In this document: one piece after another, positions 1 through 64,000 of the stretch | Layout: each line of letters begins with the position of its first letter | Numbering within the stretch: position 1 is the stretch's first letter | Source of the DNA: an uncultured Deferribacteraceae bacterium | GTDB lineage: Bacteria > Chrysiogenota > Deferribacteres > Deferribacterales > Mucispirillaceae | Assembly (NCBI GenBank): GCA_947041165.1 | Contig: CAMRCY010000005.1 | Span: forward strand, 1 to 64,000 | Direction: 5' to 3' | DNA length: 64,000 nucleotides | Notes under the pieces: generated by a model | What the model saw: only the letters and a program-made list of their open reading frames with translations | Told to the model about the DNA's origin: nothing | Databases searched by the model: none | Translations under genes and position numbers: made by a program

Positions 1-206
1 AGTTGTTCGAATACTGCCCGACTGCTAGCTGATTAATTAATTGGAACTATAGGTTTATTAATTGCAAATAGATTAACCTACAGCGTTATGATTATGATTG
101 GAGTTGGGTTACATAGTTGTTCGAATACTGCCCGACTGCTAGCTGATTAATTAATTGGAACTATAGGTTGATTAATTGTAAATAGATTAACCTACCACGT
201 TATTGT
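1..206. repeat. Two-copy tandem repeat, 114-bp period
   Basis: The block starting at position 1 (agttgttcgaatactgcccg) recurs at 115 and stays nearly identical for about 90 bp, to around 206. The few differences are single substitutions. It lies past the 3' end of the minus-strand gene that stops at 286. The left edge of the window may cut further copies. Confidence 0.9.
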
Positions 207-285
207 TGGAAACTATATATTCATTAATTAACAAATATAGCAAGTAAGGCTTGGTGAAAGTTAAACGAATTATAGTTGAAGTTTG

Positions 286-2187
286 TTACTTGCACTGGAG
301 AGATGGATTTAGTGCCGACATAAAACTCTTCTGTTTCAAACTGTTGCCAAATTCTGGCATACTAAATTTTTCAGTCTTAACATTTTTTATAGTTGACTTT
401 AAAACCGTTGATGGAATTGTGGTTATAGATTTTTCTGAGTAATAAAATCTTTCATCTTTGATCTCTCTGTTTGATCTATCAACAATAATTATTTCCATTC
501 TTTCTTTTTGATCTATAAGAGTATCTGTCAAAATAAGATCCGTATCAATATCTTTAATATCTTCAACTAATACTGGCGTTTCTATATCTGTTCTGCCGAC
601 TGATAGATCAATCGATAAACTTCTGTTAACTAAACTTGGTGACAGCAGTGCAAACTCTTGCGTAATATTACCTGCTGATACTAAGCTAGTTAAATTCTTT
701 TCATGTTCTATTACTGCTATCTCACGAACTTTCGCTACTCGTAATTTTTCTGCTTTTGCGTTGGCATTTGCAACTTCTAACTTATCTACTTTAGCTTTTG
801 CATTGGCATTAGCTACCTCTAATTTTTTGGACTCTAATTCTTCTACTGTCGCAGTAACAACATTTGTTGCACTTGCATCTTTCGCAGTAACATCGTTATC
901 AGTCGTTCTATCTTCTGTCATATAATTACTATATGCGATCATCTCTATAGTTGCAGTATCTAACATATCTATCTTGCCGTATAGTTCAATATCATTACTT
1001 AAAATCTCAGCATCACTATCTGAAAGCAATTCCGTTTTAACAATCTTTGTAGTATTAACTATCTTAACTGGTTCAGCCTTATTAACTGTTTGTACTTTAT
1101 CTATCTTATCTGCACTATCAATCTTCGCAAACGCTTTTTCTAATACAGTTGATTTATTGTTTGACTGTTCTTTATCTCTCTCTGTGACAACTATTTTTTT
1201 TGCAAATTTATCATTATTATCAACTTCATCTAAACTGCTATAAATATCTCGTTCGTTCATCGAAATATCTCTATAGTTATTTGCCGATAACGCAGTTTCA
1301 TCAGTTTTAGCAGTTTCAGCTGTTTTAGCAGTTGCAACTGTTTCAAAAGTTTCTGTACTTTCACCTGCTATAAACTCTTTAGCCGTTTTAGCCGTAATAT
1401 CGCTTTTAGCTGTTTTAGTAGTTGCCATTGTTTCAAAAGTTTCAGCTGTTTCTCGGCTTACTACTGTTTGAACAATTTTGCCATCTATGTTTTCAATCTT
1501 AACTAACACTTTATCGGTTGATCTATCTTGATTAATATTTTGTTCTTCATAATTTTCGGCAACAGTTATTTGTTTATCATCACTTTCTGTAACTGATAAC
1601 TGCTCTTTACTATCCCCTACTATTAACTTTTGATCTATATTACCTTGTTCATCTATACTTATATAAATGTTTTTATCACCACTTATAACATCATCATTAC
1701 TGCTTACTAATAATTCGTTCTCTAACTGATTATTTAGTTCATTTAATTCAGCTGAAACAAGTGTCATCTCTTCTTCTATATTGCCTTGCTCATCTATACT
1801 TATATAAATGTTCTTATCGCTAGTTTGTAAAACGTTTTGAGATATACCTAAATCTAATGTTGATAAATCTGATATTAATAAATTTGATGAAAAACCCTCT
1901 TCTGATTGAAAAGAATTCACCTGATATATATTTGAAATTATTTGATTTACTCTTGAATAAACGCTGTCTGCAAGATCTATACTGTGAGTTGTTTCACCAT
2001 TATTTGATGATGACAATATCTCAAGATCCACAGGATTTAATATTAGATTTGATTGATTAACTGAATTTAATGATTTATCATCTTTTTTAGATACTATCTT
2101 GTAATTATTAGTTATCATGACTAAACCAAATGGAATAGACACAACAATACCTAATACAAAAACTTTTAATATATGTTTTATAATCAT
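286..2187 (-). CDS. Repeat-rich membrane-anchored protein of unknown function
   Basis: A 633-aa protein that I do not recognise. Residues about 5-25 form one hydrophobic segment, likely an uncleaved anchor or signal sequence. The rest is hydrophilic, rich in T, D, E, K and N, and has no cysteine-based motif. The element DKNIYISIDEQGNI occurs twice, near residues 124 and 171. A Thr/Ala/Lys/Glu-rich stretch (TAET, TAKTAK) fills about residues 240-310, and LEVANANAKA occurs twice near residue 460. GAAGG sits just before the ATG. It lies 39 bp behind cheZ and may be co-transcribed with it. The repeats and low complexity suggest a flexible periplasmic linker or spacer protein; any role in chemotaxis or motility is only inferred from position. 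Confidence 0.7.
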   Translation of the reverse strand: MIIKHILKVFVLGIVVSIPFGLVMITNNYKIVSKKDDKSLNSVNQSNLILNPVDLEILSSSNNGETTHSIDLADSVYSRVNQIISNIYQVNSFQSEEGFSSNLLISDLSTLDLGISQNVLQTSDKNIYISIDEQGNIEEEMTLVSAELNELNNQLENELLVSSNDDVISGDKNIYISIDEQGNIDQKLIVGDSKEQLSVTESDDKQITVAENYEEQNINQDRSTDKVLVKIENIDGKIVQTVVSRETAETFETMATTKTAKSDITAKTAKEFIAGESTETFETVATAKTAETAKTDETALSANNYRDISMNERDIYSSLDEVDNNDKFAKKIVVTERDKEQSNNKSTVLEKAFAKIDSADKIDKVQTVNKAEPVKIVNTTKIVKTELLSDSDAEILSNDIELYGKIDMLDTATIEMIAYSNYMTEDRTTDNDVTAKDASATNVVTATVEELESKKLEVANANAKAKVDKLEVANANAKAEKLRVAKVREIAVIEHEKNLTSLVSAGNITQEFALLSPSLVNRSLSIDLSVGRTDIETPVLVEDIKDIDTDLILTDTLIDQKERMEIIIVDRSNREIKDERFYYSEKSITTIPSTVLKSTIKNVKTEKFSMPEFGNSLKQKSFMSALNPSLQCK

Positions 2188-2226
2188 TAAATTATACCTT
2201 CATAACTTGAATTCATACAGCCGAAA

Positions 2227-3357
2227 CTAATTCAGACCAAAATCATTCAGTAATGTTTTTACATCATCGCTATCATCTTTGATAGGCAAACTGTTGAAAT
2301 GTAGAAACCCAACTAGTGATCCTAACGCTGTACCTATTTCACGCATTGACAACATTACTTTATGTAATTTTTGCTCTGTTATATCTTGAAACTCTAAACT
2401 TTCTAAAACTCTTAATCCCATCTTATCAATCTTGCTGGTAACAGAATCAATAGCCTCTAAACGATTGTTTATAGCTCCAATATCATTATTTTTTAATGCC
2501 GTTCTTAATTCTAATGTGTGTACAGAAAGTAGTTTATAGTAATCAAGTAATGTTTCTGCCGATTGAACAAGAGTTGTTATCGCATCATCTGTTGTTCTGT
2601 TAACCGATACAAGCGATGTTAAGATATCTGGAACTGATCCTCTTGTTTCTGATACAGTAGGAGTGATGTCATCCATCTTTTCTTTTAACTCAGATATTAA
2701 TCGCAATAACTCACCAACCTCACCTTTTACATTGAGGGAACTATTATCTACTTTCTCGCCTGATATAATTTTTTTAGCAGCTAATTTAAGATCTTCTACT
2801 GACATATATTTAAAAACATCCTTATTTATATCTACATCTTCTGTACACATCTGTAGATCTTTTTTATCTGGAACTTCTATTGGTTTTGTTAAATCGATTA
2901 CATCTAGATCATCTATAGAAACAGCATCAATATTGTTTATATTATCCGCTTTATTCCCTAACTCTTTTTGAACATCTTCTTGATAAATATAATTATCGTA
3001 ATAATCATCACTGTTGTGATACCCATCATCACCATAATCATCTATCTGATAATCATCGGCATGAAGAGAAATCACTGCATGACCTGTAATTTTGTCATCC
3101 ACTGAAAGATCATTTATATTTAATAAATTATCTGCCGTGTCTAGTAAGCTATCTGCTGTGTCTAGCAAACTATCTGCCGTGTTTAACAAAGTAGCACCAG
3201 TATCTAATGAACTATCTGCGGTACTAAGCAAACTATCTGCCGTGTCTAGCAAACTATCCGACGTGCCTAACGTACTATCTTCTATATCAAGCAAGCTATC
3301 CGATGTGCCTAACATACTAGCTTCTGTATCAAGCAAACTATCCGACGTGCCTAACAT
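2227..3357 (-). CDS. cheZ: CheZ-type chemotaxis phosphatase with N-terminal heptad-repeat region
   Basis: A 376-aa protein. Its last about 180 residues match CheZ, which dephosphorylates CheY-P. The family signature appears as LEFQDITEQKLHKVM, keeping the Asp and the catalytic Gln of the DxxxQ element. The N-terminus (residues 1-77) is eleven back-to-back heptads of the type LLDTADS or MLGTSDS, followed by an Asp/Tyr-rich linker (about 90-125). Classical CheZ is near 214 aa, so this one carries about 160 extra residues. The ATG at 3357 has AGGTG 5 nt upstream, and a second in-frame ATG occurs two heptads later. The frame stays open upstream into the A10 tract at the end of cheW. CheW lies just before it on the same strand. 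Confidence 0.85.
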   Translation of the reverse strand: MLGTSDSLLDTEASMLGTSDSLLDIEDSTLGTSDSLLDTADSLLSTADSSLDTGATLLNTADSLLDTADSLLDTADNLLNINDLSVDDKITGHAVISLHADDYQIDDYGDDGYHNSDDYYDNYIYQEDVQKELGNKADNINNIDAVSIDDLDVIDLTKPIEVPDKKDLQMCTEDVDINKDVFKYMSVEDLKLAAKKIISGEKVDNSSLNVKGEVGELLRLISELKEKMDDITPTVSETRGSVPDILTSLVSVNRTTDDAITTLVQSAETLLDYYKLLSVHTLELRTALKNNDIGAINNRLEAIDSVTSKIDKMGLRVLESLEFQDITEQKLHKVMLSMREIGTALGSLVGFLHFNSLPIKDDSDDVKTLLNDFGLN

Positions 3358-3386
3358 ACTAGCACCTAAGTTATCGTCAACTTGAG

Positions 3387-4448
3387 CTAGTTTTTTTTTT
3401 CAGAATCCTTACGCTTTTTCTTGTTAAGCTCTTCAGTTTCTTTCTCTCTCATGTTAAGTTCTTTTGATATTAAAGAATCTAACTCATCTTGCGAAACATG
3501 AACAGTTTCTTCTACTCCAGATTGAGATACAGCATCAGCTAAAACATCTTCTACTGAGCCACCTCTACGTTTACTGTTTAACGCATCTGTTTCTTTCTCT
3601 CTTGCTAATAACTCAGCAGCTATTAAATCATCTATGCTTCCTAGCTCATCGCTTTCATCTTCATCTTCTTCTGGTAATGGAGCTTCTGCAACTGGATTTG
3701 ATTTTTTGACTTCATTTAATTGTTCAGTTTCTAACTCACGCTTCTTTAACTCTTGCATTATCGCCTGATCTATATCAGAACTATCTTCAACAGGAGCTTG
3801 TGGAGCAGGAGCTTGTGCAACATCTAAAACCACTGGAGCAACAACCGCTTTTGGTTTATCTCCTGAACCGTTTGTAGTCGCTTTTGCCTCAACTGACTTA
3901 CTCTTTGGAGCAGTTTTTGGCTTATTACCTTTGCCACCTAACATGATTTTTCTAAGATCACTATCTCCGATGTTATTGCCATCTTTTAATACTCTATCAA
4001 TATCAAGTATCATAACAAGTCGCTCATCGTATCTGCAAATTCCTAATATATACTCTTGCCCAACCGATCCTACAAGTGGTGGAGCAGGTTCTATCATCTC
4101 TTTCGTAACACGAATAACTGCCGTTACTTCATCTACTACAAAACCTATATTGCTTCTATCAAAACGCACAACGATAATACGTGTAGTTTGATCAAAATCA
4201 TGGGTATTAAGATTAAATTTTATTCTTAAATCCATAACAGGAATAACTTTTCCTCGTAAATTCATCACACCTAATACGTAGTCGTCCAAACGAGGAACAA
4301 CAGTGATCTCTACAGTTTTTATTATTTCCTGTATCTTTAAAACATCAATTGCATATTCTTCATCGCCTAGCTTCATTCCGACAAGCTCAATTATATCAAC
4401 TTCGCTATCTGAATTATAACTTTCTGACAAATCAAAAATTTGTTCCAT
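3387..4448 (-). CDS. cheW: CheW-domain chemotaxis coupling protein with long charged tail
   Basis: A 353-aa protein. Residues about 15-165 form a CheW domain: IIELVGMKLGDEEYAIDVLK, VVPRLDDYVLGVMNLRGKVIP, DLR and ILGICRYDERLVMILDIDRV are all typical. CheW links chemoreceptors to the CheA kinase. A usual CheW is about 160 aa, so more than half of this protein is an added Ala/Pro- and Glu/Lys-rich tail. The tail carries three copies of a about 20-residue element (IDQAIMQELKKRELETEQLN near 226, a second near 272 and a third near 323). The gene is followed by cheZ and preceded by the MinD-type ATPase, suggesting an operon. The stop codon lies right after an A10 tract. Confidence 0.88.
   Translation of the reverse strand: MEQIFDLSESYNSDSEVDIIELVGMKLGDEEYAIDVLKIQEIIKTVEITVVPRLDDYVLGVMNLRGKVIPVMDLRIKFNLNTHDFDQTTRIIVVRFDRSNIGFVVDEVTAVIRVTKEMIEPAPPLVGSVGQEYILGICRYDERLVMILDIDRVLKDGNNIGDSDLRKIMLGGKGNKPKTAPKSKSVEAKATTNGSGDKPKAVVAPVVLDVAQAPAPQAPVEDSSDIDQAIMQELKKRELETEQLNEVKKSNPVAEAPLPEEDEDESDELGSIDDLIAAELLAREKETDALNSKRRGGSVEDVLADAVSQSGVEETVHVSQDELDSLISKELNMREKETEELNKKKRKDSEKKN
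3391..3400 (-). other. A10 homopolymer at the cheW/cheZ junction (possible frameshift or phase-variation site)
   Basis: On the minus strand the last cheW codons are GAA AAA AAA AAC TAG, containing ten consecutive A. The cheZ frame is the -1 frame here and is open from the A tract (AAA CTA GCT CAA GTT) to the cheZ ATG 30-40 nt later. A -1 ribosomal slip, or a one-base expansion of the tract, would give a continuous CheW-CheZ polypeptide. Confidence 0.6.
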
Positions 4449-4483
4449 TTAAATCCCCATTCTCTAAAATAGATAATATAGTA

Positions 4484-5368
4484 TTATAATTTAAGAAGTA
4501 TTTGATCGCGTATATCATCTATACAACCAACTACATCACTCTCTGGATGCCTCGTATAATAAGGCTGAAGTAACTTTATTGACTCGCTTATATCCTCATC
4601 ATATGGGATAAAGCCTAATTTCTCTACATTAATATTTAAATACTTTTCAACTACTGATGAAAAGCCGTGAAAAACATTTAACTCTCTCTTATATTTAACC
4701 ATGTTTAATATCATACCAGGTTTAAAATATTCTATAAACGATTCTATCGTTGCCGACATCTTCGGATCAATCTGCTCTGCTAAGTCAATGATTGATTGAA
4801 CAGATGGAAAGTTCATACTCTTACTGCGTAACTTCTTATTCATCTCTTCAAAATCCCATCTATTTGCAAGCAGTCTTTCTATATGTCTAAATATAGCAAC
4901 TTTTAGAAAGCCATACGCATTCTCAATAGATGTTGGCTCGCCACTCATTATAACAATCTTTTTGTCTGCAACATTAAATATATCTATCATGTTGAAACTT
5001 GTGCCTGCACCTAGATCCATAATTACATAATCGTATGATGATGATTTTAAATTGGTAAGTATTTTCATCTTCTCATGCTTAGATATATTAGCCATGCCTA
5101 ACACATCACCTGAGCCACCAATAAAATCAACGCCTGCTGGAGATTTAACTATAACCTCATCCAACTTCGCCTTATCTCGTATAAAATTATATAAGCTTAC
5201 ACCAGGTATTTTTAAGCCAACAAAATTATGTAGGTTTGCGCCACCTAAATCAATGTCTACTAGCAACACTTTATGCTTCAAGGATGAAAGTGATATCGCT
5301 AAACTAGATGAACAAAAACTTTTACCAACACCACCTTTACCAGATGCTATTGCTACCAATTGTGCCAT
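4484..5368 (-). CDS. MinD/ParA-family P-loop ATPase
   Basis: About 294 aa from the ATG at 5368, where the protein begins MAQLVAIASGKGGVGKS. That is the deviant Walker A motif (KGGVGKS) at the position normal for MinD, ParA and FlhG proteins; the longer open frame back to 5425 adds 19 atypical residues. LLVDIDLGGANLH and YDYVIMDLGAG are the other nucleotide-binding elements, and GEPTSIENAYGFLK is typical of MinD-like proteins that act with flagellar or chemotaxis genes. The C-terminus has no obvious amphipathic membrane-targeting helix. It lies immediately upstream of cheW. It could be FlhG (flagellar number) or a chemoreceptor-array positioning ATPase; the sequence does not decide. Confidence 0.85.
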   Translation of the reverse strand: MAQLVAIASGKGGVGKSFCSSSLAISLSSLKHKVLLVDIDLGGANLHNFVGLKIPGVSLYNFIRDKAKLDEVIVKSPAGVDFIGGSGDVLGMANISKHEKMKILTNLKSSSYDYVIMDLGAGTSFNMIDIFNVADKKIVIMSGEPTSIENAYGFLKVAIFRHIERLLANRWDFEEMNKKLRSKSMNFPSVQSIIDLAEQIDPKMSATIESFIEYFKPGMILNMVKYKRELNVFHGFSSVVEKYLNINVEKLGFIPYDEDISESIKLLQPYYTRHPESDVVGCIDDIRDQILLKL

Positions 5369-5478
5369 ATCTAAATTACCCCGTGACAATAACTTAATTA
5401 TTTGTAACCAATAACTAATATACAAAATAAAGACTTATGATATAGTAATATAATTGTTTTGTCTATATTATTTGATAG

Positions 5479-5865
5479 TATCGTACAAAATAGAAAATAA
5501 TTGACTTAACTGTTACTTAATAAAAAAATAAATATGTAAATCTAATTGAGATACTCATACTCTCATATCGTTCAAAATGAAAATAAACTGAGCATATATG
5601 TTGAAACCTTGCTACTCTTCTATTGCTTACATATTAAAAATAACTATCAAAATTTAATTAAATTATTCATAATATATATCGTTTAATATTGAAAGAAACT
5701 GTAACACTATTATTGTAGCACTTATATACTGAAAATAACTGCATAAAGATAATTCAATTACTCATAATATATATCGTTCAAAATCAAAATAAACTGTATA
5801 ATTATATCTGTAAATTATTTTGCCTGATATCGTGTTGCAATAAAATAAACTATTAAATATGATAA
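5479..5865. repeat. Decayed tandem array (about 50-bp steps) ending inside the DUF2062 gene
   Basis: The core TATCGT, then about 8 nt, then AAAATAAACT recurs at 5479, 5566, 5677 and 5772, with weaker intermediate copies near 5627 and 5725. Copies at 5566 and 5772 match over about 26 nt with one difference. The last copy, at 5828 (atatcgt, 8 nt, aaaataaact), is the 3' end of the DUF2062 coding sequence. The rest of the gap from 5369 to 5814 holds no gene that I can support. Confidence 0.65.
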
Positions 5866-6255
5866 AATCGCTGCGATCAAACCTATAATATGAGTGCCTA
5901 CTATAAACGGTAAAAGAATGCTTTCGAAAAAATCTTTCACATTGCTTAAATTAATCGAACTCCAATCATCAGGTATAATTATCTTTCTGCCCAATATAAA
6001 AGCACCAAACTTTGTTGTAGCTCCATATATAAATGGTATAGTGATAGGATTAGTAATATACGCTCCCAAAATTAACGGATACACGGGGAGGTTAAAAAAG
6101 GTAGAACAAAATAACGCTATATAAGTATGGAAACCTATATACGGTGAAAGTCCTATTAAAACACCTAAAAAAGTAGCACGTGCTAAATCTCTAGGTGATC
6201 TATCTAGTGATAACATTAATCTAAATTTAATTCTGAGTTTTTCTAATATCTTCAT
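5815..6255 (-). CDS. DUF2062 small integral membrane protein
   Basis: 146 aa. The pattern RSPRDLARATFLGVLIGLSP followed by a hydrophobic helix, then NLPVYPLILGAYITNPITIP, is characteristic of DUF2062, a family of small inner-membrane proteins of unknown function. Three hydrophobic stretches are visible: about residues 28-50, 55-80 and 118-140. It lies 42 bp downstream of lon on the same strand. Its last codons resemble the units of the tandem array that follows it. Confidence 0.85.
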   Translation of the reverse strand: MKILEKLRIKFRLMLSLDRSPRDLARATFLGVLIGLSPYIGFHTYIALFCSTFFNLPVYPLILGAYITNPITIPFIYGATTKFGAFILGRKIIIPDDWSSINLSNVKDFFESILLPFIVGTHIIGLIAAILSYLIVYFIATRYQAK

Positions 6256-6297
6256 CTAACTCTATTATACTAATATGTATGTATAAATCAATATCAT

Positions 6298-8631
6298 TTA
6301 TAATCCCACTATTGCATGTTTTGCAACTTCATTAAAATTGCTAACTTCTATAAGCTTCATAGACTTCGTTACATACTCTGGAAGTTTTAACAAATCCCTA
6401 GCATTCTTCTTTGGTATTATTACTGTTGTTGCACCTATTCGTTTAGCTGCAAGTAACTTTTCCTTCAATCCACCGATCGGTAAAACTCTACCAGTTATCG
6501 TGATCTCTCCCGTCATAGCAACTGCGTGACGCACTTTTTTTGATGTCAATATAGACAGTAACGCCGTAGCTATTGTTATTCCTGCTGATGGACCATCTTT
6601 CGGAATTGCTCCCGCTGGAACATGTATATGATAATCATACTCTGTAAATGATTTACTATCAATATTATAATCTGATGCAACTGTTTTAATAAAACTTAAT
6701 GCCGCCTTTGAAGACTCTTTCATAACCTCTCCAAGCATACCCGTTACTATTAAATTTCCACTACCTGGATATCTTGCACACTCAACAAATAAAACCTCGC
6801 CACCAACTGGTGTCCATGCAAGACCTGTTGCAACTCCGATATCACTGCTTGTTAATTCGTCCTCTTTCATATACTTATCTGGACCTAGAAGATCACTCAA
6901 ATTCTTTTCAGTAACTTTGAACTTACTATACTTCTTTTCAACTATACCTCGTCCTACTTTTCTGCACAACTTATTTATAACTTGCTCTAGATGACGAAGT
7001 CCACTCTCTCTTGTATACGCTGAAATAAGTTTCATTATTGAATGCTTATCAAAACTTATTTGACTGCTCGTTAATCCATTCTCTTTTATCGCACTTGATA
7101 TAATATATTTCTCTGCAATAATAACTTTCTCTTCCTCTGTATAGCCTGGGATGTGAATTATCTCCATTCTATCTTGCAACGGTAGAGGAATTGCATCTAA
7201 CATATTTGCCGTAGTTATAAATAATACCTTGCTCAAATCAAACGGTAAAGCTAAATAATGATCTATAAAATTTTTGTTCTGCACTGGGTCTAAAACTTCT
7301 AATAATGCAGCCGATGGATCACCTTTAAAATCTGAACCTAGTTTATCTATCTCATCTAAAATAAATACTGGATTACTCGATCCTACTGTATTTAATCCTT
7401 GTATTATTCTGCCAGGCATCGCACCAACATATGTTCGTCTATGTCCTCTAATCTCCGCTTCATCTCTAACGCCTCCGAAACTGATAGATAAAAACTTTCT
7501 ACCCATTGCTGCTGCAATTGATCTTCCTAACGATGTTTTGCCAACTCCTGGAGGCCCTACTAAACATAATATAGGAGCTTTCATACTGCTGTTTAATGAA
7601 CGGATTGCAAGAAAATCTAATACACGTTCCTTGATCTCTTCTAATCCATAATGATCCTCTTCTAAAATCTTACTCGCATTTTTTATATCTAAATTATCAT
7701 CGGTACTAATGCTCCACGGGAGATCTGTTAATAGATCAAGATATGTTCTAACAATGTTAGCCTCAGGTGAGTCTTGGTGCATATTAGTTAATCTATCAAG
7801 CTGTTTCTCTGCCTCTTTTTTAACATCTTTAGGCATCTTTGCTTTACGAATTTTTTTCTTATACTCATCTGATTCTTTAACATGAACCTCTTCTTCTCCT
7901 AACTCTCGTTTAATAACTTTTAACTGCTCTTTTAAAAAGAAGTTTCGTTGTCCACGATCTATCTGTCCTTTTGTGTCTGAAAATATCTGACTCTTTAATT
8001 CTGATATAGCGATCTCATTATCAATTAAAACTAATAACTTATCTAACCTTTCTGAGTCTGATTCTAACTCTATTAATTCTTGTGCTGTCTCTAATTTTAA
8101 ACCTAAATTTCCTGCGATCACATCAACGATCTTACCGCTATCATCAACCTCTTCTACAAGTGGAAGTAAGTTTGTAATTAAATTTTTATCTAAATCCGTT
8201 GCACGCTCTAACCTCTCTTTCAACGCTCTCGTTTTTGCTGATAAAAGCAATTTATCCTCTTCTACCTTTGAAGTTATATTCTCTGTCTTAACCATAAAAA
8301 ATGGCTTAGTAGATTTATATTTTTCAATCTTTGCTCGAACTATTCCTTGAACTAATATTTTTATTGTACCTTCAGATATTGCACTCATACGAATTATAGT
8401 TGCGATTGTGCCAGACTGATAAATATCTTCCTTTTGTGGAGCATCTATAGTTGAATCTTTCTGACATGCTAGAAAAATAATATTCTCATCCTCTAATGCC
8501 GCTTCAACTGCCTGAACACTTGACTCTCTACCTACTACTAAAGATACAACCATATGAGGAAAAACTATCATATCTCTTATTGGAAGCAATGGAATAAAAT
8601 GTCCTTTAGCAATACTGTCTATAGTTTTCAT
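6298..8631 (-). CDS. lon: Lon ATP-dependent protease
   Basis: 777 aa, normal Lon length. It begins with the substrate-binding LAN domain (FIPLLPIRDMIVFPHMVVSL), then the AAA+ module with Walker A GPPGVGKTS (about residue 355) and VFILDEIDKLG, and a C-terminal protease domain with KDGPSAGITIATALLS (catalytic Ser about 675) and GGLKEKLLAAKRIG (catalytic Lys about 718). It degrades misfolded and short-lived regulatory proteins in the cytoplasm. GAGGT lies 8 nt before the ATG. It is followed closely by the DUF2062 gene. No divergence from the family is apparent. Confidence 0.97.
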   Translation of the reverse strand: MKTIDSIAKGHFIPLLPIRDMIVFPHMVVSLVVGRESSVQAVEAALEDENIIFLACQKDSTIDAPQKEDIYQSGTIATIIRMSAISEGTIKILVQGIVRAKIEKYKSTKPFFMVKTENITSKVEEDKLLLSAKTRALKERLERATDLDKNLITNLLPLVEEVDDSGKIVDVIAGNLGLKLETAQELIELESDSERLDKLLVLIDNEIAISELKSQIFSDTKGQIDRGQRNFFLKEQLKVIKRELGEEEVHVKESDEYKKKIRKAKMPKDVKKEAEKQLDRLTNMHQDSPEANIVRTYLDLLTDLPWSISTDDNLDIKNASKILEEDHYGLEEIKERVLDFLAIRSLNSSMKAPILCLVGPPGVGKTSLGRSIAAAMGRKFLSISFGGVRDEAEIRGHRRTYVGAMPGRIIQGLNTVGSSNPVFILDEIDKLGSDFKGDPSAALLEVLDPVQNKNFIDHYLALPFDLSKVLFITTANMLDAIPLPLQDRMEIIHIPGYTEEEKVIIAEKYIISSAIKENGLTSSQISFDKHSIMKLISAYTRESGLRHLEQVINKLCRKVGRGIVEKKYSKFKVTEKNLSDLLGPDKYMKEDELTSSDIGVATGLAWTPVGGEVLFVECARYPGSGNLIVTGMLGEVMKESSKAALSFIKTVASDYNIDSKSFTEYDYHIHVPAGAIPKDGPSAGITIATALLSILTSKKVRHAVAMTGEITITGRVLPIGGLKEKLLAAKRIGATTVIIPKKNARDLLKLPEYVTKSMKLIEVSNFNEVAKHAIVGL

Positions 8632-9044
8632 AATTAATACCTCATATCACATTTAGAATTATCTAATTTAGAGTGAAAATTAGTAAATAAGTTTTCACAT
8701 TTATTACTATCTTAACAATTAGATGAAGTTAATCTATAATATTAGCACCTACTATTATTGCAATAAATATAGTTATAAGTTATTAAAAATTAAGCTTACT
8801 ATCAATAAGTAAGCCGTTTATAGGTTTTAAAATTTGTTGATTATTAATGGGATTGGATTTCATATTATGAGATACTATTTTTTGATTATAGTTGACGAAT
8901 ATAATTAATTTATAATTGTTAAATAATTTCTCTTAAAATTAATGATGTAATGATACGATAAGAAATTTAATTAATCTGTAACAAGTTTATAATTAACTAC
9001 TCTCTTGTTCAAAAATTAATAATATATTGATTGAGTAGATTTTT
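8632..9044. other. 412-bp gap between galU and lon
   Basis: No open frame here resembles a protein. There is a short inverted repeat, gcttact/agtaagc (8794-8800 and 8808-8814). Two loosely similar AT-rich segments lie about 80 bp apart, near 8910 and 8990. The lon promoter must lie here, but I cannot place it with confidence. Confidence 0.5.
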
Positions 9045-9911
9045 TTAATTATTTGGCAACTCTTTTATAATCTTAACCAAATCATCTTTAAGGTCTGAAC
9101 GCTTATATGCAAAATTGATAGTCGCCTCTAGTAATCCTGATCTTGTACCACAATCAAATCGTTTGCCTTCAAACTCATAACCGTACACTTTCTCTCTTGC
9201 TGCAACTAAGTTTAAAGCATCTGTTAATTGTAGCTCATTATTGCAACCGATATTAATCTCTTCTAAGGCTTTCATAACTGAACTTGTTATAACATATCTG
9301 CCGATAATGGCATTGGTTGATGGAGCATTAGTTTTCGGCTTTTCAACTAAAGAATCTAGTAGTGATAACTTATCGTTAATACACTCTTTGAATTTTACGA
9401 TACCATATTTGTTCGTATCTTCTTCTTTAACTTTCATCGTTGATACAATAGGAAATCCATACTCTTCAAATTGAGTCATAAGTTGAGAAACAACTGGAAC
9501 GTCTGATAATATAATATCATCTGGAAGGATTACAACGAACGGATCATCATTTACAATATCTTTAACGCATAGAATAGCATCACCTAATCCAAGCATTCGC
9601 TTTTGACGAACATAAACAAGATTAACCATCTCACTTATCTTTTTAATCTCTTCTAACATCTCTAAATTGCCTGACTTGACAAGAGTGTTATTTAACTCAA
9701 CATTAATATCAAAATGATCTTCTAGAGCTTTCTTAGTTCTACCTGTTATAAAAATAATTCGCTCTATACCTGAATCAATCGCCTCTTCAACTGCATATTG
9801 AATAAGTGGTTTGTCGATCAACGTTATCATCTCTTTAGGTATAGCTTTAGTCGCAGGAAGCATCCTTGTGCCGAAACCCGCAACTGGGAAAACTGCTGTT
9901 TTAATTTTCAT
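9045..9911 (-). CDS. galU: UTP-glucose-1-phosphate uridylyltransferase
   Basis: 288 aa, typical of bacterial GalU. The nucleotide-binding motif AVFPVAGFGTRMLPATKAIP is at the N-terminus, followed by KEMI, LIQYAVEEAI, VILPDDI, LVEKPK and a final FDCGTRSGLLEA. It makes UDP-glucose for cell-envelope polysaccharide. AGGA lies 6 nt before the ATG. It lies 36 bp behind an unrecognised gene that overlaps mqnE, so these three may form one transcript. Confidence 0.95.
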   Translation of the reverse strand: MKIKTAVFPVAGFGTRMLPATKAIPKEMITLIDKPLIQYAVEEAIDSGIERIIFITGRTKKALEDHFDINVELNNTLVKSGNLEMLEEIKKISEMVNLVYVRQKRMLGLGDAILCVKDIVNDDPFVVILPDDIILSDVPVVSQLMTQFEEYGFPIVSTMKVKEEDTNKYGIVKFKECINDKLSLLDSLVEKPKTNAPSTNAIIGRYVITSSVMKALEEINIGCNNELQLTDALNLVAAREKVYGYEFEGKRFDCGTRSGLLEATINFAYKRSDLKDDLVKIIKELPNN

Positions 9912-9947
9912 AATGTATCCTAAATATTAATATTGTCTACTCTGAAA

Positions 9948-10769
9948 TTATTTTTTAGAGATAAGTTTCACAATAAAATCCGCAGCCTTATCATAATAGT
10001 AAGAAGGAAGAACAATCGATGTTTTACCAAAACTGTAATCATTAAACAGAAATGTGTCTGGTGAAATAATCTCTATATATGGTGAACGAGAAACCTTAAT
10101 TGTTGAACTGCTCTTAACAGTAAAACTATAACTCTCAACCGTTGGGATAAGTTTTTTTACAATAGATATAGGATCATCATGTTTTGAAATTATTACTAAA
10201 TCACCCTTACATACATACATCTCAATTCTGCACTTATCAGCAAAAAATACAAAATAATCTCTGCCTAACACAGTCTTATAATCAAACATTGAATTGTATT
10301 TAAAAATTTTGTAGTCACTATCTTTATTAATTGATTTTGTAAATATTTTAGCCGTGCTATATGCTTTTCTAACTTCTGATAAATATCTAAATGAAACAAC
10401 TTCATTGCTTGAAAGATCCGACTTAAAAAGCATATTGCTTTTATGCATTACAAGATCGTTAAATACACCACTCTCTAAATCTTTGTTTATCCTTTTAAGT
10501 GACATATTAACCGTTAACATGCGAAGCTTATTTAAAATAGTAGGTTTAAAAAGAAACATACGATCTTCTTTCTTACTATCTTTTGGGTCTGCCTGGCTGT
10601 TCATCTTAAACGATCTATAATTGTCTGTTAAAAAATAATTAACTCTATCTATAGACGGAGAATATATATCCTCAACATTTGCTAAAACTACACTTATGCC
10701 ACGTAATTTTAACTGTCTACTAATAAGAATCATATTAGCCGATGGATTGATAAATACTATATCTGCCAT
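9948..10769 (-). CDS. Unknown protein translationally coupled to mqnE
   Basis: A 273-aa soluble protein that I do not recognise. It starts MADIVFINPSANMILISRQL, which resembles the first beta strand of a Rossmann-like fold, and contains no cysteine cluster or P-loop. Its ATG lies inside the end of mqnE (13-bp overlap), so translation is likely coupled. Downstream is galU. The middle is Lys/Ser/Asp-rich with alternating hydrophobic strands. A link to menaquinone synthesis is suggested only by the overlap. Confidence 0.7.
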   Translation of the reverse strand: MADIVFINPSANMILISRQLKLRGISVVLANVEDIYSPSIDRVNYFLTDNYRSFKMNSQADPKDSKKEDRMFLFKPTILNKLRMLTVNMSLKRINKDLESGVFNDLVMHKSNMLFKSDLSSNEVVSFRYLSEVRKAYSTAKIFTKSINKDSDYKIFKYNSMFDYKTVLGRDYFVFFADKCRIEMYVCKGDLVIISKHDDPISIVKKLIPTVESYSFTVKSSSTIKVSRSPYIEIISPDTFLFNDYSFGKTSIVLPSYYYDKAADFIVKLISKK

Positions 10770-11773
10770 ACTTTCAACTCCTTATAAAAAGAATCTCTCA
10801 TTACAGGTATCATATTTGCAGATTTTATAAGATTTACTAACTCACTCTCAAGCATAGAATCTTCAGATTTTGCACCTGCTGCATAAGTTATATTCTCTTT
10901 AATAATCGTACCATCTAAATCGTCAGCTCCTGCACGCAACGCTACCTGTGCAGTTTTACTTCCAAGCATTACCCAATACGCTTTGATATGTGGAATATTA
11001 TCTAATATGATCCTTGATGCTGCGATCACTCGTATATCATCTATACCTGTTGATCTTGGAACGTGTGATAAAAATGTGCCATCTGGATGAAACGATAATG
11101 GAATAAATGATACAAATCCACCTGTTTCTTCTTGAAGTTTTCTAAGTCTTAATAGATGATCAAATCTTTCACGATCACTTTCAATATGACCATATAACAT
11201 CGTCGCATTAGTACGAATACCCTCTTTATGCGCTATTCTATGGATATCAAGCCATCTATCACTCGAGATCTTCTCTGGACAAATTTCTGCTCTTACTTTT
11301 TCATCAAAAATTTCTGCACCACCACCAGGCATTAATTCTAATCCTGATTTTTGTAACGCTTTTAGAACTTCTGCTATTGATAAACCAGATATCATTGAAA
11401 AATAATCTATCTCAACAGCTGAAAAACCTTTGATCGTTATATGTGGATAGCTACTCTTGATAGCCGATAACATATCTGTATAGTAACTAAATGGATAATC
11501 TGGATGAAGCGATCCTACAACATGAACTTCATGTAGATTTTCGGCATACTCAGATATATATGACAAGACATCATCAATACTCATCTCATACGCACCAGCA
11601 TCACCTTCATCTTTGGCAAACGCACAAAACTTGCAGTGACTAGCACAGATGTTTGAATAATTTATATGCATATTCTTTACAAAAAAGGCTTTCTCGCCCC
11701 ATAAATTTTTTCTTATTTTATCAGCTTTATTTACTAAATCATAAAACTCATATTCAAATGGATTATATTGCAA
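10757..11773 (-). CDS. mqnE: Aminodeoxyfutalosine synthase, radical SAM
   Basis: 338 aa. The radical SAM cluster motif CASHCKFC (Cys43, Cys47, Cys50) follows HINYSNI, and EVHVVGSLHPDYPFSYYTD, PGGGAEIF, ICPEKIS, TNATMLYGHIES and NIPHIKAYWVMLG are hallmark MqnE segments. It catalyses the second step of the futalosine pathway to menaquinone, joining the chorismate-derived compound to the adenosyl radical. It appears to start at TTG with an upstream AGAGAG. No other mqn gene is in the window. The aromatic genes at 48-57 kb include the branch that makes chorismate, and sdhCDAB nearby uses a quinone. Confidence 0.93.
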   Translation of the reverse strand: MQYNPFEYEFYDLVNKADKIRKNLWGEKAFFVKNMHINYSNICASHCKFCAFAKDEGDAGAYEMSIDDVLSYISEYAENLHEVHVVGSLHPDYPFSYYTDMLSAIKSSYPHITIKGFSAVEIDYFSMISGLSIAEVLKALQKSGLELMPGGGAEIFDEKVRAEICPEKISSDRWLDIHRIAHKEGIRTNATMLYGHIESDRERFDHLLRLRKLQEETGGFVSFIPLSFHPDGTFLSHVPRSTGIDDIRVIAASRIILDNIPHIKAYWVMLGSKTAQVALRAGADDLDGTIIKENITYAAGAKSEDSMLESELVNLIKSANMIPVMRDSFYKELKVWQI

Positions 11774-11817
11774 CTCTACACTCTCTTATATTATTTCGTA
11801 ATATATCGATAATTTCT

Positions 11818-13017
11818 CTATCCTACCATAGAATTCATCTGAAATAAAGGTTGCATTATTGATACTATGATAAACCCAACCATACCACCGATAAATACTA
11901 TAAATAAAGGCTCAATTAATGATACAAATCGTGTTAAAAATTTGTCTACCTGTTTTGAGTAAAACTCGTTCACTCTATCAAGCAGATCTGGCATATTACC
12001 TGATGACTCACCTGTTGATACTGCAGCTGGAAATAACTCTGGAAAAACCTCTGCATTCTTTATAGCTTTTGAAAACTTAACGCCTGACTGAACTGATGTT
12101 CTAACATCATTTATTACCGACTGAATATATCTATTATTTAACGTGCTACTAGCATGTGCTAAAGCATCCGTCAACGGAAGTCCTTCTCTAAGTTGAAACG
12201 CTAAAATATGTGCAAATTTTGCGACTAATGTTGTTGATACTAACTTTATGCCGTAAAGACGTTTATCAATCTTTAATCTAAATTTAACATTATTTCTAAA
12301 ATTGTAACGAGTAACAAATATGACAAATAGCAGAAATACTAAAAGTATAATTCCATAATTAACTACAAAATCTGATATAGCCAATAAGAACTTAGTAGTG
12401 CCTGGAACTTCTTGTTTCATAGATGAAAAAATCTTTTCCATCTTTGGCACAACCACCGATAAAAGAAATCCTAACACTCCCATACCCATAACTAAAATTG
12501 TCATCGGATATACAAGCGCTGATGATACCTTATCGTTATTCTTCTGCTTAAACTCTTCATACTCTGCAATATCACCAAGCACTGCCGATAATCTACCTAT
12601 ATTTTCCGATGCCTTAATTAAATTAACGTACATTGAATCAAATATATTTGGATATCTTGCAAGCGACTCTGAAAATCTCATACCTTCTGAAACCTTAGAT
12701 GCAGAATCTTGTAACGCTTCTCTAAGTCCTTCGTTCTTCTCAGATTTTGCAATAATATTGATAGCTTCTACTAACGTAATTCCTGATCTTAATAGAAGTG
12801 ATAATTGAAAAAATGTATCAGCTAAATTTTTCTTAGCTGCAAATAAATTTTTGAAAGTATCAAACTGTCCTTTCTTAACAGAAACTTCTGAAATGTCTGA
12901 CACAAAAATACCTTGACGCATTAACTCATTTGTAAGCGCAACCTTAGACGTAGCCTCTTTTGTGCCACGCTCAACCTTGCCATCTGATGTTGTTCCAACG
13001 TAATTAAATGATGCCAT
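11818..13017 (-). CDS. gspF: Type II secretion inner-membrane platform protein GspF
   Basis: 399 aa, as expected for GspF/PilC proteins. Two repeated cytoplasmic domains each begin with a helical bundle (FFQLSLLLRSGITLVEAINI and FAHILAFQLREGLPLTDALA). They are separated by hydrophobic helices (about residues 170-190 and 220-245), with a last helix near the C-terminus (LIEPLFIVFIGGMVGFIIVS). It forms the inner-membrane base that contacts the GspE ATPase. Its ATG lies just after the gspE stop, with AGGTAGAG spanning the junction. It closes the gspCDEF run. Confidence 0.94.
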   Translation of the reverse strand: MASFNYVGTTSDGKVERGTKEATSKVALTNELMRQGIFVSDISEVSVKKGQFDTFKNLFAAKKNLADTFFQLSLLLRSGITLVEAINIIAKSEKNEGLREALQDSASKVSEGMRFSESLARYPNIFDSMYVNLIKASENIGRLSAVLGDIAEYEEFKQKNNDKVSSALVYPMTILVMGMGVLGFLLSVVVPKMEKIFSSMKQEVPGTTKFLLAISDFVVNYGIILLVFLLFVIFVTRYNFRNNVKFRLKIDKRLYGIKLVSTTLVAKFAHILAFQLREGLPLTDALAHASSTLNNRYIQSVINDVRTSVQSGVKFSKAIKNAEVFPELFPAAVSTGESSGNMPDLLDRVNEFYSKQVDKFLTRFVSLIEPLFIVFIGGMVGFIIVSIMQPLFQMNSMVG

Positions 13018-13021
13018 ATTT

Positions 13022-14485
13022 TTACTCTACCTGTGTAACAGCCAAAACCTCTTCTGGAGTGGTAATGCCCTGCTCAACTAAATAAATACCGTACTCTAAC
13101 ATCGTCTTAAAGCCGTTGTTTCTAGCCTCTTGACGAATTTCAAATGCCGATGCTCGCTTATTTATCATATGTCGTATACTATCTGTTATCTCTAATAACT
13201 CAAAAACTCCAACCCTGCCACGATAACCTGTATCGTAACACTCAGAACAACCTGTACCTTTCTGATGAGTTTCAATAGTCAATCCAACCTCTGCTATCTT
13301 TGTCTTCATAAATGGATCTATCTTAACCGTCGTTGCACAACTTGTACAAACTTTTCTTACAAGTCGTTGACCAATAACTATCAGTAATGATGATGATATT
13401 AAAAATGGTTCAACGTCCATCTCTATCAATCTCGCAACCGCTGTTGGTGAATCGTTTGTGTGTAAAGTAGATAACACTAAGTGACCTGTTAAAGATGCTT
13501 GTATCGCAGCTTCCGCAGTTTCGTTATCACGCACCTCTCCAACCAATATAACATCTGGATCTTGACGGAGGAATGTTCTAATCGCACTTGCAAATGTTAA
13601 ACCAACTGAAGCGTTCATCTGAACTTGTGTTACATTATCCATGTGATACTCGACTGGATCTTCTATTGTAACTACATTTTTATTATCTCTATTCATAGCA
13701 AGAAGCGATGCATACAATGTCGTTGTTTTACCAGAACCTGTAGGTCCTGTTACTAATATAATTCCGTTTGGTCTTTCTAGATATGGTTTAAACTTGTCGT
13801 AAACTTCCCCAACAAATCCTATCGTTTCAAGAGATGTGAAATCTGATGAACGCTCTAAAATACGGAGAACTGCTTTCTCTCCATTAATAGATGGCATCGT
13901 CGATACACGAATATCAATCGTTCTATTACCGATCTTTAGATTAATTCTACCATCTTGAGATCTTCTGCTTTCAGCAACATCTAATTGTCCGATAACTTTT
14001 ATTCTTGCAAGGATTTGCTCGTGAACTGCTTTTGGATAACTTCGTAAAGTGTTCAATCTTCCATCAACTCGTATACGAATAAGAAATGACGCATCTCGTC
14101 CTTCAAAATGAATATCCGATGCACCACTTTTAACTGAATATATTATGATCTGATTAACTAATTTAATAACTGGAGCATCATCGTATGACGCTGTTAAAAT
14201 ATCCGACTCATCATCATCTGGCAACTCTTCGCCATCAGCATCTGGATCATTTACATAATCCACATCGCCACCAAAAGACTCAAGTAATGCCAAAATCTCT
14301 TTTCTCTCTTTTTGGATAAAAGTTGCCTTAACACCTAAAGAGAATGATAAATATTCTGCCTTCTGTAAGCCAGCTTCATCAAGGTAGTAAAATATTAGCT
14401 CGCCATCATCTGATACCAGCGGAATAAAATCACTCTTATCTGGATATCTAACATATTTATTTTTTACCTTTTCAAAATCTAACAT
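13022..14485 (-). CDS. gspE: Type II secretion ATPase GspE
   Basis: 487 aa. The Walker A motif is GPTGSGKTTTLYASL, the Asp box and Walker B region includes DPDVILVGEVRDNETAEAA, and the His box is TGHLVLSTLHTNDSP. A C-terminal four-cysteine zinc element (CTSC then CSEC, about 40 residues apart) is typical of GspE and PilB. It powers pseudopilus assembly on the cytoplasmic face. An acidic stretch (DPDADGEELPDDDESD) lies in the N-terminal part. It lies between gspD and gspF. Confidence 0.95.
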   Translation of the reverse strand: MLDFEKVKNKYVRYPDKSDFIPLVSDDGELIFYYLDEAGLQKAEYLSFSLGVKATFIQKERKEILALLESFGGDVDYVNDPDADGEELPDDDESDILTASYDDAPVIKLVNQIIIYSVKSGASDIHFEGRDASFLIRIRVDGRLNTLRSYPKAVHEQILARIKVIGQLDVAESRRSQDGRINLKIGNRTIDIRVSTMPSINGEKAVLRILERSSDFTSLETIGFVGEVYDKFKPYLERPNGIILVTGPTGSGKTTTLYASLLAMNRDNKNVVTIEDPVEYHMDNVTQVQMNASVGLTFASAIRTFLRQDPDVILVGEVRDNETAEAAIQASLTGHLVLSTLHTNDSPTAVARLIEMDVEPFLISSSLLIVIGQRLVRKVCTSCATTVKIDPFMKTKIAEVGLTIETHQKGTGCSECYDTGYRGRVGVFELLEITDSIRHMINKRASAFEIRQEARNNGFKTMLEYGIYLVEQGITTPEEVLAVTQVE

Positions 14486-14507
14486 TTAATATTAACCTAT
14501 TGCTATC

Positions 14508-16463
14508 CTATTCATCATCTACTATTTCTTGTGATTGCTTTCTGCTCTCAACTTGACGATCTATCTCTTGAATTAACGGGATATCAAACTCTAATGTAGA
14601 GAATATATCATCACCGAATATCTTGTCGCCTTTTAATCTAAACTTATCAACATCCTCGATATTCTTATCAAGAAACACATTCGCACCATCAACTGAGTCT
14701 ATTATACTTGTTGAAATGAAAATCATCAAATTAGTTTTCTCTGATGTCTTAGTTTGTGTTTTAAATAACCAACCTAATATAGGTATTCTTGCTAAAAATG
14801 GAACTTCATTTCTAACTATAGATGAATCATCTTTAATCAGTCCTGATATTACCATTATTGATCTATCTCTTAACTTTACAGTTGTTTGAGTTGTTCTTGT
14901 TAATGTGATAGGTGCTGATGCATTAAACGTTGCTGGAGATATACTGTTGATCTCTTGATTAACCGCAAGCGTAATCGTATCATCATTAGATATCTGTGGA
15001 GTTATTTTTAAACGTATACCAACATTACGATAATCAAATGTCTGTATAGGATTGTTGTTTGAATCAAACTTTTCACTCGTTACATAAGGCCTGTTCTCTC
15101 CAACGAAAACCTCTGCCTCTTCATTATCCAATGTTAATATCTGTGGGTTTGAAACGATATTCACTCCTGATAAACTTTTCGCAGCAGAAACTAATGCACC
15201 TATCGATGGAAACTTCATTCCACCATACTCAATAATATTACCTATAACACCTACACTAAAACCGCTTGGAGGTGTATACGCTGTTCCTTGTGATACAGCT
15301 CCTGCTAAACCTTGTACTCCACCTGAATTTGTAAGACCACCAACGACCGCTCCAACTCCTGGAATTTGTGCTCCACCGAACCACTCAACTCCAAACTGTG
15401 AACCTTGATCTATCGACGTTTCTAAGATAAGTGCTTCAACATAAACCTGTCTACGTTGTTTATCCATCTGAGATATTAAACTCTCTAATCTAGCGTAAAA
15501 TGTAGCATCACCCATTGCAATAATACTGTTCGTTGCTTTATCTGATGTTAAACTAGTTTGAACGCCTTGACCACCTCGTGCTGTGTCTTTATTAGTTAAT
15601 GAACTTGTTAGTTTTGATAAAATCTTCTCCATATCTTCTGCTTTCGCATTTTTAAGTGGATAAACTTTTGGAATTAATAATGATTCTGATTGTAACTTAT
15701 CCATCTCATTTACAACATAAAGGATACGTTCGTAATCTTTATCCGTTGCAGCTATGATAAGTGTATTGGTTGTATCGTCTGCTACGATAGCTGGCATAGT
15801 TGATGTTAATGAGTTTTTAGCAAGCTCTGCAAAAAATTTAATTATCTGTTGCTCTGCCCTAGATGCTGTTGTAGATTTTAAACTTAACGTGTATAGTTTA
15901 AATTTACCAGCCTCTTTACTAAGCTCATCTAACATGCTTACCATAGATCTAATTCTTGAACCCATATCTCTTATAATAAGAAGGTTTAAACCTCGTACTG
16001 GTTCAATATAACCTGTTCTTGATTTCATCTTATTAAGTATAGGTATCACAGCTGCTGCATTATAGTTATCAAGCGATATCACAGTTGTTACATAAGTTTC
16101 ACCTTCAACATCACCAGTTCTAATACTCTCTCCATATAATGGAACATCTTTCTCTGATAATATCTGGATATTATTACCCGACTCAACTGGAATTAATCCG
16201 TTAAGTTTAAGTATTGAGAAAAAGAGTTTTAAAACCTCTCTAGGGTTCATCTCTTTCTGTGAGTCTATTGTTATAGTACCCTTAATATCTGCTTCATTAT
16301 AGATCATATTTCTGCCTGTAAACTCTGATACAAATGTAAGAAAATCCTTGATAGGGACATTCTTGAAATTCACATTGTATGAACTTTGAGAATACGCAGT
16401 TGATCCAAATGGATTAGATAAAAATATTGATAAAATAAGAAAAAATGTTGCTAAATGTCTCAT
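14508..16463 (-). CDS. gspD: Type II secretion outer-membrane secretin GspD
   Basis: 651 aa with a cleavable signal peptide (about 1-25). The N0 domain (VNFKNVPIKDFLTFVSEFTG) and repeated N domains follow, then the secretin core with VEALILETS, a Gly/Ala/Val-rich loop (about 355-400), VSNPQILTLDNEEAEVFVGE and VPFLARIPILGWLFKT. It forms the outer-membrane pore of the type II system. Its ATG overlaps the gspC stop by four bases. No pilotin-binding S-domain is obvious, and the C-terminal about 60 residues are charged. Confidence 0.95.
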   Translation of the reverse strand: MRHLATFFLILSIFLSNPFGSTAYSQSSYNVNFKNVPIKDFLTFVSEFTGRNMIYNEADIKGTITIDSQKEMNPREVLKLFFSILKLNGLIPVESGNNIQILSEKDVPLYGESIRTGDVEGETYVTTVISLDNYNAAAVIPILNKMKSRTGYIEPVRGLNLLIIRDMGSRIRSMVSMLDELSKEAGKFKLYTLSLKSTTASRAEQQIIKFFAELAKNSLTSTMPAIVADDTTNTLIIAATDKDYERILYVVNEMDKLQSESLLIPKVYPLKNAKAEDMEKILSKLTSSLTNKDTARGGQGVQTSLTSDKATNSIIAMGDATFYARLESLISQMDKQRRQVYVEALILETSIDQGSQFGVEWFGGAQIPGVGAVVGGLTNSGGVQGLAGAVSQGTAYTPPSGFSVGVIGNIIEYGGMKFPSIGALVSAAKSLSGVNIVSNPQILTLDNEEAEVFVGENRPYVTSEKFDSNNNPIQTFDYRNVGIRLKITPQISNDDTITLAVNQEINSISPATFNASAPITLTRTTQTTVKLRDRSIMVISGLIKDDSSIVRNEVPFLARIPILGWLFKTQTKTSEKTNLMIFISTSIIDSVDGANVFLDKNIEDVDKFRLKGDKIFGDDIFSTLEFDIPLIQEIDRQVESRKQSQEIVDDE

Positions 16464-17305
16464 ATAATCTCTACAAATAATGTATTTTTTGTGCCGCTTC
16501 GCATTATATCAATGCTAACTGCTGATATATCGTCTAAATTCGACAACATCTGAAATAGAACTTCTGGTGATTTTAAACTTTCGCCGTTGATCCTTGTGAT
16601 AACGTCACCTATCTGTAAACCTAATTTAGCCAAAGGAGAACCTTCCTTCATTCTTGCAATTTTATAACCTAAAAATTCTGTGCCTTCATATGATGGAGAA
16701 ACAAGTGCCGATTGTAACACCTTATTTAAATCTTTAAGCTCACCTACAATCTCTGCTCGTGGAATTGATATATTAAGACTACCAGCCGCAGCAGATGTTC
16801 CTGATGATTCATTCTTAGAACTACGACTTGATGCTGTTGAAAGAACACTCTTGCCTTTCTCAATTTTTAAAAGGTATTTCTTACCACCTTTCTCTACTTC
16901 AGCCTCATCTATACCTAACGAAACTAATTTTAGTCCCTCTTTCTCTTTACCTATTGATAACGCAATAGTTTTGCCATCTACTAAAATTAATGCAACACCT
17001 CTACCAGTATCAGTTGAAACTATGCCAACTAATTTAGCATTAACAAGCTCTGGAGTAGTAACTGTGCCATCTTCATTCTCAACGTCCACAGCTTGTGCTG
17101 AGAGAAGTTCAAGATTAAAAATATTATCACTTATAAGTTTTCTTAACATTTCACCAGAATAAACAACAGCTTTTTGACTGCTTACCGATACAACTGGTAG
17201 TTTTTTAGCGTCTGCATATATATAAGATATAAGCTCGCTCGCTAGCCAACCAAAAAATACTCCAAATAAAAGTGAGTATGCTAAGTAGGGAATTTTTAAA
17301 TACAT
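16460..17305 (-). CDS. gspC: Type II secretion inner-membrane protein GspC with PDZ domain
   Basis: 281 aa. One transmembrane helix near the N-terminus (about 4-28), a GspC homology region (LLSAQAVDVENEDGT to about residue 150), and a C-terminal PDZ domain (GSPLAKLGLQIGDVITRING). GspC links the inner-membrane platform to the secretin. It overlaps gspD by four bases. Having C with D, E and F argues for type II secretion rather than a type IV pilus. The pseudopilins are not in this window. No strong ribosome-binding site precedes the ATG. Confidence 0.88.
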   Translation of the reverse strand: MYLKIPYLAYSLLFGVFFGWLASELISYIYADAKKLPVVSVSSQKAVVYSGEMLRKLISDNIFNLELLSAQAVDVENEDGTVTTPELVNAKLVGIVSTDTGRGVALILVDGKTIALSIGKEKEGLKLVSLGIDEAEVEKGGKKYLLKIEKGKSVLSTASSRSSKNESSGTSAAAGSLNISIPRAEIVGELKDLNKVLQSALVSPSYEGTEFLGYKIARMKEGSPLAKLGLQIGDVITRINGESLKSPEVLFQMLSNLDDISAVSIDIMRSGTKNTLFVEII

Positions 17306-17395
17306 TAGATCAATCTATACCAATAACCATATAAAATCAACAACTAATTAATCATCTATGCCTTTAATCGCTTGACAGCAAACTATCTATTAAGT

Positions 17396-17836
17396 TTAAA
17401 AAATATCTATATTGTATATAATAAATATATTTATATTATAAATACAGTGAGTTATTATGGATGGGATTATTGATCTGCTTCTATCATATAAAATACCGAA
17501 AACAAGTGAAGGAAAAAACACTAGAAATGAATGTAGTATGTCATTATAAAAAAGATGTGATAATGAGAAAATTATCGACGTGACTATATTCGCATAACTA
17601 ACTATGTATATACTACCAGATAACTTCGTGAGTAAAACACTCTGAAATAATCCCCTAAATAAATACTCTTCTACTAATGGTACAAAAATAAGAAAGATTA
17701 ATACCGACTTTAGATCGATAATACCTACTCTTGCATAACCTGTTAATATTAAAATACAAAAAATTATCGCCACCGGTATAGTGGCGATAAATATATCTCG
17801 TAAATTAACTCTTAAAATATTAGTTGTAGAAAACAT
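17396..17836 (-). CDS. CPBP-family intramembrane metalloprotease (short)
   Basis: 146 aa, short for the family. It has three or more hydrophobic helices and the three CPBP/Abi motifs: VEEYLFRGLFQS (EExxxR), SLSHLFYN (FxxxH-like) and SIITHCIYN. These residues bind metal in CAAX-type proteases and related putative peptidases. It starts 12 bp after sdhB, with no clear ribosome-binding site. A strong intrinsic terminator lies inside its first 30 codons (17758-17790), so expression may depend on readthrough of the sdh transcript or on a start I have not identified. The substrate is unknown. Confidence 0.75.
   Translation of the reverse strand: MFSTTNILRVNLRDIFIATIPVAIIFCILILTGYARVGIIDLKSVLIFLIFVPLVEEYLFRGLFQSVLLTKLSGSIYIVSYANIVTSIIFSLSHLFYNDILHSFLVFFPSLVFGILYDRSRSIIPSIITHCIYNINIFIIYNIDIF
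17758..17790 (-). terminator. Intrinsic terminator of sdhCDAB, embedded in the CPBP coding sequence
   Basis: A perfect 10-bp inverted repeat (TTATCGCCAC, 17764-17773, pairing with 17781-17790), a 7-nt loop and, reading on the minus strand, six T immediately after it (17758-17763). It lies about 60 nt past the sdhB stop. On the protein side it encodes IATIPVAI within the first membrane helix of the CPBP protein. Confidence 0.8.
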
Positions 17837-17848
17837 TAATCAAATTGA

Positions 17849-18559
17849 TTAAAACTGCTTATCTAACAACATTTTTCTAATCTCAACAATAGCTTTTGTT
17901 GGATTAAGTTCCTTAGGACAAGCTTTCACACAGTTATATATTGTGTGACAACGCCATACGCCGTGCTTATCGTTCAATATCTTCAGACGCTCATCTGTAC
18001 CTTCATCACGCGTGTCACTAATGTATCTCCACGCACGTAAAAAAGCGTTTGGCCCTAGATAATCTTTATCTGTCCAGTAACTAGGACATGATGATGAACA
18101 ACAACCACATAATATACACTCATATAAACCATCTAATTTCTTTCTGTCCTCTTCTGACTGATAAATTTCTTTATCGCCAGTAGGTGTGCTTCTTATTAAA
18201 TACGGTTTAACTGTAATAAATTTCTCAAAGAAATCTTCTACATCTACAACTAAATCTCTCATAACAGGCATTCCTGGTAATGGCTGAAGAACTATCTTAC
18301 GAGTACTAATATCTTCTATTTTAGTCATACATGCTAACATGTTTACGCCATTTACATTTAAACCATCTGAACCACAAACACCTTCACGACATGATCTTCT
18401 AAATGTTAACGTATGATCTAGTTCCCATTTAATCTGATTTAATGCTTCTAGTATTAACATACCCGGACGACGTATCTCTACTTCATATTTCTGATAATAC
18501 GCTGATTTATCTTTATCTGGATCGTATCTTAATATCTCAAAAGTTACCTTTTTTCCCAT
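17849..18559 (-). CDS. sdhB: Succinate dehydrogenase iron-sulfur subunit
   Basis: 236 aa. The [2Fe-2S] ligands are CREGVCGSDG and the later Cys in NMLAC. The [4Fe-4S] and [3Fe-4S] ligands are ECILCGCCSSSCPSYW and CHTIYNCVKACPKELNPTKAI. It carries electrons from the SdhA flavin to the membrane quinone site. GAGGAAGG precedes the ATG. It is the last gene of the C-D-A-B operon, separated from sdhA by 122 bp that includes a short tandem repeat. Confidence 0.96.
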   Translation of the reverse strand: MGKKVTFEILRYDPDKDKSAYYQKYEVEIRRPGMLILEALNQIKWELDHTLTFRRSCREGVCGSDGLNVNGVNMLACMTKIEDISTRKIVLQPLPGMPVMRDLVVDVEDFFEKFITVKPYLIRSTPTGDKEIYQSEEDRKKLDGLYECILCGCCSSSCPSYWTDKDYLGPNAFLRAWRYISDTRDEGTDERLKILNDKHGVWRCHTIYNCVKACPKELNPTKAIVEIRKMLLDKQF

Positions 18560-18597
18560 ATTATGCCTTCCTCAATAATTCTTAATTAATAATAAGT

Positions 18598-18673
18598 GTT
18601 AATAAATAAAATACTTATTAACTAATGCAATAATTGTTAATAAATAAAATACCTATTAACTAATAACATAATC
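18598..18673. repeat. 38-bp direct repeat between sdhA and sdhB
   Basis: The segment gttaataaataaaatact followed by tattaactaat occurs at 18598 and again at 18636 with few differences, in the sdhA-sdhB gap. No terminator hairpin is evident there, so the operon probably continues through it. Confidence 0.8.
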
Positions 18674-18681
18674 TCTGTAGA

Positions 18682-20445
18682 TTAATAAACTCTTGCTTTT
18701 GGTTCAAAACTTTCTACTGTAAGTGGTTTTAATCTAACAGCTCTATACTCAACCTTGATATCTTTACCGTTTGAAGTTATATCAGTGTGTTTTAAGAAAT
18801 TCTTGTCATCTCTATCTGGATAGTCATCTCTATAATGTCCACCACGAGATTCTTTTCTTGCAAGTGCACCTTCAGTCGCAGCTCTTGCTACTAATATCAT
18901 ATTGTTTAACTCTAACGCCTCAACAAGATCTAAATTGTAAACTGATGATTTATCAGCAACTTTATAATCTTCTATCAACGACTCTAATTCAATTAAATCT
19001 TTACGAGCAGTTGTCATCAATTCTTCAGTTCTGAAAACTCCAACATTTTTTTGCATAGTTTTAGTTAATTTTGAGTATAATGGGCCAAATGTGTTCTTAC
19101 CAGTTCCATTTGCAAATTTATTAAGTAACGCAATACCTTCACTACCAGCGTTCTCTGGAAGTTCTGCAAATGCATTTTCCTTAGCATATAAAGCCGCTTG
19201 CTCACCTGTTGTTCTACCAAATACAACTAAATCTAGTAATGAGTTAGTTCCAAGTCTGTTTGCACCGTGAACTGAATTAGCTGCACACTCGCCTGCTGCA
19301 AAAAATCCAGGAACATCAACCTCTTTGCCACCTTTCATAGTAACAACTTGACCTAAATAGTTAGTTGGTATTCCACCATTTTGATAATGCGCTGTTGGAA
19401 CAACTGGAATAGGATCTTTAATACAATCTACTCCTGCAAATACTAATGATAGTTCATGAATTCCTGGTAATTTTTCTAAAATAGCCTCTTTACCGATATG
19501 ATCTATCTTTAATAATATATGATCTTTATCTGGACCTGCTCCGTTACCATCTAATATCTCTTTCTGCATTGAACGTGATACGATATCTCGTGGTGCTAAA
19601 TCTTTAATAGTTGGAGCATATTTTTCCATGAAACGCTCGCCCTTACCATTTAATAATATACCACCCTCTCCTCTAACACCCTCAGTAATTAAATTACCTG
19701 CAGTGTAAACACCTGTTGGATGAAATTGGAACGACTCAGCGTCACACCATGAGAAACCTGCTCTCATCGCTAATGCTAATCCATCACCAGTATTTATATG
19801 TGCATTTGAGTTTGTTTCATATATTCTACAATTTCCACCTGTTGCAAATATAACAGCTTTTGCATGGAACATATGTAAACTACCATTTTGAAGATCCATA
19901 GCTAATACACCGACTACTGCATCGCCATTCTTAATTAACTCTAATGCATAAAATTCTGAGTAAAACTCTGTGCCTTGTGCAACTGATTTTTCATATAACG
20001 TCTGAAGCATAGCGTGACCTGTTCTATCTGCAACGTAACAAGCACGTTTTACTGGACGCTTACCGTATTCAGCTGTGTGTCCACCAAATGGACGTTGAGC
20101 AATCTTGCCCTCAGCTGTTCTGTTAAATGGTAGACCTAGATGCTCTAATGCTATGATCATCTCTGGTGCCATACGACACATATACTCTGCTGAATCTTGA
20201 TCACAAAGATAATCAGATCCCTTAACTGTATCAAACATATGCCAATGCCAGTTATCTGGCTCTAAGTTACCAAGTGCTGCAGCTATTCCGCCTTGTGCTG
20301 AAATTGTGTGGCTTCTTGTTGGATAAACTTCTGATATAACAGCTGTTTTAACATGTTGTGATGCAACCTGTGCAGCATTTAAGCCAGCGCCACCTGCTCC
20401 CACAACTAAAACATCATATTTATGAGTTTCTATTTTAATCGACAT
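18682..20445 (-). CDS. sdhA: Succinate dehydrogenase flavoprotein subunit
   Basis: 587 aa, standard length. The FAD-binding Rossmann motif is VVGAGGAGLNAA. SHTISAQGGIAAALGN carries the His that binds FAD covalently in this family. RPFGGHTAEYGK, LAPRDIVSRSM (active-site Arg) and HGANRLGTNSLLDLVVFGR are catalytic and binding segments. It oxidises succinate to fumarate in the TCA cycle. AAGGTG lies 5 nt before the ATG. The SdhE-type flavinylation factor encoded at 22699-23001 probably inserts its FAD. Confidence 0.97.
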   Translation of the reverse strand: MSIKIETHKYDVLVVGAGGAGLNAAQVASQHVKTAVISEVYPTRSHTISAQGGIAAALGNLEPDNWHWHMFDTVKGSDYLCDQDSAEYMCRMAPEMIIALEHLGLPFNRTAEGKIAQRPFGGHTAEYGKRPVKRACYVADRTGHAMLQTLYEKSVAQGTEFYSEFYALELIKNGDAVVGVLAMDLQNGSLHMFHAKAVIFATGGNCRIYETNSNAHINTGDGLALAMRAGFSWCDAESFQFHPTGVYTAGNLITEGVRGEGGILLNGKGERFMEKYAPTIKDLAPRDIVSRSMQKEILDGNGAGPDKDHILLKIDHIGKEAILEKLPGIHELSLVFAGVDCIKDPIPVVPTAHYQNGGIPTNYLGQVVTMKGGKEVDVPGFFAAGECAANSVHGANRLGTNSLLDLVVFGRTTGEQAALYAKENAFAELPENAGSEGIALLNKFANGTGKNTFGPLYSKLTKTMQKNVGVFRTEELMTTARKDLIELESLIEDYKVADKSSVYNLDLVEALELNNMILVARAATEGALARKESRGGHYRDDYPDRDDKNFLKHTDITSNGKDIKVEYRAVRLKPLTVESFEPKARVY

Positions 20446-20480
20446 TTTTTCACCTTTAATTTATTAAGATACGTATAACT

Positions 20481-20795
20481 CTATGGAAGCAAGCCTAGAC
20501 CTAAAATAATCATAGCTACCCCTATTGCCCAGTATATAAGAAGTAATATAAATCTTTTACCTATTCCTGAAACATAATCATCTGTGATCATCTTTAAACC
20601 ATTAACAGCGTGAAAAACCCCAAAGATTAAAACAAACCCTAATACCAATCTATTCATACCGTCATAAGCGCCTGTTATCATTCCGCCTATATGAAATGTT
20701 AGTGCAAACATCAGAATAACAGCTGATACTCGTTGTAACATCCAACCTAGTGTTCCGTTATTTCCTGTGCCTGTAAATTTATATCTATTATCCAT
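20481..20795 (-). CDS. sdhD: Succinate dehydrogenase membrane anchor SdhD
   Basis: 104 aa with three transmembrane helices (about 18-38, 48-68, 82-102). RVSAVILMFALTFHIGG holds the Ser/Arg and His found near the quinone and heme sites of SdhC/SdhD anchors. The ATG overlaps the sdhC stop (TAATG) and GGGGTG lies before it, so the two anchors are translationally coupled. It forms the quinone-reducing membrane part of complex II with SdhC. Confidence 0.87.
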   Translation of the reverse strand: MDNRYKFTGTGNNGTLGWMLQRVSAVILMFALTFHIGGMITGAYDGMNRLVLGFVLIFGVFHAVNGLKMITDDYVSGIGKRFILLLIYWAIGVAMIILGLGLLP

Positions 20796-21160
20796 TAAAT
20801 CACCCCTTTAGACATAAAAGTGATACCAACAACTGACAATATTATTACTGTCAACACAAAAACAATGCCTAGATATTTATTAAATTTGTCTCTGTCTGAT
20901 GCATTAGCAAACTCCATAAGTAGTATACGTAATCCGTTTAACGTGTGAAATACAAACGATACTATCATTATAGACTTAACTATAGGATTTGCTAAAAGTG
21001 TTGGCAAAAACGCACAAACACCTGATGAACCTAGCATGTGAAACAAAAAATAAACTACTAGTATAACTGCTGTAATACGATGCAACATCCAAGCTATCAT
21101 TCCGGGATGTCTTTTGTATCCCACCTTCTTTGGATAGGACAGTAGATCTTTTCTTGGCAT
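20795..21160 (-). CDS. sdhC: Succinate dehydrogenase cytochrome b subunit SdhC
   Basis: 121 aa from the ATG at 21160 (MPRKDLLSYPKKVGYKRHPG). An earlier ATG at 21166 is only one base from the AGGAG, whereas 21160 has normal 7-nt spacing. Three transmembrane helices follow. HRITAVILVVYFLFHMLG resembles the SdhD segment, with conserved Arg, Thr and His. It is the first gene of sdhCDAB, preceded by a well-formed promoter about 350 nt upstream. Confidence 0.87.
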   Translation of the reverse strand: MPRKDLLSYPKKVGYKRHPGMIAWMLHRITAVILVVYFLFHMLGSSGVCAFLPTLLANPIVKSIMIVSFVFHTLNGLRILLMEFANASDRDKFNKYLGIVFVLTVIILSVVGITFMSKGVI

Positions 21161-21515
21161 AACCATACTCCTAATTATAAAAATTTATTTGACTCTTATT
21201 TGGCGAACTTATTACCAACTAAACAAAATTGTCACATACATTACTACTAACTTAAATTAACCACTACTAAATTGACGCAACTTAATAACTGCCAAAACAA
21301 CTTAATGAATAAAACATAATATATCTGATAATTAGAAATTCTTTGAAATGTTAATCAACAAAAGATCATCATATTTAACTCTTACTGACGATCTGGAATA
21401 TCAATCGACAAACAAACAATATGTTTAGTGGTTATAAACCACGCAAAATATTAATCAATTTAAAAAAAATGATAAAACTACGTATTTGAAAGTACAATAT
21501 AAAACTTGGAGTAGC

Positions 21516-21544
21516 ATTATCTTATTTCAAAGTGAGATTGTCAA
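21516..21544 (-). promoter_or_regulatory. Sigma-70-type promoter for sdhCDAB
   Basis: On the minus strand TTGACA (21539-21544) is separated by 17 bp from GATAAT (21516-21521). This is a near-consensus promoter, directed at sdhC with a 5' leader of about 350 nt. Confidence 0.7.
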
Positions 21545-21945
21545 CTAAAAATAGAAAAAACATAATAATTAATTAAATGAGTAGTAAGCTGTTTTATAAA
21601 ATAAAATATCAACGATCTCTAGACATAAGAAGATTATAACTAGGCTCTATATAGAATATCTATATCGCTCTCCACAGCAAAGTATACGTATTCACTAATG
21701 ATTAGGTAAAACCTGTTAATAGTTTCGATTTGAAAAACCTTTATAAATAAAGGGTATTATAGCTGTTGACAAAAAATAGCCTTAACTATCAACAACTTAA
21801 CTAAAAAGCCTTTTAATCACTATACTTTTGAATAGTTGATATAAAAACAAGATATTATTGTGTTAAAACTGTTAAAAGAGGACATATATCCACGAAATGA
21901 CTTGAGAAATCAACCCTCAATACTATTTGCTTAAATTTTAAGCAG

Positions 21946-21974
21946 TTGACTCTATTTATATTTATATGAATAAT
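21946..21974 (+). promoter_or_regulatory. Candidate promoter for the DUF2007 gene
   Basis: TTGACT (21946-21951), 17-bp spacer, AATAAT (21969-21974), about 60 bp before the start codon at 22039. Confidence 0.5.
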
Positions 21975-22038
21975 CTGCTCATCTTTATCTTTAAATAAAA
22001 GGATTGTTTTTTAGATATGTTTAATATAAAATCTAGTA

Positions 22039-22362
22039 ATGAAATGTGTTAAGGTTTATACAAAAAGGAAACTTGCTGATGTCGATGCCTCTAGATTACT
22101 ATCTAATAGTATTCCATGTATCGTTTTTGGACATGAATTAACCCCTAAAATAGTAACTATTGATAGTGGTGCAAACTTAGTTGAACTTTGTGTTGAAGAT
22201 AAATATTTCACACGTGCAGAAGCCATAATTAATAATACCGATCCAGCTATAGTTAAAATTTTCAAAATATTAACATATAAAAATCACCATAAACAGATAG
22301 CGATAAGAAATAAAAAACTTAAACAACTTGAAAGAAATGAAAAAAATGATGGTAAGAAATAG
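22039..22362 (+). CDS. DUF2007-like putative signal-transducing protein
   Basis: 107 aa. The N-terminal about 70 residues (VKVYTKRKLADVDASRLLSN, ending in LCVEDKYFTRAEAII) have the pattern of DUF2007, a small ferredoxin-like domain of unknown role. The C-terminal about 35 residues are highly basic (KNHHKQIAIRNKKLKQLE). No ribosome-binding site lies at normal spacing from the ATG. AAGGA is about 36 nt upstream and instead precedes an 11-codon mini-ORF overlapping this start, which may allow coupling. Family assignment is tentative. Confidence 0.65.
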   Translation: MKCVKVYTKRKLADVDASRLLSNSIPCIVFGHELTPKIVTIDSGANLVELCVEDKYFTRAEAIINNTDPAIVKIFKILTYKNHHKQIAIRNKKLKQLERNEKNDGKK

Positions 22363-22410
22363 TAAACTTAGAAAATACGATACCATCTATCTAATTATAA
22401 TCTCATAAAA

Positions 22411-22670
22411 ACATATAATCAATTTACGTGCAAAATCATATATACTATTAATATATGCAAAACTCATATCTGCTAAATTACACATATAATCAATTTACGT
22501 GCAAAATCATATATACTATTAATATATGTAAAACTCACATCAGCTAAATTACACATATAATTAATTTACGTGCAAAATCATATATACTGTTAATATATGC
22601 AAAACTCACATCTGCTAAATTACACATATAATCAATTTACGTACAAAATCATATATACTATTAATATATG
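22411..22670. repeat. Four tandem copies of a 71-bp unit with internal dyad symmetry
   Basis: Copies start at 22411, 22482, 22553 and 22624, the last truncated near 22670. Each begins acatataatcaatttacgtg and contains catatat-actatta-atatatg, a 7-bp inverted repeat with a 7-nt loop. Copies differ at only a few positions. The array fills the gap between two convergent genes and could act as a set of hairpins or binding sites. Confidence 0.9.
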
Positions 22671-22698
22671 CCTCAACTGATATAGAAGATATCACAAC

Positions 22699-23001
22699 TT
22701 ATTTTGTGTTTTGTTTGATAGACTCATCTCTATATGTGCGTGAGTAGTTCTCAACCTCTAATAAAATTTCTTGATCGTATCGATCTTTAAAGTCTGTATG
22801 TTTTTTAACACCCATAATTATATCGAAAAGATCGTTATCATATATATCTCGAAGTAATATATTTAATCGTTCTAACTTCTCATCGCTATAATTTTCAAAT
22901 ACGATTTCCTCAACAAAACCTTTTATCACATACTCATTCTCTAACATAGCTCTGCGTGCTGCTTGGAAACATGCTTTCTTGTATAAAGGGTTATTTATCA
23001 T
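22699..23001 (-). CDS. sdhE: SdhE-like FAD assembly factor for succinate dehydrogenase
   Basis: 100 aa. The segment RRAMLENEYVIKGFVEEIVF, then NILLRDIYDNDLFDIIMG, follows the SdhE/SDHAF2 pattern (RRGMLELD, about 25 residues, then LLExxDPDLxxWLxG). The usual RGxxE motif appears as RAMLE, with Gly replaced by Ala. SdhE proteins promote covalent flavinylation of SdhA. It is on the same strand as sdhCDAB and about 1.5 kb before it, which supports the assignment. GAGGA precedes the ATG. The charged C-terminus extends about 15 residues past the core. Confidence 0.72.
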   Translation of the reverse strand: MINNPLYKKACFQAARRAMLENEYVIKGFVEEIVFENYSDEKLERLNILLRDIYDNDLFDIIMGVKKHTDFKDRYDQEILLEVENYSRTYRDESIKQNTK

Positions 23002-23130
23002 AATGTCCTCGCTTTAATATATATACTACCTACCCATTTCTAACCTTTATAGATAATAATTGCAATAATTATAATGATTGGCATAAACATTGCTTTACTA
23101 AAACCAACTAATATATGAAGTGGGTATTTT

Positions 23131-23313
23131 ATGTCAAACTCTAATAATAAACTTAAAGTTCAAAATCAAAAACAGATAGATAAACAACAAGATAACTATA
23201 ATCTATTAAATAATTCTGATAAACAGTTGTCGGATTTAGATAAATCCATTTTAGAACTTTATGAGCTTATCGAGAACCTAAAAGAGAAAAGTGAAAACAG
23301 AATAAATAAGTAA
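23131..23313 (+). CDS. Small Lys/Asn/Gln-rich hypothetical protein
   Basis: 60 aa with no recognised family. The N-terminal half is Asn/Gln/Lys-rich and the C-terminal half (DLDKSILELYELIENLKEKS) is a likely amphipathic helix or coiled coil. AAGTGGG lies a few bases before the ATG. It is divergent from the SdhE-like gene. Coding status is plausible but unproven. Confidence 0.45.
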   Translation: MSNSNNKLKVQNQKQIDKQQDNYNLLNNSDKQLSDLDKSILELYELIENLKEKSENRINK

Positions 23314-23416
23314 TATCCATAAATATATTGACACTTGTCAATATAATCAATAAAATCAACATATATCTATATTTTCTATGATCATGTCATTAAAACTTAT
23401 TATATAGCCATATTTG

Positions 23417-23444
23417 TTGCACTAGAATAAATTAATTATATAAT
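23417..23444 (+). promoter_or_regulatory. Candidate promoter for the 314-aa membrane-anchored protein
   Basis: TTGCAC (23417-23422), 16-bp spacer, TATAAT (23439-23444), about 115 bp before the ATG at 23562. Confidence 0.55.
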
Positions 23445-23561
23445 AGGTCAACCTTGATCGTAATAGATATTCCTTAACAGGTAGTTATTGCTATAAACAA
23501 TAATCATTTATGTTAAGTATCAACTAAAATAACTAATAATCATTTTAATCGAGGTGTTCGT

Positions 23562-24506
23562 ATGGATAAAGATATCAAAGCTGTGAAAAGTAGCCTTTCT
23601 GCACCAAAAAACAAGCCAGCTAAAAAAAGTGGTAGTAAAAAAATAGTTTTTATTATCTTTTTCACTTTCCTTGTAATTATTTCTGTAGGGATTATCTCAC
23701 TACATCTATACTCAAACTACAAACTAAATGCTGTGTTGAAATCTACTATTAGATCTGTTCGTGGAAATACAGAACTATCTTACGCTAAAGCTGAATACAC
23801 TTTCTGGAATAAACAACTGCGTATCGACGATTTAACTGTTGTGTATGGTGATTCAACTGTTGCAAAATTTGGTACAGTACATCTTCCTAATATTGGGTTT
23901 CAAGAAAATCTGCTTTCTGATCTCTCATTTACATTTGAGAATGCTCAATTAAATCTTTCTGCACCTGTCTTTAAAATGTTAGGTAAACGAATTGAAACAT
24001 TAGGATATAACCCTTTATATTTTAAAGGCTCGGTGGCTATAAAATATAATACTACTCATAAAAATTTAACAGTTAACACTTTTGAACTTGATATTAAAAA
24101 CTTAGGTACATTAAATGTAGAGTTTGAAATACCTAATGTGGAAACTAAATACGATCTACTTAATAATAGTTTTGACAGACTTAGAATAAATTTTGTTAAT
24201 AACGGTATCATTAACGAAGTTGTACGCAGTTACGCTACAAGTAGAGGATATGATATTATACAAGGTAAAGAGGTTGCTCTTTACAGATTAAAAACTGTGA
24301 TGTCTAAATATAAGCCTATTAGTAACCAATATAGACAGTTAACTAGTTTATATGATTTTATGGAAAATTCGTCTGAGATACTTTTTTCATCAGATGTTAG
24401 AACTGATCTTGCACTTAAAGATCTAATCGAAATCATGAACGCTAAAAACTATAACAGTATCGTGAGAGCTATACTTAATTTACCACTTATAATTATAACA
24501 AAATAA
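23562..24506 (+). CDS. Unknown membrane-anchored protein, 314 aa
   Basis: Not recognised. The cytoplasmic N-terminus is Lys-rich (KNKPAKKSGSKK), a single membrane helix follows (about residues 27-49, IVFIIFFTFLVIISVGIISL), and the remaining about 260 residues would be periplasmic. Strands such as ELSYAKAEYTFWNKQLRIDD and NVEFEIPNVETKYDLL give an alternating beta pattern reminiscent of AsmA or YdgA-like proteins, which is only a guess. GAGGTG precedes the ATG and a promoter lies upstream. A bidirectional hairpin follows the stop. Its last codons are duplicated just downstream. Confidence 0.75.
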   Translation: MDKDIKAVKSSLSAPKNKPAKKSGSKKIVFIIFFTFLVIISVGIISLHLYSNYKLNAVLKSTIRSVRGNTELSYAKAEYTFWNKQLRIDDLTVVYGDSTVAKFGTVHLPNIGFQENLLSDLSFTFENAQLNLSAPVFKMLGKRIETLGYNPLYFKGSVAIKYNTTHKNLTVNTFELDIKNLGTLNVEFEIPNVETKYDLLNNSFDRLRINFVNNGIINEVVRSYATSRGYDIIQGKEVALYRLKTVMSKYKPISNQYRQLTSLYDFMENSSEILFSSDVRTDLALKDLIEIMNAKNYNSIVRAILNLPLIIITK

Positions 24507-24519
24507 TTTACCACTTATA
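24476..24519. repeat. 28-bp duplication of a gene 3' end
   Basis: taatttaccacttata occurs at 24476, inside the last codons of the 314-aa gene, and again at 24504, across and after its stop codon. Confidence 0.8.
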
Positions 24520-24525
24520 GATAAT

Positions 24526-24564
24526 AAAAAAGATCCTCTTTAAATAATTAAAGGGGATCTTTTT
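24526..24564 (+). terminator. Bidirectional intrinsic terminator
   Basis: AAAAAGATCCTCTTTA (24526-24541) pairs with TAAAGGGGATCTTTTT (24549-24564) with one mismatch around a 7-nt loop. The ends are A-rich and T-rich, so it can serve the plus-strand 314-aa gene and possibly copA from the other side. Confidence 0.85.
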
Positions 24565-24669
24565 ATGTGAACTTAAATTGATATAATAAAACTCTACACC
24601 GTAAAATATTAATCCGCAAAATCTAAACCATTAACATAAAACCACTAACTTTAAACCAATTAATATTAT

Positions 24670-26898
24670 CTACTTAAAAAGTTTTAATCTAAGTGAATTA
24701 GATATAACTGTGATTGATGATGCTGCCATCACTATACCTGCGATCGCTGGATTAAGCATCATTCCTGTTATAGGATAAAGCACTCCTGCTGCAACTGGGA
24801 TCGCTATAACATTATAAATAAATGCTAAAAATAAATTCTCACGTATTATCACTGCTGATCGTTTTGCAACTCTCACTGTAAACAATATCTTTATAAGCTC
24901 ATTTCTAATAATCATTATATCGCTTGAATTGATCGCAATATCTGTTGCTGATCCGAGCGATAAACCGATATCTGCCTTAGATAACGCTATTGAATCATTG
25001 ATCCCATCTCCAACCATAGCAACCTTTCTGCCCTCTTCTTGAAACTCTGATATAATAGTAAATTTATCGTGAGGCGATACACTATTATAAAACCTTTCAA
25101 CACCTAAAATATCTGCAACCTTTTTAACCGAATTATGATTATCTCCTGATAATATCACAGGCTCAATCGATAACGCTTTTAATCCATTAATTAACTCTAC
25201 AGCGTTATCACGAAGTCTATCTCCTAACAACATTCTGCCTGCAAGCTTATTACCGATTGCAATATAAACTGTTGTATCATCTGTTTCACTATCACTTGCA
25301 TCTAACTCCGATATATCAATATTATTATTAAGCAGTAATAGTTCGTTACCGATAAGGATTTCCTCACCTATAACTATCGCCTTAACGCCTTGTCCTGCAA
25401 TGTTTTCATAATCTTCAACATCTAGCCTATTCTTATCTAACACGACACTCTTCTCACCTACAATACGATTATCACGATTGTTTTCAACATCTATATTATT
25501 ATTTTCATCAAGGCTACTACCAACCTCTAAATATGACACAATTGATCTTGCTATAAAATGCTCTGATTTACTTTCAACAAGTTGCAGTAACGATCTTACT
25601 TTCTCTTCATCAAAACTATTATAAATATCAAAACTTCTAACCTCAAACTTACCATCAGTTAATGTTCCTGTTTTATCAAACACAACTACATTAATATCTC
25701 TTGCACGTTCTAAAATCTCACCGTTACGAATTAATACCCCTTCCTTTGCAGCTCTGCCAACAGTTGCTATAATCGCTGTAGGGATTGCAAGCCCTAAAGC
25801 ACACGGACAAGCTATAACTAAGATTGATACAAACGGGATAATACTTACGGGGATTGATCCTGTTGAGATAAACCAAAAAATAAATGTTACAGTAGCGATT
25901 GATAAAACTACTGGCGTAAAAATAGATGAAATCTTATCAGCTAATCGTTCAATAGAGGCTTTATGCATTGAGGCTTCAAGAACTGATTTTGTGATCGCTG
26001 CCAAAACTGTATCTTTACCTAATTTTAATGATTGATATGTTGCTGATCCATTAAGTACCATTGTGCCTGTATATATTTTATGACTAAACTCTTTCTTAAT
26101 AGGTTTTGACTCACCAGTTAATAACGACTCATCAATAACTATGTGTCCGTTTATAATCTCGCCGTCTGTTGGAACAGTATCGCCTGCCTTTAGAATAATT
26201 ATATCGTTAATGCCTATATCTGATATATTCTTTTCAACCTGATCTCCATCAATAATAACCGTAGCTTTTTTAGGTGATAAACTTATTAATGAATTAATCT
26301 CCTTAGATACATCTCGTTTCGCTCTATCCTCTAACGATCTTCCTAGCAGAAGAAATGTTATAATGATAGCTGATGATTCAAAATATAGTTCGTGATGCGA
26401 TCTACCTAACAGTAATAATACCGTTGAATATATAAACGCTGTAAAAGTTCCGAGCGTTACAAGTGAGTTCATACCCGAGCTTAACGGCTTTTTAAACGCT
26501 GGAACATAGAACGGATATCCACCATAAAATAGAACAACTGCTGATAATACAAATTGTATATATCCAGAATATGGAACATTGAAATCAATTATCATCGATC
26601 CCATAGATAAAATAAACACTATTACACTAAAAGGTAATGTTATTAAAAATCTTCTAAAAAGTTTGCGACCCTTAGAGTTATCTATTATATCATCTAATGA
26701 AGGCGTAAAACCTGCTTTTCTGATAGCTTCAAAGATCGATTCAACATCAGTATCGTCGTTCACAATAATCATTGCACGATTTGTTGCAAGGCTTACTGAT
26801 ACCGAAATAACTGTTTTATCTTTTGATATTACTTTCTCAACTCTATTCACGCAAGCAGCACAACTCATTCCTGCGATTGATATATCTATCTGTTTCAT
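24670..26898 (-). CDS. copA: Copper-type heavy-metal P-type ATPase
   Basis: 742 aa. One N-terminal metal-binding domain (GMSCAACVNRVEK, Cys13 and Cys16), eight predicted helices, the membrane metal motif CPC in VIACPCALGLAIPTA, phosphorylation site DKTGTLTDG, actuator LLTGESKP and hinge GDGINDSIALSKADIGLSLG. These place it among Cu(I) exporters (CopA type). The ATP-domain motif, usually SEHPL, reads SEHFIA, so Pro is replaced by Phe. An Asn/Asp-rich insertion of about 20 residues (DENNNIDVENNRDN) follows. It is divergent from the pseudo-receiver/dnaE pair. Confidence 0.92.
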   Translation of the reverse strand: MKQIDISIAGMSCAACVNRVEKVISKDKTVISVSVSLATNRAMIIVNDDTDVESIFEAIRKAGFTPSLDDIIDNSKGRKLFRRFLITLPFSVIVFILSMGSMIIDFNVPYSGYIQFVLSAVVLFYGGYPFYVPAFKKPLSSGMNSLVTLGTFTAFIYSTVLLLLGRSHHELYFESSAIIITFLLLGRSLEDRAKRDVSKEINSLISLSPKKATVIIDGDQVEKNISDIGINDIIILKAGDTVPTDGEIINGHIVIDESLLTGESKPIKKEFSHKIYTGTMVLNGSATYQSLKLGKDTVLAAITKSVLEASMHKASIERLADKISSIFTPVVLSIATVTFIFWFISTGSIPVSIIPFVSILVIACPCALGLAIPTAIIATVGRAAKEGVLIRNGEILERARDINVVVFDKTGTLTDGKFEVRSFDIYNSFDEEKVRSLLQLVESKSEHFIARSIVSYLEVGSSLDENNNIDVENNRDNRIVGEKSVVLDKNRLDVEDYENIAGQGVKAIVIGEEILIGNELLLLNNNIDISELDASDSETDDTTVYIAIGNKLAGRMLLGDRLRDNAVELINGLKALSIEPVILSGDNHNSVKKVADILGVERFYNSVSPHDKFTIISEFQEEGRKVAMVGDGINDSIALSKADIGLSLGSATDIAINSSDIMIIRNELIKILFTVRVAKRSAVIIRENLFLAFIYNVIAIPVAAGVLYPITGMMLNPAIAGIVMAASSITVISNSLRLKLFK

Positions 26899-26969
26899 AA
26901 TTTACCTTTAACTATATTTTTTTTTAATAATTGCAAAAATCCATATTTCATAATATCATAGCAGTGTTT

Positions 26970-27251
26970 ATGAAAATTGGTATATATATTATAGAAGAAG
27001 ATCTTGCTATCGCTATTAAAACCTTTCTAAATTTAAGAAATATTAATAGTGATATAATCAACATCAAAAATCTCCAACTGGATTTATACGATATAATAAT
27101 AGTAGAAAGTTGTAGAGGTGATTTAGTTCTAAATAAACGTAAACTTACTTTAACAACTGATTTATCACTTAAAAAAGATCCATACCATATATGTACTCCT
27201 TTTACTGCAACAGAACTCTTACTTAAAATTGAGGAACTAAAAAACAGATGA
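26970..27251 (+). CDS. Degenerate response-regulator receiver domain, coupled to dnaE
   Basis: 93 aa from the ATG at 26970 (MKIGIYIIEEDLAIAIKTFL); GTG at 26964 is an alternative, and neither has a clear ribosome-binding site. The layout is that of a CheY-like receiver: acidic pair IEED after strand 1, a YDIIIVE strand, and an ending CTPFTATELLLKIEELKNR that parallels the KPFxxxELLxRIxxLL of receivers. The phosphorylated Asp reads Glu or is missing, and the conserved Lys is Thr, so it is probably not phosphorylated. Its stop overlaps the dnaE ATG (ATGA). The receiver assignment is inference. Confidence 0.6.
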   Translation: MKIGIYIIEEDLAIAIKTFLNLRNINSDIINIKNLQLDLYDIIIVESCRGDLVLNKRKLTLTTDLSLKKDPYHICTPFTATELLLKIEELKNR

Positions 27252-30200
27252 GCAAATTTACACATCTACATTTACATACAAAATATTCAGCACTTGATGG
27301 CGCTATAAAATTAGACGAACTTGCTGATAGATTATTAGAACTAGGCATGGACTCTTGTGCTATAACAGATCACGGTGCTATGTACGGCGTTGTTGATTTT
27401 TACAAAACTCTAAACGCTAAAGGTATCAAACCAATCATCGGGTCAGAGTTTTATATATCACCAAGCGATAGATTAAAAAAAGATTATCCAAGAGGAACAC
27501 AATCAAGTTATCATCTTGTTCTACTTGCCGAAAATGATATCGGATTACAAAACCTATACAAACTTTCATCAATAGGGTTTCTTGAAGGGTTCTACTATAA
27601 ACCAAGAATTGATAAAGAAGTTTTAGAGAAATATAGTGAAGGCATAATCGCCTTATCTGCTTGCTTAGGGGGAGAAATTCCTCGCACAATTTTCTCTCAA
27701 AACTATGAAGCTGCTCGTGACTTAGCGATAGAATATAATCGTATCATGGGAGATGGAAATTTTTTCCTTGAACTTCAAGAGAACGGTATAGGTGAGCAAA
27801 CAATAGTTAATAAACAATTAATTGCTATATCTAAAGAGACTGGAATTCCACTCGTTGCAACAGCCGATTGTCACTATCTTAATAAAGAAGATCATGAGTT
27901 TCACAATATATTAATGCGTATACAACTATCAAATAGATTTAGTAGTAAAGCAACCGACACACTTGATAATAGCGATAATGTTGGAGCAGCAGATAAAGAT
28001 ATCGCTGAATATTCATCTGAACTATATCTTAAATCACCTGAAAAAATGATTGAAGATTTTCATTATATACCTGTTGCTGTCGAGAACACTACTAAGATTG
28101 CTGAAAGATGTAATGTTAAAATGGAGTTCGGAAAACTTCATCTACCGATATTTATATCAGAAGATGGTGAAGATCCTGAAACTCATATAAGAAGACTTGC
28201 AGATGAAGGACTAAATAAACGGTTAGAAATTGTTGATCCATCAGAATTTGATAAATATAGAGCAAGACTTCAACAAGAGTTAACTGTTATTATTGATAAA
28301 GGTTTCGATAGTTACTTTCTAATCGTTCAAGATTTCGTTCAACACGCTATAAATATAGGCATCGCTGTAGGTCCTGGTAGAGGGTCTGGTGCTGGATCAC
28401 TCGTATCATATTCACTAGGTATTACAGATATTGATCCTCTAAAATATAACCTACTCTTTGAGAGATTTTTAAATCCTGAAAGAGAGTCTATGCCAGATTT
28501 TGATATAGATTTTTGTATTAAAGGAAGAGCTGAAGTTATCGATTATGTGACGCAAAAATATGGTACTGATAGAGTTTCTCAGATCGTAACTTTCTCTACA
28601 TTAAAACCTCGTAACGCTATTAGAGATATCGGTAGAGCACTCGGATTATCTGTTGCAGAGTATGATAAATTATCTAAACTTATCCCGTTTGGAACATCAA
28701 CATTCGAAAAAGCTTTCGATTCTGATCCATCACTTGAAAGAACTTTTAATGAGCTAGATAGAACAGGACAAGTTTTAAAATATGCTAAAAAAATCGAAGG
28801 ATTAATACGTCAAGTAGGACTTCATGCAGCAGGCGTTATCATAGCTGATGATAAAATTGATAACTATGCTCCACTTGCAAAAGGCCCTAATAAAGAGGTT
28901 ATAATCCAGTTTGAAAAAGATACTGCTGAAAAAGTTGGATTGATTAAATTCGATTTCTTAGGATTAAAAAACTTAACAACAATAGATAATGCTATTAAAC
29001 GTATACGAGAAGATGTTGATAAAGATTTTGATATAAAAAATATTCCACTAGATAATAAAGCTGTATATAATATGTTGAGCAGAGGCGAATCTGTTGGTGT
29101 TTTTCAACTTGAGAGTGATGGGATGAGAAACCTGCTTGAGAAACTTAAACCGACTGTTTTTGAAGATATAATCGCTGCAAATGCACTATATCGTCCAGGT
29201 CCAATTAACAGTGGTATGCTTGATGATTTCGTTGAAAGAAAACATGGTAGACAAAAAATCGTATATCTATTTGATGAGATCAAGCCATACTTAGAGGAAA
29301 CTTACGGCGTTATTGTTTATCAAGAACAGGTAATGCAGATAGCTCGAACTATCGGTGGATACTCACTAGGTGCAGCCGATACTCTACGTCGTGCAATGGG
29401 TAAAAAGAAAGCTGAAATTATGGCACTTGAAAAAACTAAATTTCTTAACGGTAAAGAAGATGAAAATATCATAGGTGTAAAAACATTAGGGTTTGATATG
29501 AAGAAAGCCGAAGAGTTGTTCGATCTTATGGCACAATTTGCTGAGTATGGATTTAATAAAAGTCACTCGGCTGCTTATTCGTTAATCGCATATCAAACAG
29601 CTTATCTTAAAAAACATTATCCTAATCAATATATAGCTGCACTTTTAACAAGTGATATAGATGCATCTGATGATCTTATTAGACATCTTAAAGATGCTGA
29701 AACTTTAGGATATAAAATTCTAATTCCAAGTATAAACCATAGCTTCATAGATTTTAGATATGATGAAGAAGAACACGGTATGCGTTTCGCACTTTCTGCT
29801 ATAAAAAATGTTGGTGCAAATATAATAGATAGCTACGTTACTGAACGTGAAAGAAATGGTAAATTTACGAGTATTTATGAAATGTGTAAAAGATTAGACT
29901 CTAAAGCATTAAACAAAAAAACAGTTGAGTCATTAATCTTAGCTGGTGCATTAGATTGTTTTAACAAATTTAGATCGCAACATTTAAGCATATATGAAGA
30001 GTGTCTACAAGGTGCTAACCACTCTGCAAAACTTAAAGCAAAAGGGATCTCTACTATTGAAGATTTTATCGAAACTGATGAAGATGAAGTAGAATTTTAT
30101 AACGAGATCGATGAAATGCCTAAAAAAGAACTCCTAGAAAAAGAGAGAGAATTAACTGGTATATATATATCCGATCATCCGCTTAAAGAACTTGAACCGA

Positions 30201-30826
30201 TCATATCACTTATTAGTGAAAATTTTCTATCTATCAAATCATACGCTCACGATACTGCTGTGCTTATAACTGGAATGATAGATTCTGTGCAGATCAAAAT
30301 TACTAAAAAAATGCAGAAAATGGCTGTCGTTAAATTGCTTGGACTTGATAGTGATATTGAACTTGTATTCTTCTCAAGACAGTTTTCTAAATATCAAAAT
30401 ATGTTAGAGAAAAACGAACTACTAACAGTTAAAGGAAGAGTATCAAACAACTCTGATAATGTGTCATCAAGAGGGACAGTTCTGGTTGATGAAATTCTTG
30501 ATATCGGTGCTGCAATTGAGAAAGAACTAGGTGCTGTATCTATAAATTTCAATCTTCAAAAAAGTGATACAGATAGTCATAAATTAAACACAGTGCTTTC
30601 TGAACACCCTGGGAAAATGCCTGTGAAACTTTTTATTGAAGAGAAAGATAAATTTAGTACTACACTTTCACTTCCTACAAAATATAATATTAAACCATCT
30701 TTTGAACTTATAGCATCATTAAAAGGTTTAAACGGATTTAAAAGTTTAACACCGATACCTAAAAGTGATAAGCTGATCTTCAATACAGTTGTTAATATTG
30801 ATGACGCTTTAGCTATGGAAGATTAA
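27248..30826 (+). CDS. dnaE: DNA polymerase III alpha subunit
   Basis: 1192 aa, full length. The N-terminal PHP domain (FTHLHLHTKYSALDGAIKLD) is followed by the polymerase core with GPGRGSGAGSLVSYSLGITD and the catalytic PDFDIDF Asp pair. The finger and tau-binding parts follow (YRPGPINSGMLDDFVERKHG, GVIVYQEQVMQIA), with a C-terminal OB-fold region. It replicates the chromosome. Its ATG overlaps the stop of the pseudo-receiver gene, and GAGGA lies within the end of that gene. No proofreading exonuclease domain is present, as normal for DnaE. Confidence 0.97.
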   Translation: MSKFTHLHLHTKYSALDGAIKLDELADRLLELGMDSCAITDHGAMYGVVDFYKTLNAKGIKPIIGSEFYISPSDRLKKDYPRGTQSSYHLVLLAENDIGLQNLYKLSSIGFLEGFYYKPRIDKEVLEKYSEGIIALSACLGGEIPRTIFSQNYEAARDLAIEYNRIMGDGNFFLELQENGIGEQTIVNKQLIAISKETGIPLVATADCHYLNKEDHEFHNILMRIQLSNRFSSKATDTLDNSDNVGAADKDIAEYSSELYLKSPEKMIEDFHYIPVAVENTTKIAERCNVKMEFGKLHLPIFISEDGEDPETHIRRLADEGLNKRLEIVDPSEFDKYRARLQQELTVIIDKGFDSYFLIVQDFVQHAINIGIAVGPGRGSGAGSLVSYSLGITDIDPLKYNLLFERFLNPERESMPDFDIDFCIKGRAEVIDYVTQKYGTDRVSQIVTFSTLKPRNAIRDIGRALGLSVAEYDKLSKLIPFGTSTFEKAFDSDPSLERTFNELDRTGQVLKYAKKIEGLIRQVGLHAAGVIIADDKIDNYAPLAKGPNKEVIIQFEKDTAEKVGLIKFDFLGLKNLTTIDNAIKRIREDVDKDFDIKNIPLDNKAVYNMLSRGESVGVFQLESDGMRNLLEKLKPTVFEDIIAANALYRPGPINSGMLDDFVERKHGRQKIVYLFDEIKPYLEETYGVIVYQEQVMQIARTIGGYSLGAADTLRRAMGKKKAEIMALEKTKFLNGKEDENIIGVKTLGFDMKKAEELFDLMAQFAEYGFNKSHSAAYSLIAYQTAYLKKHYPNQYIAALLTSDIDASDDLIRHLKDAETLGYKILIPSINHSFIDFRYDEEEHGMRFALSAIKNVGANIIDSYVTERERNGKFTSIYEMCKRLDSKALNKKTVESLILAGALDCFNKFRSQHLSIYEECLQGANHSAKLKAKGISTIEDFIETDEDEVEFYNEIDEMPKKELLEKERELTGIYISDHPLKELEPIISLISENFLSIKSYAHDTAVLITGMIDSVQIKITKKMQKMAVVKLLGLDSDIELVFFSRQFSKYQNMLEKNELLTVKGRVSNNSDNVSSRGTVLVDEILDIGAAIEKELGAVSINFNLQKSDTDSHKLNTVLSEHPGKMPVKLFIEEKDKFSTTLSLPTKYNIKPSFELIASLKGLNGFKSLTPIPKSDKLIFNTVVNIDDALAMED

Positions 30827-30879
30827 TAATTAGTAGAAATATTTCGAACTATAATGTTATTAAATTCTGGAGAATTTAA

Positions 30880-31701
30880 ATGATTAAAAAAGTGCTAACA
30901 ATTGCTGGATCAGATTCTGGCGGATGTGCTGGTATTCAAGCTGATATAAAATCTATATCGGCGTGTGGCGGATTTGCGACATCTGTTATAACTGCGATCA
31001 CCTCTCAAAACACGTTAGGTGTAACATACATTGAAGAGCTTTCATTAAAATCGATTGAAACACAACTTGATGCCGTGCTATCAGATATCGGAACGGACGC
31101 TGTAAAAACAGGAATGGTTGCATCAACAGATATTATAAAACTGATAGCTGAAAAAATCACTCAATACAAAATTACAAACTACGTTTTCGATCCTGTAATG
31201 GTTGCAACCTCAGGTGATACTCTTCTTAAAAGTGACGCAATTGATAGTTTGAAAAAATATCTACTACCACTATCTATGCTAATTACTCCGAATATTCCTG
31301 AGGCTGAAATTTTATCTAATATAAAAATCAATAGTGATGAAACTATTAAAGAGGCAGCAAAAATTATCCACTCACAAGGTGCAAAAAATGTTCTCATCAA
31401 AGGTGGACATACTGAAGATAAAGACTCAACAGATATATTATATGACGGTGTAAATTTTAAAGAGTTTAAAGATTTGCGTATTAACACAAAAAACACTCAC
31501 GGAACTGGGTGTACATACTCGGCTGCTATTGCTACATATTTAGCTAGAACAGATAAACTCTTGGATGCAATCGCTTTAGCTAAAACATACATTACTGAAT
31601 CTTTAGCATTTGGAATGAGTATGAATATAGGTAGTGGATCTGGACCTGTAAATCATTTTTACCGTTTGAATACAGCATTAAGTGACAAATATGATAATTA
31701 A
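30880..31701 (+). CDS. thiD: Hydroxymethylpyrimidine (phosphate) kinase
   Basis: 273 aa. LTIAGSDSGGCAGIQADIKS is the N-terminal ribokinase-type substrate motif, VFDPVMVATSGD and LITPNIPEAEIL are typical, and NTHGTGCTYSAAIATYLA holds the anion hole and catalytic Asp-equivalent region. It phosphorylates HMP and HMP-P for thiamine synthesis. GGAG lies 7 nt before the ATG. It lies between dnaE and a methyltransferase gene. I saw no TPP riboswitch in the 53-bp leader. Confidence 0.94.
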   Translation: MIKKVLTIAGSDSGGCAGIQADIKSISACGGFATSVITAITSQNTLGVTYIEELSLKSIETQLDAVLSDIGTDAVKTGMVASTDIIKLIAEKITQYKITNYVFDPVMVATSGDTLLKSDAIDSLKKYLLPLSMLITPNIPEAEILSNIKINSDETIKEAAKIIHSQGAKNVLIKGGHTEDKDSTDILYDGVNFKEFKDLRINTKNTHGTGCTYSAAIATYLARTDKLLDAIALAKTYITESLAFGMSMNIGSGSGPVNHFYRLNTALSDKYDN

Positions 31702-31766
31702 AATTATATTTAAAAACAAATAAAACAGTTTAAAATTAAAATAAATAGATTTAGGTAGTATATATA

Positions 31767-32507
31767 ATGAAACAATTTTCTTACTCTGATTACGATTTTT
31801 TTGCATATTTTTATAATAAATATTGGACGATCGGATATCCTTTAACTATGGTTAAAGCATTAGATAGAATTCTTTTTCCATATATAAAACCTGATGCAAA
31901 AATATTAGATTTATGTTGTGGAACTGGAAACGTAGCACATGAATTGTCTACGATAGGATACGACGTGATGGGAGTTGATGGATCGGCATCTATGCTTGCA
32001 TACGCGACTACTAACGCTCCTCAAGTCAACTTTATTCAATCTGATGTAAGAGAGTTAAATCTTGGGGTTAAGTTCGATGCAATCATATCGCTACTAGACT
32101 CTATGAACCACCTATTAACTGTGGAAGATTTAGAAATTGCTTTTAAAAAAGTTTATGAACATCTAAAAGATGATGCTATTTTTGTGTTCGATATTAACTC
32201 GTATAAATCATCTATCACTGTTGCTGATTGCTCGTTCTCAGTTGTTGAAGATACAAATGTTTTTATCAATAACGCTTACTATGATGAAAAAGAAGAGAAA
32301 TTAATTTACAACATAACAATGTTTATGAAAGAAGATAATAACTGGATCAGAGGCGATGCACAAATAGTTGAAAGATATTACGATGAAAGTATAATTGTAG
32401 ATATTTTGCGATCAGTAGGATTTAATAATATATCCGTCATGCAAGGTTATAAAGATCTTAGAATTAAAAAGTTCGCTGATAGAATTTTTATCACAGCAAG
32501 AAAATAA
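31767..32507 (+). CDS. Class I SAM-dependent methyltransferase
   Basis: 246 aa. The SAM-binding motif ILDLCCGTGNVAHELSTIGY, the acidic end of strand 2 (VMGVDGSASML) and FDAIISLLDSMNHLLTVED mark a Rossmann-type methyltransferase. The C-terminal half (IINNAYYDEKEEKLIYNITM region) is a beta-rich substrate domain common in small-molecule methyltransferases of this type. The substrate cannot be read from the sequence. AGGTAG precedes the ATG. Confidence 0.85.
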   Translation: MKQFSYSDYDFFAYFYNKYWTIGYPLTMVKALDRILFPYIKPDAKILDLCCGTGNVAHELSTIGYDVMGVDGSASMLAYATTNAPQVNFIQSDVRELNLGVKFDAIISLLDSMNHLLTVEDLEIAFKKVYEHLKDDAIFVFDINSYKSSITVADCSFSVVEDTNVFINNAYYDEKEEKLIYNITMFMKEDNNWIRGDAQIVERYYDESIIVDILRSVGFNNISVMQGYKDLRIKKFADRIFITARK

Positions 32508-32666
32508 CCTATACCGTAAACTAAAAAGGTTTAGATAGAAAATATTCATCTATAACATAAATATTATTTAATAATCTGCAATCAGCAGAATTTAGAACTA
32601 TCTATATATTTAGCTATATTATAAAGATTTTAGAATAAATAAAAATATGGTAAAGTATTTATTACA

Positions 32667-32775
32667 GCAGTAAAATGTAGTAACAATGTAGCTCGTTGTA
32701 GATCTACAGTAAGCAAGTTTTTAATAAGTATAAAGTAGTAAAAAATAGCAACAACGTAGTTCTGTTATAGAAGCA
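32667..32775. repeat. Degenerate two-copy repeat before the nitroreductase gene
   Basis: The segment gcagtaaaatgtagtaacaa (32667) is matched by a segment at 32732 that shares TAGTAAA, TAG, AACAA, GTAG and TTC in the same order, period about 66 bp. It may overlap the promoter of the nitroreductase gene. The rest of the 310-bp gap from 32508 to 32817 shows nothing else. Confidence 0.55.
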
Positions 32776-32817
32776 TAATAATAATATTTTTAATATATTA
32801 TTTACAAGGAGAAAAGT

Positions 32818-33573
32818 ATGAGAGATACATTAGAGTTGATGACCCAAAGAGGCAGTATAAGAAAATTTAGCGATAAACCGATCCCAAAAGATATTATGCA
32901 CAATATTTATAAAGCAACTATCTGTTCTCAAAACTATGCTAACGGACAACAATATTCAATCATAGTTGTTACTGATCAGAAGAAAAAAGATTTCCTTTAT
33001 GAACAAACAGTATCTCCAACATCTGGCAGAGGAATGAGCTTTATCAAAAAAGCACCTGTCTTTTTATTATTCGTAATGGATTTTAATAAGATAGATAGAG
33101 TTATGAAAAAAGAGAGAGTTGAAATGAAAATTCAAGACTCATTAGAGGCTCTACTTATAGGCTCTGTTGATGTCGGTATCGCAATGCAAGCTGCAACTGT
33201 TGCAATAGCAAACGAAGGATTAGGCTCTGTTGCAGTTGGTGCAATTAGAACATCTGTAAAAGAAATTATAGAAACTTTTGAACTACCTAAATACACATAC
33301 CCTATCGCAGGACTTGCAATAGGTTATCTTGATGAAGGCGTATCAATAGTTGAAACTCCTAGATTACCTCTTAAATCATTTCTTCACGACAATAGCTATA
33401 ACAAAACTGCATTCGATGAGCTTGTTGATGAATATGATGTTAAAATGAAAGAAGCATACGCTATAAAAGGTATAGCTAATCTAACTTGGAGCAAGTTTGT
33501 TTCAAACTATTACGGCAAACCTATCTATGTTGAACAAATTGAGTCTTATAAAAAACAAGGATTTAAACTTTAA
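32818..33573 (+). CDS. NfsA/FRP-type flavin nitroreductase
   Basis: 251 aa. RDTLELMTQRGSIRKFSDKP is the N-terminal signature of the NfsA/FRP branch, with RGSIRKF binding FMN phosphate. ATICSQNYANGQQYSIIVVT, AMQAATVAIANEGLGSVAVG and TYPIAGLAIGYLDE follow the family pattern. Members reduce nitroaromatics, quinones or flavins with NAD(P)H. AAGGAG lies 8 nt before the ATG. A strong terminator follows. The physiological substrate is unknown. Confidence 0.88.
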   Translation: MRDTLELMTQRGSIRKFSDKPIPKDIMHNIYKATICSQNYANGQQYSIIVVTDQKKKDFLYEQTVSPTSGRGMSFIKKAPVFLLFVMDFNKIDRVMKKERVEMKIQDSLEALLIGSVDVGIAMQAATVAIANEGLGSVAVGAIRTSVKEIIETFELPKYTYPIAGLAIGYLDEGVSIVETPRLPLKSFLHDNSYNKTAFDELVDEYDVKMKEAYAIKGIANLTWSKFVSNYYGKPIYVEQIESYKKQGFKL

Positions 33574-33608
33574 TAGATTTAAAAATTAAAATTTCTATAT
33601 GATGATTT

Positions 33609-33666
33609 TGTACGTATACAAAATATGAGTAACTTACTTTATATTTGTATGCGTACATTTTTTTTA
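33609..33666 (+). terminator. Long-stem intrinsic terminator after the nitroreductase gene
   Basis: TGTACGTATACAAA (from 33609) pairs with TTTGTATGCGTACA (to 33657), with a few G-T or mismatched positions toward an inner loop. A run of eight T follows (33658-33665). Confidence 0.8.
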
Positions 33667-33703
33667 TATTAAAATAGATCTATAAATTAAAATAGTTTAG
33701 ATA

Positions 33704-33822
<119 letters not shown>

Positions 33823-34112
33823 TAATTAATTAAAATATCATACTTAGACTTATCATCATGCTTAAAACTTAATATCACCACAAATAGATTAATTACAACA
33901 TCTATATCAGTCTACATACAATAATTTAAAATATTGTACACGTCCGAAATGTTTTTAGATATTTTTAGACACACTAAATTATATAGGTATAATCTCTATA
34001 TCTATATTATAAGTGCATTTACAAACAAAATTTAAATGTTAAATAGTATCGCAGGGACTTTATACATGCAAGATGCATAAAGCTTTTAGAAGTTTAATGA
34101 TAAGCCCGACAC

Positions 34113-34154
34113 TTTATATAAGTATGTGTATTAAAATAAGCATACTTATATAAA
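34113..34154 (-). terminator. Perfect 14-bp inverted repeat past rpmB
   Basis: TTTATATAAGTATG (34113-34126) and its exact complement CATACTTATATAAA (34141-34154) flank a 14-nt loop, ending 9 bp from the rpmB stop. There is no good T run on the minus strand, so a terminator role is only likely. Confidence 0.55.
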
Positions 34155-34162
34155 ATATAAAA

Positions 34163-34354
34163 TTAAGCTTTCTTAACTTTGCCAGCCTTAATACATTTAG
34201 TACAAACTTTTAACTTCAATCTAGTGCCGTCTGGTTGAACAGCTCTAACACTTTGTATGTTCGGATACCAAACTCTTCTACTTACATTATGGCTTTTACT
34301 AATTTTATTACCATATAATGGTCCTTTCCCACAGATATCACAACGTCTAGACAT
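34163..34354 (-). CDS. rpmB: 50S ribosomal protein L28
   Basis: 63 aa, typical of L28. RRCDICGKGPLYGNKISKSH with a first CxxC, RRVWYPNIQSVRAVQPDGT, and LKVCTKCIKAGKVKK with a second CxxC, so this is the zinc-binding (C+) form. It binds the large subunit near the E site. GGGAGG precedes the ATG by 10 nt. It is monocistronic on the minus strand among plus-strand genes. Confidence 0.95.
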   Translation of the reverse strand: MSRRCDICGKGPLYGNKISKSHNVSRRVWYPNIQSVRAVQPDGTRLKLKVCTKCIKAGKVKKA

Positions 34355-34563
34355 TCTTCATCTACCTCCCGAAGTAAATCAAACAGATAGTAATAATACT
34401 CTATTTACATTAAATATCAAGTAAAAAATCACCTTGAGCAAACTTTTAATAAAATAAATATATTAAAAGCTTATTTCTTATATCTTAATAGCTTATTTTA
34501 CTGCTTGATTTTACAGTATATAGGTGTTACTCTAGCTCATACTATTTCGTTTAGGTAAAGGCT

Positions 34564-34758
34564 ATGAAAATCACAAAAGATACTATAATTGCAGAGATAT
34601 TAAAGACAGTTCCTGGCTCAAGAGAGATTTTTGATAAACATAATATGGGCTGTTACACATGTATGGGCGTACAGAAAGAGAGTTTAGAGAAAGGCTGTCT
34701 TATGCACGGTAAAGATGTTGAAGAGGTTTTAAAAGAAATTGAACAACTCTCAAAATAA
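34564..34758 (+). CDS. DUF1858 disulfide-type small protein
   Basis: 64 aa. TIIAEILKTVPGSREIFDKH followed by NMGCYTCMG fits DUF1858, a small domain often found with hybrid-cluster proteins and thought to carry a redox disulfide (here CYTC, plus one further Cys at KGCLMHG). It ends 12 bp before the trmB open frame, probably in the same transcript. Its role in the cell is not established. Confidence 0.8.
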   Translation: MKITKDTIIAEILKTVPGSREIFDKHNMGCYTCMGVQKESLEKGCLMHGKDVEEVLKEIEQLSK

Positions 34759-34788
34759 CTGTAGCAACAGTTGGATTTATTTATAGTT

Positions 34789-35646
34789 ATGTCAAAAACA
34801 AACTCACCATCTGAACTTAATAAAGCCACAGCTACGTCAAAAAAAGACTCATCAACTGAGCAGAACTCTAACATAGTTGAACTAAATGAAAATTCATCAT
34901 GCCAATTAAACTCGAACATAGTTGCATCAAATGAAAATCAATCACCTATTTTTATATCATACCGTCAAGGTGGAGTTAGATATGAAGATATATTATCAAA
35001 AGATGCCGATCCATTAAAATTAGAGTTTGAAGAAAACATATTAATATCTGCTGATAAAATATGGGATCAATTAGCTACTACATCAAAATTTAATTATATC
35101 AATTTCAAATCTATATATTGCGATGATAATCCTGTTAATCTTGAAATCGGAATCGGTAACGGTGAATTTTTAGCTCATATCGGAAGCAGTAACCCTCATG
35201 AAAATTTTCTTGGATTAGAAGTTTTTAAAGAAGTGTTTCTAAAAGCTGCATCTAAAATAAGAAAGCAAGAACTAAAGAACTGTAGAGTTGTCCAATTTGA
35301 TACAGCACTTATTGTTAGATTGATAGAAGATAATTATCTAAATTCTATATATGTAAACTTTCCTGATCCATGGCCTAAGAAAGCACATAAAAAAAGAAGA
35401 TTGCTTAAAACTCATTTTATCGATCAATTAGCAAGCAAATTAAAAATCGGTGGAACGCTTTATATCGCTACTGATCATGATGATTATGCAGCAGAAATTG
35501 CTGAAAACATCGTTGATGCAAAACAGCTTAAATCTGAGTATGATTCTGTATATGTTAGAAATATTACAGATTATTTTCATACCAAATATTATAGAAAATT
35601 TGTATCAACTGATGGGGCTTACTTCTTTAAATATAAGCGTATATAA
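34789..35646 (+). CDS. trmB: tRNA (guanine-N7-)-methyltransferase with low-complexity N-terminal extension
   Basis: About 285 aa from the ATG at 34789; an in-frame TTG at 34771 is possible and neither has a clear ribosome-binding site. The core matches TrmB: LEIGIGNGEFLAHIGSSNP (SAM site), FLGLEVFKE, IYVNFPDPWPKKAHKKRRLL and TDHDDYAAEIAE. It makes m7G46 in tRNA. The first about 60 residues are a Ser/Asn/Glu-rich extension not usual in the family, containing two copies of a 15-residue unit (NSNIVELNENSS and NSNIVASNENQS). Confidence 0.93.
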   Translation: MSKTNSPSELNKATATSKKDSSTEQNSNIVELNENSSCQLNSNIVASNENQSPIFISYRQGGVRYEDILSKDADPLKLEFEENILISADKIWDQLATTSKFNYINFKSIYCDDNPVNLEIGIGNGEFLAHIGSSNPHENFLGLEVFKEVFLKAASKIRKQELKNCRVVQFDTALIVRLIEDNYLNSIYVNFPDPWPKKAHKKRRLLKTHFIDQLASKLKIGGTLYIATDHDDYAAEIAENIVDAKQLKSEYDSVYVRNITDYFHTKYYRKFVSTDGAYFFKYKRI

Positions 35647-35842
35647 TAGTAGAATAAATTTAATAGATAAAGTAACAGATTTAGTTTTTAAAATTAAGTT
35701 TGTATATGTTATAAAATAGTTAACAATGTAAAAAGGTTTAGTTATTAAAACCTATGTACACAGAAATAGAATAAAGAGAGAGATGTAAAAGTGGCTTACT
35801 TTTTTAAGTCTAGTTGTATAGTAAAAATATGAGAGATAGATA

Positions 35843-37102
35843 ATGATTAAAAAAATATTGTTGATGTTAGCTGTAATAATAATTCCATTCAACTTAGCAT
35901 TTGCAGACAATATATCGAAAGCATACGAAATAAATATTAAAGGTATCATCACAAACGGTACATACGACTATATAAAATCTACAATTGACAACGCATCAAA
36001 AGATAACTCATCAATGGTTATCATAAAACTTAATACTCCTGGTGGATTGCTTGATTCTACAAGAGAGATTGTTACATCAATTCTATCATCAACTGTTCCT
36101 GTTGTTGTGTATGTTGCACCAGCTGGAGCAAGAGCCGCATCGGCTGGAGCGTTTATTCTACTCGCTGCTGACTACGCTATTATGGAAGACGGAACAAATG
36201 TTGGTGCTGCTCATCCTGTGTCATCGTCTGGTGGAGATATCGAAGGTGATATGCAGGAGAAAGTTGTTAATGATACTGTTGCATTGATGAAATCTATCGC
36301 TGAAAAAAGAGGCAGAAATATTGATGTTGCAACTAGTATGGTTGTAGACTCTAAAAGTTTTACAGCTTCTGAAGCGTTAAAAAATAAAGTTATAGATAAT
36401 GTAATAGTAGATGGAATGTATATTGAAAGTATCAAAAAACATTTTAACATAACAACCGATATCGAAATTATTAAAGTTGAAATGACAACGTTACAAAAAT
36501 TTATATCATTTCTAGCTAACCCAAATATATTGGTAGCACTATTCTTCTTCGGTATATTAATGATAGGTTTAGAACTAAAAGCCCCTGGGACATTTGTATT
36601 TTTAGGGATAGGTGCTGCATCATTAATTCTATTCGCTGTTGGATCAAACATTATATCAATAAACATATTCGGATTACTTCTAATGATTTTTGGAGTTTTT
36701 CTACTCGTCTTAGAACTGTTTATCGTATCATTTGGAGTGTTATCAATAGCTGCTATCGTATCTATGGTTGCAGGATTATTGATGTTATTTGATGGAGAAA
36801 ATAATATGGGAATATCTGTATCTTATCTATTAATATTCTTTATTATCGGAAGTTTTGCAGCAATCGTGTTACTTATCGGAAGATTATTACTGTCTGATTT
36901 TAAACGTAAATCTGTATCAGGTGGAGATGCTTTAATTGATAAAAGTGGAGAAGTTTTAATGTTCGATACTGAAAAATCTAAAGGTAAAATGTTTATCAAC
37001 GGTGAAATTTGGAATGTTATATCTGATGACAATAATATTGTTGAAGGTGATACAGTTATCGTAATCAGTAGAGATAACCTTACATTAAAGGTAAAGAAAT
37101 AA
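35843..37102 (+). CDS. NfeD/ClpP-class membrane serine protease
   Basis: 419 aa. A signal peptide (about 1-22) precedes a ClpP-like protease domain: IIKLNTPGGLLDSTREIV, then YVAPAGARAASAGAFILLAA with the nucleophilic Ser in ASAGAF and the lysine-bearing AEKRGRN region. Four hydrophobic helices (about 220-355) and a C-terminal OB-type NfeD domain (GEVLMFDTEK to the end) follow. Relatives cleave stomatin-type proteins, but no stomatin gene is adjacent. The radical SAM gene starts 4 bp after it. Confidence 0.9.
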   Translation: MIKKILLMLAVIIIPFNLAFADNISKAYEINIKGIITNGTYDYIKSTIDNASKDNSSMVIIKLNTPGGLLDSTREIVTSILSSTVPVVVYVAPAGARAASAGAFILLAADYAIMEDGTNVGAAHPVSSSGGDIEGDMQEKVVNDTVALMKSIAEKRGRNIDVATSMVVDSKSFTASEALKNKVIDNVIVDGMYIESIKKHFNITTDIEIIKVEMTTLQKFISFLANPNILVALFFFGILMIGLELKAPGTFVFLGIGAASLILFAVGSNIISINIFGLLLMIFGVFLLVLELFIVSFGVLSIAAIVSMVAGLLMLFDGENNMGISVSYLLIFFIIGSFAAIVLLIGRLLLSDFKRKSVSGGDALIDKSGEVLMFDTEKSKGKMFINGEIWNVISDDNNIVEGDTVIVISRDNLTLKVKK

Positions 37103-37105
37103 CAG

Positions 37106-38245
37106 ATGAATCGTAGAACAGTATTTATTAAAGATCCTATCAACAAGCACTCAATACGTGTGTTAATGGCTGCGTATGAGAAAGCTTTTCCTGATGATGA
37201 TTATTTTGTTACAGATTTTAAGACTGCTTACGATTTTGTATCAGATAATGATATCGCTATCTTCTCATCAGCCTCACGTTCAATAGACAAAAACATTGAA
37301 CTTTCTGAAGCTTTAAAATTAAAAAGTAAGAATATAATATCTATGATAGGTGGCCCTCACGCATCTGCACGACCTAAATCACTTGTTGAAAGTTTTGATA
37401 TAGTTGCAACTGGTGAAGGCGAACTGCTCATAGAGAAAGTTATTAACGATATCCATAACGATAATATCAACTACTCTATTATTGACGGTGAAAAAGTTCA
37501 AAACCTTGATGATTTCCACGTGTTCCCTCGTAAAAAAGTATCACTAGGACCTATTGAATTAATTCGGGGCTGCATATCAAAATGTACATACTGTCAAACT
37601 CCTAAACTTTTTCCTGGTGCATTAAGATATAGATCGGTTGATTTTATAGCAAACGAAATAGAGTTTGCACTAGGTAGAAAAGGATATGCAGAAGCTAGAT
37701 TTATAGCGCCTGATGCATCATCATATTATTACGACAAAGGCGTTAATCTTGAGGCTATAGAGAACCTTTTATCTACTGTTAGAGGATTAATAAAAGATAA
37801 TGGTAAAATATTTTTCGGCACTTTCCCATCAGAACTTGATCCAGCTGGCGTTACAAAAGAGCTTATAGATTTGATGGTGAGATATTGTGACAACAAATTA
37901 ATCGTTATAGGCTTGCAATCTGCATCTGATAAAATGCAAAGGATTATGAAAAGACGTAGCGGTATTAAAGAAACTGAAAAAGCTATTGAGTTATTTCTTG
38001 ATAATAAATTTGAAATTGTTGTTGATCTTATTTTTGGATTACCTCATGAAGATGAATTCACATATCAAGAAACTTTAAAATTTATAGATAAATGGTACGG
38101 AAAAATAACTATCCACGCTCACCCATACGATCCGTTACCTGGAAGCCTTTGGGAGAATGAAATCTCGACTACTGTGCCTGAAAACTTAATTAAAAAAATG
38201 AAATCGTTGCAAGGTATCGGTAAAGTTTTCGGAAACACAGTCTAA
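37106..38245 (+). CDS. B12-binding-domain/radical SAM protein
   Basis: 379 aa. The N-terminal about 130 residues form a B12-binding-like domain (IISMIGGPHASARP, IVATGEGE). The radical SAM cluster motif CISKCTYC lies in ELIRGCISKCTYCQTPKLFP, followed by YRSVDFIANEI and IIGLQSASDKMQRIMKRRSG. It resembles an uncharacterised family of B12/radical SAM proteins; the DxHxxG cobalamin motif is not evident. The reaction is unknown. It is tightly linked to the NfeD-type protease gene. Confidence 0.8.
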   Translation: MNRRTVFIKDPINKHSIRVLMAAYEKAFPDDDYFVTDFKTAYDFVSDNDIAIFSSASRSIDKNIELSEALKLKSKNIISMIGGPHASARPKSLVESFDIVATGEGELLIEKVINDIHNDNINYSIIDGEKVQNLDDFHVFPRKKVSLGPIELIRGCISKCTYCQTPKLFPGALRYRSVDFIANEIEFALGRKGYAEARFIAPDASSYYYDKGVNLEAIENLLSTVRGLIKDNGKIFFGTFPSELDPAGVTKELIDLMVRYCDNKLIVIGLQSASDKMQRIMKRRSGIKETEKAIELFLDNKFEIVVDLIFGLPHEDEFTYQETLKFIDKWYGKITIHAHPYDPLPGSLWENEISTTVPENLIKKMKSLQGIGKVFGNTV

Positions 38246-38349
38246 ACTATTTATATCTATATATTTTCACATTACAAGCATTTCTATTAATGGCACTCTA
38301 ACGCACATAACTCAAGCGATCCGTCCATTCAACTCTATTTACTATTTGC

Positions 38350-38355
38350 TATAAT
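38350..38355 (+). promoter_or_regulatory. Candidate -10 element before the 247-aa exported protein
   Basis: TATAAT at 38350-38355 lies 48 bp before the start codon at 38403. The upstream -35 match is weak (near 38327). Confidence 0.4.
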
Positions 38356-38402
38356 TAAACATATATACTAAAATATAGACTTATTACGGTATGGAGAATT
38401 TA

Positions 38403-39146
38403 ATGAAAAAACTCAACACGATAGCTATAGCTATACTTATATTAATATTTATTTCAATTAATCTTTATGCAAAAGATAATAACAGTGCTAAAGTGAAAGT
38501 CGATATTGCTGATCCAAAAGTTAAAGAGAAGATTTTTAAAGCTAATAATTTCATCGGCTATAAAGGCGATATCACTATAAAAGTTGAAAGGTACGAACTT
38601 GGTTACGGTGGAAGGGATCATGGCAGAAAAAATGTTGGAATAACATATAAAGCATATATAGATATGACATCTACCGATAATCAAAAAGTGATATTCTATA
38701 AATCTGCTCATGCACCACAACTTGAATACACTCTAATCAATGGTAAATTGAAAGTTATTCATAACGGTCAAAATATTACTAAAATCATCAAAACACATAA
38801 AAACTTTTTCACTACATACCAATTATATAAATATCCGTACGGAATGATATCGGACATGTTAACTGCAGAAGATTTCTACGCTAAATTTAAAGGATATTAT
38901 GCTCTCTTTGGTGAAATTGATTTAACGGCAACTATTAGAAATTATTACGAGATGTCTACTTCAAAAACCGATTATTTTGTAGTGTTAGATGTAAATGATA
39001 AATATAAAATAACTGGATTATCGATAGAAGATAATAGCGATTTTTATACATGGAAAAATAATGTACCATACGCAATAGCCTGCTCTCGTATGACAGAAGG
39101 TATAACAACAATTTTTTTAGATGAAAAAGGATGGGTAAAAAAATAA
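38403..39146 (+). CDS. Exported protein of unknown function
   Basis: About 247 aa from the ATG at 38403 (MKKLNTIAIAILILIFISIN). An earlier in-frame ATG at 38391 overlaps the GGAG that serves as ribosome-binding site, so 38403 is preferred. The signal peptide ends near residue 22. The mature part shows alternating beta strands (GDITIKVERYELGYGG, TYKAYIDMTS, YTLINGKLKVIHNGQNI), giving a LolA- or outer-membrane-lipoprotein-sorting-like look, but I cannot assign a family. It is followed 6 bp later by the first TPR protein. Confidence 0.72.
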   Translation: MKKLNTIAIAILILIFISINLYAKDNNSAKVKVDIADPKVKEKIFKANNFIGYKGDITIKVERYELGYGGRDHGRKNVGITYKAYIDMTSTDNQKVIFYKSAHAPQLEYTLINGKLKVIHNGQNITKIIKTHKNFFTTYQLYKYPYGMISDMLTAEDFYAKFKGYYALFGEIDLTATIRNYYEMSTSKTDYFVVLDVNDKYKITGLSIEDNSDFYTWKNNVPYAIACSRMTEGITTIFLDEKGWVKK

Positions 39147-39152
39147 CATATT

Positions 39153-40616
39153 ATGAGTAACTTACAGATGAAAGATATACTTCTAAAAAAAGTTGAAAAA
39201 TATAGTAACAAAGATGAACACGAAAAAATCATATCTACAATTTTAAATTTTCCAAGATATGAAAACGACTATGAACTCTCAGGACAGTTAGCTCGTGCAT
39301 ACAATAATAATAAACAGTACGATAAAGCTATCGATACTTTAGAGATGTTTAAAGAGCAAGGCATAACAGATCCTATGTGGGTTTACAGGCTTGCATACTC
39401 ATACTGCATCGGCAAAAGAGAGTATGCTAAAGCACAAACATATATTGAAAATATTTTAAATAATGCTCCAAGTGATAAAGTTGATGAAGAAGTGTACATT
39501 GATTTATCAGATTTCTTAATAGATTGTTTAGAGAATAATTCGGCTAATTTATCTTTCAAAGAACGTGTAGAAAATTTTTGGAATTGGTTTACTGAAAATG
39601 AAGAAAAACTTTCAAATATGATAGACAACATTAAAAATAAAACTGTTGCAAACTCTGATGAAATTACTGATTTTGTAAGAGCTGGTGTATCTTTAATATC
39701 TGATGAACTTAATTTTAATTTTGGTGGAGATTATGAATTTGGATTTTCTTGTCAAAAGAAACAATATATATTTTATATCACACCTTATCTAGTATCTAAA
39801 CTGCCTAGCCAGTTTAAAGATAAATGGAAGTTTACACCGTTTCAAATAGGACAAAGTGATGGCTTTTCTATGAACCTTCCAGATGTAAATAAACCTATTC
39901 ATATCTCTGATATATTTGTTGCAGTGGATTATGGTAGTGAGATAAATCAGACTGGTTTTAACTTACTATTATATAATGAACACATATCTAAACTAGATGA
40001 CAATATCGCTTATGAAACTTTTTTCATTATGACAAATTTTGCTATTGGTGAAGCTACAAGTTCTATTTATATTAACAAGCTCGTAACTAGCGAAGAGAAA
40101 CTTGATCATATGATACCGCTTACCGATCTTAAACAAAATATAAGTGACAAACTTAAAGAGAGTGATAGAAAACTTTTTTTAAATCCTAAAGATAGATTTA
40201 TTACATTCAAAATGGAAATTGAACATGATGACAAATCTCCATTAAGATATGAGGTGAATTTTGGCACAACTGCATTTCATGAACTACAAAATGCTTATTA
40301 TGCTAAAAATAATAAACTCAATCTCGCTCTATTAAAAATGGGTGTGTTTGCTGGATTTATTATTATGCAAGATAATGAAGGTATAAACGAAAAAACTTTA
40401 TTAAATGCTCAAAAAATTACCGATGAAATAGTGGCAAGTGGTACAACTATTAATATCGGTAGATCAATAGGTGCATTTATCTATATAGACTTTATCATTT
40501 ATGATATGAAAGATTTTTTCACGAAATCAACTGCAATATTTAAAAAATATCCTTATAAATTTCATCTATCATATTTTAGATACAACAGTGAGATTATCCA
40601 CTATAATCAGTTGTAA
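39153..40616 (+). CDS. TPR-containing protein, first of a paralogous pair
   Basis: 487 aa. The N-terminal about 140 residues contain TPR-like helices (YELSGQLARAYNNNKQYDKAIDTLE and WVYRLAYSYCIGKREYAKAQTYIE regions). The C-terminal about 300 residues form a conserved block (LNFNFGGDYEFGFSCQ, FFIMTNFAIGEATSSIYINK, MIPLTDLKQNI) shared with the next gene. Similar proteins occur in several copies in host-associated bacteria such as Brachyspira, from memory. There is no signal peptide, so it is probably cytoplasmic. Function unknown. Confidence 0.8.
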   Translation: MSNLQMKDILLKKVEKYSNKDEHEKIISTILNFPRYENDYELSGQLARAYNNNKQYDKAIDTLEMFKEQGITDPMWVYRLAYSYCIGKREYAKAQTYIENILNNAPSDKVDEEVYIDLSDFLIDCLENNSANLSFKERVENFWNWFTENEEKLSNMIDNIKNKTVANSDEITDFVRAGVSLISDELNFNFGGDYEFGFSCQKKQYIFYITPYLVSKLPSQFKDKWKFTPFQIGQSDGFSMNLPDVNKPIHISDIFVAVDYGSEINQTGFNLLLYNEHISKLDDNIAYETFFIMTNFAIGEATSSIYINKLVTSEEKLDHMIPLTDLKQNISDKLKESDRKLFLNPKDRFITFKMEIEHDDKSPLRYEVNFGTTAFHELQNAYYAKNNKLNLALLKMGVFAGFIIMQDNEGINEKTLLNAQKITDEIVASGTTINIGRSIGAFIYIDFIIYDMKDFFTKSTAIFKKYPYKFHLSYFRYNSEIIHYNQL

Positions 40617-40820
40617 AAATTGATATTTTTACCTATTATTAAAATATATTTATTAAATAACTAACTGTAATTAAATTAATCTATAACTGTTATGATCGTT
40701 CTCAAATTTTAAACCGTATACCGATATTATCACTCTGTCATAAATTACAAAAAAGAATATTTTATAAAAATATAACTATAGTACCGTAATTAAAATAATG
40801 ATTTCAAGGGGAGAAATGAA

Positions 40821-42257
40821 ATGAGAAAAGTGATTTTAGATAAAGTGGATAAACTTTATGATGATGATAAACATAAAGAGATCATATCAACAATTACAAA
40901 CTTTGCAGGGTATGATAAAGACTATGAACTATCAGGACAGTTAGCCGTAGCATATAATAATACTGATGATTATAGCAAAGCTATCATAACTTTAGAATCA
41001 TTCACAAAAGAGGGTGTCAATGATCCTAAATGGGTTTACAGACTTGCATATGCTTGTTGTGAAGGAACTAAAGAGTATGCTAAAGTTCAAAAATATATTG
41101 AAAATATATTAACCGATATTCCTGAAGATAAAGCTGATGAAGAGGTGTATAAAGATTTATCTAACTACCTAGTTGATTGCTTAATTAATGACGTAAACAA
41201 TATCTCATTCAAAAAACGTGTAGAGAATTTTTGGATATGGTTTACTGAAAATGAAGAGAAACTTTCTGATATGTTAACTAAAATGAAAGCTCATGATAAA
41301 TCTATAGATCCTGCCTCAATTACCGATTTTGCAAACGAAGGCATATCTTTAATATCTGAGAATATCTACTTTAATTTAGGTGGCAATTTTGAATTTACAT
41401 TTACTTGTGAAGGCAACTCATATTTATTCTATCTAACACCTTATATCGTATCACAAATGCCTGAAAAGTTTAAAGAGAAATGGACATTCACACCGTTTAT
41501 GCAAGGCGATAAATCTGATGGTTTTATGCTCAAAATAAAAGATATCGATGTTGCTATATCTGATATGCTTGTGGCTGTTGATTACGAAAGCGACAACGGT
41601 GATTTTAATATCAAATTTTATAATGAACACGTTTGTAAATTAGATGATAGTGACGCATATCACATTTTCTTTCTAATGATGGATATGGTTACTGGTGAAG
41701 CGGTCAGCAATCTATATATCGGTACTGTAGATAAAAGCGATACAAAACTTGATGGCATGATACCACTCTCTGACCTTAAACAACATATAATTGATTCCTT
41801 AGAAAAAGATGAGAAACAATATTTTGACAATCCTCAAGAAAGACATACATCATTCGAAATTGAGCTAGATGATGATGAGTATTCTCCTTATAGATATGAT
41901 GTTACTTTTGGCACAACTTCATATCAATCTCTACTGAGCAGTTACTACATTAATGATAACGATATAAATCTGCAACTATTAAAAATGGGAGCTGTGGCTG
42001 GATTTCTTATTCTTATAAATGAAGAAGGTTTAGAGCTAGGTGAAGCTTTAGCTCATGCACAAAATGTTTCTGATAAAATAGCGAGTAATACATCATCTAT
42101 TGAACTTGGAAGATCAATCGGTAGTTATATCTATATAGATTTTATCACCTACGATATAAAAGAGTTTTTAGAAAAAACACCAGAGCTACTCAAAGATTAT
42201 CCTTGTAGCTTTACGTTCTCATACTTTAAACCATTTAGTGAAACTATAGATTTATAG
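40821..42257 (+). CDS. TPR-containing protein, second of a paralogous pair
   Basis: 478 aa, co-linear with the preceding gene over nearly its whole length (HKEIISTITNF, YELSGQLAVAYNNTDDYSKA, LGGNFEFTFTCEG, DMVTGEAVSNLYIGTVD, MIPLSDLKQHI, IELGRSIGSYIYIDFITYD). The start at 40821 is favoured because GGGGAG lies 8 nt upstream, and an ATG at 40815 stops at once. It has its own 200-bp leader and a clear terminator after it. It arose by tandem duplication; function unknown. Confidence 0.82.
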   Translation: MRKVILDKVDKLYDDDKHKEIISTITNFAGYDKDYELSGQLAVAYNNTDDYSKAIITLESFTKEGVNDPKWVYRLAYACCEGTKEYAKVQKYIENILTDIPEDKADEEVYKDLSNYLVDCLINDVNNISFKKRVENFWIWFTENEEKLSDMLTKMKAHDKSIDPASITDFANEGISLISENIYFNLGGNFEFTFTCEGNSYLFYLTPYIVSQMPEKFKEKWTFTPFMQGDKSDGFMLKIKDIDVAISDMLVAVDYESDNGDFNIKFYNEHVCKLDDSDAYHIFFLMMDMVTGEAVSNLYIGTVDKSDTKLDGMIPLSDLKQHIIDSLEKDEKQYFDNPQERHTSFEIELDDDEYSPYRYDVTFGTTSYQSLLSSYYINDNDINLQLLKMGAVAGFLILINEEGLELGEALAHAQNVSDKIASNTSSIELGRSIGSYIYIDFITYDIKEFLEKTPELLKDYPCSFTFSYFKPFSETIDL

Positions 42258-42296
42258 TAGATTAGAAAAGTTTTTTACAAATCAAATTATAAAAAT

Positions 42297-42331
42297 AGCA
42301 GTATGGTAGATAAACTACTGTACTGCTTTTT
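42297..42331. terminator. Bidirectional terminator between convergent genes
   Basis: AGCAGTA-TG-GTAG pairs with CTAC-TG-TACTGCT across an ATAAA loop (42297-42326), with T5 after it and A5 before it. It can stop transcripts of both the second TPR gene (plus) and the glycosyltransferase gene (minus). Confidence 0.85.
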
Positions 42332-42441
42332 AAATATATCAAGCTAAATTTATGTAATCATACTGAATAAATTATATTTTTAAACATATTAAAATGAAAT
42401 ATATCTAACTAATACACATTGTTCACAAATAAATATATCAA

Positions 42442-43560
42442 TCATTTAGTAGGTTTTTTTAGAGCTTTATTTCCTATTAATCTCCACTTAGTTCCTCTAA
42501 CAAATCTTTTATACATCTCTTTAAAAAATTTCCCATTGCTTTCTAAGTATGGCGATAACTCTTTTATTGAGTGATACATTCTATATGCTTTTAGTGGTGC
42601 ATTTATATTTGTAAGTGTAGCGTATAGTTTCCAATATAAAGCCATAATCTCTAACAATTTTTCATGATTAAACTTTTTACTCTCTAAATTATATGCGATT
42701 ATTTTTTTATACCAAGATATAGCCCACTCGCTTAACTCACCATTATAAGATAATACCTCACGTCTTGACTGGATTATTGCATGACGTTTTATATCATCAT
42801 CAGTTGCAAACGGTAGCAGATCTTTTATAACTCTCTCTATCATTATCTTTCTTTCATTATAATGCAAAAATTTGTTTGATACAGAAGTCCTACTATTATG
42901 CTCTCTAAAAAGCAGATATTTATTATCTAGAAAAAACCATCTAGCACCTGCTTTATTTAATGTATAAAACAGATCATCATCTGAAACAATCTTAAACTCA
43001 CCTGAATATGGTTTATCTATCCCGCTTAATATACTTCTTCTATATACCGTTGTTGGATGTAAAATTAATCTATCAAAAATTTCAGTTGCGTGTATATATT
43101 CATCATCATATGCCACTCTCGGTTCTGAGATATCATATGTGTAATCCTGCGTAAAGCCTTTCAGTTTTTTTGTTCTTGTAGCACAACCTGTAATATGTGG
43201 GTTCTCTTCAAGCACTTTAACAATCGCTTCAACTCGTATAGGTGATGACAGATCATCATGATCTTGCATCATAATATATTCACCGTTTGCTAAAGATAAC
43301 GCCTTATTACTATTCTCTCCTATACCTAGATTTTTCTCATTATGATAAAGTTTTATTCGATCATCTTTATCTGCATAAAGTTTTAATATATCGTAACTAT
43401 TATCAGTTGAACAGTCGTCTATAATAATTATCTCTAAATTTTTATATGTTTGATCTATCACAGATTGCAATGTTTCTTCTATAAATCTTGCCCCATTATA
43501 AGTTGGAAGAATAACTGATACGAGTGGAGTTGTATTTTGACCATCAATAACTTTTTGCAT
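42442..43560 (-). CDS. Family 2 glycosyltransferase
   Basis: 372 aa. The GT-A N-terminus is VSVILPTYNGARFIEETLQS, followed by EIIIIDDCSTDNSYDIL, QDHDDLS (metal-binding DxD region), and a VYRRSILSGI and VSDDDLFYTLNKAGARWFFL acceptor region. Such enzymes add sugars to envelope polysaccharide or lipids. It is monocistronic with a shared terminator. No sugar specificity can be read. The C-terminal about 120 residues are helical and basic. Confidence 0.88.
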   Translation of the reverse strand: MQKVIDGQNTTPLVSVILPTYNGARFIEETLQSVIDQTYKNLEIIIIDDCSTDNSYDILKLYADKDDRIKLYHNEKNLGIGENSNKALSLANGEYIMMQDHDDLSSPIRVEAIVKVLEENPHITGCATRTKKLKGFTQDYTYDISEPRVAYDDEYIHATEIFDRLILHPTTVYRRSILSGIDKPYSGEFKIVSDDDLFYTLNKAGARWFFLDNKYLLFREHNSRTSVSNKFLHYNERKIMIERVIKDLLPFATDDDIKRHAIIQSRREVLSYNGELSEWAISWYKKIIAYNLESKKFNHEKLLEIMALYWKLYATLTNINAPLKAYRMYHSIKELSPYLESNGKFFKEMYKRFVRGTKWRLIGNKALKKPTK

Positions 43561-44007
43561 TTACGTACATACCTTTTAATTTATAATTCTACCACTGGAC
43601 TTAACAAACAACTTATAACGGTTGCAATGTTAAATATCCGTAGAGATGATTTTAATTATTCGTCAATATATTAAATGTTCAGTTAATTAATATATTTGTA
43701 TACGAACAATAAGAATGTCATTATTACTATACATATCTTTTAGTTTTTTATCAACTCTTTGTACTATAATTGATATCGTATTTGAACAAAATATATTATG
43801 TGATTTCTTCCCATAACTTATAATATAATCTCATCAATACATATCTAACCATTATAACTTTTACTGGTTTACAATACTCAAATATTAAGATATCCTATAC
43901 TATTACAAGCATAGATGTGACGTAATAGCTTGAGTAAAATATCGTTATGTGATAGTAATATATGTTACTGCATAAGGAATAATTATAGAGGTACTGGTTT
44001 TATTAAT
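43561..44007. other. Divergent intergenic region, about 447 bp
   Basis: No supported gene. TATAAT-like boxes occur at about 43770 and TATACT near 43901, but neither has a convincing -35. It must contain promoters for the glycosyltransferase gene (minus) and the DUF493 gene (plus). Confidence 0.4.
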
Positions 44008-44265
44008 ATGGAAATTTTAAAAGAATTACAAGAATTCCCTACTATTTTTACATTTAAAATTATAGGCGTAAACAATGAAGCATTTCTTGATGGGTGTAAA
44101 AAGATTTTTGATATGCCTGACCGTGAAGTTACAACTACTGTCATTGAAGGCACTACATCAAAATATATCTCATTATCAATCACAACTATTCTTCTAACTT
44201 TTGAAGAGTTGGAAGGAATATATAAAGCTATTGAAAAAGTTGAAGGGGTTAAATTCTGTGTTTAA
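44008..44265 (+). CDS. DUF493 (YbeD-like) protein
   Basis: 85 aa from the ATG at 44008. FPTIFTFKIIGVNNEAFLDG and SITTILLTFEELEGIYKAIE match the ferredoxin-like YbeD/DUF493 fold, with family-typical length. An open frame extends back to 43930 but its first 26 residues are atypical. AGAGG lies 16 nt before the ATG, rather far. An ATT at 44002 would be better spaced. The next gene begins inside its last codons. Function unknown. Confidence 0.8.
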   Translation: MEILKELQEFPTIFTFKIIGVNNEAFLDGCKKIFDMPDREVTTTVIEGTTSKYISLSITTILLTFEELEGIYKAIEKVEGVKFCV

Positions 44266-44839
44266 AAAAACAATATACTGTTTCTCAATTTTTATATTAA
44301 TGAATTTATTTGCGAACATACTTGTTCATAAAAAAGTTTATGCATCAAGTTGGGTAACTTTTAATAATACAGTAGCATATTATCTTGAAGGTGCTGAAAA
44401 TAATAATATCACTTACGATATGGGACTCACTGTTGGACTGCAACCATTAAACTATCTTGCTTTTACAATCGACGGATCTACAACCGTGACTAATAATGAT
44501 TGGAGAGTTAGTCGATTTTCATTCAATATTGTGTCTGTTGGAAAAATTAAACCAAATTCTTTAGATTATTATCCATATATAGGTATCGGTTTCGGTGTGA
44601 TATATGCACAAGAATCTATCACAATGGATAACTCTTATGAACGATTTAATGCATCTGGAATAGGCTTCAATATGCCTGTTATGGCTGGAATTCATTTTAG
44701 TCTGCAACGTGTAATGCTGACTGTAGATATCAGATATGTATACTCTACTGCTGAGCTAAATTATAAATACTCTAAACATAAATATGAAAAAGATTACGGT
44801 GGATTTACAGGATCAATCGGAATAGGTTATATATTTTAA
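44258..44839 (+). CDS. Outer-membrane beta-barrel-like protein
   Basis: 193 aa using a GTG start at 44258 that overlaps the DUF493 stop, with GAAGGGG 9 nt upstream. The longer open frame from 44201 lacks such support. A signal peptide (VFKKTIYCFSIFILMNLFAN region) is followed by alternating strands (YDMGLTVGLQPLNYLAFTID, YYPYIGIGFGVIYAQE, VMLTVDIRYVYSTAELNY), and the C-terminus ends in Phe (IGIGYIF), as expected for Bam-assembled barrels. Size fits an OmpA/OmpX-like 8-stranded barrel. Confidence 0.75.
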   Translation: MFKKTIYCFSIFILMNLFANILVHKKVYASSWVTFNNTVAYYLEGAENNNITYDMGLTVGLQPLNYLAFTIDGSTTVTNNDWRVSRFSFNIVSVGKIKPNSLDYYPYIGIGFGVIYAQESITMDNSYERFNASGIGFNMPVMAGIHFSLQRVMLTVDIRYVYSTAELNYKYSKHKYEKDYGGFTGSIGIGYIF

Positions 44840-44866
44840 CAACTGATTTAATTTGAGTTAGATTAG

Positions 44867-45130
44867 TTTTGTGGTTTGTGGTTTGTGGTTTTATATTTGT
44901 GGTTTGTATTTTGATGTTTATATTTTATAACTTGTAGCTTGTAGCTTGTAGTTTATAGTTTGTAATTTATACTTTATAACTTATAGTTTGGTAGTTTCAA
45001 TTTGTAGTTTGAATTTTATATTTTATAACTTGTAGTTTGTAATTTATATTTTATAACTTATAATTTACAGTTTGATGTTTATAGTTTATCGCTTGGAGTT
45101 TGTAGTTTCAATTTGTAATTTATATTTCGC
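44867..45130. repeat. Low-complexity C-poor repeat array
   Basis: About 260 bp of nested short repeats: tttgtgg (four or more times), cttgtag (three times) and a longer unit around attttataacttgtagtttg that recurs with changes near 44930, 45020 and 45050. Very few C occur on the plus strand. It lies between the barrel gene and the comM 3' end, and no gene is supported. Confidence 0.85.
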
Positions 45131-45200
45131 ACTAATATATCTTAGAGATATTTTTTGTAATCCCAAATCATTAAATCAACACAGCACTTGTTAATATTGT

Positions 45201-45227
45201 ACTAATATTATAGGTTGTAATATTAGT
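45201..45227 (-). terminator. Hairpin past comM, possible terminator
   Basis: ACTAATATTA (45201-45210) pairs exactly with TAATATTAGT (45218-45227) around a 7-nt loop, 17 bp past the comM stop. It lacks a T run on the minus strand. Confidence 0.4.
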
Positions 45228-45243
45228 TAATATTTATCACCTA

Positions 45244-46785
45244 TTAATTCGCATCATTAAATCTATACTGCAAAGATTCCAATATATGTGTTTTACCGAT
45301 ATCGGTATCGCCTGAAATATCTGCAATTGTTCTTGCTGTTTTAATCACTTTAGAGTATGCTCTTGCTGACAAATTATAACTCTTTAATGCTTTATATAAA
45401 ATATCTTCAGCCTCAGTTGTTAACACACAAAATTTCTTTATATCCTTTTCACCCATATCTGAATTGAAATTTATATTAGTATCAACAAATCTTTCAATCT
45501 GTATCTCGTGTGCTTTCATCACTCGCTCTCTAATAATTTTAGAGCTCTCACCCTTTTTTAATGAGATAAGATCATCATGTGCAACTGAAGAAATATGAAT
45601 GTGCATATCTATCCTATCTAACAGAGGCCCTGATAATTTTGCTCTATATCTATCGATTGCTGTTCTTGAACAGATACACTCTTTACTGCTATCGCCGTAA
45701 TATCCACACGGACATGGGTTCATTGCACCTATCAACATAAAGTTTGCTGGATAGGTAACAGTTCTGCCTGCTCTTGCAATTGTTACTTCTCGATCTTCTA
45801 ATGGCTGACGTAAAACTTCTAAAACATTTTTATCAAACTCAAGCATCTCATCGAGAAATAAAACACCTGCATTCGCAATCGATACCTGTCCTGGAGTAGC
45901 CTTACTTCCACCACCGATAATCGCAACATTACTCGCTGTATGGTGAGGAGATATAAACGGCCTCGTACACACTAAATCATTCTGTCTTTTTAATAATCCT
46001 GCTATTGAATGGATCTTAGTGGTCTCTAATGACTCGTTAAATGTTAAGGGAGGCAAAATTGATGGAACTCGTTTCGCCATCATCGTTTTACCAGATCCTG
46101 GTGAGCCTATCATAATAATATTATGCCTGCCTGCCGCTGCAATCTCTATCGCTCTGCAACCTGCAAATTGTCCTTTAACATCTTCAAAATCATGCTCGTA
46201 ATCTATATCATAGCTATCCACTATCTCCATATCGCTACGTTGTGGAATTAATAATTTTTCATTTTTTAAATGGTGTATAATGTCTTGGAGATTATCTGAA
46301 TGATAGATATTTATGTTATCTATAAATAGTGCTTCTTTAAGATTGCCTGAAGGTAAGATAACATTCTTAAAGCCGTTTTTTTTGCTGTATTCAACAATAG
46401 GCAGAACACCTGAAACTGATCTTAATTTTCCATCAAGAGATAGTTCACCTAAAATAACAGTGTCTTCAACCTCTTTATTATCTATATACCCAGCAGCAAT
46501 TAGTAAGCCGATCGCTATTCCTAAATCAAAATGAGTTCCCTCTTTTCTGAAATCTGCTGGTGCTAAATTGATTACAATAGGTTTTCCAAATAAATTATAT
46601 CCTAGGTTTTTGAGTGCTGAACGCACACGCTCACGACTCTCTTTAACAGAGTTTTCAACAAGTCCTACAATAGAAAATTGAGGCATTCCTTGATTTGAAA
46701 TATCAACTTCTATATCTACCTTTAATGAATCTATACCTAGTAGGTAAGATGAGTTAACTTTTCCAAACAACTGCTGTGCCCCCAA
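45244..46785 (-). CDS. comM: YifB/ComM-family AAA+ Mg-chelatase-like ATPase
   Basis: About 513 aa. The N-terminal domain (YLLGIDSLKVDIEVDISNQG, VNLAPAD region) precedes the AAA+ core with GSPGSGKTMMAKRVPSILPP and LFLDEMLEF, a Cys cluster (CPCGYYGDSSKECIC), arginine-finger LDRIDMHI and a C-terminal helical domain. ComM acts as a hexameric helicase in branch migration during natural transformation. The start is not certain: TTG at 46785 opens the frame, but TTG at 46770 (giving MFGKVNSSYLLGID) matches family N-termini better. Its first codons are the seed of the upstream tandem array. Confidence 0.9.
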   Translation of the reverse strand: MGAQQLFGKVNSSYLLGIDSLKVDIEVDISNQGMPQFSIVGLVENSVKESRERVRSALKNLGYNLFGKPIVINLAPADFRKEGTHFDLGIAIGLLIAAGYIDNKEVEDTVILGELSLDGKLRSVSGVLPIVEYSKKNGFKNVILPSGNLKEALFIDNINIYHSDNLQDIIHHLKNEKLLIPQRSDMEIVDSYDIDYEHDFEDVKGQFAGCRAIEIAAAGRHNIIMIGSPGSGKTMMAKRVPSILPPLTFNESLETTKIHSIAGLLKRQNDLVCTRPFISPHHTASNVAIIGGGSKATPGQVSIANAGVLFLDEMLEFDKNVLEVLRQPLEDREVTIARAGRTVTYPANFMLIGAMNPCPCGYYGDSSKECICSRTAIDRYRAKLSGPLLDRIDMHIHISSVAHDDLISLKKGESSKIIRERVMKAHEIQIERFVDTNINFNSDMGEKDIKKFCVLTTEAEDILYKALKSYNLSARAYSKVIKTARTIADISGDTDIGKTHILESLQYRFNDAN

Positions 46786-46836
46786 AAGATCTTATCTACA
46801 ACTTGATCTACCTTTAATCTATCTATGACTTGCACA

Positions 46837-47192
46837 TAACATGAATTAACTTTTCAAACAACTTTTACTACACAAAAATTTTATATAATACATTAGCCAT
46901 CTACTACCAATACATAACATGAATTAACTTTTCAAACAATTTTTACTTCACAAATATCGTATATAATACATTAGCCATATACTACCAATACATAACATGA
47001 ATTAACTTTTCAAACAACTTTTACTTCACAAATATCGTATATAACACATTAATCACATACTACCAATACATAACATGAATTAGCTTTTCAAACAATTTTT
47101 ACTTCACAAAAATCGTATATAATACCTTAACCATATACTACCAATACATAACATGAATTAACTTTTCAAACAACTTTTACTATCCCAAAAAA
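46837..47192. repeat. 4.5-copy 78-bp tandem array derived from the comM 5' end
   Basis: Copies start near 46837, 46913, 46991, 47068 and 47146 (partial), each opening cataacatgaattaactttt. The first about 45 bp of each unit matches comM codons from LFGK to about LLGI (46740-46772, plus-strand gtaagatgagttaac and onwards). Frameshifting changes and stops mean no unit encodes protein. Confidence 0.92.
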
Positions 47193-47262
47193 TATTACGC
47201 ATACATATTGATATAGTTACTTTACAATATTTAATTGAGATATTGCTCGTTCTATTTTTCAA

Positions 47263-48120
47263 CTATTTCATTAAAAAATAAAATCTTGTACCATTATTTG
47301 TTTCAATTAATGTGTCTAGTCCTGTACCTTCAACTAATTTATCTAGAAATTTTTTCTTCTCTTTATATTCATAAAGCTCTAGTTTATCATTTTCTAACTC
47401 GATCTTCATATCAACAAATGCATCGTTATATGAACCTAGATTATCAATTAACTTTAATTTCTCTGCCATGTTACCTGTAAAAATTCTGCCGTCTGCAATC
47501 TCTTTCACAACATCAACTTGTAGGTTTCTTCTTGATGCAACAGCATTAACAAATTGTTCGTACATATCGTTTATAACTTCCATCATCAACGCTGTTTCCT
47601 CTTCTGTCATCGTTTTATCTGGATTACCGATATCTTTAAATTTACCACTTTTTAACACGACACTCTTTATACCGATCTTATCAAAAAGCTCTTCCATATT
47701 CACAAGGCTCATAATAACTCCGATCGAACCTGTGATAGTTGTTGGCATTGCATAAATTTTATCAGCTCCTAAAGCAATAAGATATCCGCCTGATGCTGCA
47801 ACTGAATCCATCGCTATATACACAGGTTTTTCTATCGTCATAATATAATTATAAATATTAAACGATGGAGTGATCGCACCACCTGGTGAGTTCACCTTAA
47901 TAATGATACCTTTAACTTTTTCACTTTTCACAAGTTTATCTATTTTCGCAATAAATATATCACTCTCAAGTATCTGTCCACTAAAATCTATAGTAGCTAT
48001 AACATCTTTATCTATCATATCTTCAGGTGTTATTTCTATACCTAATATAGTAAACAAATTCTGAAATATAAAAACTACAGCCAATAAAATAATTAACCCT
48101 TTAACAACTCTTCTGAACAT
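47263..48120 (-). CDS. sppA: Signal peptide peptidase SppA (short form)
   Basis: 285 aa. An N-terminal membrane helix (GLIILLAVVFIFQNLF) is followed by the protease domain: VIATIDFSGQI, INSPGG-like VNSPGGAITPS, MDSVAASGGYLIALGADKIY (nucleophile Ser), GSIGVI and VVLKSGKFKDIGNPDK with the general-base Lys. It degrades cleaved signal peptides in the membrane. It follows rpsA but is separated by a terminator, so it probably has its own promoter. Length is that of the short, single-domain form. Confidence 0.93.
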   Translation of the reverse strand: MFRRVVKGLIILLAVVFIFQNLFTILGIEITPEDMIDKDVIATIDFSGQILESDIFIAKIDKLVKSEKVKGIIIKVNSPGGAITPSFNIYNYIMTIEKPVYIAMDSVAASGGYLIALGADKIYAMPTTITGSIGVIMSLVNMEELFDKIGIKSVVLKSGKFKDIGNPDKTMTEEETALMMEVINDMYEQFVNAVASRRNLQVDVVKEIADGRIFTGNMAEKLKLIDNLGSYNDAFVDMKIELENDKLELYEYKEKKKFLDKLVEGTGLDTLIETNNGTRFYFLMK

Positions 48121-48153
48121 TTATACACCCTTTTTAGATAATAATTTTAACGC

Positions 48154-48177
48154 AAAAAAAAGCACCTTGAGGTGCCT
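48154..48177 (-). terminator. Intrinsic terminator after rpsA
   Basis: GCACC-TTGA-GGTGC (about 48162-48175) forms a strong stem. On the minus strand it is followed by seven T or more (A run at 48154-48160). It ends the pheA-to-rpsA cluster before sppA. Confidence 0.9.
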
Positions 48178-48193
48178 TTATAATTTATAAGAT

Positions 48194-49855
48194 CTACTTC
48201 TCTTCAAATTTATCTTTCAGTATCGAACCGAATGAGAAGCCACTATCACTTACTGTAAGCTTCTTCATATACTCTTTCGTATCCTTAACTTCCGCATCTT
48301 GTAAATATCTTTTTATTGATAATGTGATTAATCTGTTTTTAAAATCAACTTTAAAAACTTGTGCAGTAATCATCTCTCCTTCTTTATATTTATCAAATGA
48401 AGGACGTGCTGGATCTAAATCTTGAGCTGATAGAAAACCTTTAAGCTTCATAGCTAACTCTACTTCAATTCCTGTTTTGCTAATTGTTACTATAGGAGCT
48501 GTTACAACCTTACCTTGTGGGAAAAGTTTTCCAACATCTGCCCATGGATTATCTTCAAGATGTTTAACACTTAAACTTATTCTCTCCCTCTCTTCATCCA
48601 CTCTCATAATTTTTGCTTCGATTTCATCGCCAATTTTATAAAGATCGTTAATATTACCGATCTTCTCATCCCATGAAACATCACTATTTCTTATAAGACC
48701 ATCAATAATTGAACCGAAATCTAAAAAGATACCAAAATCTGTGATTGATTTAACTGTACCTTTAACAATAGATCCCTCTGGATGATCTTTAGCAATACTC
48801 TTCCATGGATTATCATGCATAGCTTTAAGAGATAAAATAACTTTATTGTTAGCTTCATCGTAACCGATAACTCTACACTCAACTCTATCTTTTACTGAAA
48901 TCTGATTTCTTGCATTCTTTAACCAACTGATCTCTTCATAAGAAATCAATCCATCAACATGATTATCAAGCTCTACAACATAACCACTTCGCTTTCTTGT
49001 TACTACTGTTCCTGAAATAGTTGCATCTATTGGAGCTGTTTCTTTCACTGCTTCCCAAGGATTTGTTGTCAACTGTTTCATTCCTAAAGTTATCTTCATA
49101 AGATCTTCTTTTACATCAGTGATAACAGCCTCAACTGTATCTCCAACTTCAAGATATTTAGCTACATCATGAATTCTTTGCCATGCAATATCATTCTTAT
49201 GCAGAAAGCCATCAATACCACCTAGATCAATAAATGCACCGTAAACTTTTATAACTTTTACAGTACCCTTAACTTTATCACCTACTTTTAAACCTGCAAA
49301 AACTTCTGCTTTCTTCTGATCTTTCTCTATCTTCAAATAGTTTCGTGGTGAAACTAATATTGATTTACGCTTGCCTTCACCAAATTTTAATATAGACGCT
49401 TTATAAGTTGTGCCGATTATCTTCTTATCACTATCAACCTTTTCTGCCTCAATATGAGTTAATGGAATAAACGCATCAATATCGCCAACTTTACCGATAT
49501 AACCTTTATCAACTTTGCCTGTGATCTTAACAGATACTGCAGAACCTATACCCTCAACTTTTAAAGCATCCCATGCTGAATCAGAATCAGCTGGTGATTT
49601 TGATAACTTAACATAAGAGCCTCCGAAAAAAGATATTACTGTAAGCTCTACTGCATCATCAACATTTATAGTATCAAACTCTGATCTATCTACGATACCC
49701 TCTGTTTTATATCCAAAGTCTACAATTACACTATCAGAAGAAACTTTTACAACTACCCCTTTTATAAGGTCTCCACGCGTTGGTTGACGAAGTGACTCAC
49801 TTATCAGTGTCTCAAAATCTTCCATACCTTCAAAATTGATATCATCTTGACTCAT
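48194..49855 (-). CDS. rpsA: 30S ribosomal protein S1
   Basis: 553 aa with six S1 RNA-binding domains. Clear repeats include LKVGDKVKGTVKVIKVYGAF, HPEGSIVKGTVKSITDFGIF and DVGKLFPQGKVVTAPIVTIS. It binds mRNA leaders on the 30S subunit. Length is typical of six-domain S1 proteins. It is the last gene before the strong terminator at 48154-48177 and follows ispH, an arrangement common in deltaproteobacterial-type genomes. The first domain is less conserved, as usual. Confidence 0.96.
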   Translation of the reverse strand: MSQDDINFEGMEDFETLISESLRQPTRGDLIKGVVVKVSSDSVIVDFGYKTEGIVDRSEFDTINVDDAVELTVISFFGGSYVKLSKSPADSDSAWDALKVEGIGSAVSVKITGKVDKGYIGKVGDIDAFIPLTHIEAEKVDSDKKIIGTTYKASILKFGEGKRKSILVSPRNYLKIEKDQKKAEVFAGLKVGDKVKGTVKVIKVYGAFIDLGGIDGFLHKNDIAWQRIHDVAKYLEVGDTVEAVITDVKEDLMKITLGMKQLTTNPWEAVKETAPIDATISGTVVTRKRSGYVVELDNHVDGLISYEEISWLKNARNQISVKDRVECRVIGYDEANNKVILSLKAMHDNPWKSIAKDHPEGSIVKGTVKSITDFGIFLDFGSIIDGLIRNSDVSWDEKIGNINDLYKIGDEIEAKIMRVDEERERISLSVKHLEDNPWADVGKLFPQGKVVTAPIVTISKTGIEVELAMKLKGFLSAQDLDPARPSFDKYKEGEMITAQVFKVDFKNRLITLSIKRYLQDAEVKDTKEYMKKLTVSDSGFSFGSILKDKFEEK

Positions 49856-49923
49856 ATTAACAAACCTCTGTAAATTCTATAAGAACATTATTTCTAAATT
49901 TATAATTTATAATTAAAGACTAA

Positions 49924-50772
49924 CTAATCCGATATACCGAAAGAACTGTATATACGATCTCGTACAGCATAAACAAATTCATTAGGGGTTGAAGCACCAG
50001 CCGTTAAGCCGATAAGATCACTCTCTTTCAATAATGAAAGATCAAGTTCCTCTGGAATTTCTATATGTTGAGTTCTACTACATAGCTCACTACATATTTC
50101 ATATAGTCTACGTGTATTAGCTGAATTTTTACCACCGACTACTATTACAATATCTGCACGTGATGCTAAATCTAACGCATCTTCTTGACGATTCTGTGTC
50201 GCAGAGCAAATCGTATCTGACACATCAAGTCTATCACACTTTTTTCCTAATTTAAAGGACAAATCTTTAAACAATTCTTTATTTTGGGTTGTCTGAGACA
50301 TAATACCGTAATGTTTGCCATATCCTATCTCTTCTAGCCCTGCAATATCAGATATAATCTTATACTCAGAACTTACATAGCTGACTATAGAAAGAACCTC
50401 TGGATGATCCTTTTCTCCATATATCACTAAAAGATCTACATCATTAGATAACCGCTCTGCCTCTTTTTGTGCTGTTAACACAAATGGACACGTCGCATCA
50501 ATTAACTTTGATGATCTTGACTCTATCTCTACTATATCCTCGCGTGTTGCTCCATGTGAGCGTACAATAACTGTATCTGTATCTTTAATATCATCTAGCT
50601 TAGATAGAACTTCTACGCCATCTAATCGTAACTTTTCAACAACTTGTGGATTGTGGATTATAGGACCGTAAGTCTTAACCGATTCCTCTGAAACTGTCGC
50701 CTCTGATACTATATCTATCGCTCGCTTTACACCAAAACAACAACCTGAATGTTTAGCTATCTCTACTTTCAT
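49924..50772 (-). CDS. ispH: 4-hydroxy-3-methylbut-2-enyl diphosphate reductase
   Basis: 282 aa. Three conserved cysteines that bind the [4Fe-4S] cluster lie in AKHSGCCFGVKRAID, IDATCPFV and SDTICSATQNRQ; the HGATRED and TAGASTPNEFV motifs are present. It performs the last step of the MEP isoprenoid pathway, supplying IPP and DMAPP for quinone and undecaprenyl tails. It starts directly after the cmk stop. Confidence 0.96.
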   Translation of the reverse strand: MKVEIAKHSGCCFGVKRAIDIVSEATVSEESVKTYGPIIHNPQVVEKLRLDGVEVLSKLDDIKDTDTVIVRSHGATREDIVEIESRSSKLIDATCPFVLTAQKEAERLSNDVDLLVIYGEKDHPEVLSIVSYVSSEYKIISDIAGLEEIGYGKHYGIMSQTTQNKELFKDLSFKLGKKCDRLDVSDTICSATQNRQEDALDLASRADIVIVVGGKNSANTRRLYEICSELCSRTQHIEIPEELDLSLLKESDLIGLTAGASTPNEFVYAVRDRIYSSFGISD

Positions 50773-51423
50773 CTATCCTCTTTTCTCAACAATAAGCTTA
50801 CCTATTTCAAATATAACTTCATCTAATGTTAATGCCGTTGTATCAAGTGCATGTGAATCATCTGATTTGACAAGTGGTGCAATATCTCTATTTGAATCGA
50901 CATCATCACGTTTTATTATATCAGCTAAAATTTCATCATAGCTTTTATCTGTAACACCTTGAACCTCTGCATATCTTCTTTTTGCTCGCTCTTCAACTGA
51001 TGCTGTTAGAAAAATCTTCACATCAGCGTTAGGCAACACAACCGTTGTTATATCACGACCTTCCATTATTATATCATTAGATGATGCGATAATCTGTTGC
51101 TTAACTGTTAATATCTTTCTTATTAATTCATCCGATGATACCGTTGATACAATCGCAGTTATTTCACTGCTTCTTATTATATCCGTTACATCTTCAACTT
51201 CTTCGTAACTCTTTAACGATAACTTGCTACCGTTATCTGAAAATATAAACTCAACACTTTCTAAAATATCTAAAAGTTTATCTCTATCAAACTTTAATGA
51301 TAAATATGCAACAGAACGATACATAGCACCTGTATCTAAATACATTAGATTATTGTCTATAGCAACTCTCTTGCAAACTGTACTTTTACCAGAACCTGCT
51401 GGACCATCTACTGCAACTTGCAT
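50773..51423 (-). CDS. cmk: Cytidylate kinase
   Basis: 216 aa. VAVDGPAGSGKSTVCKRVAI is the P-loop, then YLDTGAMYRSVAYL, MEGRDITTVVLPNADVKIFL and TASVEERAKRRYAE, all typical. It phosphorylates CMP and dCMP. It lies between aroA and ispH with almost no spacing, so it is cotranscribed. Length and motifs are normal. Confidence 0.96.
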   Translation of the reverse strand: MQVAVDGPAGSGKSTVCKRVAIDNNLMYLDTGAMYRSVAYLSLKFDRDKLLDILESVEFIFSDNGSKLSLKSYEEVEDVTDIIRSSEITAIVSTVSSDELIRKILTVKQQIIASSNDIIMEGRDITTVVLPNADVKIFLTASVEERAKRRYAEVQGVTDKSYDEILADIIKRDDVDSNRDIAPLVKSDDSHALDTTALTLDEVIFEIGKLIVEKRG

Positions 51424-51429
51424 ATATTA

Positions 51430-52713
51430 TCACACTTCCTCTAAACTTATTATATCAACTATAAACTCAGGATATGACACATTTAGACAATCAATATCAT
51501 CTAACAATATATCTATACCAAACTTTTTAGCTAATATTATATTTATCATCGCAATACGATGATCATGATACGATTTAAGTTTCGCACCTTTATTAATTTT
51601 CTCTAAAGGATATATCTTCATACCATCATCAAACTCTTCAATCTTTGCACCTAACGCTTTAAAATTTGAAACGATTGCTGATATTCTATCACTCTCTTTA
51701 ACTCTTAACTCTTTCGCATTTCTAATCTCAACTGGAGCTTCACTAAATAATGCAGATACTGCTAATACTGGAATTTCATCTATCATATTAGCTATAATAT
51801 CACCAGTTACCGATCCACCTTTTAATTTCTGATGCTTAATTCTGATATCACCATACGGTTCAAACGCATCATCTTTCATATCAATATCAATAACTAATCC
51901 AAGCGATTTCAGAACCGTCAATAAGCCTGTTCTAGTTTTATTTAATCCAACATCTTTTACCGTAATATCTGATCCTTCAAAAATCAATGCTAACGCAATA
52001 TAATACGCTGCTGATGAAAAATCACCAGGCACTGTAAAACTTTGTGCAGATAAACTATCCACCCCTTTCACAGAAATATCATTTCCATCAACTTTCAGAT
52101 CAGCTCCAAATCTTTTTAACATATTCTCTGTATGATCTCTTGTTACAACTTTTTCAATGTATGTTGTTTCACCTTCAAGTTGTAGACCTGCAAGCAACAC
52201 AGCTGATTTAACTTGTGCAGAATTAACTTCTGACTCAATTTTTGTTGAAAACATTTTTGATGGATGAATTGTCATAGGTAGAAAATTGTTATCAACTCTT
52301 GCTCTAATATCTGCACCCATCATAGATAACGGTTTTATAACTCGACCCATCGGACGTTTAATTAATGACGCATCACCTGTTAATATTGATGTATATTTTG
52401 ATGGTGATAAAACCCCTGCTAACAATCTTGTTGTTGTGCCTGAATTCATACAATTGATAACATTTAACGGTTCTTTGAATTTTTTATATCCATCACTACG
52501 AACTGTAAATCTTGTGATTTCATTCATCACATCAACACCCATAAACTCAAACGCATTTAATGTTGCAAGAGTATCTGTTGATAGTAACGGTTTATTAATT
52601 AAAGTTACACCCTCTGCCATTGAACCTAATATCAACGCTCTATGTGTGATAGATTTATCTGATGGGACTTCTATCTCACCTATAAATTTTACTGCCTTTT
52701 CAAATGTAATCAT
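51430..52713 (-). CDS. aroA: 5-enolpyruvylshikimate-3-phosphate synthase
   Basis: 427 aa. SDKSITHRALILGSMAEG, NCMNSGTTTRLLAGVLS, RPMGRVIKPL and DHRIAMI motifs mark EPSP synthase. It joins shikimate 3-phosphate and PEP on the way to chorismate. It follows tyrA by 12 bp and precedes cmk. Residue details suggest a class II-like glyphosate-binding loop, but I do not claim resistance. Confidence 0.96.
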   Translation of the reverse strand: MITFEKAVKFIGEIEVPSDKSITHRALILGSMAEGVTLINKPLLSTDTLATLNAFEFMGVDVMNEITRFTVRSDGYKKFKEPLNVINCMNSGTTTRLLAGVLSPSKYTSILTGDASLIKRPMGRVIKPLSMMGADIRARVDNNFLPMTIHPSKMFSTKIESEVNSAQVKSAVLLAGLQLEGETTYIEKVVTRDHTENMLKRFGADLKVDGNDISVKGVDSLSAQSFTVPGDFSSAAYYIALALIFEGSDITVKDVGLNKTRTGLLTVLKSLGLVIDIDMKDDAFEPYGDIRIKHQKLKGGSVTGDIIANMIDEIPVLAVSALFSEAPVEIRNAKELRVKESDRISAIVSNFKALGAKIEEFDDGMKIYPLEKINKGAKLKSYHDHRIAMINIILAKKFGIDILLDDIDCLNVSYPEFIVDIISLEEV

Positions 52714-52725
52714 TAATCCTTCCGT

Positions 52726-53583
52726 TTAGTTCAAACTGCTTCTTATATTTCGTATCTCTTCTATCGACTTCTCTATTGATTTAGAATCATCTTTATCTAT
52801 CATATTTCGCCACTTAGAAATTACTGCTTGAAGTGAATCAAGTGACTCTATAATATTACTCTTATTATTAAGAAGTATATCTCGCCACATAACAGGATCG
52901 CTCGCTGCAATCCTTGTGAAATCCTTAAACCCACCGCCAACATATGCGAAACTATCGTTACTGTGCTCTCTTATAAAATCTATAAGTGAGAACGCTATAA
53001 CATGAGGTATATGACTTATATCTGCCAATATCTTATCGTGTAAATCGTATCTCATCACATCAACATTCATACCGATTAAAGTATGTAAATCTATCAACTG
53101 TTTTAAATTATCAAGATCCACAGACTCTATCATTATATGTTTTGCGTTTATTAAAATATCTTTATCTGAATTTATAAAACCTGAACTCTCTTTACCTGTG
53201 ATCGGATGCCCACCTATAAAATTTAAATCAAGTTTTGTGGCTAAATCACAGACGCTACCTTTAGTACTCGCTGCATCTGTAATCAACGTAGTAACACCTT
53301 TATCTGATAAAAGTTGTAACATTTTCAATGTTTCACTAATCGGCAAAGCAAGATATATCAGATCGTACTCGTAACCTAGCAACACATCTATATCATCTGT
53401 TACTAGATCAAAAATATCGCTAACTATCGCACTCTCTAATGCAGATTTACTAATATCATAACCGTTAAGTTTAATACCTTTACTGCTGAAAGCTTTAGAT
53501 AGAGAGCCACCTATCAAACCTAAACCAATTACAGCGATATTTTTGATCGGTGTCTTTAGATTACTATGCAACTGTTTTTCCAA
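52726..53583 (-). CDS. tyrA: Prephenate dehydrogenase
   Basis: About 285 aa. The NAD(P)-binding IAVIGLGLIGGSLSKAFSSK is followed by TDAASTKGSV, HPITGKESSGF and SHIPHVIAFSL, which fit TyrA/arogenate dehydrogenases. It diverts prephenate to tyrosine. The frame opens at TTG 53583, and TTG 53571 is an alternative with weak GGA upstream. Both overlap the end of aroF, so translation is coupled. No ACT or chorismate mutase domain is fused. Confidence 0.92.
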   Translation of the reverse strand: MEKQLHSNLKTPIKNIAVIGLGLIGGSLSKAFSSKGIKLNGYDISKSALESAIVSDIFDLVTDDIDVLLGYEYDLIYLALPISETLKMLQLLSDKGVTTLITDAASTKGSVCDLATKLDLNFIGGHPITGKESSGFINSDKDILINAKHIMIESVDLDNLKQLIDLHTLIGMNVDVMRYDLHDKILADISHIPHVIAFSLIDFIREHSNDSFAYVGGGFKDFTRIAASDPVMWRDILLNNKSNIIESLDSLQAVISKWRNMIDKDDSKSIEKSIEEIRNIRSSLN

Positions 53584-54580
53584 CAGCTGGAGCTATAACA
53601 CGTAATTTTTTCATCACTTCATCGTACTGATCTAAATCTAACGATTGATCGCCATCTGATAATGCTTCAACTGGATTTGGGTGAACTTCTATCATCACTC
53701 CATCAGCTCCTGCTGCAACTGATGCTAACGACATCGGAGCTATACACTCCTTAACACCTGTTCCATGACTTGGATCTACTATTATAGGAAAATGTGATGC
53801 ATTTTTTATTAAAGGAACAACCGATAAATCTAATGTGTTTCTAGTTGTTGTTTCAAATGTTTTAATCCCTCTTTCACAGAAAATAATGCTGTCATTACCC
53901 TCTTTAGCTATATGCTCTGCTGCCAAAAGAAAATCATTAAATGTTGCTGCCATTCCTCTTTTTAATAAAACTGGTTTAGGCTGAGCACCTACCTCTTTTA
54001 ATAATCTAAAGTTCTGCATGTTTCTTGCACCGATCTGAATTATATCTGCATACTCTGAAACTATCGGTAGATCTCTTGGATCTGTAAGTTCTGTTACCAT
54101 TAACATATTGAACTCATCAGCAGCCTTACGCATATATTTTAACGCCTCTTCTCCCATACCTGAAAAAGCATATGGAGATGTGCGGGGTTTAAATGCTCCA
54201 CCTCTTAAAATCTTAGCACCGTTCGATGATACTCGCTCTGCAACAAGTCGCATCTGCTCGTAACTTTCAACAGAACAAGGACCTGCCATTATCGCTAATT
54301 CATCTCCACCGATTTTGACACCTTTAACTTCAATTATAGTATCTTCAGCCTTGAACTCTCTACTGATAAATTTGTATGGCTTTAATATCGGGATTACTGA
54401 CTCAACACCTGGGATAGACATAACTGGTTTATCTCTCAACGTATCTTCATCACCTATCGCACCGATAATCGTTCTGTCGCTTCCTTCTGATATATGCAAT
54501 GTGTAACCGAAATCGATTAACTTACTCTTTATATTATCAACCTCTTCTACGGTTGCTCCTGGTTTTACAACTATAATCAT
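53564..54580 (-). CDS. aroF: 3-deoxy-7-phosphoheptulonate synthase
   Basis: 338 aa. A about 70-residue N-terminal FeoB/ACT-like domain (MIIVVKPGATVEEVDNIKSK) precedes the TIM-barrel with IMAGPCSVESYEQM, RGGAFKPRTSPYAFSG, RNMQNFRLLKEVG, LLKRGMAAT and DPSHGTG. This is the small type Ibeta DAHP synthase. It makes the first committed compound of the shikimate route. The gene overlaps tyrA by up to 20 bp. The hisC 3' end lies 175 bp upstream. Confidence 0.95.
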   Translation of the reverse strand: MIIVVKPGATVEEVDNIKSKLIDFGYTLHISEGSDRTIIGAIGDEDTLRDKPVMSIPGVESVIPILKPYKFISREFKAEDTIIEVKGVKIGGDELAIMAGPCSVESYEQMRLVAERVSSNGAKILRGGAFKPRTSPYAFSGMGEEALKYMRKAADEFNMLMVTELTDPRDLPIVSEYADIIQIGARNMQNFRLLKEVGAQPKPVLLKRGMAATFNDFLLAAEHIAKEGNDSIIFCERGIKTFETTTRNTLDLSVVPLIKNASHFPIIVDPSHGTGVKECIAPMSLASVAAGADGVMIEVHPNPVEALSDGDQSLDLDQYDEVMKKLRVIAPAVGKTVA

Positions 54581-54644
54581 ATCAATCTCCTAATATCTCT
54601 ATTTATTTTTTTTTCGAACTTTTTACATATATCACAAACTTCTA

Positions 54645-54800
54645 TATCTTCTTTAACTTATCTAAAACAATACTCTACAAATATTATAAACCCTAACACT
54701 CCACCAACTTTTACACAAACATCAAGTTTATAAGATGTTACAACTCAATAAAATATTACAACCCTAAAACTATCTTTAACTTATCTATTAATATACTGTT
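54645..54800. repeat. Degenerate duplication of the hisC 3' end
   Basis: TCTTTAACTTATCT (near 54651) matches the last hisC codons (near 54774). A second fragment, ATAAACCCTAACACT (about 54684), resembles hisC ACAACCCTAAAACT (about 54759). The spacing is irregular, so the array is weak. Confidence 0.45.
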
Positions 54801-55856
54801 CTCACTCTCTGTTCCTATTGAAACACGGATATAACTTGTTAACTTAGGGTGTCCCAAAAATCTTACAATTACTCCGAGTTTTAATAGATCCTCGAAAACT
54901 TTTTTCCCGTCACCAACATCTATCAGAAGAAAGTTCGCCTCTGTATTAATATATTTTAATCCTAATTTTTCACAACTTTTATATATAAACTGTTTGCCAG
55001 CTAAATTACTTTTTATAACTTTATCTAAGAACGCTTTATCTGATAATGAAGCCTCTGCCATAACTTGCGATGCCATGTTAACATTGAACGGTTGTCTAAC
55101 CTGATTCAACATCGCTATGCACTCTTTATTTGCGATTATATAACCACATCGCATTGATGCTAAACCGTACGCTTTTGAAAAAGTTTTAAGCGATATTAAA
55201 TTCTTATATTTTTTCATCAAGCCTATTGTATCAATCTGTCTGCTCTCTTCTTGATACTCTTTATACGCTTCATCTAATGCTACGATTACCGTTGACGGAA
55301 CTTTGTTCATAAAATCTATAAATTCTTTCTCACCAAAATCTATACCTGTTGGATTATTCGGATTTGCTAGAAATATAAATCTGCTCTTATCTGTTATTGA
55401 TGACAAAATATTATCAAAATTAAATGATAAATCATCATTACAATCAATCCACTTGCAATCACTCTTCATAGCTTTAGCTATTAGATAATACTCTCCAAAT
55501 GACGGTGACGGAGATAACACCTCATCACACTCTTTCAAAAAAGCGATGTACAATAACTGAATAATTTCATCTGATCCTGCACCTATTAAAATGTTATCCA
55601 TATCAACTTTATGAAACTCTGCAAGTTTCTTGCGTAGATAATATGAGTCACCTATCGGATATCTTGAAATATCTGGTAGAAAACTTTTTAACGCCTCTAT
55701 CGCTTTATCACTGCACCCTAATGGATTTTCGTTTGATGCAAGCTTTATAACATTCTCTATGCCTAACTCCCTTTGAACCTCTTTAATCGGTTTACCAGGT
55801 TGATATGGAGCAACTGACGCTCGCTCTTCTCCCAACAACTCTCTATAATTTATCAT
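54756..55856 (-). CDS. hisC: Histidinol-phosphate/aromatic aminotransferase
   Basis: 366 aa. KLASNENPLGCSDKAIEAL, LIGAGSDEIIQLLYIAFL, FLANPNNPTG and LKTFSKAYGLASMRCGYII (PLP-binding Lys) mark a HisC-type class I/II aminotransferase. Its place between aroF and pheA suggests it transaminates phenylpyruvate and hydroxyphenylpyruvate, as in similar clusters, in addition to or instead of histidinol phosphate. Confidence 0.92.
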   Translation of the reverse strand: MINYRELLGEERASVAPYQPGKPIKEVQRELGIENVIKLASNENPLGCSDKAIEALKSFLPDISRYPIGDSYYLRKKLAEFHKVDMDNILIGAGSDEIIQLLYIAFLKECDEVLSPSPSFGEYYLIAKAMKSDCKWIDCNDDLSFNFDNILSSITDKSRFIFLANPNNPTGIDFGEKEFIDFMNKVPSTVIVALDEAYKEYQEESRQIDTIGLMKKYKNLISLKTFSKAYGLASMRCGYIIANKECIAMLNQVRQPFNVNMASQVMAEASLSDKAFLDKVIKSNLAGKQFIYKSCEKLGLKYINTEANFLLIDVGDGKKVFEDLLKLGVIVRFLGHPKLTSYIRVSIGTESENSILIDKLKIVLGL

Positions 55857-55909
55857 TTAAAAATCCTCTCACAATTACAAAAACATTAAACTATAACGAC
55901 AACTAGAAT

Positions 55910-56047
55910 ATAACCAAATTACAACTATTCTAAAATACCTTTAGGGCTCAACTGTAATCAATGTCTAATTGTAACTAAATTACAACTAGAACTAGAAGAC
56001 AGTTACAACCAAATTACAACTACTCTAAAATACCTTTAGGGTATGAA
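55910..56047. repeat. 94-bp duplication of the pheA 3' end
   Basis: A segment at 55910-55951 (ccaaattacaactattctaa, then aatacctttaggg) recurs at 56004-56047, where it covers the last pheA codons and stop. It is about 90% identical. The other gap sequence between hisC and pheA also shows degenerate ttacaact elements. Confidence 0.85.
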
Positions 56048-57096
56048 CCCAATATTTTTACAAGTGGTAATTTTGATTTTAGTTTATCTATCACTTCGCA
56101 AATCTTACTATCATTTCTGTGTCCATCTATATCTACAAAAAATAGATATTCCCACGCTATGCGTTTTGATGGACGGGACTCAATCTTACTCATATTGACA
56201 CCCACTTCATTAAAAACTTCTAAGGCACTATATAAAGTTCCTGACTGATGCATTACTGAAAACATCATAGATGTCTTATCCTCGCTCGTAGGCTCAACCA
56301 TATCTTTACCGATTATTAAAAACCTTGTAAGGTTTGATGATGAATCTTGTATAGATCTCTCAACAACTTTTAGATTATAAATAACCTCGCAAAGTTTAGA
56401 GCCTATCGCAGCCACACTCTTATCACCTTGTGCTTTTAAGGCTGCCTTAGATGTTGAGTCTATCTCATAGATATCTACATTTGGAAAATTTTTATCAATA
56501 TAATCTCTGCACTGTGCCAACGCTTGTGGGTGTGAATAGATACTCTTAATATCACTCTTATCACCTGTCATTGATAGTAGGTTATGATTTATCTCAACTA
56601 AAATTTCACCGACGATATTTACATCAGACTCAACAAATAAATCTATCGAATGATTTACAACACCTTCAACAGAATTCTCGATAGGTATAATCCCATAATT
56701 GAACCAACCTCTTTCAACACCCTGAAAAACATCTGCGATTTTATCAGTTGGCATAAGTTTAGCCGATGAACCAAAATGTTTTAATGCCGCAAGATTAGAG
56801 AATGTCCCTTCAGGTCCTAAATAGCCTATCTTCAAGTGATCTTCAAGTGATAATGATGCAGAAATAATCTCACGAAAAATAGGACGAATTGCAGATGTTG
56901 GAAACGCTCTTCCTTTATTTCTCTCCGTTAATCTCTCATAAATAGAACTCTCTCTTGATGGTACCCATACCGGAGAGTTACTACCTTTTTTAATATTGCC
57001 TACCGACTTAACATGTTCTGCTCTCTCATTTAAAAGATCAAGAATTTTGTCGTCTATCGCATCAATCATATTTCTATATTTATCTAATGAACTCAT
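56020..57096 (-). CDS. pheA: Chorismate mutase-prephenate dehydratase
   Basis: 358 aa, the fused bifunctional type. The AroQ chorismate mutase helices come first (MIDAIDDKILDLLNERAEHV, about 1-85), then the prephenate dehydratase lobes (IGYLGPEGTFSNLAALKHFG, IIPIENSVEGVVNHSIDLF, SNLTRFLIIGKD), then a C-terminal ACT domain (KTSMMFSVMHQSGTLYSALE, IESRPSKR) for phenylalanine feedback. It makes phenylpyruvate. It is likely the first gene of the aromatic operon. Confidence 0.96.
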   Translation of the reverse strand: MSSLDKYRNMIDAIDDKILDLLNERAEHVKSVGNIKKGSNSPVWVPSRESSIYERLTERNKGRAFPTSAIRPIFREIISASLSLEDHLKIGYLGPEGTFSNLAALKHFGSSAKLMPTDKIADVFQGVERGWFNYGIIPIENSVEGVVNHSIDLFVESDVNIVGEILVEINHNLLSMTGDKSDIKSIYSHPQALAQCRDYIDKNFPNVDIYEIDSTSKAALKAQGDKSVAAIGSKLCEVIYNLKVVERSIQDSSSNLTRFLIIGKDMVEPTSEDKTSMMFSVMHQSGTLYSALEVFNEVGVNMSKIESRPSKRIAWEYLFFVDIDGHRNDSKICEVIDKLKSKLPLVKILGSYPKGILE

Positions 57097-57204
57097 CTGT
57101 CAATATTAACAGATATTTAATTCATTTTCAATATTTAAGATTGTAAAAAGATAAAAGAAAATGTAGGATACATTCATAAATATTATTATTTGGGATAGGA
57201 ATTA

Positions 57205-57990
57205 ATGGATAAAAAGAAAATTGGCTATAAACTAGTCATGATAATCGACAAGAAAGAGAGAGAATATATGGTTCAACTGAAACCTAAGGCAAGATTCTCG
57301 ACAACTCATGGTTTTATTGAACACGATCTTATAGCTGAACTTTTTGATGGCGATACTATAATGAGTAGTATGAGCCACACCTACAGAATTTATACACCAA
57401 CGTATATTAACTATGTGATGAATATTAAACGACAAGCACAAATAATATACCCTAAAGATGCAGCCGCAATGCTGATGTGGGGAGATGTTGTTGCTGGACA
57501 AAAAGTTTTAGAATCAGGTGTCGGACAAGGTGCATTATCGATCGCAATACTTAGAACCTTAGCTGGACAAGGAAGTTTGACTTCTTATGAAATTAGAGAT
57601 GATTTTGCTGAACAAGCTTCAAAAATTATTGAAACTTATTTCTGTGAAAAAGTTCCGAACCATACAATTGAAGTTCGTGATATTTATGAAGGGATCGACG
57701 GAGTATACGATAGAGTTTTATTAGATCTTCCTGAGCCTTGGCATATAATTAAACATTTTAAAGACTCGCTTGCAAACGGTGGAATAGTTGTTGCATATCT
57801 TCCAACTGTGCCACAAGTTGTTAAATATGTTGAAGAATTAAAAGAATCTGGAATGTTTTTTAATATCGATACATCAGAACTTATTAGAAGACCTTGGAAT
57901 ATTGAAGGACAATCTGTAAGACCTGCAACTTGGATATATAACCACTCTGCATTTCTGATCGTTGCTAGAAAAGTTACTAACTCATTTTAA
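57205..57990 (+). CDS. trmI: tRNA (adenine-58-N1)-methyltransferase
   Basis: 261 aa. A beta-rich N-terminal domain (VMIIDKKEREYMVQLKP, then FSTTHGFIEHDLIA) and a SAM domain with QIIYPKDAAAMLMWGDVVAG, VLESGVGQGALSIAILRTLA and VLLDLPEPW. It makes m1A58 in tRNA, usually as a tetramer. AGGA lies 5-6 nt before the ATG. It is divergent from pheA. Confidence 0.93.
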   Translation: MDKKKIGYKLVMIIDKKEREYMVQLKPKARFSTTHGFIEHDLIAELFDGDTIMSSMSHTYRIYTPTYINYVMNIKRQAQIIYPKDAAAMLMWGDVVAGQKVLESGVGQGALSIAILRTLAGQGSLTSYEIRDDFAEQASKIIETYFCEKVPNHTIEVRDIYEGIDGVYDRVLLDLPEPWHIIKHFKDSLANGGIVVAYLPTVPQVVKYVEELKESGMFFNIDTSELIRRPWNIEGQSVRPATWIYNHSAFLIVARKVTNSF

Positions 57991-58006
57991 TTAATTAGAT
58001 TAAATA

Positions 58007-58049
58007 ATAGTGGTAGATTTTGAAATTAAACCTGCCACTATATTAATTT
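58007..58049 (+). terminator. Terminator after trmI
   Basis: ATAGTGG-TAGATTT (58007-58020) pairs with AAACCTGCCACTAT (58028-58041) with one wobble and one mismatch, then a T-rich stretch. Confidence 0.65.
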
Positions 58050-58083
58050 TAAACACCTAATTATAAGAACTTATCTGCAACAC

Positions 58084-58160
58084 TTAATCGTAAAACTGCC
58101 GTAAAAATTAATCGTGAAAGTTTATCCACAACTATTAATCCACAAAAATTAATCGTGAAA
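58084..58160. repeat. Short degenerate repeats of aattaatcgtgaaa type
   Basis: aaaaattaatcgtgaaa occurs at about 58105 and 58144, with cttaatcgtaaaa near 58085 and attaatccacaaaa near 58133. The block lies before the S4-protein stop. Confidence 0.65.
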
Positions 58161-58180
58161 CAAACTGTCGCAAAACCTAT

Positions 58181-58456
58181 CTATACATCATGCACACTTT
58201 TACTCTTATAATCCAATAACTTTATATAATCATCTAAACTATCTTTCTTGATACTGTTTGATTTTGGAATATCTAACACCTCTAACTCTTTTGAAAAATT
58301 CCAAAAATCTAAAAGGATCTTATCACCAACTTTAACATTATATGATGCTTTAACTTTTCTGCCATCAACAGATATAGTTCCTTCGGTTGCAGCTTCATTT
58401 GCAACAGTTCTACGCTTTATCAGTTGAGTGACTTTCATAAACTTATCTAATCGCAT
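58181..58456 (-). CDS. S4-domain RNA-binding protein (Hsp15/RqcP-like)
   Basis: 91 aa. The S4 domain is MRLDKFMKVTQLIKRRTVAN, EAATEGTISVDGRKVKASYN and VKVGDKILL. Such small proteins bind stalled 50S-tRNA or rRNA (HslR, RqcP). Length fits a single S4 domain with a about 25-residue tail. It lies 69 bp downstream of the SurA-like gene on the same strand. Confidence 0.85.
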   Translation of the reverse strand: MRLDKFMKVTQLIKRRTVANEAATEGTISVDGRKVKASYNVKVGDKILLDFWNFSKELEVLDIPKSNSIKKDSLDDYIKLLDYKSKSVHDV

Positions 58457-58525
58457 ATTGTTTTCTCTTCACCTTAATATCTATAAATCTGCTACAAAAT
58501 ATAAATATGGTTTTTAAACCTTAAT

Positions 58526-59461
58526 CTATTTTCTAATTATTACTGTTGACTCTCTACTTCTTTCTAACCAGTTTTTAAACACTAAGTTAAATTGTTTCTC
58601 CATAGCTTTTTCTGTGAGTGCAGCTCTTGTTTCATCACTGAAATTATATTTACCTTCCTTACTGACAAGATAGAATACACCCCATTTATTATTGATTTCA
58701 AATATTTCAGATATACTATCAACTTCAATTTCTTTTAATGCACCTTGCATCTCTTCACTTAAAAGCTCGTAATCCATGAACCCCATATAGCCACCATCAG
58801 AAGATGTTGCATCTGTTGAAAACTCTTTAGCTAACTCACTAAAATTATCGCCTGATTTAAATTGTTTAACAACTTTTGTAATATCTTTCTTACTGTCCAT
58901 CAATATAATTCTTACTTCATATCTATCATATAAATTATAATCATCTGGATTAGAGTTTACTATATCAATTAAATCTTTATTCACAACTATTATCTTAGGC
59001 ATTAATATCTGGTTTCTAACTCGTGAACTTAAAATCTCATTGCGTAACTGATATCTATATTTAGCCATCGTTAATCCCTCTTCTGAAAGAGATTTTTCTA
59101 GCTTATCTAATGTTAATTCGTTACGTGTGATAATCTCTAATATAACCTGATCAACTTCCATGTCGGATACAACTATACCCTCTCTTGATGCAGCAATCTC
59201 TACCACATATTGATCGATTAAATAAGTTACAACCTGTGAGATATACTCATTCATTGTAGATGTTCTAAGTTCTTCATCTTCAATATTAAGAATTTGTGTG
59301 TACTGTTTCTCATCTAAATTACGTGCATCGTAATCAGTGATAATCTTATTACCTACATGAGCCAATATTGTGTTAATTCTTTCTGCTTTTAATATATTTG
59401 GAGTAGTTATCAAGATTAAAAGAATTAACAATCTCAACATCTGCTTTCTCATATAATTCAT
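58526..59461 (-). CDS. SurA-like periplasmic peptidyl-prolyl isomerase
   Basis: 311 aa. The signal peptide starts MNYMRKQMLRLLILLILI. A SurA N-terminal helical region (LDEKQYTQILNIEDEELRTS, YRYQLRNEILSSRVRNQI) is followed by one parvulin domain (VRIILMDSKKDITKVVKQFK, FSTDATSSDGGYMGFMDYEL). It chaperones outer-membrane proteins. GAGGTG 7 nt before the ATG at 59461 supports this start, which lies inside the preceding chaperone gene and overlaps it by 89 bp in another frame. Confidence 0.88.
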   Translation of the reverse strand: MNYMRKQMLRLLILLILITTPNILKAERINTILAHVGNKIITDYDARNLDEKQYTQILNIEDEELRTSTMNEYISQVVTYLIDQYVVEIAASREGIVVSDMEVDQVILEIITRNELTLDKLEKSLSEEGLTMAKYRYQLRNEILSSRVRNQILMPKIIVVNKDLIDIVNSNPDDYNLYDRYEVRIILMDSKKDITKVVKQFKSGDNFSELAKEFSTDATSSDGGYMGFMDYELLSEEMQGALKEIEVDSISEIFEINNKWGVFYLVSKEGKYNFSDETRAALTEKAMEKQFNLVFKNWLERSRESTVIIRK

Positions 59462-60374
59462 CTACATACACCTCTAATCTATCTTGTTTTTTTCTTTGCT
59501 CAATAAACTCAATTATTTTTGGTTTAACTGTCACTAAGCGTTGTCTTCCGCCTGACTTAAACTCGCTTACATAAAAAATGTGATAACCACCAGTTTCTGA
59601 TTTTAAAATCTTGCTATATTTATTAACCTTTAGTTTAAACACTGTATCAAATATATCTGAAACATCATTATCTTTTTCAATAAATCCGATATCACCACCA
59701 TCAACTGCATCTGGTGAATCTGAAAACCTTTCTGCAACCTCACTAAAGGCAAAACCCTTAGCTAACTCTGCATACGCTTTCTCTATCTTTGCTAAATCAG
59801 CAGAATAAATATGGCTCACATGTGCTTTGTTTGGAGTTGTAAACTGTGCACGATTACTATTATAATAAGCTAATATCTCATTCTCAGTAACCGTTAAATT
59901 GTCTTTAGATATCTCGCTTATTAACGCCTCTATCTTCGACATATTATTAATATTTTTTATCATAGCAACATTGTCTGTATAATAAGAATCAGTGCCGATC
60001 TTTAAATCATACGCACCCTCAGGGGTACGAAGACTGTTTAATGACCTGTCTAACTCGGTATCAAAAAAAACAATCTCTAATCTGTTCGCTTCATTTAAAA
60101 GCAGATTATACTCAACAAACTTATCTACTAAAAAATTTAAAACTTCTGCATTTGAATATGATATTTCATCCATCTCGTTTATTGTAAGTTTACTAAATTC
60201 ATATATATCTTTCTCGGAATACTTTTTACCCGATATCATCAACACAGGAGAATCAACATATATATCCTCGACATTTATTTTCTTATCAACTGCAAGATTA
60301 TTTGATTTCTCACAACCATACAATGATGTAAGCAACGATACGAAAATAAATAAAACTGAAAAATATCTAAACAT
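59373..60374 (-). CDS. Parvulin-type peptidyl-prolyl isomerase lipoprotein
   Basis: 333 aa. An N-terminal lipoprotein signal ends in the lipobox LYGC (Cys21). A SurA-type helical region precedes a parvulin domain: KAHVSHIYSADLAKIEKAYA, FSDSPDAVDGGDIGFIEKDN and GYHIFYVSEFKSGG. A PrsA-like role in folding exported proteins is likely. It follows mfd by 32 bp. Its last 29 codons also carry the start and signal peptide of the next gene in another frame. Confidence 0.87.
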   Translation of the reverse strand: MFRYFSVLFIFVSLLTSLYGCEKSNNLAVDKKINVEDIYVDSPVLMISGKKYSEKDIYEFSKLTINEMDEISYSNAEVLNFLVDKFVEYNLLLNEANRLEIVFFDTELDRSLNSLRTPEGAYDLKIGTDSYYTDNVAMIKNINNMSKIEALISEISKDNLTVTENEILAYYNSNRAQFTTPNKAHVSHIYSADLAKIEKAYAELAKGFAFSEVAERFSDSPDAVDGGDIGFIEKDNDVSDIFDTVFKLKVNKYSKILKSETGGYHIFYVSEFKSGGRQRLVTVKPKIIEFIEQRKKQDRLEVYVDELYEKADVEIVNSFNLDNYSKYIKSRKN

Positions 60375-60406
60375 AAATTTATATTAACTCCTTTACTTGA
60401 TAACGA

Positions 60407-63400
60407 TTACGATAAAATTTCACCACTATATAAATTAATAAAAATATCCATTAATTGTCTAATACAGTTATCACCGACAACCGATAAATCTAATTCATAC
60501 TCAGATTTAAATCTATACTTCATATTAGCAGTATTTAATTTATTTACAAGATTTTCATAAGAAACTTTTGTGTCTTTTGAAAATATAATCTTACCACTCC
60601 TCTCACCTATACTAATCTTCACTACACCCAATTTTGATGCTATCGTTTTGATAAGCATTATATTTGACAGGTTAATAACTTCAAGTGGTAGCTCGCCGTA
60701 ACTTTCTACAAGCTCACGAAGAAGATTTGAAATAGATAATGGATCATCATATAACGAAAACTGCCTATAATAATCAAACCTTATTCTAGGGTTTTCTATA
60801 TACGATACTGGTATAAAATATGGTAGCTGAGAAAGAATTTCACAATCTGTCAAATCCTCCATCCCAGAACTTCCTTTAAGCTCGTTCACTGCATCATCAA
60901 TCATCTTAACATAAAGTTCGTAACCGATTTTCACAACAAATCCTGACTGATCTGCACCTAATATATCGCCTGCTCCACGCAACTGTAAATCATACATCGC
61001 AATCTTGAAACCACTACCCAAATCTGATAACTGCTCAACTATCGTTAATCGCTTACGTGCGATCTCTGTTAATGATGCGAAATTTTCTATAAGTAAATAA
61101 CAGTAACCTCGTTCTGTCGATCTTCCAACTCTACCCTTTAATTGGTATAACTGTGATAAACCAAATGAACCCGCTTTATTTATTATTATAGTATTAACAT
61201 TCGGAATATCTATACCGTTCTCAATTATCGTCGTTGATATTAATATATCTATTTCACCTAAATAAAACAGTTGTAAAAGTTTTTCTAACTCACTACTATT
61301 CATCTGTCCATGAGCTATGGCAATTGTCGCCTCTGGTACAATCGCTTTTATTTTATCGTGGATAGAAATTATATCAGATATTCTATTATGAAGAAAAAAT
61401 ACCTGTCCATCTCGTTTCAACTCTTTAATAATCGCCTCTTTAACATCATCATAATTATTTATGATAGACACAATTACTGGCAATCTATGCTCAGGTGGAG
61501 TTTCTATAATACTAATATCTCGTATGCCCGATAACGACAACTGTAAAGTTCTTGGGATAGGCGTTGCCGATAATGCTAAGGTATCAACATTACGTTTAAG
61601 TGCCGATAACTTCTCTTTATGGTTAACACCAAAACGCTGCTCTTCATCTATAACGAGCAATCCTAAATCTTTAAATATTACATCTTTTGATAGAAGTTTA
61701 TGTGTGCCGATTATTATATCAATCTCACCATCTGCTAACTTCTTATAAATTATCTTGATCTCTGCTGCCGATCTAAACCTTGATATATAATCAACATTTG
61801 CAGCAAGCCCGCCGAACCTATTTTTAAATGTATCGTAATGTTGTTTCGCTAAAATTGTTGTAGGCACAAGAACTGCTACCTGCTTATCCGATATCACAGC
61901 CTTGCACGCAGCACGCATAGCAACCTCTGTTTTGCCAAATCCAACATCGCCACATACTAATCTTTCCATAGGGATTTCAGATTCCATATCACTATAGATA
62001 TCCATGATAGCTGTCAACTGATCTTCAGTTTCATCGTACGGAAACGATCCCTCAAAATCAGATAGTATCACACCATCATCCATAAATGCATAACCTTTTT
62101 TAGCCTTGCGTTCTGCATATAATCTTAATAAATCGACTGCAACTTCTTTAGCTGATTTTTTTGCATGTTTCTTTAATTTTTGCCATGCAGATGTTTTTAA
62201 TGAATTTATTCTCGGTGCTGAATTTCCTACTCCTATATATTTCTGCATCATAGAAATAGATTGTAATGGTACATATAATCTATCATCACCATCGTAAACT
62301 ATCTCTAAAAAATCACCTTCAACTTCACCTAAAGTCATATGATTTAATCCACGATATACTCCTATACCATGATTGATATGAACAACATAATCGCCGTCTT
62401 CAAGATCAGATATTTTAGTGTTAAAAACATCTTTCTTCTTCTCTTTCTTTCGCTTGCGTTTAGCGTATCCAAAAATATCTAGATCTGTTACTAAAATAAT
62501 TTTGTTAACTGTATCTATAAATCCGCCAGATATAGGCTCTCTATAAATATATATATCTTGGTTATCAGTCAGCGACATGTCAGTTATAATGCTTACTGGA
62601 ATTTCATAATCTTTAATAAAATTTATAAAAAAATTGTAAAACTGTTCGCTATCAATACTAACTATAACTTTATATTGTTTATCTAAATACTCTTTTAATA
62701 TTTTTACAGCTTCTGCTAATGAACTATAAATATTAACTTTCTCATAGATAAATTTTGATATTAAACTACTATAATTTAACGACTCACTATTTACACCCGA
62801 TGAAACATCTGTTATCAAACTGTAATTACTAGTTGAAATTAATTTGTATGCTTCTGTATAATCTATAAAATTTCTTATAAGCTTGTGTGATAAACTATTG
62901 TCACCTAGTCTATCTTTGATACTGTACGATTCTCGCTCTAACGTTTCTCTAATATCTTGATCTAATATAAAAAACTCTGCGTCTTTAATATAATCAAATA
63001 TCGTACCGCTCTCAATTGATAGTAACGGTTGCAACCAATGTGATCCTGCAAACTTTCCAAAACTGCTTGCTCGCTCATTATATTTTTCATACTCTGATAA
63101 ACTTGATTGAAAATCTTCTGTTGATATTATCATCTCTGATGCTGGAAGTATTTTAAGCGTATCTATATCTTCTATCTTAGATTGAGCTTCATAATCGTAT
63201 GAATAAATTTTTTCTATCTCATCATCAAAATATTCTAACCTGATCGGGTTGTTATGTCCTGATGGAAAAATATCAAGTATGTCACCTCGAGTTGTGTACT
63301 CTCCGATACCTGAAACAAACTCAACACGGACATAACCTAATAAATCAAGCGAACTCTCAAAACTGCTTTGAGGGATAATGCTCAATTTTTTAATCGTTAC

Positions 63401-63685
63401 AACAGATGATGAAAATAGTTTAATTGATGGAACTTTTTTTAATATTGAGTATGGTGTTAAGATTGTTATATATTCATCTAGATTTATAAATTTATCTAAA
63501 GCTGATGCTCTCTTAGATAATATTTTAGGTAGAACTCTCGCCTCTTCAAACGGCTCTTGAGTCCATTCTGGAAAGTCTATAAATTTATCGAAACAGTTGA
63601 AAAGATTGACATCGGACGCAATAAGATCTGCTACCTTTTGATTAGGCACAATTATAACTGTTCGTTTACTCTTACTTCTTTTCAA
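60407..63685 (-). CDS. mfd: Transcription-repair coupling factor Mfd
   Basis: 1092 aa from the first standard start, TTG 63685. UvrB-like N-terminal part, then the RNA-polymerase-interaction domain (DLEDGDYVVHINHGIGVYRG), then the translocase: MERLVCGDVGFGKTEVAMRA (Walker A), LLVIDEEQRFGV, LSATPIPRTL, ENGIDIPNVNTIII, QLYQLKGRVGRS, and a TRG/D7 C-terminus. It removes stalled RNA polymerase and recruits UvrA. The frame and homology (SYHNAWGSSKV) continue 19 codons upstream to an ATA at 63742 with a good ribosome-binding site, so the real start is probably there. Confidence 0.95.
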   Translation of the reverse strand: MKRSKSKRTVIIVPNQKVADLIASDVNLFNCFDKFIDFPEWTQEPFEEARVLPKILSKRASALDKFINLDEYITILTPYSILKKVPSIKLFSSSVVTIKKLSIIPQSSFESSLDLLGYVRVEFVSGIGEYTTRGDILDIFPSGHNNPIRLEYFDDEIEKIYSYDYEAQSKIEDIDTLKILPASEMIISTEDFQSSLSEYEKYNERASSFGKFAGSHWLQPLLSIESGTIFDYIKDAEFFILDQDIRETLERESYSIKDRLGDNSLSHKLIRNFIDYTEAYKLISTSNYSLITDVSSGVNSESLNYSSLISKFIYEKVNIYSSLAEAVKILKEYLDKQYKVIVSIDSEQFYNFFINFIKDYEIPVSIITDMSLTDNQDIYIYREPISGGFIDTVNKIILVTDLDIFGYAKRKRKKEKKKDVFNTKISDLEDGDYVVHINHGIGVYRGLNHMTLGEVEGDFLEIVYDGDDRLYVPLQSISMMQKYIGVGNSAPRINSLKTSAWQKLKKHAKKSAKEVAVDLLRLYAERKAKKGYAFMDDGVILSDFEGSFPYDETEDQLTAIMDIYSDMESEIPMERLVCGDVGFGKTEVAMRAACKAVISDKQVAVLVPTTILAKQHYDTFKNRFGGLAANVDYISRFRSAAEIKIIYKKLADGEIDIIIGTHKLLSKDVIFKDLGLLVIDEEQRFGVNHKEKLSALKRNVDTLALSATPIPRTLQLSLSGIRDISIIETPPEHRLPVIVSIINNYDDVKEAIIKELKRDGQVFFLHNRISDIISIHDKIKAIVPEATIAIAHGQMNSSELEKLLQLFYLGEIDILISTTIIENGIDIPNVNTIIINKAGSFGLSQLYQLKGRVGRSTERGYCYLLIENFASLTEIARKRLTIVEQLSDLGSGFKIAMYDLQLRGAGDILGADQSGFVVKIGYELYVKMIDDAVNELKGSSGMEDLTDCEILSQLPYFIPVSYIENPRIRFDYYRQFSLYDDPLSISNLLRELVESYGELPLEVINLSNIMLIKTIASKLGVVKISIGERSGKIIFSKDTKVSYENLVNKLNTANMKYRFKSEYELDLSVVGDNCIRQLMDIFINLYSGEILS

Positions 63686-63738
63686 TACTTCAATAACTTT
63701 TGAAGAGCCCCAAGCGTTATGATAAGATTTAAGTAATG

Positions 63739-64000
63739 CTATTTTGAAAACCTTCCAAACATTATTTCATCAACTAAGCCACATATTATATGTGCAGCTA
63801 AAATATGGATCTCTTGAACTCGTGCTGTTATTTTGCTATCTGCTATAAAAATATTGTCACAGATACCTTTCATCTTGCCACCGTTACCACCTGTAAAACC
63901 GACAACTCTTGCACCTGTTTTTGCAGCCTTAGTTAAACCCCTAATCACATTTTCAGAATTTCCACTTGTTGAAAATCCCCATACGATATCGTTACTTGAT
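63739..64000 (-). CDS. gmhA: Phosphoheptose isomerase-like SIS protein, C-terminal part
   Basis: The gene continues beyond the right edge; only about the last 87 residues are visible. SSNDIVWGFSTSGNSEN is the SIS-domain sugar-phosphate-binding loop. ARVVGFTGGNGGKMKGICDN and EIHILAAHIICGLVDEIMFG fit GmhA, which converts sedoheptulose 7-phosphate to D-glycero-D-manno-heptose 7-phosphate for lipopolysaccharide. A DiaA-type protein is possible. Its stop TAG overlaps the putative AUA start of mfd. Confidence 0.85.
   Translation of the reverse strand, partial: SSNDIVWGFSTSGNSENVIRGLTKAAKTGARVVGFTGGNGGKMKGICDNIFIADSKITARVQEIHILAAHIICGLVDEIMFGRFSK

Follow-up and report, generated by a model that had tools for sequence, protein, structure and literature searches.

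A 78-bp tandem array upstream of comM, plausibly a minisatellite born at a gene start

Most of the gap upstream of comM in the bacterial genome analysed here (G000) is filled by a tandem array. In all likelihood it is a minisatellite specific to this locus, which arose when about 92 bp spanning the translation start of comM were duplicated in tandem, and it is probably devoid of function and unrelated to competence. The process may be resolved into three steps. The duplication took place across the comM start codon in an ancestor common to G000 and G002, one of three genomes of the same genus (G001, G002 and G003) used for comparison. The duplicated copy then lost the frame and decayed, and a 78-bp derivative of it was multiplied in the G000 lineage only.

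Organization of the array and match to the comM start

Positions refer to the window, the whole stretch of 64,000 nt of DNA that was analysed. comM (45244-46770, minus strand) encodes a Mg-chelatase-like AAA+ protein of the YifB family (Pfam PF13541, PF01078, PF13335). Its upstream neighbour, also on the minus strand (47263-48120), encodes an sppA-like S49 peptidase (PF01343). Most of the gap between the two genes is occupied by 78-bp units arranged head to tail, detected by TRF at 46834-47191 (period 78, 4.6 copies, 92% matches); the array described in the initial annotation is thus real. A second array lies just downstream of comM (44868-45124), made of 7-bp TTTGTAG-like units which can also be read as 35 and 49 bp. 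Unit 1 (46772-46862, minus strand) is 91 nt long and adjoins comM, at a spacing of 91-92 nt versus 78 in the others. Units 2 to 5 (46863-47174, minus strand), 78 nt each, are defined by TRF, by anchors at 46940, 47018, 47096 and 47174, and by alignments. Read on the minus strand, each unit opens with (A/G)TTGTTTGAAAAGTTAATTCATGTTATG, the comM start with GTTGTTTGGAAAAGTTAACTCATCTTACC. Units are 87-96% alike, and differ by fixed substitutions. All have retained the TTG start context, and all have lost both the GGGG ribosome-binding-like run and the reading frame. Since one G of GGAAAA is missing from every copy, the copies are unreadable in the comM frame, in line with the earlier remark that the units are frameshifted and cannot be translated. 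The distal flank of the array (47175-47198, minus strand) resembles the ribosome-binding region before comM (TAATATTTTTTGGGATAGTAAA) and is possibly a remnant of the original upstream edge, as judged from a weak gapped alignment of 47146-47223 to comM positions -24 to +26 (score 40).

The segment from which the duplication arose is the comM start region (46701-46772, minus strand), which aligns over 72 nt to the comM-proximal copy at 46793-46863 with a score of 62. The TTG start codon (46770-46768, minus strand) falls inside the matched segment, and is the same codon as the ATG of the ATG-FAKI start in relatives; in G002, an in-frame stop is found two codons upstream. The initial annotation would have been refuted by an identity no better than that of shuffled sequence; in 5,000 dinucleotide shuffles the mean score was 18 and the maximum 39. 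Of 1,686 segments elsewhere in the window, the best scored 37. Units 2 to 5 match comM only in their initial 26-28 nt. The other 50 nt are unrecognisable as comM (p 0.29-0.84), and match weakly the G002 spacer (p 0.006-0.2). Derivation from the start region of the neighbouring gene hence involves 72 nt in unit 1 and 26-28 nt in units 2 to 5; the claim that about 45 bp of each unit match comM was right as to the existence of a match, not as to its length, which it overstates for units 2 to 5 and understates for the proximal copy.

Several other classes of element do not fit the array. A dispersed or mobile family (MIRU, REP, MITE) is rejected, since the 78-bp unit is found nowhere else in the genome, all five matches being at the comM locus. 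The whole 78-nt unit repeats without the unique spacers of a CRISPR. The array contains no ORF of 60 aa or more and is not flanked by terminal inverted repeats, as an insertion sequence would be. A known structured RNA or riboswitch leader finds no Rfam match and no stable fold.

History of the array in related genomes

The three same-genus genomes have comM at a protein identity of 96-97%, and the sppA-comM gap varies in length, from 492 nt in G000 to 107, 171 and 218 nt in G001, G002 and G003, respectively. In G002, a single decayed copy of this start lies before comM at a distance of 81 nt (score 48 versus a shuffle maximum of 34). No copy is present in the G001 and G003 gaps, and the 78-bp unit has no match in the relatives. 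Copy number therefore varies among related genomes, being five in G000, one in G002 and none in G001 and G003, figures that are uncertain because all are draft assemblies in which many contigs end at such arrays. The G001 and G002 contigs stop close to the comM 3' end, which would be expected if assemblies break at arrays.

G000 and G002 are sisters on both comM and sppA trees (support 0.997 and 0.981, respectively); for their split, comM dS is 0.48. The proximal copy of G000 and the G002 copy have in common the missing G and six substitutions (TTACC to TTATG; AGGTATAGATTCAT to AGTC.TAG.TAGAT), found in none of the four comM genes. These shared changes argue for a single duplication before the G000/G002 split, and make unit 1 the oldest copy and the orthologue of the single copy of G002. 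In another 23 relatives whose upstream sequence is readable, no self-match was detected before comM. G001, G003 and these 23, which are more distant, all conserve the comM N-terminus; as the 23 lack an upstream copy, the direction of copying is settled. On sequence grounds, comM is the source of the copies, the duplication is common to G000 and G002, whereas G001, G003 and the 23 other relatives lack it, and the 78-bp derivative was amplified in the G000 lineage only. Units 2 to 5 are not fresh copies of comM, and the array gives no sign of recent re-seeding from the gene. The initial view that the array is built from a decayed comM 5' coding end is thus borne out by homology, by the N-terminus of the relatives and by the derived states of the G002 copy. 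Repeated outward copying of the coding edge must instead be replaced by one duplication of comM, followed by multiplication of the decayed copy.

Other readings of the resemblance were weighed. A fortuitous match between A+T-rich sequences is next to inconceivable. Outer units taken alone score just 35, barely above the shuffle maximum of 34, and 35 is reached at one other place of the window; but these units, borderline singly, are made secure by their tandem arrangement in register with the proximal copy, whose score of 62 is approached neither by shuffles nor elsewhere in the window. Moreover, a related copy lies at the corresponding place in G002, and the chance match is rejected on both grounds. 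The sequence common to array and comM could as well mean that the array came first and provided the comM N-terminus, were it not that the N-terminus is kept in G001, G003 and the 23 more distant relatives, which lack the array; this reverse scenario is rejected as extremely improbable. An artefact of assembly is a little less remote, and still very improbable. G000 is a draft of 70 contigs, probably metagenome-derived, and contigs of the genus often terminate at arrays, but fixed substitutions separate the units, which are 87-96% alike, and the separately assembled G002 has a related single copy.

Under the preferred scenario of duplication, decay and amplification, the first event may have been slippage, or illegitimate recombination, involving short stretches that resemble each other. 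Two places carry a GTAGATA-AAGTTG-like motif, one upstream of the comM start, the other some 50 nt into the coding sequence. Likely breakpoints would be GGTAGATATAGAAGTTG inside comM and the TAGATAAAGTTG-like stretch found before the ribosome-binding region in G002 and G000. Later amplification may have occurred by slippage or unequal exchange. The array would have persisted because one of the two genes always stays intact when a duplication runs across a gene edge, so that selection does not remove it. Crossings of 5' edges are rarer, plausibly because they disturb the leader.

Gene-edge copies in the genome and in the genus

Copying of gene edges is not special to comM. Gene edges were compared to the adjoining gap, at a score of 40 or more, in sampled stretches of G000 totalling 464 kb. 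A copy of the gene's own edge resides in the neighbouring gap for 12 of 441 edges, 0.2 being expected. Nine were convincing on inspection, mostly 3' ends with the stop codon within the unit; this is the conservative count, since three high-scoring edges are doubtful, two involving short dubious ORFs (L058, L059), one a tandem paralogue (L071, 11420). In this last case, the gene at 11420-11854 (contig C7 of G000) has beside it a diverged tandem paralogue, aligned over about 300 nt, and not a short edge copy. Genus-wide, edge copies number 17 out of 852, versus 0 out of 496 in four genomes of other genera (Fisher p 0.0005; p 0.009 if only the 11 convincing cases are counted). The nine convincing cases in G000 include L074 (69 bp x 2.7), L076 (65 bp x 3.1), L062 (57 bp x 4) and L069 (86 bp x 2.5). 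In the window, the methyltransferase-like gene 31767-32507 has a copy of its 3' end, now decayed, at 32551-32676 (plus strand; score 49-51), an event of the same kind as at comM. The last 22 nt of the gene 56020-57096, stop codon included, are copied at 55925-55946 (minus strand; 21/22 identical), a copy absent in G001, G002 and G003. TRF detected a 28-bp x 2 repeat across the 3' end of the gene 23562-24506 (24476-24531, plus strand).

Arrays with a period of at least 40 located outside genes or across gene edges are 33 in the 464 kb of G000, versus 4 in the 400 kb examined of G005, a comparison genome of similar G+C (binomial p about 1e-5, computed with 32 rather than 33 arrays). Periods are divisible by three in 27/27 arrays within genes, versus 18/59 intergenic ones. 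This pattern is that of frequent, frame-blind tandem duplication, filtered by selection. In the gene 2227-3357, a coding repeat (3125-3361) can be read as 21, 42, 63 and 84 bp, all multiples of three. A clean intergenic array (22411-22671, 71 bp x 3.7) separates a small plus-strand from a small minus-strand ORF; its derivation from the flanking genes is rejected at the sensitivity used.

In orthologous gaps of relatives, G001 and G003 included, arrays are often absent or different. Arrays of 69 bp are found at the same gene end in G000 (L074, 19348-19531, contig C9) and in G001 (L155, contig C87). Their 40-nt gene part equals the gene end of its own genome (97-100% and 95-100%, respectively); the 29-nt spacers are 93-97% alike within a genome and 38% between genomes. 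The middle unit of L069 is composite, resembling the outer unit in its 5' part and matching the gene end exactly in its 3' part, a structure that would be expected from unequal exchange. Both cases suggest, from unit sequences, that a gene end may re-seed its own array; for L074, independent formation at the same place in G000 and G001 may be an alternative. It is conceivable, though less likely than not, that tandem duplications of about 50-170 bp are unusually frequent in the genus, and that selected gene ends permanently re-seed the decaying arrays next to them, the two evolving in concert.

An origin of the arrays in missing repair genes is rejected, mutS, recJ and xseA being present. Full-length mutS2 is missing from G000 and present in 14 of 15 compared relatives. 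The TPR gene adjoining mutS2 is missing as well (only weak paralogues match), so that true loss and an incomplete draft are equally likely. Both genes are present in same-genus genomes, the comparison locus being 16008-18281 of contig C4 in G003 (L168). A search of G000 for the mutS2 region as long DNA gave no match, uninformative by itself. Furthermore, G001, G002 and G003 have mutS2 and yet carry arrays. The MutS of G000 (contig C21, 21315-23672) and of the genus match the family model up to about position 797 of 840, those of relatives to the end; judging from these sequences, the C-terminal part of MutS in the genus may differ.

Function, meaning and comparison with known systems

Repeat and copy sequence add about 390 nt to the comM leader, which is about three times the mean length in relatives. 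A leader of this length could change comM expression. That the array is a functional leader regulating comM, by decoy starts, short upstream reading frames or phase variation in copy number, is unlikely, though the least improbable of the competing readings of the locus. The TTG start context is kept in each unit, and the array, with its 390 nt, extends the leader directly before comM. By contrast, none of the three same-genus genomes has the array, and neither the GGGG run nor the frame survives in the copies. Comparable arrays adjoin unrelated genes, mostly at 3' ends. No Rfam match was obtained at E up to 1, folding is no better than that of shuffles (z 0.9 and -1.0), and neither promoters nor terminators are in excess. 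A regulatory RNA, or an array of promoters or terminators, finds no support in these searches, in which no regulatory feature was found. The array would then be unselected and neutral, and probably does nothing beyond lengthening the leader; there is a slight possibility that this lengthening affects comM. The hint at competence in the initial annotation finds no support, given that edge copies adjoin a number of unrelated genes, predominantly at their 3' ends, and that the GGGG run and the frame are lost. The array looks like the product of mutation and drift, not like a competence device.

The minisatellite at comM offers an unusually clear view of a two-step birth at a bacterial gene start, sister genomes being at the one-copy and many-copy stages. 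It has no bearing on competence. It bears on the growth of intergenic DNA in a lineage where tandem duplications that catch gene ends are filling intergenic space, and on where draft genomes of this genus break. Copied start and stop regions may also mislead annotation.

Mycobacterial MIRUs are tandem units of about 77-101 bp found at gene junctions, which overlap start and stop codons and form one dispersed family. The comM unit is similar in size, position and overlap, but is confined to one locus. In the Escherichia coli tyrT operon the copied end is the 3' end of a tRNA gene, and transcription of the array yields rtT RNA. Tandem repeats carrying a copied gene end are found in both cases; at comM, however, the 5' end of a protein gene is involved, and there is no sign of RNA. 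The rtT transcript is named in PMC2965389. In Yersinia pestis, the start (6) or stop (10) codon of the adjacent gene lies within 16 of 88 VNTRs, units inside ORFs are divisible by three, and more than half of the VNTRs are intergenic (PMC3689786). Codon-overlapping repeats and a bias to 3' ends are common to both systems, but Yersinia units are mostly 7-21 bp and polymorphic within the species, whereas those described here measure about 57-170 bp, have decayed, and are compared between species. In archaeal Borgs, tandem repeats have periods divisible by three in ORFs and not in intergenic regions (14-38%), and are strongly genome-specific (PMC9879509). Coding periods are here likewise multiples of three, and intergenic ones are not. 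Borg repeats, however, are perfect and reside on linear extrachromosomal archaeal elements, while these are imperfect and reside on a bacterial chromosome. The comM array is a VNTR, or minisatellite, overlapping a gene edge, of a kind already known from Yersinia pestis and Borgs, to which it adds longer units, strong decay and a one-copy stage in a sister genome.
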